Shown: piece after piece, positions 1 to 43,434 of the stretch | Position numbering within the stretch: position 1 is the first letter of the stretch | Layout of the letters: each line of letters opens with the position of its first letter | Assembly (NCBI GenBank): GCA_938003855.1 | Contig: CALKXD010000025.1 | Location: forward strand, 1-43,434 | Direction: 5' to 3' | Length of the DNA stretch: 43,434 nucleotides | From: an uncultured Granulosicoccaceae bacterium | GTDB lineage: Bacteria; Pseudomonadota; Gammaproteobacteria; Granulosicoccales; Granulosicoccaceae | Position numbers and translations under genes: made by a program | Notes under the pieces: generated by a model | Database searches by the model: none | Seen by the model: the letters and a program-made list of their open reading frames with translations, nothing else | What the model was told of the DNA's origin: nothing

Positions 1-91
1 CATTATTTTTTCCGTCGTTAGGTCAGGTGTTGGTTTTGGATTTATTGATAGCCAGCATTTCTAGGGAAAATATAATAATAAGGGAATAACA

Positions 92-910
92 ATGCCTCAA
101 ACCATTAATACCAATGTGCCATCGCTAACGGCGCAACGAAACCTCAACAGTACTCAGGGCAGCATGCAAACTGCACTGCAGCGTTTGTCTTCAGGCTTGC
201 GCATTAACAGCGCCAGAGACGATGCCGCAGGACTTGCTATTGCCGAGCGCATGAATGGTCAGGTGCGCGGTATGAACGTCGCGATCCGAAACGCCAATGA
301 CGCTATATCAATGGCTCAGGTAGCGGAAGGTGGCCTTAACGAAATCGGTAACATGCTGCAGCGGATGCGTGAGTTAGCGGTACAGTCTGCCAACGGTACA
401 AACAGTACCGGCGATCGCAGCAACCTTGATGCTGAATTTCAGGCGTTGAATACAGATATCTCGCGTATCTCCGAAGTGACCAAATTCAACGGTCTGTCTA
501 TCATCGGTACTGAAGCGGCGACTTTTGTATTCCAGGTGGGTGCCAATAGTGGCGAGACTATGGGTGTGGCAACTGCGGGTATGGATGCAACTGATCTGAG
601 TGTTGATACGCTCGATATCACCGATGAAACCAACTCATCGGCGGCTATTACCGGTCTGGATGCGGCGATTGATCTGGTCACAACAGAGCGTGCCAACCTC
701 GGTGCTGCACAGAGCCAGTTTACCAGTGCTATTAATAACCTTCAGGTCGGCATGGAGAACCAGGCGGCTGCCCGTGGTCGTATCGTTGATGCTGACTTCG
801 CAGTGGAAACAGCTAACATGACTCGCGCGCAGATTCTGCAGCAAGCGGGTACTGCAATGGTTTCACAAGCGAACTCAGCGCCACAGAGTGTGCTTAGTCT
901 GCTGGGTTAA
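92..910 (+). CDS. fliC: Flagellin, short (272 aa)
   Basis: Structural subunit of the flagellar filament, exported by the flagellar type III system. The N-terminal D0/D1 region is typical (INTNVPSL, LSSGLRINSARDDAAGLAIA, then a NFNG-like KFNGLSIIG near residue 135), and the C-terminal D1/D0 helices end in the usual QANSAPQSVLSLLG. The middle between about residues 145 and 190 is very short, so the variable D2/D3 domains seen in larger flagellins are absent; 272 aa is at the small end of the family. The ATG at 92 follows an AAGGGAA ribosome site. A terminator follows directly, so the gene is probably monocistronic. No other flagellar gene is in the window, though the region upstream of base 1 is not visible. 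I could not see a convincing sigma-28 box in the 91 bases available. Confidence 0.97.
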   Translation: MPQTINTNVPSLTAQRNLNSTQGSMQTALQRLSSGLRINSARDDAAGLAIAERMNGQVRGMNVAIRNANDAISMAQVAEGGLNEIGNMLQRMRELAVQSANGTNSTGDRSNLDAEFQALNTDISRISEVTKFNGLSIIGTEAATFVFQVGANSGETMGVATAGMDATDLSVDTLDITDETNSSAAITGLDAAIDLVTTERANLGAAQSQFTSAINNLQVGMENQAAARGRIVDADFAVETANMTRAQILQQAGTAMVSQANSAPQSVLSLLG

Positions 911-927
911 TCCCCGGCTGTAAGCGG

Positions 928-964
928 ACAGAGCACCAAACCTCCGATTGGTGCTCTGTTTTAA
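928..964 (+). terminator. Rho-independent terminator of flagellin
   Basis: A 12-bp perfect stem, ACAGAGCACCAA (928-939) pairing with TTGGTGCTCTGT (948-959), has an 8-base loop and is followed by TTTTAAA. It lies 18 bases after the flagellin stop codon. Confidence 0.9.
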
Positions 965-1860
965 ACTCGCCTCTTTGCGAAACCCTGTAAGTTGCCAGCG
1001 TTCAATAGCGGGTCGTGCACTATCACCGATCAGAGTGGCACTCATGGGTACGAGCCTTAAATCGTCGTCTATCTGCCGGCACACCGGGCGGTTTTAAAAT
1101 CGCTGATCGGAGGCAATACCGGCTGCGCGCTTTGTTGAGTCCCGACCTCTAAATCGATAATAATTGCCGTCATAGATTTTATACGTCGGGAGTCTTTGAT
1201 GAAGCCGTGACAGAGCCGCTGGCGACAGGGCTGTTGCCGCAGCGTGGCCAGGTAATAGATCAGTGGCCCGGGCCGTCACACAGAGTGTTATCGGTAGAAC
1301 CATAGAACCGTGGGGCAGCATTGTCCTGACATCAGCCGCCACGGCTTTGTCGGTGCCTGTCGCATCGGCTACAGTGATCGCAACGGCACTTGCGCCCGGC
1401 AAAAAATACACACGCGACCATCGCGCTAGCACACCGATAATTTCAGCCAATATAATCAGGCAGCCGTTGATGGCCTGGCTGTATTCCGGCACGCACGGCA
1501 TTGCGCCATAGCAGCGGCGCTGCATTGGCAAAACCAATCAGGCTTATCCGGCGTTTATAGCCCGGCCGGTACAACGGGCTTCGCGTGCGGCGCGATGGGT
1601 GATTGTGTGCCGGTCCGGGGGCAATCCACTGGCGCGTCCCTGACTGAGTGTTATCGTCACAGCCAGTCACTTTAACGTTGGCGTAAAAACTGAAGTCCCG
1701 GATGCCGCTGTGGTGGAATACGGGTAAACCCAGGCGAAATCGCCTGCCGGCGGCTTATGCACTGAGTGCGTCATTGTTGGCACTGATACTGATTACTGTT
1801 GGTGAGTCACTGATTACAGTATATCGCAGCAGCGGTGATAGAGCGGAATCAAGGGGGGTT
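965..1860. other. About 0.9 kb without a supported gene
   Basis: Open frames here (for example 1094-1537 on - and 1263-1511 on +) overlap each other, show no recognisable domain and have no good ribosome site. The stretch near 1695-1760 has small hairpins (CAGGCG AAAT CGCCTG at about 1732-1747). A strong + strand terminator stands at its right end, so an untranslated RNA or a decayed gene is possible. I cannot name either. Confidence 0.5.
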
Positions 1861-1902
1861 GGCGTGTCGGCCTGCTAACACAGGCCGCACGCCATTTTTT
1901 TT
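1861..1902 (+). terminator. Strong rho-independent terminator with no gene in front
   Basis: GGCGTG-T-CGGCCTG pairs with CAGGCCG-CACGCC across a CTAACA loop, with one bulged T, followed by a run of eight T. The form is canonical on the + strand. The nearest + strand gene upstream is the flagellin, which already has its own terminator about 900 bases earlier. Confidence 0.85.
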
Positions 1903-1929
1903 GATTTTATTAGTAGGCAGGTGGGTGGA

Positions 1930-2337
1930 ATGAGTAGTGAAGAGGCAGGTGTCGAGTGGTGTTTGCTGCAGAATCAGTTTGATAGCTACGAGAAATACTC
2001 TTTGCTGATCAAGTTGGCCAACGCGGCACTGGTCGCGGCCGCTGTGTTAACCGGTAGCATGACGGTTGTGATCATCGCGCTGCTGATTACTCTCTGGCTA
2101 CAGGATGCCATCTGGAAAACCTATCAGGCCCGCATTGAAACGCGCCTGCTGCAACTGGAAGCCGCAATCGCCGATGGTGCGGCGGTCACTGCGTATCAGT
2201 TTAACCGTCAGTTTCTGCAGAACCGTGGGGGCGTAGCATCGCTGGTTGGCGAGTACATTCGCTCGGCGATCAGACCGACGACAGCATTCCCGCATGTCGT
2301 GTTAGTGCTGCTAGCCGTCTATAGTCTGGCAGTTTAA
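1930..2337 (+). CDS. Small membrane protein, unknown function
   Basis: I do not recognise this family. About 135 aa from the ATG at 1930; a GTG at 1921 in the same frame would add three residues (AGGCAG lies just upstream). Visible parts: an acidic N-terminus, a hydrophobic hairpin at about residues 28-55 (LANAALVAAAVLTG then VVIIALLITLWL), a charged amphipathic middle and a last hydrophobic stretch at the C-terminus (VVLVLLAVYSLAV). This suggests two to three membrane passes with the middle loop in the cytoplasm. The gene follows a strong terminator and precedes the thioredoxin gene by 56 bases, so the two may be co-transcribed. Confidence 0.7.
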   Translation: MSSEEAGVEWCLLQNQFDSYEKYSLLIKLANAALVAAAVLTGSMTVVIIALLITLWLQDAIWKTYQARIETRLLQLEAAIADGAAVTAYQFNRQFLQNRGGVASLVGEYIRSAIRPTTAFPHVVLVLLAVYSLAV

Positions 2338-2393
2338 GGGAAAACAACGCAGGCGCTATTGAACCGGATCATCGCCGATTGGTCAGAGCAGGT

Positions 2394-3008
2394 ATGGTTA
2401 AACACTACACTGACTCTGTGAAGGCCTGGGCGGATCGCAATGGACAATTGCCAGGTGTGCGGCTATCGGCAAGGCAATTGCTGTTTATTCTGGTGTTGGC
2501 GGTTGTTTGTCCGGCCCTGACCCCGGCACAGGCAGGCAACAACACGGTGCTGGACGATAGCCTCCGGCAGCATCTTCTTTCACTCGATACAATAGTCCCG
2601 CCTACCGCTGTTGAACGGTTGGCCCTTAAGCAAGGGGTTGTGGTTGTGACGTTTTTTGCCAGTTGGTGCCCACCCTGCAAAGCAGAGTTCGCGGCATTGA
2701 ACGATGTGCAGAAACAGTTGGCCGGTGGGCCCGTCACCATTGTTGCTGTCAATGTCTTCGAGGCGTTTGATGATCAGGACGAAATCAGGATGGAGCGATT
2801 CCTGAATGCCACCGATCCGCAATTTCACGTAGTGAAGGGTACCGCTGAAACCCGTGCCTTATTTGGCAATGTAAACAGAATTCCCACCCTACTTGCTTTC
2901 GACGCAACGGGAAAACTGGCGTTTAACTTTGTGCACGCACGTGGCGCGGATAAAATGTCTGTCGATTCCACCGAACTGCTCGCCGCAATCAGGCCGCTGC
3001 TGCACTGA
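2394..3008 (+). CDS. TlpA/ResA-like thiol-disulfide thioredoxin, exported or membrane-anchored
   Basis: A thioredoxin-fold protein of the TlpA group, probably a reductant for periplasmic disulfides or cytochrome c maturation. The active site is FFASWCPPCKAEF (WCxxC at about residues 83-90) and the cis-proline loop RIPT lies near residue 165. The hydrophobic run LLFILVLAVVCPALTPAQA near residues 28-47 looks like a signal peptide or anchor, placing the domain in the periplasm. The ATG at 2394 has AGCAGG just upstream; a TTG at 2379 is possible but less likely. The N-terminal cytoplasmic part is rather long for a cleaved signal, so a membrane anchor is plausible. Specific substrate unknown. Confidence 0.88.
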   Translation: MVKHYTDSVKAWADRNGQLPGVRLSARQLLFILVLAVVCPALTPAQAGNNTVLDDSLRQHLLSLDTIVPPTAVERLALKQGVVVVTFFASWCPPCKAEFAALNDVQKQLAGGPVTIVAVNVFEAFDDQDEIRMERFLNATDPQFHVVKGTAETRALFGNVNRIPTLLAFDATGKLAFNFVHARGADKMSVDSTELLAAIRPLLH

Positions 3009-3098
3009 AAACCCGCTACCGTCTGACCGGCCTGCCGTTTCATTAGAATCCGACTGCTCAGGCAGTGCTAAGATGACGCTTTTCCGGGAGTGTAAGCT

Positions 3099-3839
3099 GT
3101 GTCTGAAAGAAAAAGAATTGCCCTGTTGATCGATTGTGACAACGTCAGTCATAACTCCATAGAGGGCGTGCTGGAAGAGCTGGCCAAGTACGGGATGGTT
3201 ACGGTCCGTCATGCCCATGGTGACTGGAACCACAAGTCGCTGGGCGGCTGGATTGACCGTTTGCATCCGCATGCCATACGACCGATGCAGCAGTTTGCCT
3301 ATACCAAGGGTAAAAACGCGACAGACTCGGCGATGATCATCGACGCCATGGATCTGCTCTACAGTGGCAACATAGATGCCTTTGCGCTGATGACCAGCGA
3401 CAGTGATTTCACGCCACTGGTGTTGCGCATTCTGGAAAGTGGATTACCGGTGTATGGTTTTGGCGAGCAAAAGACGCCGCAGCCTTTTGTCGATTCGTGC
3501 TCGCCTTTTATCTATACCGAGAACCTGGTAGCCGAAAGTGAAGTGCCCTCGTCAAAGAACTCGGCCAAGCCGGTGCAGCGGCGAAGCAAGGCGTCACTGC
3601 GCAAAGATTCCGCGTTGCTGCGGCTGCTGAGAAATGCCGTTGAGCAATCTTCCGGAGATGATGGCTGGGCGCACATGAGCCGGGTCAGCAAGTATATCTC
3701 CAACAATAGCTCGTTCTCGGCGATCAACTACGGCTATAAAAAACTCGGCGACTTAATCCGGGCGACCGAGCTGTTTGACTCTGAGATGCGCAATAACGGC
3801 TCGGCGCTCTACATCAGGGATATGCGCGATAAGCCCTGA
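3099..3839 (+). CDS. NYN-domain (LabA-like) protein with C-terminal OST-HTH/LOTUS domain
   Basis: A predicted PIN-like ribonuclease fused to an RNA-binding winged helix. The NYN core has the acidic residues expected of the fold: LLIDCDNVS near the N-terminus, then DSAMIIDAMDLLY, then LMTSDSDFTPL around residue 107. The C-terminal 70 residues (LLRLLRNAVEQS to YIRDM) match the OST-HTH pattern, with hydrophobic helices and a YGYKKLGDLI segment. Length (246 aa) fits the two-domain bacterial family. Start is GTG at 3099 with GGGAG eight bases upstream. It is convergent with the RHH gene, ending 29 bases away. The target RNA cannot be read from sequence. Confidence 0.92.
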   Translation: MSERKRIALLIDCDNVSHNSIEGVLEELAKYGMVTVRHAHGDWNHKSLGGWIDRLHPHAIRPMQQFAYTKGKNATDSAMIIDAMDLLYSGNIDAFALMTSDSDFTPLVLRILESGLPVYGFGEQKTPQPFVDSCSPFIYTENLVAESEVPSSKNSAKPVQRRSKASLRKDSALLRLLRNAVEQSSGDDGWAHMSRVSKYISNNSSFSAINYGYKKLGDLIRATELFDSEMRNNGSALYIRDMRDKP

Positions 3840-3868
3840 TTGGAGGGGTCGGGCGGCTGTAGCCAGCG

Positions 3869-4168
3869 TCAGTCGGCGTAGATATTCAGGTATTTCATGC
3901 AGATCACTCGCAGACAGGAGGCCAGATTTTTGTCGTGAGCGACAATGCAGCCGTCGAGCGTGCGCTCTATCAACTCGGGCAAGGTGATCTGTAAATCCTC
4001 CGCCATCGCCTCAAGGGTGGTCCAGAACGCCCGTTCAAGCCGAAGTGTCGTTGAGTGTCCATGGATGCGAAAGCCCCGTTTTTCGGGCGTAAACTGGGAA
4101 ATCTGGTCATTTGAGCAGGCGTTGAAAATCTGTTGTAGAAAATCTTTTTCCTCCAGGTAAATCGCCAT
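3869..4168 (-). CDS. Ribbon-helix-helix domain protein (RHH_4 type)
   Basis: A 99-aa protein with the RHH_4-like pattern: STTLRLERAFWTTLEAMAED (beta strand then helix), then ITLPELIERT and LASCLRVICMKYL. Such proteins are small DNA-binding or protein-binding regulators, common beside unrelated genes; the target is unknown. The frame is open up to 4459, but the longer version would run into the divergent transporter gene at 4277 and its extra sequence looks like antisense. The ATG at 4168 has GGAAG six bases upstream, so I chose it. It is divergent from the sulfur operon with about 108 bases between the starts, so it could in principle regulate that operon. Confidence 0.85.
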   Translation of the reverse strand: MAIYLEEKDFLQQIFNACSNDQISQFTPEKRGFRIHGHSTTLRLERAFWTTLEAMAEDLQITLPELIERTLDGCIVAHDKNLASCLRVICMKYLNIYAD

Positions 4169-4276
4169 TATTGCTTCCACACGTTTCTCTGTTGGCAATA
4201 TATACCACCGGCGCGCTGATTTGCGGTTTAGAATGAACTGAAATCGCCCGCCAAGCGGGCCGCCGGAGGAAAAACC

Positions 4277-4771
4277 GTGGAATTTTTCAAAAAAACCCTC
4301 GATCCCGTGGTGGCACTTGCGGCCATTGCCGTACTGGACATCTTCATGTTCGTGAGCCTGGGAGCGTGGACCGTTGGCGGCGGTGAAACCATGATGACCG
4401 GCCTGGCGGCGCAGGCGGTACTGGGCGCTGAGACCCTCCAGCGGCTGCCATTCTGGCAATTGGTGTTTCAGCCCGATCCCACCTATTGGAAAATCTACAT
4501 CAGCCTCGGTATGCTCACTGGTGGCTTGCTTGGGGCCCTGCTGTCAAAGGAATTTCGCTGGCGCGCACCGCGTCGTCTGACTGACTGGGTACTGATCACC
4601 ATCGGCGGACTGATGATGGGCATAGGAATCCGGCTGGCGTTCGTTTGCAACGTATCGACGTTTTTCGGTCTGACCCCCGAGATGAATCTGGGCGGTTACT
4701 TGTCAATTACCGGCATTGTGGCGGGCGCCTGGGTGGGCTCGCTGATCTACAAAAAGATACTGGAGGGATAG
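4277..4771 (+). CDS. YeeE/YedE-family sulfur transporter, N-terminal half
   Basis: Integral membrane protein of the YeeE/YedE (TsuA-like) family, which moves thiosulfate or related sulfur compounds across the inner membrane; TsuA-type proteins use conserved cysteines that face the channel. At 164 aa it is about half the length of one-piece TsuA, and the next gene supplies the other half. It has around four hydrophobic segments, with the diagnostic GIRLAFVCN motif placing Cys124 in the membrane. Four bases after the first ATG codon is a Phe-rich segment with a run of A (FFKKTL). The ribosome site GGAGGA lies about nine bases before the ATG. It is first in the operon. Exact substrate not provable from sequence. 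Confidence 0.9.
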   Translation: MEFFKKTLDPVVALAAIAVLDIFMFVSLGAWTVGGGETMMTGLAAQAVLGAETLQRLPFWQLVFQPDPTYWKIYISLGMLTGGLLGALLSKEFRWRAPRRLTDWVLITIGGLMMGIGIRLAFVCNVSTFFGLTPEMNLGGYLSITGIVAGAWVGSLIYKKILEG

Positions 4772-4773
4772 CC

Positions 4774-5364
4774 ATGTCAGCTATCGGACAGTGCCTGCTG
4801 GCATTTTTCTTCGGCACCATTGTCGGCTTGCTGGTGCAGCGCTCGCGTTTTTGCAATACCGCCGCGCTGCGTGATGCGATGCTGTTTAAAAGTTACCGCA
4901 ACACCAAAGCTCTGCTGGTGGCGATGATCATTCTCACCATTGGTTTCACCGGTTTTATCAGCATCGGTGAGGGCAACCCGATGAGCTTCGATGTCGGCCT
5001 GAACCAGATTATCGGGCTGTTTATTTTTGGTATCGGAATGGTGCTGGCTGGTGCCTGCACGGTATCAACCTGGGTTAAAAGCGGCGAGGGCGACGTTGGC
5101 GCGATGTGGGCCTTGCTGTTTACATTTATCGGTATGTTTCTGTATTCAATGTTGTGGTCAGCCAACTACTGGCCTCCGGCACCGGCCAGTATGACCGGCG
5201 CACCCAATCTTGAGGCACTGCAGTTCGGCCACGCCAATGCGAAAACGCTGCAGGAGCGTTTCGGGATTCCGGCGATAGTCTTTGGTATCGGTCAGGCACT
5301 GGTGCTGGTGGCGATCTATCGGGCTATTTTGCGCAAAGAACGTCAGCAGCAGAGTGGCACCTAA
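4774..5364 (+). CDS. YeeE/YedE-family sulfur transporter, C-terminal half
   Basis: Second half of the split YeeE transporter, 196 aa. Two family motifs with membrane cysteines are present: QRSRFCNTAALRDAML (Cys27) and GMVLAGACTVSTWVKSGEG (Cys95). About five hydrophobic segments follow the usual order. Start ATG at 4774 lies two bases after the TAG of the first half, preceded by GGAGGG, which shows translational coupling. A frame open from 4645 would overlap the previous gene and is not needed. Cys124 of the first half plus these two give three motif cysteines for the pair, the same count I recall for one-piece TsuA. The TusA gene follows, which is the cytoplasmic sulfur acceptor that such transporters usually sit beside. 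Confidence 0.92.
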   Translation: MSAIGQCLLAFFFGTIVGLLVQRSRFCNTAALRDAMLFKSYRNTKALLVAMIILTIGFTGFISIGEGNPMSFDVGLNQIIGLFIFGIGMVLAGACTVSTWVKSGEGDVGAMWALLFTFIGMFLYSMLWSANYWPPAPASMTGAPNLEALQFGHANAKTLQERFGIPAIVFGIGQALVLVAIYRAILRKERQQQSGT

Positions 5365-5398
5365 CGCCGCGGCATTTTGATTCTTCTGGAGAAAGTAC

Positions 5399-5707
5399 AT
5401 GGGACTTTTCGGGTCTGGTAAGAAAGACAAAAACAGTAACGCTGCGCCATCGGTGGTCACATTGACCGATGGCACCGAGATCAATATCGCGGCACAGGTA
5501 GACTGTCTGGGGGATTCCTGCCCGCGACCTCAGTTGATGACAAAAAAAGCGCTGGGGTCGGCGGCCGCGAATGATGTCATCGAAGTGGTTGTCGATAATC
5601 CCACCTCTATGGAGGCGTTGCCGCCGATGTGTCCACAGCTGGCGTCCACCCACCTCGATACCATTGCGGTTGATCGTGGCTGGCACGTCTATATCCGTAA
5701 GAACTGA
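5399..5707 (+). CDS. TusA-family sulfur carrier
   Basis: Cytoplasmic persulfide carrier of the TusA/SirA family, 102 aa. The active site is DSCPRPQL, with Cys41 in the CPxP motif that carries the sulfane sulfur. The alpha/beta fold is followed through VIEVVVDNP and the C-terminal strand GWHVYIRKN. It has an N-terminal extension of about 30 residues (basic then hydrophobic and polar) before the usual start of the domain, and the central part is somewhat longer than E. coli TusA (81 aa), with an extra PPMCPQL containing a second cysteine. Good ribosome site GGAGAA before ATG 5399. Placed between transporter and DsrE-type proteins, it probably receives sulfur from the transporter side. Confidence 0.92.
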   Translation: MGLFGSGKKDKNSNAAPSVVTLTDGTEINIAAQVDCLGDSCPRPQLMTKKALGSAAANDVIEVVVDNPTSMEALPPMCPQLASTHLDTIAVDRGWHVYIRKN

Positions 5708-5716
5708 TCAAAAACT

Positions 5717-5917
5717 ATGGCAACCCTGCTAAGGCTCTATGTATTGGTCGTGTCGGTGGTCTCCATCGCTGGACTGATTTACGTTTATGCGAAGCCGCCT
5801 CAGTCGATGCTGGTTGATCGTGATGGTGTCGCTCACTTTACGCCGTCGGTGATTCATTCGGAGACCGGTGAGCCGGTAGCACTCGGTGATCTGATGCGGC
5901 ATTTTCGGGGAGATTAA
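5717..5917 (+). CDS. Small membrane-anchored protein in sulfur operon, unknown
   Basis: 66 aa, not recognised. Residues 5-25 form a single hydrophobic helix (LRLYVLVVSVVSIAGLIYVYA); the rest is hydrophilic and probably periplasmic, with the pattern SMLVDRDGVAHFTPSV, which shares the form of the next-but-one small gene (a short anchor and a polar tail ending near a conserved-looking MRHF/MMQHY). It begins 9 bases after the TusA stop and is followed one base after its stop by the 30-aa gene. Position suggests an accessory subunit of the YeeE transporter or of the membrane rhodanese. Confidence 0.72.
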   Translation: MATLLRLYVLVVSVVSIAGLIYVYAKPPQSMLVDRDGVAHFTPSVIHSETGEPVALGDLMRHFRGD

Positions 5918-5918
5918 A

Positions 5919-6011
5919 TTGGACTTGCCCGTTATTCTGTTGGTAGTGATGTTTATTGTGTCGATGGGCGCGCTGTACCTGGCGTTTACCTCTGACACCT
6001 TCGACGAGTAG
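5919..6011 (+). CDS. 30-aa single-pass membrane microprotein (TTG start)
   Basis: A very small gene. It starts at TTG 5919, with GGGGAG ending six bases upstream, and ends at TAG 6009-6011. The product is almost entirely one hydrophobic helix (LPVILLVVMFIVSMGALYLA) with an acidic tail TSDTFDE. It fills exactly the gap between its neighbours (one base after the previous stop, five before the next ATG), which is strong support for a real gene. The form is like the tiny subunits found with oxidases and transporters. No family known to me. Confidence 0.68.
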   Translation: MDLPVILLVVMFIVSMGALYLAFTSDTFDE

Positions 6012-6016
6012 AAAAC

Positions 6017-6280
6017 ATGCAGAAAATATCCAGTGTGGTGTTTTGTCTTGCAAGTCTCGCGCTGGTGACCGGCGCTTGCTGGCTGATGTTTCCCTACGCC
6101 GCACGTTCGGCGCAGGAGGTGCAATATGCCGACACACCGCAGGGCGCTGAAATGTTCGATGATGTCGACCTTGGGGATTTTGGCGAAATTCCAGTACTCG
6201 ACATGATGCAGCACTATATAGACAGTCCGCCGCTAGTGGTCGATGGCGGTGATAAAAAAGTCCGTTTTCAAGGCTGCTAG
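6017..6280 (+). CDS. Small exported or membrane-anchored protein in sulfur operon, unknown
   Basis: 87 aa with an N-terminal hydrophobic stretch (VVFCLASLALVTGACWLMF, about residues 7-25) that is either a signal anchor or a lipoprotein-like signal (VTGAC). The tail is acidic (FDDVDLGDFGEIPVLDMMQHY) and ends VRFQGC, so a terminal cysteine is present. Cysteines inside and at the end of the protein are notable in a sulfur operon. Starts five bases after the 30-aa gene, 12 bases before the rhodanese-like gene. I do not recognise a domain. It and the 66-aa gene share a layout: anchor, short link, an acidic or polar stretch, an aromatic near the end. Confidence 0.7.
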   Translation: MQKISSVVFCLASLALVTGACWLMFPYAARSAQEVQYADTPQGAEMFDDVDLGDFGEIPVLDMMQHYIDSPPLVVDGGDKKVRFQGC

Positions 6281-6292
6281 CCGGATTATTCT

Positions 6293-7279
6293 ATGAGGCG
6301 TCTATCGATAGAAAGCCGCTTGTACCAAACCGTACTGGTACTGTTGGCCCTGCTGCCGCTGTCCAATGCCGCCGCCACGCCGTTGCTGCAAAAAGTAACA
6401 TCACTTAGTGTCTCTGATCACGAGGTCATCATTGATACCCGGCCGCTGGCCAGTTGTCGGCAGTCGAGTCTGCCGGCGGCGATCTGCCTGCCGGTGGAAG
6501 ATATTCTGGCACCGCAGCGCCGACTGGCCAACTGGTCCGGTATTCAGTGGCTGTTAGGGAGTGCCGGTCTTAGCGGTAACGAGCACGTCCTTGTCACAGG
6601 CCAGCGTCCGGCCAGGCGCGAATTTATTGCCGGGCTACTGGTGCTGGCTGGCCAGCATCGAGTCACGGTGCTGGATTCGCCGGTGGTTGAAATGCTCCCG
6701 GGGACACATCAAGGCACTGCGCGTTCAACCACGCGCACCCGGGTCTATGCTGTGCCGATGCGCAGTGATCTGATTGTCCTGCAGAGTGAGTTACTCGAGT
6801 TGACAGGCACCAGTGCCGTATTACTGGACGGTCGCAGTGAGGACGCCTATTACGGGGTATCGATCAACGCTGCGCGCGGGGGTCATATACCCGGAGCCGT
6901 GCACCGCCCTTTGCCGGGTTTACTCGACAGTGCCTCTGTCTACCAGTCTGTTACTGCAGTGTCCTATGCGCACGATGTATTTGATAGTCTGGTGTATTTT
7001 TCAGCCTTGCAGATGGCCGGTGTTCCGGCAAGAGTCTATCTGGCCGGATGGGTCGAGTGGGCGTCTATCGGCGCATTGCCGGTGGATAGCGTCAGCTACC
7101 CGCGCGCTATGATCAATCACGGGTCGGTGAAGTCCGGTCAACGGCCGGTTAATGTCCCCGCTAATGCAATGCCCGCCATCAGTGCAGTCGGTGTGGCTGT
7201 ACTTGCGCTGCTGGCAGCGCTGGCATTGCTGGCCGGAGGCTTCATCACCGGTCGCCGATTCCGCGCGAGGAACACCTGA
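6293..7279 (+). CDS. Tail-anchored tandem rhodanese-like protein without catalytic cysteine
   Basis: 328 aa: signal peptide (VLLALLPLSNAAA), two rhodanese-like domains (about residues 35-140 and 155-260) and a C-terminal helix (AVGVAVLALLAALALLAGG) followed by a basic end, so the domains face the periplasm and the tail is in the membrane. The second domain keeps the DGRSEDAY strand, the HIPGAVHRPL turn and the late LAGWVEWAS motif, but the loop that should hold the reactive Cys reads SYAHDVFDS, with Ala226 in its place. The first domain is more diverged and its loop reads VTGQRPARREF, also without Cys. Neither domain can form a persulfide there, so a scaffold, sensor or sulfide-binding role is more likely than catalysis. 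The stop TGA overlaps the ATG of the next gene by one base. Confidence 0.82.
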   Translation: MRRLSIESRLYQTVLVLLALLPLSNAAATPLLQKVTSLSVSDHEVIIDTRPLASCRQSSLPAAICLPVEDILAPQRRLANWSGIQWLLGSAGLSGNEHVLVTGQRPARREFIAGLLVLAGQHRVTVLDSPVVEMLPGTHQGTARSTTRTRVYAVPMRSDLIVLQSELLELTGTSAVLLDGRSEDAYYGVSINAARGGHIPGAVHRPLPGLLDSASVYQSVTAVSYAHDVFDSLVYFSALQMAGVPARVYLAGWVEWASIGALPVDSVSYPRAMINHGSVKSGQRPVNVPANAMPAISAVGVAVLALLAALALLAGGFITGRRFRARNT

Positions 7280-7572
7280 TGGATGTGCTGATTACGGTAT
7301 CAAACGCGGCCAGCACTTCGCTGCTGTCGCCGTTGTTGCGAGCCTGTGTCCGGCGGGGCTGTCGCTGGCAGGTGTTTCTGACGCATCAAGGTGTGCAGGT
7401 GCTTCAGGATTCAGACGTTCGCGGTGTTCTGCAAGTGCACAAAGACAATGCTGTCGCCTGTCATGATTCGTGGCAGCGCTATGGCGACAACACTGATTGC
7501 CCGGTAACCCTGGGCAGTCAGACCAATCACTCGGAGATGGCCGGTCGAGCCGGGCGCGTGGTGAGTCTGTGA
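7279..7572 (+). CDS. DsrE-like protein
   Basis: 97 aa of the DsrE/DsrF-like fold. Visible marks: N-terminal strand MDVLITVSNAAS, a helix SLLSPLLRACVRRGC with two cysteines around residue 22-28, and the C-terminal GSQTNHSEMAGRAGRVVSL typical of the family's last helix and strand. DsrE-fold proteins bind or pass sulfane sulfur, often with TusA. The ATG overlaps the stop of the rhodanese-like gene (TGATG) and its own stop overlaps the next ATG, so it is translationally coupled on both sides. It lacks the classic active-site context of DsrE of sulfate reducers as far as I can judge by eye, though it has several cysteines (ACVRRGC, VACHDS, NTDCPV). Confidence 0.78.
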   Translation: MDVLITVSNAASTSLLSPLLRACVRRGCRWQVFLTHQGVQVLQDSDVRGVLQVHKDNAVACHDSWQRYGDNTDCPVTLGSQTNHSEMAGRAGRVVSL

Positions 7573-7865
7573 TGACTGATACCGGCAGTTCTGTAAAACG
7601 CATATTGGTGCTGTCACGCAACGACCCCGCCGAGGCCATGCGCGTGGCCGCCGGTTTAACGATATTCGGCCATCAAATAGACTTTGTTTTTATGCATCGT
7701 GTGCTTACTGAGGAGCAGGCCGGGTGCGAGCAGGCCGAGTTGCTGGAATTGTGTGAGATCACTCCGCAGACAACCGTCGTCGCCATGCAGGAGCACTTTA
7801 CCCTGCTGGACGACGATGCACTCGCCACCCTGATCACCCGCTCTGACAGTGTTATAAGCCTGTGA
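7572..7865 (+). CDS. DsrE/DsrF-fold protein
   Basis: 97 aa, the second of three overlapping small genes. It starts with a beta-strand RILVLSRNDPAEAMRVAAGLTIFGHQIDFVFM, the pattern of the DsrE fold (strand, helix, strand), and ends DDDALATLITRSDSVISL, nearly the same tail as the genes on both sides (RVVSL, SVISL, RVITL). The first ATG (7572) overlaps the previous stop as TGATG; a longer frame from 7497 is a shadow of the previous gene. The stop codon overlaps the GTG of the next gene by four bases. Two cysteines (GCEQAELLELC) could be sulfur-binding, but this is not shown. Confidence 0.75.
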   Translation: MTDTGSSVKRILVLSRNDPAEAMRVAAGLTIFGHQIDFVFMHRVLTEEQAGCEQAELLELCEITPQTTVVAMQEHFTLLDDDALATLITRSDSVISL

Positions 7866-8062
7866 ACAACGAAAATAACAACACCACTTTGCTACTGGAT
7901 ACCGGTTTGTTCAACGATGCAGACACGCTGAGTGCGGCGTTGCAGTTGCTGGACCTGCCAGCCACGCACCGGCGCAAGCTTGCGCCGGAAAAAATGACTG
8001 ATGGAGACTGGGACGAAATACTCAACCTGGTGCTATCTACCAAACGTGTCATCACTTTGTGA
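7862..8062 (+). CDS. Short DsrH-like protein, third of a DsrE-fold trio
   Basis: 66 aa from GTG 7862, which overlaps the previous stop as GTGA. It has an N-terminal strand LLLDTGLF, a helix and a C-terminal DWDEILNLVLSTKRVITL that mirrors the ends of the two genes before it. Classic DsrH/TusB is about 95 aa, so this looks like a reduced third member of a DsrEFH-type set. It has no cysteine at all, so it cannot be a sulfur acceptor and is more likely structural. The match is by pattern and position, not by close identity. Confidence 0.62.
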   Translation: MNNENNNTTLLLDTGLFNDADTLSAALQLLDLPATHRRKLAPEKMTDGDWDEILNLVLSTKRVITL

Positions 8063-8130
8063 ATAGTGCGCTCGCGGATTAGCCGGGCGGATTACCGGTA
8101 ATGACACAACTTATCGCGACAGGAGGAATA

Positions 8131-9081
8131 ATGAAAACACTTGCTGCAATTGCATTTACGGTAACGTTCGGTGCACTGTCTATGAGCGCGCAGGCCGCTG
8201 ATCCATTGGTGGATGTGGAATGGGTGAAAGCTAATATAGGCAAGCCTGATGTGGTTTTTCTTGATGTACGCGGGAAAATAGCGGGTAAGTCAAAGTCAGA
8301 CTATCTGCGCGCGCATATACCCGGTGCGGTTTATACCGCCTATTTAAAGGACGGATGGCGAGCCAAAGATGCTTCCGGCACGCCGGGGATGCTGGCACCG
8401 GTTGATAAACTGGAAGGGCTGATTGGCGGCCTGGGCATCGGTAATGATTCCCACGTGGTTATTGTCCCTAACGGCGGTAAAGCGGTTGATGTCGGTACCG
8501 GCACGCGCATTTACTGGACCTTCAAAGTGCTGGGCCACGACAACGTCTCATTGCTCGATGGTGGCATGGCGGCCTACACCAAAGAAATCGATGAAAAAAC
8601 CAAAAAGCCGGTTAATCCGCTGGAAAAAGGTGCGGTCACCGTTGCGGCGAAAACCTTCAAAGCCAGTCTGCGTGAAGAAATGCTGGTGACGAAAGCCGAC
8701 GTGGCAGCGGCGCAGCAGGGCGGTGTGTCGATTGTTGATCATCGTCCGCACAATCAGTACCTGGGTATCAATCAGCATGGTGGAGCGAAGCGACCCGGTA
8801 CTATACCCGGCGCCTCTAACGTCCCTGAGAACTGGTTGACTGAAAACGGCGGGGGGGCGTTCCGGTCGAAAAATGCACTCGAGAAATTATTTGCAGCGGC
8901 AGATGTGTCGACCAGTGGCGAGCAGATTAATTTCTGTAACTCCGGACACTGGGCATCACTGGGCTGGTTTGCCGCGCATGAGTTACTGGGCAATAAGGAC
9001 GCTAAAATGTACGATGGTTCTATGCTCGAATGGTCGGCTGATGCCAGTTTGCCAATGGAGCTGAAAGTTAATCTGGAGTAA
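8131..9081 (+). CDS. Periplasmic two-domain rhodanese (sulfurtransferase), active Cys
   Basis: 316 aa with a signal peptide (MKTLAAIAFTVTFGALSMSAQA) and two rhodanese domains. The second has the reactive loop NFCNSGHWAS with Cys269, as in thiosulfate or mercaptopyruvate sulfurtransferases of the SseA type, and the late DGSMLEWSA motif. The first has LLDGGMAAY and lacks a Cys in its loop (PNGGKAVDVG), as is normal for the inactive N-terminal domain. The start is ATG 8131 after a near-perfect AGGAGGA; an upstream in-frame ATG at 8101 has no such site. It would transfer sulfane sulfur in the periplasm, the same compartment as the dead double rhodanese. Sixty-eight bases separate it from the DsrE-type trio. 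Confidence 0.93.
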   Translation: MKTLAAIAFTVTFGALSMSAQAADPLVDVEWVKANIGKPDVVFLDVRGKIAGKSKSDYLRAHIPGAVYTAYLKDGWRAKDASGTPGMLAPVDKLEGLIGGLGIGNDSHVVIVPNGGKAVDVGTGTRIYWTFKVLGHDNVSLLDGGMAAYTKEIDEKTKKPVNPLEKGAVTVAAKTFKASLREEMLVTKADVAAAQQGGVSIVDHRPHNQYLGINQHGGAKRPGTIPGASNVPENWLTENGGGAFRSKNALEKLFAAADVSTSGEQINFCNSGHWASLGWFAAHELLGNKDAKMYDGSMLEWSADASLPMELKVNLE

Positions 9082-9082
9082 C

Positions 9083-9787
9083 GTGCTGCGCCGTTATTCT
9101 TGTGTCAGTTGCGCGTGGCTTGCTGTACTGGTGTGGTTCACCAGTACAGCGGCATTGGGCCAGGGAGAGCATGGCAGACGTGCCGGTGCAGAGCTGCGGG
9201 TTATTGCAGGTGATGCGGCAAGGCTCGAAGCACTCACCGCCAGCGGTGCTGATACTGAAATAATACAAGGCCTTGCGGACAGGGTTCGCGGGGGCCTGTC
9301 GGCTATTGATATTCTGTTGCGGCTGGCTGATCAGGAAGCCGGTCGCCAGCCGCTCAGCTATAGGCAGCAGGTGCAAAAAGCCTATGTACACACCGATGCT
9401 CGCGAGTGGCCGTCGCTTGGGCGGTTACTAACAGGTCTGATGACGCGTTTTCCGTTGCTGCAACCCGAGTATCCGGATTCTGCAGTATTGCTTGAATCAG
9501 CCAGGCAGATGCATCAGAGCTTTTGCGCTGGCTGCCATGATACGCCGGTGCGGGGCGTGTCGCGACCGGCCTATAATCTTTACCGGCAAGCGGTGACACT
9601 ACCAGCCTTGGAGTTTTACGCGCGTATGCTGGTCGGGGTACGCGGTGATCGGGTGACCGGTATAGATAATCCCTTATCCGATTATGAAATCGCCGGACTT
9701 ATCGCCCTTTATAGATCGCAGGGCAGCGGCTTGTCTATGGATAAAAAGCACCGCCGCCACGGGAACCCTGAGACTGAGGCCGATTGA
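9083..9787 (+). CDS. c-type cytochrome, one CxxCH haem site
   Basis: 234 aa, last gene of the sulfur operon, starting at GTG 9083 two bases after the rhodanese stop (TAA at 9079-9081) with GGAG nearby. Residues 1-30 are a signal peptide (AWLAVLVWFTSTAALGQG). A single CAGCH haem-binding motif lies at residues 148-152 in FCAGCHDTPVRG, and a Met for the other axial ligand is likely MLVG around residue 185 (YARMLVGVRGDR). The N-terminal 140 residues carry no known domain to my eye and are rich in charged helices, longer than in a normal cytochrome c of about 100 aa. The natural reading is an electron acceptor for sulfur oxidation. Confidence 0.88.
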   Translation: MLRRYSCVSCAWLAVLVWFTSTAALGQGEHGRRAGAELRVIAGDAARLEALTASGADTEIIQGLADRVRGGLSAIDILLRLADQEAGRQPLSYRQQVQKAYVHTDAREWPSLGRLLTGLMTRFPLLQPEYPDSAVLLESARQMHQSFCAGCHDTPVRGVSRPAYNLYRQAVTLPALEFYARMLVGVRGDRVTGIDNPLSDYEIAGLIALYRSQGSGLSMDKKHRRHGNPETEAD

Positions 9788-9912
9788 AGCGGGCGATGAG
9801 TGCTGTTCTCCAGTGCGATAGCGGTGTGGTGTAGCCGCCCATGATCGATCCTGCGATCAGTGCTGCCGGCCAGAGTGACTGAAGCCAACAGCGGCTGTGT
9901 GCAAAAGTTGCC
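9788..9912. other. Intergenic space between convergent operons
   Basis: About 125 bases between the ends of the sulfur operon and the amide-hydrolysis operon. No clear T-tailed terminator hairpin is visible. Confidence 0.4.
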
Positions 9913-11139
9913 TTAGCTAAGATCTAGAGCATCGCCAACAGCGTGGAACGCTGCCAGCGTGTCGCGCGCAAAGTCGTCGTTGAGGAAGGTGGGCCAGGTC
10001 GACAGTTTCGCTGCCACCATGTTGCGCTCAGGTGACACATAAATCATCTGTCCGAACACACCGAGGCACAGGTGGGCGGTTTTGCGGTCATCCTCGATAC
10101 AGAACTGATTGCGATAGCAGCCATGCGGCAGGCGATGTCGGCTGAGGTCGTTGAACAATCCGTGTTTACCGTGGCGTATGTCATTGACCCAGCTCTGCGG
10201 GATTACCTGCCTGCCATCGACAACGCCTTCATTGAGCAACAACAGGCCAAACCGTGCGAAGTCCCGGAGCGACGCGCTGACACCGCCACTGGCGACACCG
10301 CAGCCTGCCGGGTCGACGGTGATGTTGGCATCTTCTTCGGCGCCCATGGGCGCCCAGAGTCGGGTCGATAGTACTTCCTGTAGCGAGCAGCCGGTTACCC
10401 GTGCCATTGCCATTGCCAGTACTTCGGTATCGATGGAATGATACTCAAACCGACTGCCGTGCCCGGCGTCTGCGGTGGTGAGCTGTAGTATCTGATCCCA
10501 CAGGCACTGCGGCCAGTCGGAGGTGTCGAGATCTGCAGGTGCCGGCTTCCAGCCACTGGCCACATCGGTTTTTCCGACGTCGCTGTCACGGGCTTCGTAG
10601 GTTTCGTTGTAGCGTACACCGGTAGTCATATCCAGCACCTGCTGCACGGTCGCGCCATTAAACGCTGTTTGAGTTAGTTCGGGCAGGTAGCTTGTGATTG
10701 GCGCGGCGGGGTCGATCAGGGCCTCCGCAAACAACGTGGACGCGGCGGTGGCGACAATGGATTTTGACACTGACTGTGCCAAATGAAGCGAGCGGCGCTG
10801 CATGCCGTTGTAGTAGCTTTCGTGGATAATCCTGCCGTCTAGAATTATCAGCAGACCATCGGTGTAGGTGTCGTCGATCAGTTGTTCGACGGTCGATGTT
10901 TTGCCGGTGCAGCTGTTGAAGCTGATCGCGCTGATATCCTGATGCGCCTCAGGTAAGGCCGATACTGACTGGCCTCGGCGTATTGCTGTGGTCGGCAGAA
11001 GCTCGCTCATGCGCTGGAACGACCAGCGGTTCCAGGGCGGGCGATCCCAGTCCAATGGCGGTACGCGTTGCGACGGCGGCGGTGGTGCACCCTGCATGAT
11101 CGGGGGGGCCTGGTCAGAATTTTTATAAGACAGTGACAC
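9913..11139 (-). CDS. Serine hydrolase, beta-lactamase class C / NylB-like
   Basis: 408 aa of the beta-lactamase (PF00144) superfamily. The nucleophile motif SVSK (Ser123-Lys126) and the Tyr motif YHS (Tyr233) are both present in the right order; the third motif is less clear, HGKHG near residue 332. This spacing resembles 6-aminohexanoate-dimer hydrolase (Ser112, Lys115, Tyr215 in NylB, from memory), and the N-terminal PPLDWDRPPWNRWSF is typical of that group. It has no signal peptide, so it is cytoplasmic and is probably an amidase or esterase, not a drug-resistance enzyme. It is the last gene of the - strand operon, 37 bases after the amidohydrolase. Confidence 0.9.
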   Translation of the reverse strand: MSLSYKNSDQAPPIMQGAPPPPSQRVPPLDWDRPPWNRWSFQRMSELLPTTAIRRGQSVSALPEAHQDISAISFNSCTGKTSTVEQLIDDTYTDGLLIILDGRIIHESYYNGMQRRSLHLAQSVSKSIVATAASTLFAEALIDPAAPITSYLPELTQTAFNGATVQQVLDMTTGVRYNETYEARDSDVGKTDVASGWKPAPADLDTSDWPQCLWDQILQLTTADAGHGSRFEYHSIDTEVLAMAMARVTGCSLQEVLSTRLWAPMGAEEDANITVDPAGCGVASGGVSASLRDFARFGLLLLNEGVVDGRQVIPQSWVNDIRHGKHGLFNDLSRHRLPHGCYRNQFCIEDDRKTAHLCLGVFGQMIYVSPERNMVAAKLSTWPTFLNDDFARDTLAAFHAVGDALDLS

Positions 11140-11176
11140 GGTGTTGCCTGTAGGTGAGGGTGGCCGGGAGTCTGTG

Positions 11177-12823
11177 TTATGCCTGATAGGTGATGCGTCC
11201 GCCGCAAATGGTCATTGCGGCTTTGGCAGTATGCAGCGTGTTCACTGGCATCGCTTCGAGGTTGTTATCCATGACCACGACGTCGGCCATCATGCCGGCT
11301 TTTAGTTTTCCTTTGCGATGCTCGTTGAACTCTACCCAGGCATTGTCGCGGGTGTATGAGGCCAGAGCGTCTCGTAGACTCTGGCGCTGATCGGGCCACT
11401 CCGGTGGCAATGCGGTGCCGGCGACTGCCCCTTTGATCGATAGCATCACGTCCACCGGAACGACCGGCCAATCGGTTGAAAAAACCAGCGGGGCACCGGA
11501 CTCACGAATCGTGCGCCAGGCAAAGGCGGTGTTGATCTGATCGCCGTGAATCAGCTCGCCGGCGTGGTACGGCGGGAACAATCCGCCCGCTGGTGAGTGC
11601 AGCGGTTGCATCGATGCCACCGCGCCAAGCGCCTTGAAGCGCGGTATATCGGATGGGTGAATTGTTTCTATATGCTCTATGCGGTGGCGGCTGTCGCGTG
11701 TGCCGTTAGCTAAAGCTGCGGCCTGATAGCCATCGAGTGTCTGGCGCACGGCTGCATCTCCGATGGCGTGTACCGCAATCTGCAGGCCCATAGCGTCAGC
11801 TCGAATGCAGGCTTCGTTGAATTTGTCCGGTGTGAACAGTGCTTCGCTGCGGCGGTTGCTGTCAGGGTAGGGCTCGAGCATGTAGGCGGTGCGGCTATCG
11901 ATTACGCCATCCATAAACATCTTTACCCGTCCACACCAGAGATGGTCAGTGGCGAAACGTTCACGCATTTGCTGCGCTTCCTGCAGGCGGTCGAGGGAGT
12001 CATCGCCTTTCAGGTGCATCGGGACTTCAGTGCGGCACAATAGAGTGCCCTCGGTCTGCATCTCTGACAGCAGTTCCATTTGATAGAAATTGCCATCCAT
12101 ATTGTGCAGTCCGGTAATCCCGTAAGAGGCGCAGTGCTCAAGGCCACGGGCAATGACTGATTTATCCAGCAAACGTTCGGCCGCTGTGGCTGCCGGCTCG
12201 GGATCTTTACCCGTGACGTAGCCGAGCAAGTCGCGCCCGCCGAGTGCGGTTTGTGCCATTACCGGTCCAAACGCGCCGGCCTCGCGTAATTCTCCCGAGG
12301 CCATACCGTCGCTGCCCATCACGACTTCGGAACCCTCCGGCATCGCGGCGCCCTGCAGCAGGCCGGTTAATTCCAGCGCTTTGGTATTGGCCCATACGGT
12401 GTGGTGATCGGCGGCCATGGCAGCGAAGGGCCGGTCAGGCATGACGGCGTCTAGATCGTGACGGGTGGTGTCGCGGTTGCCCATAACCCGGTAGTCAATC
12501 GACACCGCAAAGACGAGCCGGTCGTCGGGCCGCGAGGCCGCGTATTGACGCACCGCATCGCTGAGCGCGTCGCGGCCTTGCACGTCGGTCAGGTTGAGGT
12601 AGTCGAGTTCCGCTGAGCCGCCAAACAGATGCACGTGGCTATCGATAAAACCCGGCAGTACGGTGGCACCGGCGGCGTCTATTACTTGTGCAGATCCGGC
12701 AATATCGCGGATCTGTCGGGTGCTCCCCACGGCTTCTATCAGACCGTCGGTAATGGCGACGGCTTCGGTGTCGGGTCCGTCAAAGGTTATAACGTGACCG
12801 TTCAGGATAACGATATCAGCCAT
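11177..12823 (-). CDS. YtcJ-like metal-dependent amidohydrolase
   Basis: 548 aa, cytoplasmic. Metal ligands follow the family: GFIDSHVHL (His63, His65), the later VHAIGDAAV and HRIEH, and STDWPV near residue 450. YtcJ-type enzymes hydrolyse amides or carbamates of uncertain natural substrate. The N-terminal strand MADIVILNGHVITFDG is a standard start, and ATG 12823 precedes it with AGTGGG/GGGAG (read on the - strand). The gene lies between the binding-protein gene (32 bases away) and the serine hydrolase gene (37 bases away), which implies that it processes the transported compound. Confidence 0.93.
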   Translation of the reverse strand: MADIVILNGHVITFDGPDTEAVAITDGLIEAVGSTRQIRDIAGSAQVIDAAGATVLPGFIDSHVHLFGGSAELDYLNLTDVQGRDALSDAVRQYAASRPDDRLVFAVSIDYRVMGNRDTTRHDLDAVMPDRPFAAMAADHHTVWANTKALELTGLLQGAAMPEGSEVVMGSDGMASGELREAGAFGPVMAQTALGGRDLLGYVTGKDPEPAATAAERLLDKSVIARGLEHCASYGITGLHNMDGNFYQMELLSEMQTEGTLLCRTEVPMHLKGDDSLDRLQEAQQMRERFATDHLWCGRVKMFMDGVIDSRTAYMLEPYPDSNRRSEALFTPDKFNEACIRADAMGLQIAVHAIGDAAVRQTLDGYQAAALANGTRDSRHRIEHIETIHPSDIPRFKALGAVASMQPLHSPAGGLFPPYHAGELIHGDQINTAFAWRTIRESGAPLVFSTDWPVVPVDVMLSIKGAVAGTALPPEWPDQRQSLRDALASYTRDNAWVEFNEHRKGKLKAGMMADVVVMDNNLEAMPVNTLHTAKAAMTICGGRITYQA

Positions 12824-12855
12824 GGGGGCACTCCCGCTTCAGGTGGAGGTTGAAA

Positions 12856-13896
12856 CTACTTTTGCAGCTCTGTCCAGATTTTGGTGTAGATTTTCTGCAC
12901 CTCCGGTGGACAGATCTCTGCCACATAACCAGCCCCGGCGAGGTCTGCCGGTGTGTTGACTTCCGGTGCAGAGGCCATGTCAGCAGGCATGAATTGCTCT
13001 GAGCCGGTTATACCGTTGGCGTAGCGGGCGAACTCGGAAATCAGTGCTGCGTTCTGCGGGTCCATGACAAAATTCTGGAATGTTTTTGCCGCTTCTGCGT
13101 TTTTAGCATCGGCCAGTACGGCGACGTTATCCATCCAGATCGGGAAGCCTTCCTGCGGATAGCCATAGACGATATCTTCATTTTGCAGGCGTGCACGAAA
13201 GGAAGCACCGTTCCAGTAAACGCCGGCTGACAGGTCGCCTTTGGCAAATTTTTCGACGGTGCCGTAGTCTATGGACAGCCAGTGTTGCTTGGCTTCAACC
13301 AGTGAATCACGTACTTTTTTCAGTACGGCTTTGTCACCGGTACACTGCTCGCCACCGTGATAGTTAATGGCCAGGCCCATGACATCATTCATTTCAGGCA
13401 CTACGTTTATTTTGCCTTTGAGTTCGTCTGGCGGGTCGAGAAAGATAGCTGCGGTGTTGGGGTTGCCATCGTAAACAGAGGTATTGACGATCACACCAAC
13501 GGTGCCCCATTGCCATGGCACGGTGTACTTGCGACCGGGATCAAAGGCGATGTCTATCCATTCCGGTGCCATGTTTTTGAAGTTAGGCATGGTGTTCGGG
13601 TTGGTTTCCATCAGCAGTCCTTCTGCTACCCAGATCGGCACATAGGTGCCGGACGGTACAACGATATCAAAGCCGTGTCCGCCGGCTTTGACTTTGGCCA
13701 GAGCCGTGTCGTTGGAGTCGTAGTCAGTGATCGTGACTTCAATGCCGGTTTCTTCGGTGAATTTTTCAATCAGTGCGGGGTTGGTGTAATTGCCCCAGTT
13801 ATAGATGTTGAGCTCGCCTTCGGCTGATGCCTGTGTGGTAAAGCCGATTGCCGCGGCGCATAAAATACTTTTGTAAATCGTGTTTTGAAAGCGCAT
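12856..13896 (-). CDS. PotD-like spermidine/putrescine-type binding protein
   Basis: Periplasmic solute-binding protein, 346 aa with signal peptide ([12 protein letters not shown]). The mature protein starts [20 protein letters not shown], the typical first strand and loop of PotD/PotF proteins, and has the related middle segments ([20 protein letters not shown]). In PotD the amine is held by Asp and Trp residues; here W, D and E residues are in the right kind of places, but I cannot say that polyamines are the true ligand. It is followed by the permease PotC-like gene (16 bases), all in one operon. Confidence 0.92.
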
Positions 13897-13911
13897 TAAA
13901 TCACTCCAATG

Positions 13912-14721
13912 TTATTTGCGTATTTTTGACAGGAAGAAAAATCCTGCCACCAGTAGTACCGAAATGCCGAGTAGCACGGTGGAAATCGCGTTGACTTCCG
14001 GTGTGACAATGCGGCGCAGTTGCCCCAGCATATAGGTGGGTAGTGTGTCCTGACCTGCGGACTTTACAAACTCGGTGATAACGACGTCGTCAAGCGAGAT
14101 GACAAACGCTAGCATGGCGCCGGCCAGAATGCCGGGCCACAACTGTGGAAAAGTTATTCGCCAGAATACCCGTGACGGTTTGCCGTAGAGATCGGCGCCG
14201 GCCTGCTCCAGGCTGAAATCCATGCCTTGCAGCCGGGCGCGTATCGGCATATAGGCAAACGGAATGCAAAACGCCGAGTGTGCAATGATCAAATACCACA
14301 TGCCGGTATAGCCGGTGGCAACCTTTATGATCGCAAAGAACAACAGCAATGCCACGGCGGTGACGATCTCAGGCACCATCAGCGGCTGGTTGATGATGGC
14401 AAACACAAAAGACGAGCCTTTGAATGCAGCGGTCCGGGTAGTGGCCAGTGCTGCCATGACTGCCGCGACGGTGGCGATAGCCGAGGCGCAGCAGGCAAGT
14501 ATCAGGCTGCGGATAGCGGCATCCTGTATGGCTTTGTTCTGCCAGGCTGATTCATACCACTGCAGCGAAAAACCTTCCCAGATAGCGATAGATTTTCCCG
14601 CGTTGAATGAGTACACCACTAATAAAATGATCGGCAGGTACAGCAACAGAAAGCAGGCGACTGCAATCAGCGTGAAGCCGGGCTGCTTGCGAATATCAAA
14701 CTGGCGCGTACTAACTGGCAT
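13912..14721 (-). CDS. ABC permease, PotC-like
   Basis: Inner-membrane permease of 269 aa with six hydrophobic helices. The EAA loop, the contact point for the ATPase, reads LEQAGADLYGKPSRVFWRI around residue 170-188. The first cytoplasmic segment and TVALLLFF helices are typical of PotC. It pairs with the other permease (41 bases away) and the binding protein (15 bases). Start ATG 14721. Confidence 0.92.
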   Translation of the reverse strand: MPVSTRQFDIRKQPGFTLIAVACFLLLYLPIILLVVYSFNAGKSIAIWEGFSLQWYESAWQNKAIQDAAIRSLILACCASAIATVAAVMAALATTRTAAFKGSSFVFAIINQPLMVPEIVTAVALLLFFAIIKVATGYTGMWYLIIAHSAFCIPFAYMPIRARLQGMDFSLEQAGADLYGKPSRVFWRITFPQLWPGILAGAMLAFVISLDDVVITEFVKSAGQDTLPTYMLGQLRRIVTPEVNAISTVLLGISVLLVAGFFFLSKIRK

Positions 14722-14762
14722 GGCTCACCTTGCTTGACGCACGGTTTCCTGAATGCTGGCAG

Positions 14763-15653
14763 TTACTGGCCATGCTGTGGCTCCTCCAGTCGTGCCACCC
14801 GGACATAGAACATCAGTGCAATCATGACGATTGCCAGTAGCGTAATTGAAAGTGCTGCCCCCAGTGGCCAGTTACGTCCCTGGCCGAACTGTAGTTCGAT
14901 CAGGTTGCCCAGCATCAGTTGCTTGCCGCCACCGAGCACGCGCGGCGTGACATAGGCTCCCAGAGAAGGCACAAATACCAGGATAGATCCGGCAATGACT
15001 CCGGGTTTAACCAGTGGGAAGATCACGCGCCTCAGCACTCGCATTCTTGTGCCGTAGAGATCGTAGGCGGCTTCCACCAGGGTGAAGTCGAGTCGTTCCA
15101 TCGAGGCGTATATCGGTAACACCATTAACGGCAGATAGACGTACACCATGCCGAGCATAATAGCGAACTCGGTAAACAGTATTTGAATGGGGGCCTCGAT
15201 AATACCGAATTTAATCAACAGGGTGTTGATCACACCTTCGTTGCGGATGATTTCCATCACGGCAAAGGTGCGGATCAGTAGATTGGTCCAGAACGGAATA
15301 ATAATTAACAGCATCCACAGATCGCGGCTTTTCTCGGCGCGTGTGGCAATAAAATAAGCGGTGGGAAATCCGATGATAAATGCCGCCACTGCGGTCATCA
15401 GGGATAACTTTACCGAGCGCCAGAATATAGAGACATGCGCGTCTGCTATTTTTATTGTCTCGTCGAAGAAGTCACGCTCGGCGACGACGTTAAACCAGGC
15501 GTCGGTGGTGAAAACCCATTTCACGCCACCGTAGTCGCCAGCTTCGAGAAACGAATACACCAGCACAATCAACAGCGGGCCGCTGGCGGCAAACGTCAAT
15601 ATTAACAGGGCTGGTGATAATAACAGCCAGCGTCGTTCTGCCTGTGCCGCCAT
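14763..15653 (-). CDS. ABC permease, PotB-like
   Basis: Inner-membrane permease of 296 aa. The EAA loop reads VEAAYDLYGTRMRVLRRVIFP near residue 210, with a large periplasmic loop after the first helix (YGGVKWVFTTDAWFN) as usual for PotB. Its ATG (15651-15653) overlaps the stop TGA of the ATPase gene by one base, so translation is coupled. Confidence 0.93.
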   Translation of the reverse strand: MAAQAERRWLLLSPALLILTFAASGPLLIVLVYSFLEAGDYGGVKWVFTTDAWFNVVAERDFFDETIKIADAHVSIFWRSVKLSLMTAVAAFIIGFPTAYFIATRAEKSRDLWMLLIIIPFWTNLLIRTFAVMEIIRNEGVINTLLIKFGIIEAPIQILFTEFAIMLGMVYVYLPLMVLPIYASMERLDFTLVEAAYDLYGTRMRVLRRVIFPLVKPGVIAGSILVFVPSLGAYVTPRVLGGGKQLMLGNLIELQFGQGRNWPLGAALSITLLAIVMIALMFYVRVARLEEPQHGQ

Positions 15654-16726
15654 CAGTCCCTCAATATCTGTGCAACACCTCGATCAAAAAAGACACCGGC
15701 CTGATGACCGACCGTGTGTGCTTCCATTGTGCCCGGGTGGTTTTGTTTGCGCACAACAAAACGACAGTTGTCCTGCAGTCTGATGTGGTAGTGGGTGTCG
15801 GTTCCCGAATAGATCACATCTTCCAGAGTGCCGCGAAGCAGCGCGCTGGCGTCGTCGCTTAACGTCGCGTGCTCGGGGCGCACGGCGATGGTCGCCTGTC
15901 CAGTGGCAGAGTTTGTATCAGCGCGTCGCGCGGTGGTGGTGGCACCGGAGGTAAGTTTTATGGTGGCGTCATCCGCCTCAACGGACAGTACGTCAACTTC
16001 TAGAAAGTTGGTTTCGCCGATGAAGTCGGCAACAAAGCGCTCGGCCGGATGATCGTAGATGGCACGCGGGGCATCAATCTGCAGAATACGGCCTTCGTTC
16101 ATGACCGCAATGCGGTCTGACATGGTCAGTGCTTCTTCTTGATCGTGGGTGACAAAAACAAAGGTAATGCCGGTTTCGGTTTGCAGCCGTTTGAGTTCTA
16201 TCTGCATTTCCTTGCGCAGTTTAAAGTCGAGCGCTGAGAGTGGTTCGTCGAGCAGCAGCACTTTGGGTTTTGGTGCCAGTGCCCGTGCCAGCGCGACGCG
16301 CTGTTGCTGGCCACCGGAAATCTGGCTTGTTTTGCGGTCTGCCATGTCGGTCATTTGTACCAGCGCGAGCATTTCGTTGACACTGCTTTTAACCTGCGCC
16401 CCGGGTTGGTTGAGCATTTCCAGTCCAAAGGCAATGTTCTGTGCGACCGTCATGTGCGGGAACAAGGCGTAGCTTTGGAACACCGTATTGACCGGACGCG
16501 AATACGGGGGCAGGGTAAGCAGGTCTTCGCCCTGGAGTTTAATGGTGCCTGCGGTCGGATAGACAAAGCCTGCGATTGATCGCAGCAAGGTGGTCTTACC
16601 ACAACCGGAAGGACCGAGCAGGGTGAAGAATTCGTTTTCACGAATAGTCAGAGAGACGTCGCGCAATGCGGTGAATGCGTCCCGTCCTTTGCCGAACGTT
16701 TGCGTGATATTGCTGATTTCAATCAA
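15653..16726 (-). CDS. ABC transporter ATPase, PotA-like
   Basis: 357 aa. Walker [10 protein letters not shown] near residues 38-46, Q-loop Q84, signature [14 protein letters not shown] from 138, Walker B VLLLDEP at 156-162 and the H-loop VFVTHDQEE follow. The C-terminal third is the TOBE-type regulatory domain of PotA/UgpC-like ATPases. It is the first gene of the operon ABC ATPase, permeases, binding protein, amidohydrolase, serine hydrolase. About 257 bases without a gene lie upstream, holding the operon promoter, which I could not place with certainty. Confidence 0.95.
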
Positions 16727-16983
16727 GTTTTACAGGGCTCCTCTTTCCTCGTCGGCTGGCAATCACTTTAAACAGTCCGGTCGCCACAAACAAGCGCTAT
16801 TGTGATTGATGATGCCGGGCAGGACCGGCAAAGCCGCTACGCTGACAATGCCGGTGATGCGGCGCCGAAAATAACTGACGGCCGTACTGCGGTGCTGCAC
16901 TGTGTTGCGTGATAGATACGGCAGGCCAGTAGCGACGGGTTAGGACCAGAGAAACCCGTCGTATGGCAAGGCATTGTGACTGG
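16727..16983. other. Upstream region of the ABC operon
   Basis: No open frame of note and no clear operator. The start of the ATPase gene (16726) and the end of the regulator gene (16984) border it. Presumed promoter for the - strand operon. Confidence 0.5.
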
Positions 16984-17568
16984 CTACACGACCAGCGTAT
17001 TGCGAGCTACAGATTTGATGTGACTGATGTAGGTTTTCTGGGACCACTTGCAAAGTAGGGTAAGTTGCTCCCAGTTGCTCACCGACAGTAGTGTCCATAA
17101 CAGGTCGGTGGCCTGCCTGTTGGTGTAGTGGGGGGTGAGCTGCTTGTCGTCAGACAATGCCTTGACAGCGGCGGCACAGCCGTGGCGCATCGCCTGCATA
17201 CGGTCGTTCCAGGCACTGGCTGCTGCGGTATCGGTTTTTTGCATGGCCATCAGTGCTGTGGCAACCGGATAGATCACCGGAATGTAGTTGCCCCACGCAT
17301 CAATATAGCGATCCAGTCGTTCTAGACCCGTGTTGGCACTGCGACTGGCTTCGAGTCGTTGTTCGGTATTGCTGATGTGATCAAGATGAAGTGTGGCGGC
17401 GATTAATAGTTCTGCACGGGTTTTGTAGTGCAGATAAACGGCTTGCCTGCTGATACCCGCCTGCCGAGCGATATCAGCCATGCGGGTCGCACCGGGGTTG
17501 TCTGACTGCAGCAGGTGCAGCGCCGCGTCGAGAATCTTAACGCGGGTCTCGTGAGTTTCTATTGACAT
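16984..17568 (-). CDS. TetR-family regulator
   Basis: 194 aa. The N-terminal helix-turn-helix is clear: RVKILDAALHLLQS, then MADIARQAGISRQAVYLHYKTRAELL, as in TetR/AcrR proteins. The C-terminal helices are specific to its ligand and give no hint. I start at ATG 17568 (MSIETHETR); a frame from 17613 adds a doubtful N-terminus. A TGACGTCA palindrome overlaps this start. It lies 128 bases from the oxidoreductase gene and may control it or the ABC operon; either is inference. Confidence 0.92.
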   Translation of the reverse strand: MSIETHETRVKILDAALHLLQSDNPGATRMADIARQAGISRQAVYLHYKTRAELLIAATLHLDHISNTEQRLEASRSANTGLERLDRYIDAWGNYIPVIYPVATALMAMQKTDTAAASAWNDRMQAMRHGCAAAVKALSDDKQLTPHYTNRQATDLLWTLLSVSNWEQLTLLCKWSQKTYISHIKSVARNTLVV

Positions 17569-17696
17569 GACGTCAAGTAAAACGGATTGCCGGTGGGCTG
17601 TCAATCCAGCCACTGCATCTGTAGAGCAAGCGGCAGCCGATATGGCGAACCCGGCCGCTCCGGCAAATGTCGGCCAGGCTTGTTCCCTTGACGGCC

Positions 17697-18326
17697 TCAG
17701 TAGGAAATACCCGGAGTCTGTCGCTGATAGCGATTGTCACACAGTTGCCTGAGTAGAAAATCCGCAACATCTGCGCGCGAGATTTTAAGTGTCAGTTTAT
17801 CGTCCGGCGTCAGGTTGCCGCTGTGGTATTGCCTGGTAATTTTGCCGTCCGTAAATGCGGCCGGTCTGACAATGACCCAGTCAATTTCATCACCTGCCTG
17901 TGTGACCAGCGCTTCCTGTGTGACGTGGTCTGCCATCGCGTCGCGCAGTAGCAGGCCGAACATAATGTGCCTCCAGAAAAAATTCAGCAGCGGGTGGCTG
18001 TCGCCAACACCGAGCGACGACAGGCACACCAGCCTGGCAACGCCGTGCTGTTTCATCGCGGCAATTACGTGGCGGGTGCCGATGGTTCGAAGTCCGCCCT
18101 TGCGGCCAGCGCCGATTACGATCATGGCGGCGTCGTGACCCTGTGTTGCGATGCTGACTGCGGCTGCATCGGTGACGTCACCGCTTACTTTTGTCAGTTG
18201 CGGGTGCTCGATATTCAGCTTTGCTGCATTGCGAGCGAAAGCCGAGACTGCATGTCCCTGCGCCAGTGCCTGGGCGACAAGGATGCGGCCGAGTGAGCCG
18301 GTAGCGCCAAATATGATTACCTTCAA
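17697..18326 (-). CDS. NAD(P)-binding oxidoreductase, atypical SDR (NmrA/YwnB-like)
   Basis: 209 aa. N-terminal Rossmann motif FGATGSLGRILVAQAL, then VSGDVTDAAAV and VCLSSLGVGDS; the catalytic YxxxK of classical SDRs is not present, and HVTQEALV takes its place. These proteins bind NAD(P)H and act as reductases or redox sensors. The C-terminal end GISY overlaps nothing. The start ATG 18326 follows AGGAGA (on the - strand). The palindrome at 18355-18384 lies just upstream, so the gene is regulated by a dimeric repressor or activator, plausibly the adjacent TetR protein. Confidence 0.88.
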   Translation of the reverse strand: MKVIIFGATGSLGRILVAQALAQGHAVSAFARNAAKLNIEHPQLTKVSGDVTDAAAVSIATQGHDAAMIVIGAGRKGGLRTIGTRHVIAAMKQHGVARLVCLSSLGVGDSHPLLNFFWRHIMFGLLLRDAMADHVTQEALVTQAGDEIDWVIVRPAAFTDGKITRQYHSGNLTPDDKLTLKISRADVADFLLRQLCDNRYQRQTPGISY

Positions 18327-18354
18327 TGGTTTGATCTCCTGGTGAATAGTGAAG

Positions 18355-18384
18355 TTTACACAGTGTCAATTGACACCGTGTAAA
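18355..18384. promoter_or_regulatory. 30-bp near-perfect palindromic operator
   Basis: The half-sites TTTACACAGTGTCAA and TTGACACCGTGTAAA are exact inverted repeats except for one base pair (A against C). It lies 29 bases before the oxidoreductase ATG. A third half-copy, TTTACATTGTGTCAA, lies at 18397-18411. It does not match the BirA operator (TTGTAAACC and inverse), although bioY is the next gene on the other side. A dimeric regulator site is very likely; the regulator is inference. Confidence 0.85.
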
Positions 18385-18396
18385 GATACGATTGAC

Positions 18397-18411
18397 TTTA
18401 CATTGTGTCAA
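18397..18411. promoter_or_regulatory. Extra half-site of the same operator
   Basis: TTTACATTGTGTCAA repeats the left half of the palindrome at 18355-18369 with two changes. It sits 12 bases to the right, towards bioY. It could be a second, weaker binding site or the remains of a duplicate operator. Confidence 0.6.
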
Positions 18412-18647
18412 GTGCCACGGCAGATCTTTCTGTGGTGAGGTCAATCGCCGGGTAACCGGCCTGTGGCCACGGGTTTTAGCGGACTGAGCTGCGCTGTGGC
18501 AGGGGGTGGTATAGCACTGTGGATATTGCGATCAACAATGCGTTAAAATCGTTGTGATCACTTCCTGCAACCAGCCGTTTGCGCGTTCACTGACTGAACA
18601 CGGGCGCGATGGCGGGTGACTCCCTAAATTTGCAATCAGGTACTAAG

Positions 18648-19241
18648 ATGACAACAGCCAGTTTGACTCATCCTCCCATCGCTTCCGTTTTGTGGAAAAA
18701 CGACAACGCCGCCATGCGCAATATTGTGCTGGCGGTGGCCGGGTCGCTCGCACTCTGGGTGACGGCAAAAATTCAAATCCCGTTTTACCCGGTGCCGCTG
18801 ACCATGCAGACATGGGTGGTGCTGATGATCGGTATGGCATTTGGCTATCGCCTGGGTATTGCCACAGTACTACTGTATCTGGCGGAAGGTGCGGTGGGTC
18901 TGCCAGTGTTTGCCGGCACACCGGAAAAAGGGATCGGGCTTGCCTATATGTTTGGTCCCACTGGCGGCTTTCTACTTGGCTTTGTACTGGCTGCTGCGAT
19001 TACCGGCTATCTGGCTGAGCGGGGCTGGGATCGAAGCATGCCTTCAACCGCACTTGCCATGCTGATCGGCAATGTCGCCATCTACGTTCCCGGTCTGTTG
19101 TGGCTGGGTGCGATAGTCGGTTGGGACAAACCGGTACTGCAGTGGGGTTTCACGCCGTTTTTCCTCGGCGATGTTGCCAAGCTGGTGCTTGCTGCATTGC
19201 TGATGCCGGCGGTCTGGAAGCTGGTGCAAAAGCGAAAGTAG
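18648..19241 (+). CDS. bioY: BioY biotin transporter
   Basis: Integral membrane S-component for biotin uptake (ECF-type or working alone), 197 aa from ATG 18648. Family features are plain: IPFYPVPLTMQTWVVLM near residue 45, GLPVFAG, and the FGPTGGFLLGFVLAAAITGY segment. Six hydrophobic helices. AGGTACTAAG lies just ahead of the chosen ATG; a frame from 18609 adds 13 residues without a site. No ATPase or EcfT gene is nearby, and no biotin synthesis genes, which is common for orphan BioY. Confidence 0.95.
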   Translation: MTTASLTHPPIASVLWKNDNAAMRNIVLAVAGSLALWVTAKIQIPFYPVPLTMQTWVVLMIGMAFGYRLGIATVLLYLAEGAVGLPVFAGTPEKGIGLAYMFGPTGGFLLGFVLAAAITGYLAERGWDRSMPSTALAMLIGNVAIYVPGLLWLGAIVGWDKPVLQWGFTPFFLGDVAKLVLAALLMPAVWKLVQKRK

Positions 19242-19250
19242 GGTGTCCCA

Positions 19251-19277
19251 CGCGCAGCTTGTGACGCAGGCTGCGCG
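19251..19277. terminator. Possible hairpin between convergent genes
   Basis: CGCGCAGC pairs with GCTGCGCG across an 11-base loop, ten bases after the bioY stop and just beyond the end of the ligase gene. It has no T-run, so its function as a terminator is uncertain. Confidence 0.4.
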
Positions 19278-19285
19278 GTATTCGT

Positions 19286-21022
19286 TCAGTGATTATTCGG
19301 TGCCTTGTCGCCGAAATCCCTGGTGTCTGTGGTGATGCCTTGTTTCCGCAACACGGCTTTGCGTATCTTGCCAGTCGGTGTTTTTGGAAAACCGGTAACT
19401 ACCCGTGCATATCGCGGGACGGCAAATTTCGCCAGATCTGGTGTCGCCGCTGTGATGATTTGCGGCAGCAGCATCGGTTTGGACCCGGTTAGCATCAGCG
19501 CAACCATGACTTCATCCTCCATACCGTCACCACCATCTGCCGGCACCGCGTAGGCCGCCGCATCGGCCACTCCATCCATAGCTGGAAACGCCTGTTCTAC
19601 TTCGTGCGATGAGATGTTTTCGCCGCGTCGCCGAATGCAGTCCTTGATGCGATCCATAAATACAAACTGCTGTTGCGTATTGATGTAACCCGCGTCGCCA
19701 GTGTGGAACCAGCATTTCCTGAAAGCCTCCAGCGTTTTATCCGGCAGGCCTGCATAGGACGACGTAAAACCGAATGGTTGCTTTGGCCGAACCATGATCT
19801 CTCCGATGTCGCCCTGTGCTTTTGGTTCGTCAGTTTCCGGGTCACGGATTTCAACGTCAAAAAACCGCGCATACAGTTTTCCACAGGTACCCGGTGCACT
19901 TTCATCAAGGCTTCCGTACAGTGGGATGTTCACTTCGGTCATGCCATACAGTGGCACCACCGACGCCACCCCGAAGCGCTGCCTGAACACCGACTCGGCC
20001 ACCACTGGTAATGGCGCGGCACCGATTACCCGCAGCTCGTGATCGGTATCCCGGTCCGTGGCCGGTCGGGCCGCAATAAACGATGCGACTGCACCAAGCA
20101 TGTTGGTGTGCGTGGCACCGGACCGGCGAATATCAGCCAGCCATTGTGACGCGGAAAATCGAGGCCGAATCACCGCTTTAGCGCCACACAGCAAGCAAGC
20201 CGGCAGTTGCATGAATAGTCCGTTGGCGTGGAACAGCGGCAGACAGATATAAAAGCAGTCATCAGCGCTGAGTCGATAATTTTCTATCGTGCCAATGGCA
20301 AACAAGACGCAGTGCGCCTCGGGCATAACCACGCCTTTGGGCGGCCCGGAAGTACCCGAAGTAAACATCACGCAGGACGTATCGTGGTAGCTGGCTCCCG
20401 ACACCTGGTCGGCGGGCAGGGCCGGTTGGTCGGAGCCGATAACGTCTATCGCTGCGTATAAAGCGCCGCTATGGTTAACCGCTGCAACGGTCGGGTAGTT
20501 TGACGCATCGGCAATCACCGCCGTGACCGAAGCGGTTGGCAACTGATGCTGCAGTGGTGCACCCTGCATGCTGGTATTAACTGCCACCGTTGTCGCGCCC
20601 AGCATTGCCATCCCCAGCCACAGCCTGCAGAACGCTTCTGGTTGGTCGATCATCAGGGCGACGGTGTCACCCGGCTTGATACCCGGATATCGCAATTGTC
20701 CCGCCGCATGCAGTGCGTAGTGCAGGCAGTTGTTATAGCTTCAGTGTGTACCGTCAATGAACTCAATGGCGGTTCTGGTTGAGTGTTTGCGTGCCTGAGT
20801 GGTGGTGATTCCGGCGATAACCCAGTCATTAACGGGCGGTGGGGTATAGGTTGGTTGGAGCGGGGTTATCGGCGATCGGTTCAGCGAGTCATGCAGGTCA
20901 TGGTAACGCAAGCACCTTACTGCGTCAGCAGCACCTGCAATGCATCTGATCACGGTTCCCGCGTGGCGGGCGGTGCCGGTAAAGTGATAGGGTGGGGTTT
21001 TACAGCGATTGTTTGCGGACAC
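19286..21022 (-). pseudogene. Acyl-CoA / CaiC-like AMP-forming ligase, interrupted by one TGA
   Basis: An AMP-dependent synthetase. The body (469 aa, TTG 20695 down to 19286) has the P-loop-like FTSGTSGPPKGVV, YGMTEVN, the HTGDAGYI motif, RRRGENISSHEVE and the final lysine region KTPTGKIRKAVL. It starts in the middle of a conserved segment (YPGIKPGDTVALMI). Reading the same frame upstream across a TGA at 20741-20743 gives SYNNCLHYALHAAGQLR directly after RTAIEFIDGTH, which is exactly how this family runs (AiefiDG, SYneL, A..Lr..GikpGD). So one in-frame nonsense codon, not a frameshift, splits a gene that reached about 20.96 kb or beyond. It may be a pseudogene, a readthrough gene or a sequence error. 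The N-terminal part lies close to the MITE copy at 21.05 kb. Confidence 0.85.
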
Positions 21023-21051
21023 TGGAGCGGTGGTGGGTTAGCCGGGATAGC

Positions 21052-21213
21052 TAGTGCCCATCCAGAAACAAGCGCTACTGCGTACCACTCAGGCACGCAA
21101 TCTTTTGCCGACCACATGGAGTTACTTAAGAACAACTAAGCGCCTACATGGGGTAGGCAAAATCTCACGCACCTGAATGATCCTCGCGACGCGCTGTTTC
21201 TGGATAGGCACTG
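21052..21213. mobile_element. MITE-like element, copy A
   Basis: About 160 bp with imperfect terminal inverted repeats: AGTGCCCATCCAGAAACA at the left end and TGTTTCTGGATAGGCACT at the right. It matches the element at 27371-27540 in opposite orientation, including the inner segment GGAGTTACTTAAGAACAACT. The inner inverted repeat (TTTTGCC...GGCAAAA) is less perfect than in the other copy. It has no transposase. A short target duplication may be the flanking CTAG/GCT bases, but I cannot be sure of the ends. Confidence 0.85.
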
Positions 21214-21243
21214 GCTGGCCAAATCACGCGTCCGGCGTTACCG

Positions 21244-22158
21244 GTGCACTATGAAGGCAAGAACATAAAAACTAACAGTGACAGTGCGGCACGCACGAGT
21301 GATAACCCGGGTAAGGCACTTCTGTATATGGGTATGGCCGTGCTGCTTTTCCCCTTTATGAATGCGATGGTCAAACTGCTGCGTGAGGACTTTGACCCGG
21401 CCATGATCATCTGGGCCAGGTACGTGTCGCACTTTCTGTTAATGCTGCTGCTGTTTTTGCCCAGGCAGGGGTGGGCTCTGCTCAAAAGTTCTCAGCCGCG
21501 CATACAAACCGGACGATCCATACTGTTACTGACAGCTACGGTTTCCTACTTCACCGCACTCGGCCATGTGCCGCTGGCAACGGCTGCGATCATTGGTTTT
21601 ACTTCACCTTTTGTTGTCACGGCCCTGTCAACGCCGATACTCGGTGAGCAGGTCGGCTGGCGTCGGTGGGGGGCTGTGCTGATCGGTTTCATTGGCGCGG
21701 TGATTGTCATTCGTCCAGGCACCGGTGCATTGCATCCGCTGGCTGGTCTGGTGCTGATAACGGCGTGTTGTTACGGGCTGTACCAGATATACACGCGAAA
21801 AATATCCGCCAGCGATTCAGCGTCCACCACGATCACCTACACCGCACTGGTTGGGGCAATAGTCAGTAGTATTGCCGTGCCCTTCTTCTGGCAGACTCCA
21901 CAGACTCTGCAGCAAGTGGTGCTGCTGTCAGTGGCGGGCATGGTTGGCGGGTTGGGTCATTATTTTGTGGTCAAGGCGTTTCAGTATGCGCAGGCGTCAC
22001 TGCTGGCGCCGGTGGCCTATGGCCAGATAGTAGGGGCCACGCTACTGGGCTTTGTGGTGTTTGGTGAACTGCCGGACGCCTGGACCTGGCTGGGTACGTC
22101 GGTGATCATCGGTTGTGGCTTGTATATCGGGTATCGTGAAAGAGCACCCCGTCATTAG
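21244..22158 (+). CDS. EamA/DMT-family permease
   Basis: 304 aa with ten hydrophobic helices in two EamA repeats, a small-molecule exporter or importer of the drug/metabolite superfamily. The first repeat starts KALLYMGMAVLLFPFMNAMV with ARYVSHFLLMLLLF; the second is LAGLVLITACCYGLYQIYTRK and on. The start is unclear: GTG 21244 is the only option that gives the full first helix and a cytoplasmic N-terminus, and the next ATG in frame (21328) would cut into the first helix. The MITE copy ends only about 30 bases before this start, so the native promoter may have been replaced or pushed away. Substrate unknown. Confidence 0.9.
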   Translation: MHYEGKNIKTNSDSAARTSDNPGKALLYMGMAVLLFPFMNAMVKLLREDFDPAMIIWARYVSHFLLMLLLFLPRQGWALLKSSQPRIQTGRSILLLTATVSYFTALGHVPLATAAIIGFTSPFVVTALSTPILGEQVGWRRWGAVLIGFIGAVIVIRPGTGALHPLAGLVLITACCYGLYQIYTRKISASDSASTTITYTALVGAIVSSIAVPFFWQTPQTLQQVVLLSVAGMVGGLGHYFVVKAFQYAQASLLAPVAYGQIVGATLLGFVVFGELPDAWTWLGTSVIIGCGLYIGYRERAPRH

Positions 22159-22914
22159 CCCGCGTTGCTCGCGTGCCGGTGAATAAATTCAGCCACTGGC
22201 TAAATCTAAAAACACCGATGCTGGTGCATAGGAGCTTTGAGACGAGTTGCTATCCTGCTTGATCTGTGCGGTTTATAGATACCGCGTTACTGATGCGATC
22301 ATTGTAGCCGGGTGAGCTTGCTGCTGGATTCCCCGGAGATAACCCGGAGCAGCACACTGCATGCCTGAACTCAAATGCTTAAACGTTAAAATCATAGCGC
22401 CGGTAGTCACCCCACGGGTATTGCTATCTCCCCGATCAGGTACTGCATCTTATAGCTTGGCGGTGATTTTGGGCCAGACCGATTGGTTCAATGATGGATG
22501 ACGGCTGGTCGTGCCAAAGCGTTCTGAAACAACATTGAGGTGTTTTTCGATTACACAAAAAACGGCTATATAGGTTGCTCATACAAGTCATTGCCAGTGC
22601 GGTCACGTCTGACCAACAGGCAGGGTATAGAATGTTGTTTCAAAACGATAGCCTGCCCGGGCCAATGGTGAGTGCTTTGGTAGCAGGCGGTTCTCGTATC
22701 AGGGTTTCAGGTGAGGCCGTGGCTATTTTAAAAGCGCCAGTCAACTAAGTTCAGTTATTGGTTGGAGCGTCATCTTTGATGTATTAATTTTTCTTTATGT
22801 TCCCGCGAATGGGGGATGCAACAAGCCATGCCACCGTTTAGTTTGCAAGAAGCACTAATTACTCAGTCGAAGGACTGCGATGGGTGCAATGTGCAAGTGA
22901 AACTGGAGAGAAAT
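22159..22914. other. About 0.75 kb with no supported gene
   Basis: No recognisable coding region, RNA gene or strong hairpin seen. An open frame from 22816 continues into the following lipoprotein gene, but its true start is at 22915. The upstream part of that gene must hold its promoter; none is evident. Confidence 0.5.
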
Positions 22915-24219
22915 ATGAAGTTTTTTGTTTTGGCTGCGGGCATTCTGCTGACTGTTGCAGCGTGTGGTGGAAGCGGGGGTACCTCGGATAATACTGGCGG
23001 GATTTCAGATCTGGATGGCGATACTATTGCTGACGCTGTCGATAATTGTCCGGGAGATTCAAATTTCAGTCAGCTGGACTCCGATAGTGATGGCATTGGT
23101 GATCTATGCGATGCGACGCCGGACCCGGTAGAAACTGATCCGCTAAATCTAGATTCTGACAGAGACGGCATAGCGGACAGCCTGGATAATTGTCCAGCCG
23201 ATGCTAACTCGTCACAGATGGACTCTGATGGTGATTCAATCGGTGATGTCTGTGATACCAGTACCATCAGCGACGATGATCAGGATGGATTAGCCAATTC
23301 CGTAGATAACTGTGTACTGATCAGTAACCCCAGGCAGGAAGACTCCGATGGAGATGGTCAGGGAAATGCGTGTGATAACACACCGAACGGGCCGGATACT
23401 GACGGTGACACTATAGCTGATTCATCCGATAACTGTATTGTAGTGGCTAACGCAGATCAGAGAGATGGCGACGACAACGGCGTTGGTGATGTCTGTGACA
23501 ATGGCTTGTACGGGGATCTGGATTCGGACGGGATCATCAATGAGCTGGATGTTGATATTACCGGCGGATTTGACAGTAATCAGAACGGGGTGGACGATAA
23601 CTTTGAACTGGATGTCATCGATAGTGATTTAGATACCGTCGCTGATGCCTTTGATAACTGTGCGTTTACTGTAAACCCCGCGCAGACAGATTCAAATTTA
23701 GATGGTGTTGGCGACGCATGTCGGATAGCCGTGTTTGGTGCTTGTGGAAATGAGGGCGGGCTGGATCCGGGCTTGCAGGCAAGCACAACAACTAGCTGGT
23801 CTGATAACTGTCATGTCCAGCGGGGCGGTGAGTGGGCTGACAGTGGTTATGCGCTGGGCATTCAAACCGTCCTCAGCTGCTTAAACTACTCTATTCAGGT
23901 CGATGGCATCTTTGGGCCTGAGACTGAATCAGTCGTGGTGGACTTTCAGGTGAGCAGAGGTCTGGGAGGCTCCGGGATTGTTGACGAGGCGACGTGGCTG
24001 GCATTGCAAAATGAGTTATTTTTCGCTCAAGACAACGGCATCTATCAGACGTACGCGGCCGGCAACTGTCTGGTGGATACAAACGACGATACCGATATTG
24101 CCTTTGACTGGGATATTGCCGAGCAGGAATGGGAAGTCGAAACCTATGATTTGTTCTCGTTTGGTTCGGGAACGGAGTGGTTTCAGTTTTCGATAGAAGA
24201 GGTGCAATACCTGCGCTAG
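22915..24219 (+). CDS. Thrombospondin type-3 repeat lipoprotein with C-terminal peptidoglycan-binding domain
   Basis: 434 aa. ATG 22915 has GGAGAG upstream and gives a lipoprotein signal (MKFFVLAAGILLTVAACGG). Residues 28-265 are a chain of about six thrombospondin type-3 repeats, each with D-x-D-x-D-G calcium ligands and an xDNC segment (for example SDSDGIGDLCD, DNCPADANS). The last 150 residues contain a PG_binding_1-like domain (VQRGGEWADSGYALGIQTVL to DGIFGPETESVVVDFQ) and a Trp-rich end. It is probably an outer-membrane lipoprotein that ties a calcium-stiffened rod to the cell wall. Not in an evident operon. Confidence 0.9.
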   Translation: MKFFVLAAGILLTVAACGGSGGTSDNTGGISDLDGDTIADAVDNCPGDSNFSQLDSDSDGIGDLCDATPDPVETDPLNLDSDRDGIADSLDNCPADANSSQMDSDGDSIGDVCDTSTISDDDQDGLANSVDNCVLISNPRQEDSDGDGQGNACDNTPNGPDTDGDTIADSSDNCIVVANADQRDGDDNGVGDVCDNGLYGDLDSDGIINELDVDITGGFDSNQNGVDDNFELDVIDSDLDTVADAFDNCAFTVNPAQTDSNLDGVGDACRIAVFGACGNEGGLDPGLQASTTTSWSDNCHVQRGGEWADSGYALGIQTVLSCLNYSIQVDGIFGPETESVVVDFQVSRGLGGSGIVDEATWLALQNELFFAQDNGIYQTYAAGNCLVDTNDDTDIAFDWDIAEQEWEVETYDLFSFGSGTEWFQFSIEEVQYLR

Positions 24220-24314
24220 CGGGCGGTTGCTTGTTGGCTCGTCGCTTCTCAGCGGCGAGCCAGTGATTATGGTAAGTCTGTGCGGTAGAAAATTGACTAC
24301 CCGGGAGCTTGTTT

Positions 24315-24490
24315 TTCACCGGCGCCACGCCTGGTTCCCGGTTGATTGTCTCATCACTCGGATACTGACGGTTGAGCGTTTTCATAGTGCCGCGCTCACC
24401 GATCTGGTTTATTTCGCCGCCATTGTCGCCGAGGTTGAATCCATAGATGCATCCTGAGTTATCGAGCATCTGCCCGGTGACACCATCGTG
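24315..24490. repeat. 176-bp dispersed repeat, copy 1
   Basis: Same-orientation near-identical to 28145-28320: equal length, no gaps and about 14 base differences by my reading, with a stretch of 48 identical bases early on (CGGTTGATTGTCTCATC and on). On the - strand both copies encode a similar peptide, DNSGCxYGFNxGDNGGE and NRQYPSDETINRE. Here it is not part of any intact gene, and the flanking bases do not match the flanks of the other copy. It has no terminal inverted repeats I can see. Confidence 0.88.
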
Positions 24491-25045
24491 CTGCTGACGA
24501 CAGCCAGCATGACAGTGACAAACGCCGGCGGTCCTGACGATCCGCTGGGGTATGTCTAGAACGGTATAAAGATTGATGCCGCGACGGCCGGTTCCTGTGA
24601 TGACTCGGGCGATGGCTATGGTTGGATTTACCCTTCGCAATCGTTGAAAACCGAGGCATTGTGTCAGTAATAATTTAATTTCGGTGACGATGAAAATATC
24701 GCCTACTTGCCACCGGGTGATATCTATCACTACCATGGTATGCTGGAGGGCTTTTTTTACAAAACAGTGTGACAATAGTTCAACCACGGTCCTGGGCGGC
24801 TGATGGCTTCCCTATTTATGCCCGATACGGGCACTGCGTTGCAAATGGTGCGACCTCAGCGTTTGATCGTTATGACTGGCGGCTACGGGCCTATCAGTTT
24901 GGTGCCGGTTAACGGGCCACGCTTCTCAAGCGATAGGATGACCTGTTTAGCGCTATTGACCCTGAATGCCGAATCCTCATGAATAATACAGTCCAGGAGA
25001 CTACTGGTTGTGTAATGGTGTGCGCTTCAACGCCCGCGCATCCGC
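24480..25045 (+). pseudogene. Decayed YHYH-domain protein gene
   Basis: The + strand shows the pieces of a YHYH-domain protein (PF14240-like) in the right order but in broken frames. LGYV-stop-NGIKID (stop TAG 24557) is followed by SCDDSGDGYGW, two stops near 24670, then GDIYHYHGMLEG with YHYH at 24725-24736. After a frameshift the DGFPIYARYGH motif (24802-24834) and, in yet another frame, DYWLCNG follow near 24995. At least three stops and two frameshifts are needed, so it is not expressed as a protein. YHYH proteins are secreted and of unknown function. The upstream end merges into the 176-bp repeat. Confidence 0.82.
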
Positions 25046-25260
25046 TGACTCCCAGTGACAATTTATGGTTGTGTTAGCTGCGGAAAGTGGCCATCAGGCA
25101 CGACACTGGAAACAACCGCACACTGACAAAGAAAAGCGCAGCAACGGCGAGGTAACCGCGCGACTGACATGGCCGTTGCAAAGCATGGCTGTTGATAGAT
25201 GCCTGTCCGGAAGCAAGAGTAGTGCAATGGTTCCTGCTTCGGGACGGGCACCGGTTTCAG
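25046..25260. other. No feature seen
   Basis: About 215 bases to the right of the YHYH remnant. No gene, hairpin or repeat recognised. Confidence 0.4.
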
Positions 25261-25428
25261 CTATCCTCGTATGTTGCGCGCTATGGTTTGCAGGGTTTGC
25301 AGCGCGGCCTGCATAGAACCGGATTTGGCGCTCAGCAAAGCGCTCTGCATGCCGACTTGCTGCTGTTGCTGCAGTAGCTGTTGCGCCTGATTAAAAAGGT
25401 TGCCTGCCTGTCCCGAAATACCATTCAT
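25261..25428 (-). CDS. 55-aa glutamine-rich amphipathic protein
   Basis: A small gene supported by a good ribosome site (AAGGAG, seven bases before the ATG at 25428). The product begins MNGISGQAGNLFNQ, has a core LLQQQQQVGMQSALLS and ends in LQTIARNIRG. The residues are small, Gln, Ala, Leu and Ser, so it forms amphipathic helices and has no signal peptide. It resembles no family known to me. It lies just downstream of the RTX-like gene (206 bases), on the same strand, and its start, with few residues and an Asn-Gly or Asn-Ile beginning, is like the RTX gene's. Partner or substrate-like role is inference. Confidence 0.65.
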   Translation of the reverse strand: MNGISGQAGNLFNQAQQLLQQQQQVGMQSALLSAKSGSMQAALQTLQTIARNIRG

Positions 25429-25633
25429 GACTAAACTCCTTTGACTGTTGTGATGGCCTGCCGTCAGATCTGCAACCCGACGGCTGACAGAGGGTACGGA
25501 CGTTGTTCCGCAATGCAGGGACAAAAAGGAATGTCGCGTGGCATTCTTGTTTACATCAGAGGAGGGCTTACTTTACTGCCTCAAAATTGATGTACCCTAC
25601 CTGGTATCCGGAACGGATCCTATGCTGGGTTAT

Positions 25634-26542
25634 CTACGCATTTTTTGCGTAGATTATATTCTCGATACCACGTAGCGTGATAGTCGACCCATCGTTGTGA
25701 GTTAACGTTTTAACTTGTCCGTTTTTGCTTGTGGTCACGGTGTAATCACAGGCATTTCCCGAAACAGTAACAGTGTCACTGCCTTTGCCGCCCTTCACGT
25801 CGGTGTTACCGGTAGCCCGTGTCAGGTCAATGCAATCATCGCCTTTGCCAGTCTTCACAGTGTTGCCGCGACCGTCAATGGACACATGGTCCGCACCCCG
25901 TCCCGTTGTGATATCGTTGCGATTGCCGGAGACATCAACACAGTCGCGGCCTTTACCGGTTTGAATGGTGTTGCCACGCCCGTTGATAGACAACTGATCA
26001 GCACCGCGACCGGTGTTGATATCGTTGCGATTGCCGGAGACATCAACACAGTCTCGGCCTTTGCCGGTTTGAATGGTGTTGCCACGCCCGTTGACTGACA
26101 ACTGATCGGCACCGCGACCGGTGTTGATATCGTTGCGATTGCCGGAGACATCAACACAGTCACGGCCTTTACCGGTTTGAATGGTGTTGCCACGCCCGGT
26201 GATAGACAACTGATCGGCACCGCGACCGGCGTTGATATCGTTGCGATTGCCAGAGACATCAACACCGTCACGGCCTTTGCCGGTTTGAATGGTGTTGCCG
26301 CGCCCGTTGACACACACTTGATCGGCGCCACGGCCGGTCTTTATATCGTTGCGGTTACCGAAGATATCAATTGCGTCGGTGCCCTTGCCGGTTTGGACAG
26401 TATCGCCATTACCGCATATGGCCACCAGTACCGCGCACCGGCCACCACTGCCGTAGTGTGACTGTGACTTGGATGAACTGCCTGTCTGAGCAGAGTGTTG
26501 CTGCAAAGCTGCCGTGGATGCTGCGCTTAATGAAATATTCAT
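25634..26542 (-). CDS. RTX-like protein built of 18-residue repeats
   Basis: 302 aa. About 11 consecutive 18-residue repeats, in pairs of GRGNTIQTGKGRDCVDVS and GNRNDINTGRGADQLSIN (108 bases per pair), fill residues 44-240. Each has the form xGxGxD of calcium-binding beta-rolls, but the first Gly of the canonical GGxGxD is replaced by Thr-Gly. A final TITLRGIENIIYAKNA is typical of RTX tail ends. It has no N-terminal signal peptide; its first 30 residues are Ser/Ala/Gln rich. A type I secretion signal at the C-terminus is likely but not provable. Repeated Cys in RDCVDVS is unusual for a secreted calcium protein. Ribosome site AGAGG before ATG 26542. Confidence 0.87.
   Translation of the reverse strand: MNISLSAASTAALQQHSAQTGSSSKSQSHYGSGGRCAVLVAICGNGDTVQTGKGTDAIDIFGNRNDIKTGRGADQVCVNGRGNTIQTGKGRDGVDVSGNRNDINAGRGADQLSITGRGNTIQTGKGRDCVDVSGNRNDINTGRGADQLSVNGRGNTIQTGKGRDCVDVSGNRNDINTGRGADQLSINGRGNTIQTGKGRDCVDVSGNRNDITTGRGADHVSIDGRGNTVKTGKGDDCIDLTRATGNTDVKGGKGSDTVTVSGNACDYTVTTSKNGQVKTLTHNDGSTITLRGIENIIYAKNA
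25875..26410 (-). repeat. In-gene tandem repeat, 108-bp unit
   Basis: About five head-to-tail copies of a 108-bp unit inside the RTX-like gene; the string GATATCGTTGCGATTGCCGG recurs at 25910 and 26018, exactly 108 apart, and further on. Units are nearly identical in the middle and diverge at the ends. Such DNA is prone to gain or loss of units, so the protein length may vary between strains. Confidence 0.9.
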
Positions 26543-27260
26543 GGAAGTAGCCTCTTTGTTGTTTAATCAAGCTTCATATTCTTCCTTGATAGTTGAGTTG
26601 CAACTGGGAATTAATTCCCAAATAATAAAGTGCCCTGAGACACGGCTTGATTATTGAGGGCGCGGTCACGTTTCGGGCGGCCTCGTCGCCCGGTTGTCAG
26701 CGATTCCCGATGGCGGGCGGTCATGGATAGATCACCGGTTTCCCGGCTTTAGTGAGACATCCGTCTGGTCTTGTCGGGCGTATCGATCGGGGTCTCTGCC
26801 GTGCAGCGTTGCGGGTGATTCCGCGATCTGTGTGAGTCGCCGTGCGACAGCAATCCAGTCAGGAGGAATCCTGCCTCGTGGCATTAGTCTTTTAAGCCGA
26901 CTGGCATTAAGCGGAGCATTCTGCCGGTATCTGCCAGTTGATGATTAAAATCGCCTTATGCATCAAGTAAGAAAGATCCGGTCTTCTCGCAGCGGTGTCC
27001 GGCGATGCTGAGTTCTATGGCAATGCGTTGTGACGACGACGGGGCGGCGTCCGGCCGTCTTGCAGCCTTTGCACCGGTGCTGCCAGCGGAAACACAGAAT
27101 GCGATGTAAAACATTTCTGGCTATTGGCTGGATATCGAACCATACTCGTCAGCGCTACACATGCACTTAAGCTGATTGGATGAGGCCTCAGGTAGCAAAC
27201 CCCCTTAGGTTGGTCCAGACTGGCCTTCGGTTCATGTCGTTACAAAAGGTGGAAGGTATT
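26543..27260. other. About 0.7 kb with no supported gene
   Basis: Holds the presumed promoters of the RTX-like gene (- strand, near 26560-26640, with an A/T-rich stretch AATTAATTCCCAAATAATAAAG) and of the small basic gene (+ strand). A 84-aa open frame at 26694-26948 is Ser/Arg/Cys rich and looks random. No transposase or RNA seen. Confidence 0.5.
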
Positions 27261-27377
27261 ATGAGTAAGGGACAGGACAGTAAAAAAAATGCCAAGAAGC
27301 AACCGCTGTTAACTGCGAAAGAAAAAAAAGCAGCCAAGGCCGCAAAAAAAACCAAAACTAAATTATTGGGTAGCTAG
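27261..27377 (+). CDS. Small basic lysine-rich protein, 38 aa, 3' end replaced by MITE
   Basis: MSKGQDSKKNAKKQPLLTAK then KEKKAAKAAKKTKTKLLGS: over a third lysine. ATG 27261 has GGTGGAAGG upstream. It looks like a widespread type of tiny Lys/Ala-rich protein, but I am not sure of its name. The last two codons and the stop (GGT-AGC-TAG) lie in the terminal repeat of the MITE at 27371, so the native C-terminus has been changed or cut by the insertion. Confidence 0.68.
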   Translation: MSKGQDSKKNAKKQPLLTAKEKKAAKAAKKTKTKLLGS

Positions 27378-27540
27378 TGCCCATCCGGAAACAGGGTGTC
27401 GCGAGGATCATTCAGGTGCGTGAGATTTTGCCTACCACAGGTAGGCGCTTAGTTGTTCTTAAGTAACTCCATGTGGTAGGCAAAAGATCGCGTGTCTGAG
27501 TGCTACGCAGTAGCGCTTGTTTCTGGATGGGCACTAGCTA
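27371..27540. mobile_element. MITE-like element, copy B
   Basis: Terminal repeats TAGCTAGTGCCCATCC on the left and GGATGGGCACTAGCTA on the right are perfect inverted repeats for 16 bases, and the match runs on with one change. Inside, TTTTGCCTACCACA (27426-27439) and TGTGGTAGGCAAAA (27472-27485) form a second, 14-bp perfect inverted repeat, so the single strand would fold into a long hairpin. No coding capacity for a transposase. Reversed relative to copy A with roughly 90% identity by eye. Confidence 0.88.
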
Positions 27541-27798
27541 AGCCGGTCAGGGCCTCGGCTCTGTTCCGCCGGTTTGTTGTTTGCTGACTTGCGGTGCCGC
27601 TGTGGTGTCTGACGAGCGGAGGCATTGTCGCTTGCGCAATGATATATAACTCTGCAGTAGCTGGTGTCAGCAGAAACCTGGAGGTGTGTGGCAGCCTTGT
27701 GATGCCTGGTGAATGATTCGGGCGAGTAGCGGGTGCTGCCAGGCTGTGATTGCTTAGTATCCGCAAATAGCCGCAGCGTATCGGCAGTAATAGATTCG
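27541..27798. other. No gene seen
   Basis: About 260 bases between the MITE and the end of the barrel gene. No reliable open frame or terminator is visible. Confidence 0.4.
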
Positions 27799-28926
27799 CT
27801 ACGGCGTAAACGCATAATTAGCATGCAATGAAAAATAAATAACATCGTTGCGAAAGCGGCTTGACGTGACCCGTGTATACAATACCGGCACAGCGTCTAG
27901 AAACCGGTGCTGATTGTATTCGAGCGATGCGCTCAGCGAAAAATTGTCAGTCGTTCTATGGGTGGCTTCCAACGCCAGCACATGGTTGTTTTCGTAAACG
28001 GTTCCGCCATTGGCCAGTATCCGACCATCCAGATCATCGCGCAGGTACTGTTGATAGTAGTATCCGATGTGACCGAGCCAGCGCTGTCTTCTTGTGCTGA
28101 AACCGCCGCCTACCCGATAGAACCAGGCATTGTTCTGCATGTCTTTCACTGGCGCTACGCCGAGTTCCCGGTTGATTGTCTCATCACTCGGATACTGACG
28201 GTTGAGCGTTTTTATAGTGCCGCATTCACCGATCTGGTTTATTTCGCCGCCATTGTCGCCGAAGTTGAATCCATAGTTGCAACCGGAATTATCGCGCACC
28301 TGCCCGGTGACACCATCGTGCCTGGAGGTGATGCGTCCCATGCCAGTAAAAAATGTCAGATGATTATGTGTTGACAGCTTACGCGTTTGTGAAATATTGG
28401 TTTGCCACTGCAGATCAGCGGGGCTGTGTATTCGCAGTGAGGTCAGCAGGTTGCTGCTTACTTGCGTATAGGAATTTTTATCCAGCGCCGAACTGCGGTT
28501 TGAGCTGACATTGAATTCGAGTGCTGTGCGGGTGCCGGCCTCAATCGCGGGTAGCTGGTACTGTGCGCCGATGCTGAACTTGTTAAAAGTGAAATTGTCG
28601 CGAAGCGAGACAAACTGTTGTAGTTGTGTTTTACCCTGAAGATACCACGACGGACTTGCCTGCCAGCCGAATGCCAGATTTTTACTCTGGTAGCGTGGTT
28701 GTTGTTTAGGGGTGGCGAATCCGCCACCGGGTAGATTTGGTGTGTAGTTAACCGTGTCGCCGACCGTGGAGTAACCGAGCCTTAACATCGCCTTGGATGC
28801 TGATGTTGTGGCTGGAATGCCAGGCCAGTTTGTCGCAAAAGCTGCGTGTGATAACACGCAGCTTCCGACGAGTAACGATAGTGTTAAACGATGCATATGC
28901 CTGTGTAAGTTTTTAATAAAGCGCAT
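27799..28926 (-). CDS. Outer-membrane beta-barrel protein with inserted 59-aa loop
   Basis: 375 aa from ATG 28926 with signal peptide (HRLTLSLLVGSCVLSHAAFA). The mature part has alternating amphipathic strands with aromatic ends (LRLGYSTVGDTVNY, WYLQGKTQLQQF, FSIGAQYQLPAIEAG, VIYFSLHANYAFTP) and no domain known to me. A GTG at 28938 could extend it by four residues. Around residue 203-262 it contains the 176-bp repeat as an in-frame stretch with two Cys (SGCNYG, GECGT), flanked by barrel-like strands, so it probably forms an extracellular loop. The neighbouring lipoprotein gene is 36 bases upstream, same strand; the two may be an operon. Confidence 0.85.
   Translation of the reverse strand: MRFIKNLHRHMHRLTLSLLVGSCVLSHAAFATNWPGIPATTSASKAMLRLGYSTVGDTVNYTPNLPGGGFATPKQQPRYQSKNLAFGWQASPSWYLQGKTQLQQFVSLRDNFTFNKFSIGAQYQLPAIEAGTRTALEFNVSSNRSSALDKNSYTQVSSNLLTSLRIHSPADLQWQTNISQTRKLSTHNHLTFFTGMGRITSRHDGVTGQVRDNSGCNYGFNFGDNGGEINQIGECGTIKTLNRQYPSDETINRELGVAPVKDMQNNAWFYRVGGGFSTRRQRWLGHIGYYYQQYLRDDLDGRILANGGTVYENNHVLALEATHRTTDNFSLSASLEYNQHRFLDAVPVLYTRVTSSRFRNDVIYFSLHANYAFTP
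28145..28320. repeat. 176-bp dispersed repeat, copy 2 (inside barrel gene)
   Basis: Matches 24315-24490 on the same strand with about 14 differences and no gaps. In this copy the - strand frame is open and belongs to the barrel protein. About half of the differences fall in third codon positions of the - strand frame, a weak sign that the peptide has been under selection at some time. Confidence 0.88.
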
Positions 28927-28961
28927 ATACGAGCCCACTACCCAAAGTGATTCTACTGACT

Positions 28962-30455
28962 CTAGCGAGTAGTAAAATATCCCTGCAGGCCATTGCCTGT
29001 GATGCTTTCATTAGCGGTGGTGATGGTATACTGTGTCGCGCTTGTTTCGACATCGGTCCCTGAGTTAACGCCAAAGGTGATACCGTTGATGATCAGCGTC
29101 AGGCGGTAGTTGCCGCTTTCCCGGGTAAAGTTGTAGTAGCCCTGATCAGTGAGATCGTCTTCCAGTTTGGCGATAGAAAATTCAAAGTTGCCGTCTTCGT
29201 TAGTGGCAAAGTAATCCTGCGCCGCATCTGTGGTGACATTGGTGATCACGCCAAACTGATCTACCGCTCTGGCATGAATAATAGTTCCTGTGGGTACAGT
29301 CACTTTTATACTTTTGCTGTCACCGGCTTTCATGGTCAGCTTGGCGCCTGACATGGTAACCGACATCTTGCGGTTATCGAGCGGCATCATCGATTGAAAC
29401 TCAAGTGCCACATTGACAGTTTCATTGTCGAGCGTTTTTTTAATTTTAAAGCCATTGGTGGCAAACTCGACCCATTGTGCGTTGAAGCTGCTGTCGACAA
29501 GATAGCCTGACGGAAACAGTGTCGAGTTCTGGAAGTCATTTAAGCTGAAGTGATTTGCGTAGTAGTTATAATTGGCAAATTGTGAATCATAGGCTTCCTG
29601 TTGCTGGTAGTTGGCACTTTTAAAACGTACCAGCGGTGCGGTTCTATCGATAGCGAAAGCGTGATTTGACGTCGCATTGCCGACGTCAACCGCAATGTCA
29701 ATCTGACCGATATTGGCCGATTTCTCAATGGCAGAATTAATCAGCTGAAGTTCTTTCGCAGCATCGATCTGGCGCTGTGATGATAGTGCCAGGTCTGGTG
29801 CCGCTACAACCAGCTGTTCGTTCAGAGCGCTGACAATAGTGGCCGTATCGTTGGTGAGATCAAATGGCGTCTGGGTGGCAAGCACTTGTGATAGCTGCTC
29901 AGTGACTGACGCGTAATCCTCAACGCTGTCAGAGAAATTACTGATCAGCTGATTGATTTGCGCGTTAACTTTAGCGATCTCCAGATTCTCAGCCGGATTG
30001 GTGGCGAGATCGAGATTGGGGATATTCAGTGAAACAGCAAGGTTGGCCACAGCCGCTTCATAGTTCGATGCATCAAAGCTGCCGTTGGTACTGGCCATGC
30101 TGGTGGCGATTGTCGACAGTGGTGTGACATACGGAGAGCCGCCGGGGGCTTTCAGCTCACCGTCGAAAGGTGTGCCACCGCTGGTGGCCGTTTCATCAAA
30201 GCCGACGTCCGAGCCGCCACGTACGCTGACAATATTGGTGTCTTCGGGGCATTCGAACATTCCTGCCGCTTCGGTCTGACCATTGCTGACGCCGTCGCAA
30301 TAGACGTTGCCGCCAACGATGTAGCCGTCAATTGCCTGACCGGTTTGCTTGTTGAGGCCTTCGATGGCCGATGAACTATTGCCACAGCCGACCAGACCCG
30401 CCAGGCTGAGCCCGATGACGGCGGCCAGTGTTTGCTTTATCGTAGTTTTTTCCAT
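28962..30455 (-). CDS. Large lipoprotein of unknown function
   Basis: 497 aa from ATG 30455; a longer frame up to 30566 adds 37 residues without a site, while AGGGA lies seven bases before this ATG. The lipobox is LAGLVGCGN near residue 23. Following it, AIDGYIVGGNVYCDGVSNG and GSPYVTPLSTIATSM follow a pattern that I know from gammaproteobacterial surface lipoproteins with a carbohydrate-like or carboxypeptidase-regulatory-type first domain (dGy.xgAxV, then tP(L/I)T). The rest is beta-rich with no family recognised. Probably outer-membrane or cell-surface, upstream of the barrel gene in the same direction. Confidence 0.82.
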   Translation of the reverse strand: MEKTTIKQTLAAVIGLSLAGLVGCGNSSSAIEGLNKQTGQAIDGYIVGGNVYCDGVSNGQTEAAGMFECPEDTNIVSVRGGSDVGFDETATSGGTPFDGELKAPGGSPYVTPLSTIATSMASTNGSFDASNYEAAVANLAVSLNIPNLDLATNPAENLEIAKVNAQINQLISNFSDSVEDYASVTEQLSQVLATQTPFDLTNDTATIVSALNEQLVVAAPDLALSSQRQIDAAKELQLINSAIEKSANIGQIDIAVDVGNATSNHAFAIDRTAPLVRFKSANYQQQEAYDSQFANYNYYANHFSLNDFQNSTLFPSGYLVDSSFNAQWVEFATNGFKIKKTLDNETVNVALEFQSMMPLDNRKMSVTMSGAKLTMKAGDSKSIKVTVPTGTIIHARAVDQFGVITNVTTDAAQDYFATNEDGNFEFSIAKLEDDLTDQGYYNFTRESGNYRLTLIINGITFGVNSGTDVETSATQYTITTANESITGNGLQGYFTTR

Positions 30456-30951
30456 AGTGCTATCCCTGTTGTTAGTAAAACCGCAGTGTGCCGCTCTTGT
30501 CCTATGTGCTGCTGTGCGTAGGTATCCGGCGATGTTCCGTTGGATGGTAAAAGCGGCATTGGTCACCAGCAGGCGACCCGGTCGATTGCCTGAAGCAATC
30601 CGGTGCGAGTGTTTTTTTCCCTGGTGTTATAACGGTTCGTGCTACAGCGGATCATCGATGGATAAATAATCGGCCTGTCACGCCCCATGCCTGCTGTGTA
30701 GCAAGCAACGGGCCTTACGTTGCACAGGCTACAACCGGCACTCAGACATAGGTTGCTGTCGTCGGCGCGTAGTGCGTGCTATAGCAAGTGTTAGCCGGGG
30801 CCGCTGATGTTCATTGCTATACGGTCAGTGTTCTGCCATCAAACAGATCAGCTGCAGGACTTGCCGGTCCGGGAGGCGAGGCAATCTATCGATTTTTAGT
30901 GAGTCGGGCTGGCGCGGGTATATTTCGGTGCGGCGTTTTAGGCGATAGGTA
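30456..30951. other. About 0.5 kb with no supported gene
   Basis: Intergenic, between the lipoprotein gene start and the end of the phosphoesterase gene, both on - strand. No convincing promoter or hairpin picked out by eye. The open frames 30349-30669 and 30788-31105 (+) are shadows of the genes on either side. Confidence 0.4.
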
Positions 30952-31992
30952 TCAGTCGGGGGATAGATCGATTACGGTCATTTCACAGCGAGTGCCAAGA
31001 CGCATGGTCGGGCCCCAGGTGCCGGTGCCCGGCGAGACGTACAGATGGCTGTTGTTATGCCGGAAATACCCGGCCACCTGCGCGAACTGGAATCTGACCA
31101 GATAGCCGAACGGCCAGATTTGTCCGCCGTGGGTGTGACCGGCGAGCATCAGATCGATGCCGTGCTCGCAGGCGGATTGCCAGCCGTCCGGTTTGTGGTA
31201 CAGCAGTATCTGGAAACGCGTTGAATCTGTGGCGAGTGCCGGTAACTGCCGGCTGACTTGTGTTCGGTCGTCGGCATCATCTATGCCGATGATGGTCAGT
31301 GCATCATGCTGCAGGCTGCGGTCACGTAGAATGTTAACGCGGTTGTGTTCAATCGATTGGATGGCGGCGGGTAGATCGACATAGCGTTCGTGATTGCCAA
31401 TACACATATAGACCGGGCAGTTGAAGTCAGCCAGTGGTTGCAAGGTGTGTTTGTCGACCTGGCTTGAATCGAGAAGGTCGCCGGTAATAAATACCGCTTC
31501 GGGCTGGTGGGTTTTAGCCTGCTGCACGGCTTTGTGAATGAATTGCCGATTGCGGCTACCGGCGTGAATATCACTCAATTGTACAAAGCGATAGCGGCGG
31601 TCCAGCTTCGGGCTTTTGATGCTGAGGTTTTTATTGTGGATAGAGGTGGCGGCAATGCCACCGGTGATACAGAGCGCTATCCAGACCACCAGTGCAATAA
31701 CGCCAACCGTCGTCGCTGGCAGGAGCCAGAGCAATGGGCTGCAGAAAACCACCACCGAGAATAAAATGGTAGCCACACCGATCCACTGTACCGCCGGCCA
31801 CTTATATACTGTGCTTGCCAACTGTACGGAGTGCCACATCCAGAGCGTGACGGGAGGTGCCGCAATCAGGCTATAGATCAGTGCCGCAAAGGTGCTGCTG
31901 TCCAGCAACCAGGACAGTAAAACGGAAATTGGCATGCAGGCGATCAGCCAGATGATGCATCCGGCGATTGCGAGAAATCGAATTGAGCGCAT
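30952..31992 (-). CDS. Membrane-anchored metallophosphoesterase
   Basis: 346 aa. The N-terminal 120 residues make about four hydrophobic helices; the rest is a calcineurin-like phosphoesterase of the YkuE/YaeI type. Metal ligands follow the motif order: LSDIHAG, VFITGDLLDSS, CIGNHERY, and AGHTHGGQIWPFG. Members of this group hydrolyse lipid or UDP-linked phosphates at the membrane. The end GTRCEMTVIDLSPD is normal. Stand-alone on the - strand, the next gene (32087-32935) is 94 bases upstream, so weak coupling is possible. Confidence 0.92.
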   Translation of the reverse strand: MRSIRFLAIAGCIIWLIACMPISVLLSWLLDSSTFAALIYSLIAAPPVTLWMWHSVQLASTVYKWPAVQWIGVATILFSVVVFCSPLLWLLPATTVGVIALVVWIALCITGGIAATSIHNKNLSIKSPKLDRRYRFVQLSDIHAGSRNRQFIHKAVQQAKTHQPEAVFITGDLLDSSQVDKHTLQPLADFNCPVYMCIGNHERYVDLPAAIQSIEHNRVNILRDRSLQHDALTIIGIDDADDRTQVSRQLPALATDSTRFQILLYHKPDGWQSACEHGIDLMLAGHTHGGQIWPFGYLVRFQFAQVAGYFRHNNSHLYVSPGTGTWGPTMRLGTRCEMTVIDLSPD

Positions 31993-32086
31993 AGTAACCG
32001 CGAGTCGGCAGCAGGGCAGTTGATTGTATCAGTGCGGTGATTTAAGTGCTGATGTGATGAATACCAAGTACGGTGTCTATTGCCGT

Positions 32087-32935
32087 CTAGCGTGCGTGCG
32101 GGTGCCTGGCAGAGTTGCGTTTTGATCGCAGGTGTAGTTGTCGTCGACGAATAAGCAATAATATAGCGACCAGCAGCGTCGGGTACTCCAGAGTGCCTGT
32201 GCCGGAGAAGTTGAGGCTGACAGTGGTATCGATACTCCAGTCATCATCGTAGTATCTGCTTTCAAACGGCAGGCCATGAAAGTGGCTGGAGTGTTCGGGG
32301 CCGTAGTGGCTCAGCAGCGCATGGCTGCTGGAATCGTATATTTCGATGTGATGATCGTAGTATCCATTCGGGTAGCCGGAGTCGAGTACGGCATCAATGA
32401 TGTAGTAGTCGTTACTGTCACTGCCGTAGATCGAAAAATCTCCTGTGACTGCGTACTCGTGCCAGGTGCCGCCGTTGTGACTTAGATACAGTACTGCATA
32501 GACTGACGAGAGACTGAAATACGTATCGACATCGAGCGTGAGTCTGAAGCCCGAATAATGACCGTCGTTGTCATAGTCGTAATTCAGGCTGAGTATCGCC
32601 TCGCGTACCCAGTAGTTGTCGTTGTGGCTGGCAATCCCCCGGTCTTTTGTCGGTCTGTCACTTTGTACTGCGGTGCCTGCCTCGCTTTGCAATGACGGGT
32701 AGTTGTGTGTGGTGGCCACGCCGTTCTCGGTAATCGTGGTACTGCGCGGCGCTGTGACTTGCAGGGTATCGGCTAGCGCCGGGGCGCTGCCGGGTCCTGT
32801 CGCCAGAGTAACTACCAGAGCCAGGGCGTTAAAAAAACCGGGCGACCGGAATCGCGTCCGCTGCGTGAGTGGCCGGCAGACTGTATTTGTTTGATGAAGG
32901 TTATTGCCCGGTGAGCAGGTAGATTGCTTAGCCAT
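32087..32935 (-). CDS. Choice-of-anchor H family surface protein
   Basis: 282 aa. A late hydrophobic signal (ALVVTLATGPGSAPALA) is followed by a beta-sandwich region with the family's pattern: WVREAILSLNYDYDNDGHYSGFRLTLDVDT, then VYAVLYLSHNGGTW, then DSGYPNGYYDHHIEIYD and LPFES. The C-terminus is a short anchor (SGTGTLEYPTLLVAILLLIRRR), a Gly-rich spacer, hydrophobic helix and basic end of the exosortase/sorting type. It therefore goes to the cell envelope and probably is anchored there. Function unknown. The Cys-rich and basic first 30 residues may include a too-early start; ATG 32935 is the only good one. Confidence 0.88.
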   Translation of the reverse strand: MAKQSTCSPGNNLHQTNTVCRPLTQRTRFRSPGFFNALALVVTLATGPGSAPALADTLQVTAPRSTTITENGVATTHNYPSLQSEAGTAVQSDRPTKDRGIASHNDNYWVREAILSLNYDYDNDGHYSGFRLTLDVDTYFSLSSVYAVLYLSHNGGTWHEYAVTGDFSIYGSDSNDYYIIDAVLDSGYPNGYYDHHIEIYDSSSHALLSHYGPEHSSHFHGLPFESRYYDDDWSIDTTVSLNFSGTGTLEYPTLLVAILLLIRRRQLHLRSKRNSARHPHAR

Positions 32936-33130
32936 GGTTATCCCGTGCGTGTCTTTGAGCGTGGGATTAATAAGGCCACAGTTGCGCTGAATCTATTCTG
33001 AACTCTGCATCACTCTGACCGCTTGCACGGCGGCTTGCTGCTGTTGGCAGCGGGAGGCGGCGCAAAAGCGTGCCGATTGTGCGGTGTGTCGTGTGCCCGG
33101 CCCGGCGGGATACCGGGCAGTGGGGGAGGC

Positions 33131-33877
33131 TTACCCTTTACTGTTTTGCGGTAGGTTGCGCTCGAACAGGGCAAACACTTTTGCCCAGCTGGTTTCGGAG
33201 GCCAGCGCGTTGTAGGCAGCGCGTTCCAGAAAGCAGTAACCGTGATCGGCGTTTTCAAAGACGTCGACTTTAAAATGCGCGCCGCAGGCTTCTAAGGCGT
33301 CGAGCAGTGTTTCGACGTAGTCTTTGGGTGTGTAGCTGTCGAGTGCGCCAAAGCCGTAGTAAAGTTCGGCTTTAATGGGGGCCAGGTGCAGGTGCGGGGA
33401 GTCGTCGTCTTCAGTGACCAGTCGTGTGCCGTACAGAGATGCCGCACAGGCGATACGATCCGGAAAACGGGCTGCGGTGGTGGTGACAAAGCGACCGCTC
33501 ATGCAATAACCGATGGTGCCGATGTGATCGGCAAGTACTTCGGCACGACCGTCCAGATAGCCGATGATACCGGCGGTGTCCTGGTTGATGTCTTCGTCGG
33601 TGAGGCCGCGATAGGCCGACAGGATAACCGTGGTCATAGCGTCAGTACGGCGCGCGGTATCGAAGCGCAGAGTGCCATAGCGATGGTATAGATCGGGCAC
33701 TATGCACGCATAGCCCTGCTTGGCGATGCGTCGAGCCATATTGTGCAGCTCTTCGCGAATGCCCGGGGCGTCCATGTAAAAGATGATCGGTGCCCACTTC
33801 TGCTGTAGGTCCGGGACCACGTAGAAGCATGGAATCGTCCCGTGGCCGCTGCTGACATCGACGAATTGCTCGTGCAT
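33131..33877 (-). CDS. Dienelactone hydrolase family protein
   Basis: 248 aa alpha/beta hydrolase, cytoplasmic. Core: IIFYMDAPGIREELHNMARRIA, the nucleophile loop GTIGYCMSGRF with Cys-Met (Cys as nucleophile, as in dienelactone hydrolase), and the late ENADHGYCF with the catalytic His. Asp should lie in the YGFGALDSYTP loop. Acts on cyclic esters, lactones or other carboxylesters; substrate not known. Divergent from the + strand gene at 34024, with about 150 bases between. Confidence 0.93.
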   Translation of the reverse strand: MHEQFVDVSSGHGTIPCFYVVPDLQQKWAPIIFYMDAPGIREELHNMARRIAKQGYACIVPDLYHRYGTLRFDTARRTDAMTTVILSAYRGLTDEDINQDTAGIIGYLDGRAEVLADHIGTIGYCMSGRFVTTTAARFPDRIACAASLYGTRLVTEDDDSPHLHLAPIKAELYYGFGALDSYTPKDYVETLLDALEACGAHFKVDVFENADHGYCFLERAAYNALASETSWAKVFALFERNLPQNSKG

Positions 33878-34023
33878 GGTAGTCTCTGTGTTGTACTGTT
33901 GATAATCAGGTGTGAGGATGTCGCTGTGCCAGTTGTGCTCAGTGTTACGGTCTATTGTATGTCAATCCAGAATAGCTTTGATATGAGAATTTTCTCCGGT
34001 ATCGATCAGCAGAGACCGTCGAT

Positions 34024-34851
34024 ATGGGCGTCCGGCCGGACAGTAGCGCCAAGTGGGGTGTTGCGGTGAGGCTGGTGGCGTGGAATATCAGAGCCGGTGG
34101 TGGTGTCAGAGCAGAGGGGATTGTGGATCAGCTGATCACCTGGGCCCCCGATGTAATAGCGCTGTCAGAGTTCCGCGGCACTGAGCCCAGTGTCTCTATT
34201 GCGCGTGAGTTAAACCAAGCCGGGTTCTGTCACCAGCGCAGCACTGCAGACCCCGCAGCCCCCGCCGTAAATGCGTTGCTGATCGCCTCGCGCTATCCGT
34301 TGCGCGTTGTGTCATTACGGCGAGCGCCGGTTGAGCCGCGCCGCTGGCTGCACGTGATTGTCAATGGCCCGCTGCCAATGGCAGTGATGGCAATCCATAT
34401 TCCCAATCGGGTGACTGGAGCCAAGTATCCGTTTATGAATTCGGTGATGGACGTGGTTACCCACTGGCGTGGTCCACCGGCAGTTATCATGGGGGACACC
34501 AACTCCGGTCACATTGGCCTTGACGAAGAATCCCCCGCGTTCAACAGCACTGAGGATCTCTGGTTACAGCAAATGAACCAGCGGCGCTGGCGCGATGTAT
34601 TCCGTATGCTGTATCCCGATAAACCAGAGTACACCTGGTACTCCCCGAATGGTCGCAACGGGTTTCGGCTCGATCAGATGTATCTGCACCCGGCGCTCGC
34701 CTGCAAAGTCCATCGCTTTCGTCATCAGTGGGGTGGCCATGCTTTGCGTGACAATGAAACGGTTAATCGTGCATCGCAACTGGCAGCCGGTGAACGGCTT
34801 GAAATACTCAGTGATCATGCCGCCATGATTCTCGATCTTTGGCTGCCGTGA
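34024..34851 (+). CDS. Endonuclease/exonuclease/phosphatase-family protein
   Basis: About 262-275 aa. The EEP fold shows in LVAWNIRAGGG (Asn), IALSEFRG (Glu for the metal), VMAIHIPN, VIMGDTNSG (the conserved D-x-N) and ILSDHAAM (the final Asp-His). Substrate could be DNA, phospholipid or inositol phosphate; members of this branch are often DNA-repair or phosphodiesterase-type. Start uncertain: ATG 34024 or GTG 34066, which has AGTGGGG close upstream and begins at the first strand. No signal peptide. Confidence 0.9.
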   Translation: MGVRPDSSAKWGVAVRLVAWNIRAGGGVRAEGIVDQLITWAPDVIALSEFRGTEPSVSIARELNQAGFCHQRSTADPAAPAVNALLIASRYPLRVVSLRRAPVEPRRWLHVIVNGPLPMAVMAIHIPNRVTGAKYPFMNSVMDVVTHWRGPPAVIMGDTNSGHIGLDEESPAFNSTEDLWLQQMNQRRWRDVFRMLYPDKPEYTWYSPNGRNGFRLDQMYLHPALACKVHRFRHQWGGHALRDNETVNRASQLAAGERLEILSDHAAMILDLWLP

Positions 34852-34954
34852 TGCGTCAGCGTTTGCCGTCGCCATTGCGGTGCTTGTTTATTGTCGCCGT
34901 GCGGGTAACCATACAGAGGAACGCCGCCTATCGCGGTTGAACAGGAGACCTGCA

Positions 34955-35518
34955 ATGATCTGGTTGTTACTTGGAGTACTGCTGTGGAGTGTTGCGCACT
35001 TTGTCCCGGTGCTGGCACGACCTTTTCGTGAAACGCTCATCAGTAATCTGGGTGCGGGACCTTATCGTGGTGTGTTCTCGCTGGTGATCGTTTTCTCCAT
35101 GGCACTGATTGTGACTGGATGGCGGTCGGTGCCTGAAACCCTGATCTACCAACTGCCCGGTTGGAGCCGGCCGGTGGGTATCCTGCTGATGCTGGTGGCC
35201 TTTGTGTTGTTTGCGGCTTCGAGCGGTAAGTCGATTATCAAGCAGTTTATCCGTCATCCAATGCTGACCGGTGTGGTGGTCTGGTCAATCAGCCACTTGC
35301 TGAACAATGGCACTGGCAGGGCACTAGTGCTGTTTGGTGGCCTGGGTGTGTGGGCTGTGGTGCAGATGGTTCTGACTAATCGCCGGGATGGTGCGTATCA
35401 GAAGCCGGCCGTACCGGTGTTGGCCCGGGAAATTAAAATTTGGGGGATCGCCGTTGTTGTGTTTGTCGCAGTGATGTTTCTGCATCCGTACTTTGCCGGT
35501 GTCAGGGTGGTCCCGTAG
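34955..35518 (+). CDS. NnrU-family membrane protein
   Basis: 187 aa with about five hydrophobic helices. ATG 34955 after a good AGGAG. Family features: LLGVLLWSVAHFVPVLAR, IRHPMLTGVVVWSISHLL with the invariant His (RHPM), and GRALVLFGG. NnrU was named from a denitrification context; the domain is widespread and related to isoprenylcysteine methyltransferase-like membrane enzymes, but no denitrification gene is near. Follows the EEP gene by about 100 bases. Confidence 0.93.
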   Translation: MIWLLLGVLLWSVAHFVPVLARPFRETLISNLGAGPYRGVFSLVIVFSMALIVTGWRSVPETLIYQLPGWSRPVGILLMLVAFVLFAASSGKSIIKQFIRHPMLTGVVVWSISHLLNNGTGRALVLFGGLGVWAVVQMVLTNRRDGAYQKPAVPVLAREIKIWGIAVVVFVAVMFLHPYFAGVRVVP

Positions 35519-35574
35519 CGGTTGGTAATAGCCGGTGTGTTTTAAATCAATTTTTAGACAGGTTTAATTTATCT

Positions 35575-36474
35575 ATGCCCGTGAAAACAGTTGAGGCTGG
35601 AGTACTAAATGTTGCGTATTACGAATCCGGCCCCGACGACGGCGACGTCGTTATTCTACTTCATGGATTTCCCTACGATATCCATGCCTATGATCAGGTG
35701 GCAAAATCGCTGGCAGCATCCGGCTACCGCTGCATTGTGCCGTTTTTGCGAGGCTATGGCGCCACGGAATTTCTATCATCGCAAACGGTGCGGTCAGGCC
35801 AGCAGGCGGCTATTGGCTATGACTTACTGGCACTGATGGATGCACTGAATATTCCGCAAGCGCTGTTGGGTGGCTATGACTGGGGTGGCAGAGCGGCGTG
35901 TATTGTGGCCGCTCTTTGGCCGCATCGAGTACAGGGCCTGGTCAGTTGCGGGCAGGGCTATAATATTCAACATATTTCTACAGCGAGCCAGCCTGTGAGC
36001 CCTGAAGAAGAGCATCGCTACTGGTATCAGTATTACTTTCATACCGAGCGCGGCCGCGAGGGATTGCGAAAAAACCGCTATGCGCTGTGTCAGTACATCT
36101 GGTCGTTGTGGTCGCCGCAGTGGAAGTTCGACGAAGCGACTTATTATCAATCATCAGTAGCTTTCGAGAACCCGGATTTTGTTGATGTTGTCGTGCATTC
36201 TTATCGGCATCGGTTTGGCGGTATCAGCGGCGATCCCGCGTTGGATGCGATAGAAGCCCGTCTGGCTGATCAGCCTGTTATTTCTGTGCCTACCGTGGTT
36301 TTGCAGGGCGAGGCCGATGGCGTGGATCCGGCCATCGATGCAGATAATGACGCCGCTAAATTCAAAGCATTTTATGATAGATGGCAACTGCCTGCGGTTG
36401 GTCATAATGTCCCGCAGGAAGATCCGGATAGCTTTGTCAGGGCGGTGCTCAAGGTCGCGGCAAATGGTGGCTGA
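35575..36474 (+). CDS. Alpha/beta hydrolase, epoxide hydrolase or haloalkane dehalogenase type
   Basis: 299 aa from ATG 35575 (MPVKTVEAGVLNVAYYESG). The oxyanion HGFPYDIHAYD, the nucleophile GGYDWGGRAA (Asp nucleophile in GxDxG, as in epoxide hydrolases and dehalogenases, not the usual Ser), the acid in LQGEADGVDP and the final His in VGHNVPQEDPDS are all present. An Asp nucleophile suggests hydrolysis of an epoxide or C-halogen bond. The ribosome site is weak. Alone or with the gene before it (57 bases). Confidence 0.92.
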   Translation: MPVKTVEAGVLNVAYYESGPDDGDVVILLHGFPYDIHAYDQVAKSLAASGYRCIVPFLRGYGATEFLSSQTVRSGQQAAIGYDLLALMDALNIPQALLGGYDWGGRAACIVAALWPHRVQGLVSCGQGYNIQHISTASQPVSPEEEHRYWYQYYFHTERGREGLRKNRYALCQYIWSLWSPQWKFDEATYYQSSVAFENPDFVDVVVHSYRHRFGGISGDPALDAIEARLADQPVISVPTVVLQGEADGVDPAIDADNDAAKFKAFYDRWQLPAVGHNVPQEDPDSFVRAVLKVAANGG

Positions 36475-36542
36475 CAGACGGTATTGTTTTGCGGTCTTTG
36501 GTGTCGGAGTACCAGTGCCGGCTTACGCGGTTAAATAATCGG

Positions 36543-37451
36543 ATGATGACAATTTCCCGTGCGAGTTACTGCGTTGTGCTGCTGTTTCTGATTAGCAGCG
36601 TGCTTGCCGCCTGCAAATCAAAGCACGAGGTGTCCGCAGAGTCACTAGACCGGTCGCACCCTATTGATGCGATTCGCTTTGCCAGCTTTAATATTCACTA
36701 TATTGCAGCGGGTCAGAAAAAGCTCGACTGGGATAATCGCAAACATGCGGTTGTGAAATCACTGCGGGAGATCGACGCCGATATTATTGCCTTTCAAGAG
36801 ATGGAAACGTTTGCCGGTGGCAGCTTCAACCGGGAGAACAGGCAGCTTGACTGGATAACGCAGCATTTTTCGCAGTATCGGGCCGGGGCTTTTGGCGATG
36901 CAAGCGTCTACCCCGGGACGCAACCTATATTGTATCGACATGAGCGCTTTGAGCAGTTGGATCAGGGCTTTTTCTTTTTCTCCGACACCCCGGAAGTAAT
37001 CTACTCGAGAACCTTCAATGGCAGTTGGCCGGCCTTTTGTTCGTGGAGTTTGCTAAAAGACAAGCAAACGGGCGAATCATTTACCGTGTTTAATGTGCAC
37101 TTCGAATATAAAAGCATGAGTAACCGGTCGAAGTCGGCAAAGCTTGTGTCGCAGCGAATCAGGCCATTGGTGGCAAACGGTCAAACCGTTGTCTTGCTGG
37201 GCGATACCAATGCCCCCGGCTTTACCCCGACGATGCGAACCCTGAAAAACATACCGCTGCAGCTGGCACCATCAGCGGGCGCGACTTTTCATTTGAATCG
37301 AGGGTGGCATTTGATTCCGGCCATCGACCATGTACTGTACAGCGCGCCGTTCAGGCAACTTGGCCGCACGCGGCTGTGGCGTAACAACTATGACGGAGTC
37401 TGGCCGACAGATCACTACCCGGTAAGTGTCGATTTGATCGTTCCCCGGTAG
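36543..37451 (+). CDS. Lipoprotein with endonuclease/exonuclease/phosphatase domain
   Basis: 302 aa from one of two adjacent ATG (36543, 36546). Signal with lipobox LISSVLAACKSK. EEP core: FASFNIHYIAAG, IIAFQEMETF (Glu), FNVHFEYKS, VLLGDTNAPG, and WPTDHYPVSVDL (Asp-His). So it is a periplasmic or surface phosphodiesterase or nuclease with a lipid anchor. It lies 68 bases after the hydrolase; a weak ribosome site. It is the second EEP protein in the window, about 2.5 kb from the first and not a close copy. Confidence 0.92.
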   Translation: MMTISRASYCVVLLFLISSVLAACKSKHEVSAESLDRSHPIDAIRFASFNIHYIAAGQKKLDWDNRKHAVVKSLREIDADIIAFQEMETFAGGSFNRENRQLDWITQHFSQYRAGAFGDASVYPGTQPILYRHERFEQLDQGFFFFSDTPEVIYSRTFNGSWPAFCSWSLLKDKQTGESFTVFNVHFEYKSMSNRSKSAKLVSQRIRPLVANGQTVVLLGDTNAPGFTPTMRTLKNIPLQLAPSAGATFHLNRGWHLIPAIDHVLYSAPFRQLGRTRLWRNNYDGVWPTDHYPVSVDLIVPR

Positions 37452-37568
37452 CGGATGGCTGCGGGTGTGACTGGCAGCGCTGGATGAGTTAAACTTTTGA
37501 GTCGCTGTTTTTGCTCCGGCCTACGGCGTCTCAAATGATTGCGCATTGCGACCCGGCACGAGGAAAAT

Positions 37569-38456
37569 ATGTCTAAAATTCATATCCAGTTTACGTTGTT
37601 CTCGGCATTTTATACGCCGTTGATCTCTACCATGTCGGGTGGTTTTTTAAAGCAGGAAGGACTTGACTTCGAATGGTCGGTAGCGGCACCGGGGACATCA
37701 GCGGTTGAGGCCATTGAAAACGGCACCGCACAGGTTATTCAGTCAGCGCCCAGTCAGGGATTCAATTCCCTGAAAAAAGGTCGGCAGCCGGTGGCGGTTC
37801 ACTTCGCGCAGGTCAACGAAATGGATGGTTTTTTTATCACCGGCCGTGAACCGGATCCTGCCTTTGACTGGCGCAAGCTTGAGGGTGCCGAGGTGGTGAT
37901 GTTCAAGGCGGGTCAGCCCAATGCCATGTTTCGCTACGCCTGCCACAAAGCGGCAATCGACTACAACAAAATTATTGCCATTACCCCCGGTGGTGCGGAT
38001 GCGATTGATGCAGCGTTTCGCGAAGGGCAGGGGCAATACGTACAGCAGCAGGGACCCTACCCGCAACAGCTTGAACTGGACAACAGCGGTACTATCGTCG
38101 CGCAGGTGGGGCCGCAAATTGGTCCCAATGCGTTTTCCAGTCTGGCGGCCAGCCGCGAGTGGCTGGCAACTGACGAGGCCGTGGCGTTTACCCGGGCTTA
38201 CGCCAAAACGCGCCGGTATCTCAATGAGGTCAGTGCGGCGGAGATTGCCTCTGCCCAGGCAGCGTATTTTCCCGATACCGATCCCAAAGCGCTGGAGCAA
38301 TGCATCGATACCTACCAGAAACTGGGCTGCTGGACGCCACACGTGGAGATCACTGAGCAGGCTTTTGAAGTAATACTGGATATTTTCCAGCATACTGGTT
38401 CGATTACTGAGCGCTATGGCTATGATCAGGTGTGTGCTAAACCACCGGGTCTATAG
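37569..38456 (+). CDS. NMT1/SsuA-like substrate-binding protein without signal peptide
   Basis: 295 aa. Sequence MSKIHIQFTLFSAFYTPLIS begins directly with the first domain strand; GFLKQEGLDFEWSVAAPGTSAV and IQSAPSQGFNSLKKG follow the NMT1/SsuA/ThiY fold. ATG 37569 has GAGGAAA ahead of it. There is no signal peptide or lipobox, and no ABC ATPase or permease next to it, so it is either a cytoplasmic enzyme-like relative (THI5/NMT1 type) or an orphan binding protein. Substrate unknown. Confidence 0.87.
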   Translation: MSKIHIQFTLFSAFYTPLISTMSGGFLKQEGLDFEWSVAAPGTSAVEAIENGTAQVIQSAPSQGFNSLKKGRQPVAVHFAQVNEMDGFFITGREPDPAFDWRKLEGAEVVMFKAGQPNAMFRYACHKAAIDYNKIIAITPGGADAIDAAFREGQGQYVQQQGPYPQQLELDNSGTIVAQVGPQIGPNAFSSLAASREWLATDEAVAFTRAYAKTRRYLNEVSAAEIASAQAAYFPDTDPKALEQCIDTYQKLGCWTPHVEITEQAFEVILDIFQHTGSITERYGYDQVCAKPPGL

Positions 38457-38478
38457 AAACGGCTGAGATGCCTGTCGG

Positions 38479-39312
38479 TTAGTGAGTCATCGCATAGATC
38501 AGGTAATTTATGCCAAAGCGATAGGCCAGTGTTGTCATCGCCAGCGGGTACACCGGATCATCGGCGTGCTCCCAGGCATCTCCCATATCCATATTAAAGT
38601 TGATCGCCACCATCAGGCGATCATTAGCGTCGTAGATGCCACGCCATCGTGGTGGCGTATGTGGCATGTGTACTTGCATGCCTTCACCGCTCTGGTACAA
38701 ATGACGGCGGCCGGGTATCTGCGTGCGCTGTTCCAGATCAAACAAGACATGCAGCAGCTCGTCACCGGCGGGGATATCGACGATCTCATACTCGTGTAAT
38801 ACTTCGTCGAGCACGTCTGTAAAGATGGCCCACTGCTGCGGACCGTGGAAATCATCGACCACCATAAAACCACCGCGCAAGAGGTACTCGCGCAACTGTT
38901 TTTTTTCGGTGCTGTTTAGCTGCCAGCGCCCCACTTGCTGGACCAACAGCCAGGGGAAGTCAAACAGTGCTTGATCGCCGAGGCGGATATGCCGGCTGTC
39001 GGGCGCGATATCGATACTGGTATAGCGCATCACTCCGCTGGTGAAATGCTGTTCTGCCTCCGGCCAGTCTATCGCCCACCACGGGCGGCCCGGTCCCCAG
39101 CTACTGAGCATGTTGGTATCGAAGATCAACCGGGCGATCTCGAGTTCGTTGCGGGGCGGTGCTGATGTGTCGGTGTTTTGCGCGAAGCCGGTGGTGTGAA
39201 AAAGCACCAGTAACAGCAACAGTCTGACGCCGTTCGGCAGTTGCCTGCGATATCGCCGCAGAACCCTGCTGTGGCGGTCTGCGCTATCCGCACCGTGTGA
39301 ATCGGGTGTCAT
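38479..39312 (-). CDS. DUF4159-domain exported protein
   Basis: 277 aa from ATG 39312 (a frame up to 39393 is open but its start is poor). A signal or anchor near residues 29-45 (VRLLLLLVLFHTTGFAQ) leads to the domain ARLIFDTNM, ARLIF/WWAIDWPEAEQHF and MRYTSIDI. The DUF4159 core continues with LREYLLRGGFMVVDDFHGP and YPLAMTTLAYRFGINYLIYAM. The domain resembles a glutamine-amidotransferase-like Rossmann fold; members often stand with MoxR and BatA genes, absent here. Convergent with the binding protein gene 23 bases away. Confidence 0.9.
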   Translation of the reverse strand: MTPDSHGADSADRHSRVLRRYRRQLPNGVRLLLLLVLFHTTGFAQNTDTSAPPRNELEIARLIFDTNMLSSWGPGRPWWAIDWPEAEQHFTSGVMRYTSIDIAPDSRHIRLGDQALFDFPWLLVQQVGRWQLNSTEKKQLREYLLRGGFMVVDDFHGPQQWAIFTDVLDEVLHEYEIVDIPAGDELLHVLFDLEQRTQIPGRRHLYQSGEGMQVHMPHTPPRWRGIYDANDRLMVAINFNMDMGDAWEHADDPVYPLAMTTLAYRFGINYLIYAMTH

Positions 39313-39450
39313 GCCCCCAGAGTAAAGGAAACCGGCTGCCCGAGCCATAGCGGCGCTGACTGAACTGTATAAGCGCACGTCCGGCCGGCACACGTGCTGC
39401 CCGGGGTGCTAAGCTGTGCAGGGGTTCGACGACCACACAAAAAAACCACT

Positions 39451-40209
39451 ATGCAACCAACTTTTGACTTAAGCGGTAAGCGGGTACTTGTCACTGGCGG
39501 GGCTTCCGGCATCGGCCTGGCGACAGTGAGGGCGTTTGCGGCCAATGGCGCTGCCGTTGCGATCAATGATCTGCCGGGTGACCGTCTGGATGCGGCGGTG
39601 GACGAGTGTAAATCCAAAGGCTACACGGTGTTCAATGTGGCCGCAGATCTGGCTGATGCGGATGGTGTTGACGCGATGGTCGGCAATGCAGTCAGACACC
39701 TGAACGGGCTGGATTATCTGATCAATAATGCAGGCACACCGGCGACAACAACACCGATACCGGCGGCCGATTTCAATCGGCAGACAGAAGCGCTGTGGAG
39801 CACGCTTCTGAGTGTGAATTTGCTGGGGCCGTATCGGTGTACCAAAGCGGCATCAAAAGCGTTGCTTGATTCGGGCGGGGCGATTGTTAATACCGCTTCG
39901 GTGTCGGCTTTTGGCGGCGGCGGATCCAGCTCACCGTACTGTGCTACCAAGGCTGCGCTGCTGGCGCTGACCAGAGAGTGGGCCCGGGCGCTGGCACCGG
40001 CAGTGCGAGTCAATGCTATAGCTCCGGGTCTTGTCGACTCTGACTGGATGTGTCGCTTCGAGGAGACAGAGTTTGATATCGCCGCCTCGGTGCCACTACA
40101 GAGACAGGGGCTGGCGCAGGAGTATGCGGGGACTATTGTATTTCTTGCAGCCGGTGCAACCTACATGACCGGTCAGACGGTCATCGTGGACGGCGGTCTG
40201 CTGGCATGA
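39451..40209 (+). CDS. Short-chain dehydrogenase/reductase (SDR)
   Basis: 252 aa classical SDR from ATG 39451. NAD(P) motif VTGGASGIGLATV (TGxxxGIG), NNAG, the catalytic Ser in TASVSAF, Tyr and Lys in YCATKAA (YxxxK), then VNAIAPGLV and the end VIVDGG. INDL after the second strand suggests preference for NAD over NADP, but this is soft. Substrate unknown. It is divergent from the DUF4159 gene. It ends before the terminator shared with the next gene. Confidence 0.94.
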   Translation: MQPTFDLSGKRVLVTGGASGIGLATVRAFAANGAAVAINDLPGDRLDAAVDECKSKGYTVFNVAADLADADGVDAMVGNAVRHLNGLDYLINNAGTPATTTPIPAADFNRQTEALWSTLLSVNLLGPYRCTKAASKALLDSGGAIVNTASVSAFGGGGSSSPYCATKAALLALTREWARALAPAVRVNAIAPGLVDSDWMCRFEETEFDIAASVPLQRQGLAQEYAGTIVFLAAGATYMTGQTVIVDGGLLA

Positions 40210-40232
40210 GCAAGCGCCCATGCCGTCGCGTT

Positions 40233-40262
40233 AAAAAAAGGGGCAACACAGTCATTTGCCCC
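40233..40262 (-). terminator. Terminator of the - strand SDR gene
   Basis: Read on the - strand, GGGGCAA and TTGCCCC pair across a nine-base loop and are followed by seven T. It lies about ten bases after the stop codon of the gene at 40272-41018. The weaker + strand side could also help to stop the opposing SDR gene. Confidence 0.88.
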
Positions 40263-40271
40263 CGAAAATAG

Positions 40272-41018
40272 TCAGGAGAACAACGTGCCCCCGTTGATAT
40301 CGACGTTAGTGCCAGTCACAAAAGCCGCTTCATCGCTGGCCAGATAAAAACACAGATTGGCAACATCTTCAGAGGTGCCTTCGCGTTTTAGTGGCGTGAT
40401 GTTGGCCACGTGAGTACGTACTTCAGGTTTGGTAAACACATTGTGGAAGTCGGTGTCGATCATTCCGGGGCATACCGAGTTCACTCGAATGCCGGGGGAC
40501 AGCTCTTTGGCGAGGCCGCGAGTCATCGTCATGACTGCACCTTTGGACGCCGCGTAAGCAACTGCGCCAGGCCCGCCGCCATCACGACCTGCCTGCGATG
40601 CGGTGACCACGATAGAGCCGCTCTCATTCATGTGTGGAACAGCTGCTCGAACCACATATAGAAACGATGTGGCATTGAGGTTCATTACAGCATGCCAGTG
40701 CTCAGAGGTTAATTCGGGAAGTGTTTTACGTGCAACCAGACCCCCGGTGATGTGCATGACCGAATCGATCTTGCCGTAGGTATCAACCGTTTGCTTGATG
40801 AGCGCGGCGACATCGGCTTCGCTGGTCATATCGCCCTGCAGTGCGAAAGCTGACCCGCCGGCTGCGGTGATTTCTTTGACAGCAGACTCAGCACCGTCAC
40901 TGCTGCTGTGGTAGTTGATTGCCACGTTGGCGCCGCCTTGCGCACAGCGAATGGCGCAAGCCCGGCCGATATCACGGCCACCGCCTGTCACAATAACTGT
41001 CTTACCCGATAGGTTCAT
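40272..41018 (-). CDS. SDR reductase, possibly for uronate (DEH)
   Basis: 248 aa classical SDR. Motifs: VTGGGRDIGRACAIR (Gly-rich), the acid NYHSSSDG (likely NADP use, Tyr-His-Ser in place of an Asp), HITGGLVA for NNAG (changed), SQAGRDGGGPG, YAASKGA (YxxxK), VCPGMIDT and NGGTLFS end. NNAG being HITG is odd. The gene is 61 bases downstream of the lyase gene on the same strand; 4-deoxy-L-erythro-5-hexoseulose uronate reductase is an SDR of about this size, so reduction of the lyase product is a fair guess, but many other SDR roles fit. Confidence 0.88.
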   Translation of the reverse strand: MNLSGKTVIVTGGGRDIGRACAIRCAQGGANVAINYHSSSDGAESAVKEITAAGGSAFALQGDMTSEADVAALIKQTVDTYGKIDSVMHITGGLVARKTLPELTSEHWHAVMNLNATSFLYVVRAAVPHMNESGSIVVTASQAGRDGGGPGAVAYAASKGAVMTMTRGLAKELSPGIRVNSVCPGMIDTDFHNVFTKPEVRTHVANITPLKREGTSEDVANLCFYLASDEAAFVTGTNVDINGGTLFS

Positions 41019-41079
41019 GGATCACCTTTGTCTATAAATGTTTAAAGAATGCCGTGCTAACTACACTGCGGACAGCGAA

Positions 41080-43407
41080 TTATGCCTTTGCCAGTTTTTG
41101 GATTTTGACTTTGAATGTGTCTTCATTGGCATCGGTAAAATACAAGTCGCAGTCATAGCCCTGATCATCCATAAAATGGAAAATTCGTTTGGGCTGCTTG
41201 ACTGGATAGGGGACCAGCAGGGTCGCGATACGGTGGCGTTTGGCGGCGTTAAATGATGCACACACATGGGTGCTTACCGGCAGGCCTTCGATTTCGGACA
41301 TATCAACACCGGGGAAGCCGGTCACCTGATTGATCTCAGGCGTGCCTGACTCTGACCAGACAAACTGCCCGTAGAAGCCGGCGTTTTTACCATGGTAGCG
41401 GAACGCATTGTTACTCAGCTGGGTAGGGCCGTTGGCGTGCAACAGCCAGTCGATAGTCACAGGTTCACTGGCGTCGATGCTGTCGACGATAACAAAGTAG
41501 CTGTTGCGCACAAAATACACTTCTCGCAATACCTGCTCGACCGAAGTATTGACCGACCGGTAGGCTGGTGTTGCATCGCCTTTTATATAAATGTGGTCGC
41601 TGTGTTGCCGGGCATCGATTATTTTCCCGGAGGCGGCGATTGCGCGTGATTTATCCTGATCGGCGTATTGGCCTTTGCCGTTAATGAGGATAGCGTTTTT
41701 AGAGCGTGTTTGTCGCCGCCAGTTTTTGTGCATAGAGCTGTTAAAGGCAACATAGTAGCCCGACTGAATGGCCAGGTCCTCACCGTAAGCCGACATCACA
41801 AAGGCATTCTGATCGCCGTGGCTGTGACTGACCGAGCCAAATGAACTGGCTTTGAAGATAAACTGTATATGCTCGGCGGGATCGTCGGGTCGCACTTGTA
41901 TGGCGACCCAGCCGGTGCCTTTAAACCAGCGTAGTGTTTCGATGTCTTTCGGGGGGACGGCTGGCACCGGTTTGTAGTCGTGCCGGTACACCATGTCGTC
42001 GAAATTCAGGTCCCACCAGCCATAGTTATAGAATTCCATCTCAGTGCCGGGGTCATTGCGCAGAATTTCCTCGAAGTACCATTGATAAGCGCCATTGCCG
42101 GTGACTCCGGCAAACTGCCGCAGGTTATAGCCGATCTTCAGGCAGGGCAGGTCGCCCATGGTGGAGTCATCGCCAAAGGTGCCGCGTCGGGTGTCGGGTG
42201 CTTTGGTATAGAGCGGGAAGTCACCCGTGTGCTGAAAGAACGGCCGCTGGTAGAGGTCGAGCCCGGTGTAGCTTTTTAACAGGTTGGCGGCATCGATCAG
42301 GTAGGCCATGCCGGTCATCCAGTAGTGCGGGCCCTCGGCCCAGCCTCCGTCGTCGTCACCCCAGGGGGAATACACGGTAAATAAAAATTCGATGGAGTAG
42401 TCCAGCCAGTCACGCGCCTCGGGTTCTTCATCGAGCATTGCGATGCAGGCAGGGATCAGCACCGCCGACACCGAGCGCACGGCATGGCTGTCGTAGGGAA
42501 ACAGATTAATGTTAGCGTTTTCTATAACGTGGTCCGCGACCTGTCTGGTGCGCGCCAGCAGGGCGGCACGAACCTGTGTGCGTTCGTTGTCGTTAAGCTG
42601 ATCGTGCAGCCAGTCATAGCCCCAGGCCAGCGCAAGGTTGACGCGAAACGCCCATTCGTCGGTGTAACTTCTGGAGGTAGTACCGTCAGGGTCCCAGGTG
42701 GCAGCGGACATCAGCCACTGCTTCGCCTGTGACAGTATTTGTTTGTCGTTCTGCACCTTGCCGGCTATGGCGAGGTGGCGAATGGCGTAGAGGAGCTCCT
42801 GGCAATCTATATAGGTCTGTCGCCACACTGGCGGAGTGCGGGTATTGTCGGGGTAGGGCGCGGGTTCCTGCATGATCTCGCAGTCGAGCCATGGCTGTAC
42901 TGATTTTTGCCGGAACGTTGCCCAGCCGCAGTGATCGGGATTCGTGCTGAGTTGCTTTTTGAAGTGATCCAGTGACTCAGGGTTCAGCCATAAACGAGGG
43001 TGAGCCCTATTGCACTGTGTGTAGCGATCAGCGCGCGACGGCAGCGCTGTTGCCGGTATGCCGGCTTCGATCACAAAGCGTCTGGACTGACTCCAGTTGC
43101 TAATTGCCTGTTGTGTGTCGGGACACCACTGTGCGTAGGACCAGTGGTATTCACCGGGCTCCAGTGTACTGGCCGGTGTGAAGAAATTGATCGGCACATG
43201 GTTGAATGACCGTGTATTGGCTTCGGGGTACTGCCTGTCTGTTGAAACGCGCACGGTATAGAACGCATTGTCGTCCAGTACTGGAATCCAGCTGAAGCGT
43301 GGCGGATTTTCCGGCAGGACTGCATTGTCTGCGGGCGCGTAATCAATAGTAAGCCGGCCAGCGGGAGGTTCATCCAGATAGCGACCCGTGTGGGCTGAGT
43401 CCTGCAT
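41080..43407 (-). CDS. PL15-type oligoalginate lyase / heparinase II-III family protein
   Basis: 775 aa, no signal peptide, so cytoplasmic. Domains: a beta-rich N-terminus of DUF4962 type (YAPADNAVLPENPPRFSW, residues 23-40), an alpha/alpha barrel (about 130-450) and a beta-sheet heparinase II/III C-terminal part. Compared with Atu3025 (776 aa, an exolytic alginate lyase), key residues line up by number with a small shift: Arg196, His308 (YDSHAVRS), Tyr362 (GPHYWMTG) and His530 (SVSHSHGDQ) against Arg199, His311, Tyr365 and His531 (from memory). It would cut unsaturated oligouronates into monomers, starting from the end. Start ATG 43407 near the window edge; the gene is complete. The SDR gene follows. 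Confidence 0.9.
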   Translation of the reverse strand: MQDSAHTGRYLDEPPAGRLTIDYAPADNAVLPENPPRFSWIPVLDDNAFYTVRVSTDRQYPEANTRSFNHVPINFFTPASTLEPGEYHWSYAQWCPDTQQAISNWSQSRRFVIEAGIPATALPSRADRYTQCNRAHPRLWLNPESLDHFKKQLSTNPDHCGWATFRQKSVQPWLDCEIMQEPAPYPDNTRTPPVWRQTYIDCQELLYAIRHLAIAGKVQNDKQILSQAKQWLMSAATWDPDGTTSRSYTDEWAFRVNLALAWGYDWLHDQLNDNERTQVRAALLARTRQVADHVIENANINLFPYDSHAVRSVSAVLIPACIAMLDEEPEARDWLDYSIEFLFTVYSPWGDDDGGWAEGPHYWMTGMAYLIDAANLLKSYTGLDLYQRPFFQHTGDFPLYTKAPDTRRGTFGDDSTMGDLPCLKIGYNLRQFAGVTGNGAYQWYFEEILRNDPGTEMEFYNYGWWDLNFDDMVYRHDYKPVPAVPPKDIETLRWFKGTGWVAIQVRPDDPAEHIQFIFKASSFGSVSHSHGDQNAFVMSAYGEDLAIQSGYYVAFNSSMHKNWRRQTRSKNAILINGKGQYADQDKSRAIAASGKIIDARQHSDHIYIKGDATPAYRSVNTSVEQVLREVYFVRNSYFVIVDSIDASEPVTIDWLLHANGPTQLSNNAFRYHGKNAGFYGQFVWSESGTPEINQVTGFPGVDMSEIEGLPVSTHVCASFNAAKRHRIATLLVPYPVKQPKRIFHFMDDQGYDCDLYFTDANEDTFKVKIQKLAKA

Positions 43408-43434
43408 TAAAGAGGTATACCTGTTTAATCTATG

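Follow-up and report, generated by a model that had tools for sequence, protein, structure and literature searches.

The window, a stretch of 43,434 nucleotides of contig CALKXD010000025.1 from an uncultured Granulosicoccaceae bacterium, carries at positions 4277-9787 an operon of twelve genes on the forward strand (g1-g12). An ORF check found all twelve reading frames at the positions and on the strand given in a preliminary description of the sequence. Together with a divergent regulator gene (r1) and a putative operator, the locus comprises the following features:

3869..4168, - strand: r1, DNA-binding protein of the ribbon-helix-helix type (RHH_4), 99 aa, divergently oriented to the operon; PF13467, E 4.6e-19
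4190..4209, + strand: putative operator, TGTTGGCAATATATACCACC, an imperfect TGG-N9-CCA palindrome between r1 and g1
4277..4771, + strand: g1, C-terminal half of a YeeE/TsuA-type transporter, 164 aa; PF04143 (Sulf_transp), 5.3e-21
4774..5364, + strand: g2, N-terminal half of a YeeE/TsuA-type transporter, 196 aa; PF04143, 1.1e-26
5399..5707, + strand: g3, TusA-family sulfur carrier, 102 aa, CPRP motif; PF01206, 7.2e-16
5717..5917, + strand: g4, 66 aa, one N-terminal membrane helix (7-25) and a conserved tail
5919..6011, + strand: g5, 30-aa single-helix membrane protein, TTG start; helix 5-23
6017..6280, + strand: g6, 87 aa, anchored in the membrane, with Gly-Cys-COOH (FGGC/FQGC) as its C-terminus
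6293..7279, + strand: g7, two-domain rhodanese-like protein, catalytic Cys absent, signal sequence, C-terminal membrane helix; PF00581, 7e-10
7279..7572, + strand: g8, DsrE-like protein, 97 aa, invariant Cys61
7572..7865, + strand: g9, DsrF-like protein, 97 aa, no conserved Cys
7862..8062, + strand: g10, putative DsrH-like third subunit, 66 aa, GTG start, no conserved Cys
8131..9081, + strand: g11, exported two-domain rhodanese, active loop CNSGHWAS; PF00581, 3.7e-23
9083..9787, + strand: g12, exported monohaem c-type cytochrome with an N-terminal helical region

From g1 to g7 the genes are separated by 2, 34, 9, 1, 5 and 12 bp, in this order; g7/g8, g8/g9 and g9/g10 overlap by 1, 1 and 4 bp, and gaps of 68 and 1 bp follow between g10 and g11 and between g11 and g12, respectively. 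The operon had been called compact and largely overlapping; compact it is, but overlaps occur at three junctions only. A Pfam profile search of the operon proteins, together with their cysteine motifs, bore out most of the gene assignments made in the preliminary description: Sulf_transp is found on both transporter halves and the TusA domain on g3, both active loops of the “dead” membrane rhodanese g7 are devoid of cysteine, the periplasmic rhodanese g11 keeps its active-site Cys and is predicted to be active, and g12 has the one CXXCH expected of the proposed cytochrome c. Nothing above the Pfam cut-off was obtained for g4, g5, g6, g8, g9 and g10, and g4 and g6 match no family in Pfam or NCBIfam.

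The two transporter halves jointly display the hallmarks of the YeeE/TsuA family. C124 of g1 aligns with C293 of Spirochaeta YeeE (6leo) and is kept in 87/87 orthologues, and C27 and C95 of g2 align with C22 and C91 (9/9 and 91/91, respectively); judged by this alignment, all three YeeE transport cysteines survive the split. In g3, the Cys of the CPxP motif typical of TusA proteins is invariant (91/91), and a second Cys lies five residues upstream in 86 of 91 orthologues. The TsuA-TsuB/YeeE-YeeD systems of Spirochaeta thermophila and E. coli share the conserved cysteines C22/C91/C293 and a TusA-like partner, whereas here the chain is split with the C-terminal half first, ten further genes follow and there is no assimilation context. 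PmpA/PmpB likewise represent a YeeE family divided into N-half and C-half proteins, but with about 130 aa and one cysteine each (PMC11582611), in contrast to the three cysteines retained in g1 and g2. It is very improbable that the locus serves thiosulfate assimilation (TsuAB-like) or selenium handling (YedE/YedF-like) amid unrelated neighbours: NCBIfam does relate the halves to TsuA and YedE/FdhT, g3 to YedF and g11 to ExtH, but none of these matches comes near its curated cut-off, and both the conservation of the periplasmic genes and the close association with DsrA and SoxB described below point to dissimilation.

Among the small membrane proteins, HMM matches to g4 are found in 78/80 loci and to g5 in 73/80, several of the latter being weak, while the final two residues of g6 are GC in 90/90 orthologues. 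By charge, the membrane topology of g4 and g6 is ambiguous. A paralogy of these two proteins was suggested by eye; profile comparison is weak (probability 25%), and it is not claimed. We propose that g6 may act as a sulfur-carrying arm; its role would differ if the tail were cytoplasmic. The swinging arm of SoxY ends in GGCGG, and the likeness of g6 to it is confined to the C-terminal tail, which in both contains glycine and a cysteine; g6 differs in being a membrane-anchored 87-aa protein with no match to SoxY. In three Sedimenticola loci inspected by eye, no SoxY gene was seen beside the operon; SoxY has been reported near YeeE/D in lucinid symbionts (PMC11237559).

Loop 1 of g7 has Gly or Ala in 83 rows of the alignment and loop 2 Ala or Gly in 61/62 ungapped rows, so that the catalytic Cys of an active rhodanese is absent across orthologues. 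A CX9C pair in the first domain (C55/C65) is kept in 88/88, and the second rhodanese domain is missing in about a third of orthologues; as far as sequence can tell, g7 is better defined by this invariant pair than as a “dead rhodanese”. The catalytic Cys of g11 is found in 79/79 orthologues within the loop CNTGHWAS or CNSGHWAS, and its nearest solved relatives are thiosulfate and 3-mercaptopyruvate sulfurtransferases. In g12, the single CXXCH is invariant (77/77), but among orthologues no distal Met or His is conserved after it, as a class I cytochrome c with a Met ligand would require; Pfam and PDB yielded no significant match, the Pfam cytochrome match being sub-threshold.

Mutual profile comparison revealed no sequence relation among g8, g9 and g10, and structure prediction was therefore used; a sequence-profile search of g8 against the PDB gave chance matches only. 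The AlphaFold2 model of g8 (pLDDT 96) aligns structurally with DsrE (2hy5_A) at Z 12.1 and with TusD at 11.9, and that of g9 (pLDDT 90) with DsrE 2hy5_A at Z 8.7. The top nine structural matches of g9 in VIA-align all belong to the DsrE/F family (Z 10.2-7.7), a ranking specific to this method since the best Foldseek matches are mixed. Both proteins are thus predicted to adopt the DsrE/DsrF fold, and Cys61 of g8, present in 84/84 orthologues, is a candidate equivalent of the active DsrE cysteine Cys67/Cys78. The assignment of g10 as DsrH-like is putative and derives from its position after g9, its size and a shared C-terminal V-I-T/S-L strand motif. Of the three DsrE-fold-like genes proposed earlier, g8 and g9 can hence be upheld on modelled structures, whereas g10 is a candidate.

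The cytoplasmic core has a precedent in the YTD cluster (yeeE-tusA-dsrEFH type II) of cable bacteria and Desulfobacterota (PMC13293266, PMC13047784), in which a YeeE-type transporter, TusA and three DsrE-fold proteins, one with an active cysteine, are encoded together. The locus as a whole, of which a literature search among openly licensed papers yielded no description, may still be an undescribed transmembrane relay. That the locus is a plain YTD cluster in another lineage with accessory genes is nevertheless unlikely. The functional order YeeE, TusA, DsrE-, DsrF- and DsrH-like is the same (PMC13047784, PMC13293266), subtype 1 of DsrEFH II is found in some Pseudomonadota, and the candidate active cysteine is conserved in g8; however, g4-g7 intervene, yeeE is split and g10 is putative. 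Instead of a five-gene layout with a single-chain YeeE there are two halves and twelve genes in conserved order, the seven additional ones including g4-g7, g11 and g12, and the locus comes with an RHH or kinase regulator of its own. Moreover, the YTD cluster goes with reductive DsrAB, oxidative DsrAB being found in only 4.7% of 985 genomes (PMC13293266), whereas the carriers here are sulfur-oxidizing proteobacteria with their own canonical DsrEFH.

The gene order recurs in nine Gammaproteobacterial families and also in Alpha- and Betaproteobacteria and SAR324, and all twelve genes are held by 54 of the best 80 loci; this conservation is far beyond chance. The view of the operon as one unit spanning both sides of the membrane, which had been made to depend on a conserved order, is well supported by the order being kept across many loci and was not refuted. 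DsrA exceeds the cut-off in 25/27 operon genomes and occurs as a fragment in one more (26/27); in the class sample it is found in 10/11 operon genomes versus 107/358 others (Fisher p 6e-5), and in the bacterium's own order all 4 operon genomes are among the 14/48 with DsrA (hypergeometric p about 0.005). SoxB is present in 9/11 operon genomes (p 0.009), two lacking it. Canonical DsrE is additionally present in 22/23 operon genomes, and g8-g10 would therefore constitute an extra complex. Since most Dsr genomes of the class are without the operon (it occurs in 10/117), it is one option for the Dsr pathway rather than a requirement.

This tie to Dsr, the regulator r1 and its operator were overlooked in the preliminary description, which is partly supported as a whole: the extent of twelve genes stands, but the boundary has to be moved to include the divergent regulator gene and the putative operator. 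r1 matches PF13467 with 68.7 bits (cut-off 25) and is present in 53/70 loci having upstream room; its cysteines C18 (60/60), C74 (59/59), C85 (59/59) and C90 (56/58) are conserved. In almost every locus with r1, operator matches of at least 15/20 lie next to this gene or to the start of the operon, compared with 3 matches in 551 kb of shuffled DNA, and the 6.8-Mb genome of the bacterium itself contains exactly one site (none in the reversed control). A second match in a sister genome lies inside a sugar-permease gene and was taken as chance. Many loci lacking r1 instead carry a phosphonate-binding-like protein, a histidine kinase and a sigma-54 response regulator. The operon is apparently switched by its own regulator; a search of openly licensed papers found no RHH regulator in sulfur oxidation. 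The four conserved cysteines, the dedicated operator adjoining the operon and the published signalling role of SoxT1B in Hyphomicrobium (PMC11582611) would also suit a sensing module, in which a small sulfur flux via YeeE and TusA reaches the r1 cysteines or the kinase system and no catabolic supply takes place. This is quite improbable: with about one operator in each genome, r1 would control this locus only; many carriers without r1 and with the unrelated kinase system keep the same twelve genes; and twelve genes, including a rhodanese and a cytochrome, are a lot for a sensor.

On balance, the locus is probably, though by no means assuredly, a regulated periplasm-to-cytoplasm import and relay module for sulfane sulfur that feeds reverse Dsr. 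The invariant thiols of g3, g6, g7, g8 and g11 suggest a sulfur relay, which could operate in the following manner: g11 would accept sulfane sulfur on its cysteine, with thiosulfate or polysulfide as the donor, and then load the C-terminal Gly-Cys arm of g6, presumably on the periplasmic side, the redox reactions of loading or release falling to g7 (CX9C) and the cytochrome g12. The sulfur may then pass through the three-cysteine channel of the split YeeE to the CPxP cysteine of TusA, from there to Cys61 of g8 in the g8-g9-g10 complex, and finally to the cell's separate canonical DsrEFH/DsrC. r1 would repress the operon at 4190-4209 until its cysteines are modified by sulfur. By analogy, the core would work like the YTD complex, for which TusA-to-DsrE transfer was shown in vitro (PMC13293266); the periplasmic half, the split transporter and the regulator are the new parts.

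In Hyphomicrobium, sulfur destined for oxidation is taken up by the YeeE-like SoxT (PMC11582611). The SoxT1A module of Hyphomicrobium denitrificans resembles the locus in its YeeE-like periplasmic import for cytoplasmic oxidation and in a small single-helix protein nearby, but its transporter is a single chain in the sox/shdr region with ArsR-type regulators, and no DsrEFH-like trio, dead rhodanese or GC-tailed protein has been described there. More tentatively, the locus might represent a new kind of relay: a split YeeE would be loaded from the periplasm by a rhodanese, a GC-tailed membrane arm, a CX9C rhodanese-fold protein and an open-haem cytochrome c, TusA and a DsrEFH complex of a third type would unload it, and the whole would be governed by a sulfur-sensing repressor of the RHH class, which is not known to sense sulfur.

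Little is understood of the route that leads from periplasmic bound or stored sulfur to the Dsr enzymes of the cytoplasm, and the relay, if true, would be the missing import step from the periplasm to reverse Dsr in the carriers. Conservation of the locus extends to several classes of proteobacteria, and cultured carriers include Sedimenticola selenatireducens and Magnetovibrio blakemorei. Besides its link with Dsr, the locus provides identified components with single invariant cysteines, and it brings to light a regulator and small membrane proteins to which annotation has assigned no family. In the genome that is the exception in DsrA (G308), the module may perhaps feed sHdr; two HdrB-like genes 3 kb apart are found there.

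The twelve genes at 4277-9787 lie on a single strand, as in the preliminary description of a sulfur-trafficking operon, with junctions ranging from -4 to +68 bp. That description stands for the genes themselves; it had overlooked a divergent regulator gene and an operator-like site, whose core pattern occurs once in the genome.

3869-4168, minus strand: RHH_4 (ribbon-helix-helix) protein of 99 aa, divergent from the operon
4190-4209: operator-like site TGTTGGCAATATATACCACC, between the RHH_4 gene and g1
4277-9787, one strand: g1 and g2, Sulf_transp (C- and N-terminal YeeE halves); g3, TusA; g4-g6, tiny membrane proteins; g7, rhodanese; g8-g10, DsrEFH-like trio; g11, rhodanese (exported); g12, monohaem cytochrome c

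Pfam and NCBIfam support the assignments of g1, g2, g3, g7 and g11 and match g12 weakly, while g8, g9 and g10 have no family match in either; the same holds for g4, g5 and g6, the small proteins that had previously been left without a family. According to a hydropathy scan, g4, g5 and g6 contain a single helix each, and g7 a signal-like helix and a C-terminal helix. The N-terminal part of the Spirochaeta YeeE structure 6leo aligns with g2 and its C-terminal part with g1, C27 and C95 of g2 and C124 of g1 coinciding with C22, C91 and C293.

True g7 orthologues were found in 4/48 genomes of the order Granulosicoccales and in 11/369 genomes sampled from the Gammaproteobacteria, spanning nine families in all. 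The thirteen loci retrieved around these orthologues share one gene order, apart from contig ends, an inverted, upstream g11 in L046, a g11 not found in the retrieved locus L054 and a rearranged short contig (L047); in some of them g5 and g10 escape detection. A g2 scan of 84,980 species genomes yielded 346 relatives; the 80 best of them are spread over Alpha-, Beta- and Gammaproteobacteria and SAR324, with the order kept across these groups; carriers include Sedimenticola selenatireducens, Magnetovibrio blakemorei, Rhodobium orientis, Thiorhodococcus mannitoliphagus, Maritimibacter and SUP05. HMM searches detected all twelve genes in 54 of these 80 loci, many of the remainder being truncated contigs; SUP05/Acidiferrobacteraceae-type loci (L104, L110, L125, L127, L130, L131) have g8 and g9 and no recognisable g10. 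The operon rearranges in blocks yet stays together: L066, L070, L072 and L080 carry g11 in the interval that separates the regulator site from g1, and L085 and L088 have a rotated order.

Several thiols are invariant among the orthologues. The protein g6 ends in Gly-Cys-COOH in 90/90 cases, mostly as FGGC or FQGC. In g7, two cysteines nine residues apart in the first domain are invariant (88/88), the second domain is absent in about one third of loci, and neither rhodanese loop has a cysteine, in agreement with its earlier designation as a non-catalytic rhodanese. The TusA CPxP motif (91/91), a cysteine of g8 (84/84) and the catalytic cysteine of g11 (79/79) are likewise kept; g4, g9 and g10 have no conserved cysteine. 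All 77 g12 sequences carry CXXCH, and they have no conserved distal Met or His.

AlphaFold2 models of g8 (pLDDT 96) and g9 (pLDDT 90) have their best structural matches in the DsrE/DsrF family: YchN (Z 12.5), DsrE (12.1) and TusD (11.9) for g8, an archaeal DsrE-like protein (10.2) and DsrE (8.7) for g9, the first nine rows of whose ranking all belong to this family. The putative third member, g10, shares the position and the terminal strand motif. Since canonical DsrE is also present in 22/23 operon genomes, g8-g10 form an additional set.

In counts that control only partly for kinship of the genomes, DsrA exceeds the family cut-off in 25/27 operon genomes, with a fragment in one more (the exception, G308, carries two HdrB-like genes separated by 3 kb); in the class sample, DsrA occurs in 10/11 operon genomes versus 107/358 others (Fisher p 6e-5) and SoxB exceeds its cut-off in 9/11; within Granulosicoccales, all four operon genomes fall among the 14/48 with DsrA.

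Sulfur could be envisaged to pass from g11 via the g6 arm, the split YeeE, TusA and g8 to canonical DsrEFH/DsrC; g7 and g12 would serve the redox side. The proposed cytoplasmic half is supported by published precedents, namely TusA-to-DsrE transfer in DsrEFH type II (PMC13293266) and import by the YeeE-like SoxT to feed oxidation (PMC11582611); the putative periplasmic half we infer from localisation signals together with invariant thiols. The operon core is of a known kind, and one main rival to such a relay is simple membership of the published yeeE-tusA-dsrEFH type II (YTD) group; compared by gene layout, however, the operon differs from YTD in that its transporter is split and seven further genes are conserved, which contradicts this reading. 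The open literature searched yielded no description of the locus as a whole, of its GC-tailed protein, of its CX9C rhodanese-fold protein or of the regulator.

The other main rival, a sensor role for the operon, touches on the regulator. The RHH_4 gene, whose product has four conserved cysteines, was found in 53/70 loci having upstream room, and in nearly every RHH_4-bearing locus a site with at least 15/20 matches adjoins the regulator or the operon start, compared with 3 matches in 551 kb of shuffled sequence. The core pattern occurs in one or two copies in 13/15 other genomes, and its reversed control gave no match in the genome scans. The RHH_4 protein may act in repression and sulfur sensing. 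In L075 (6876-6966), a second operator-like site immediately precedes the gene for a second rhodanese of the g11 type.

Where the RHH gene is missing, the operon often adjoins genes for a phosphonate-binding-like protein, a HAMP histidine kinase and a sigma-54 response regulator (L046, L048, L051-L053, L055, L092, L100, L102, L103, where the set is only partly in view, L121, L124, L126, L129, L134). The full kinase set was never seen together with the RHH gene in the loci examined; it is a regulatory replacement.

Upstream of the operon, 2379-3839 (plus strand) encodes a thioredoxin-like redoxin and an NYN/OST-HTH protein, and the NYN gene also adjoins the operon in a sister genome (L033). The protein encoded at 25634-26542 (minus strand) is built from near-identical repeats with the pattern GNRNDI-TGRGADQ.
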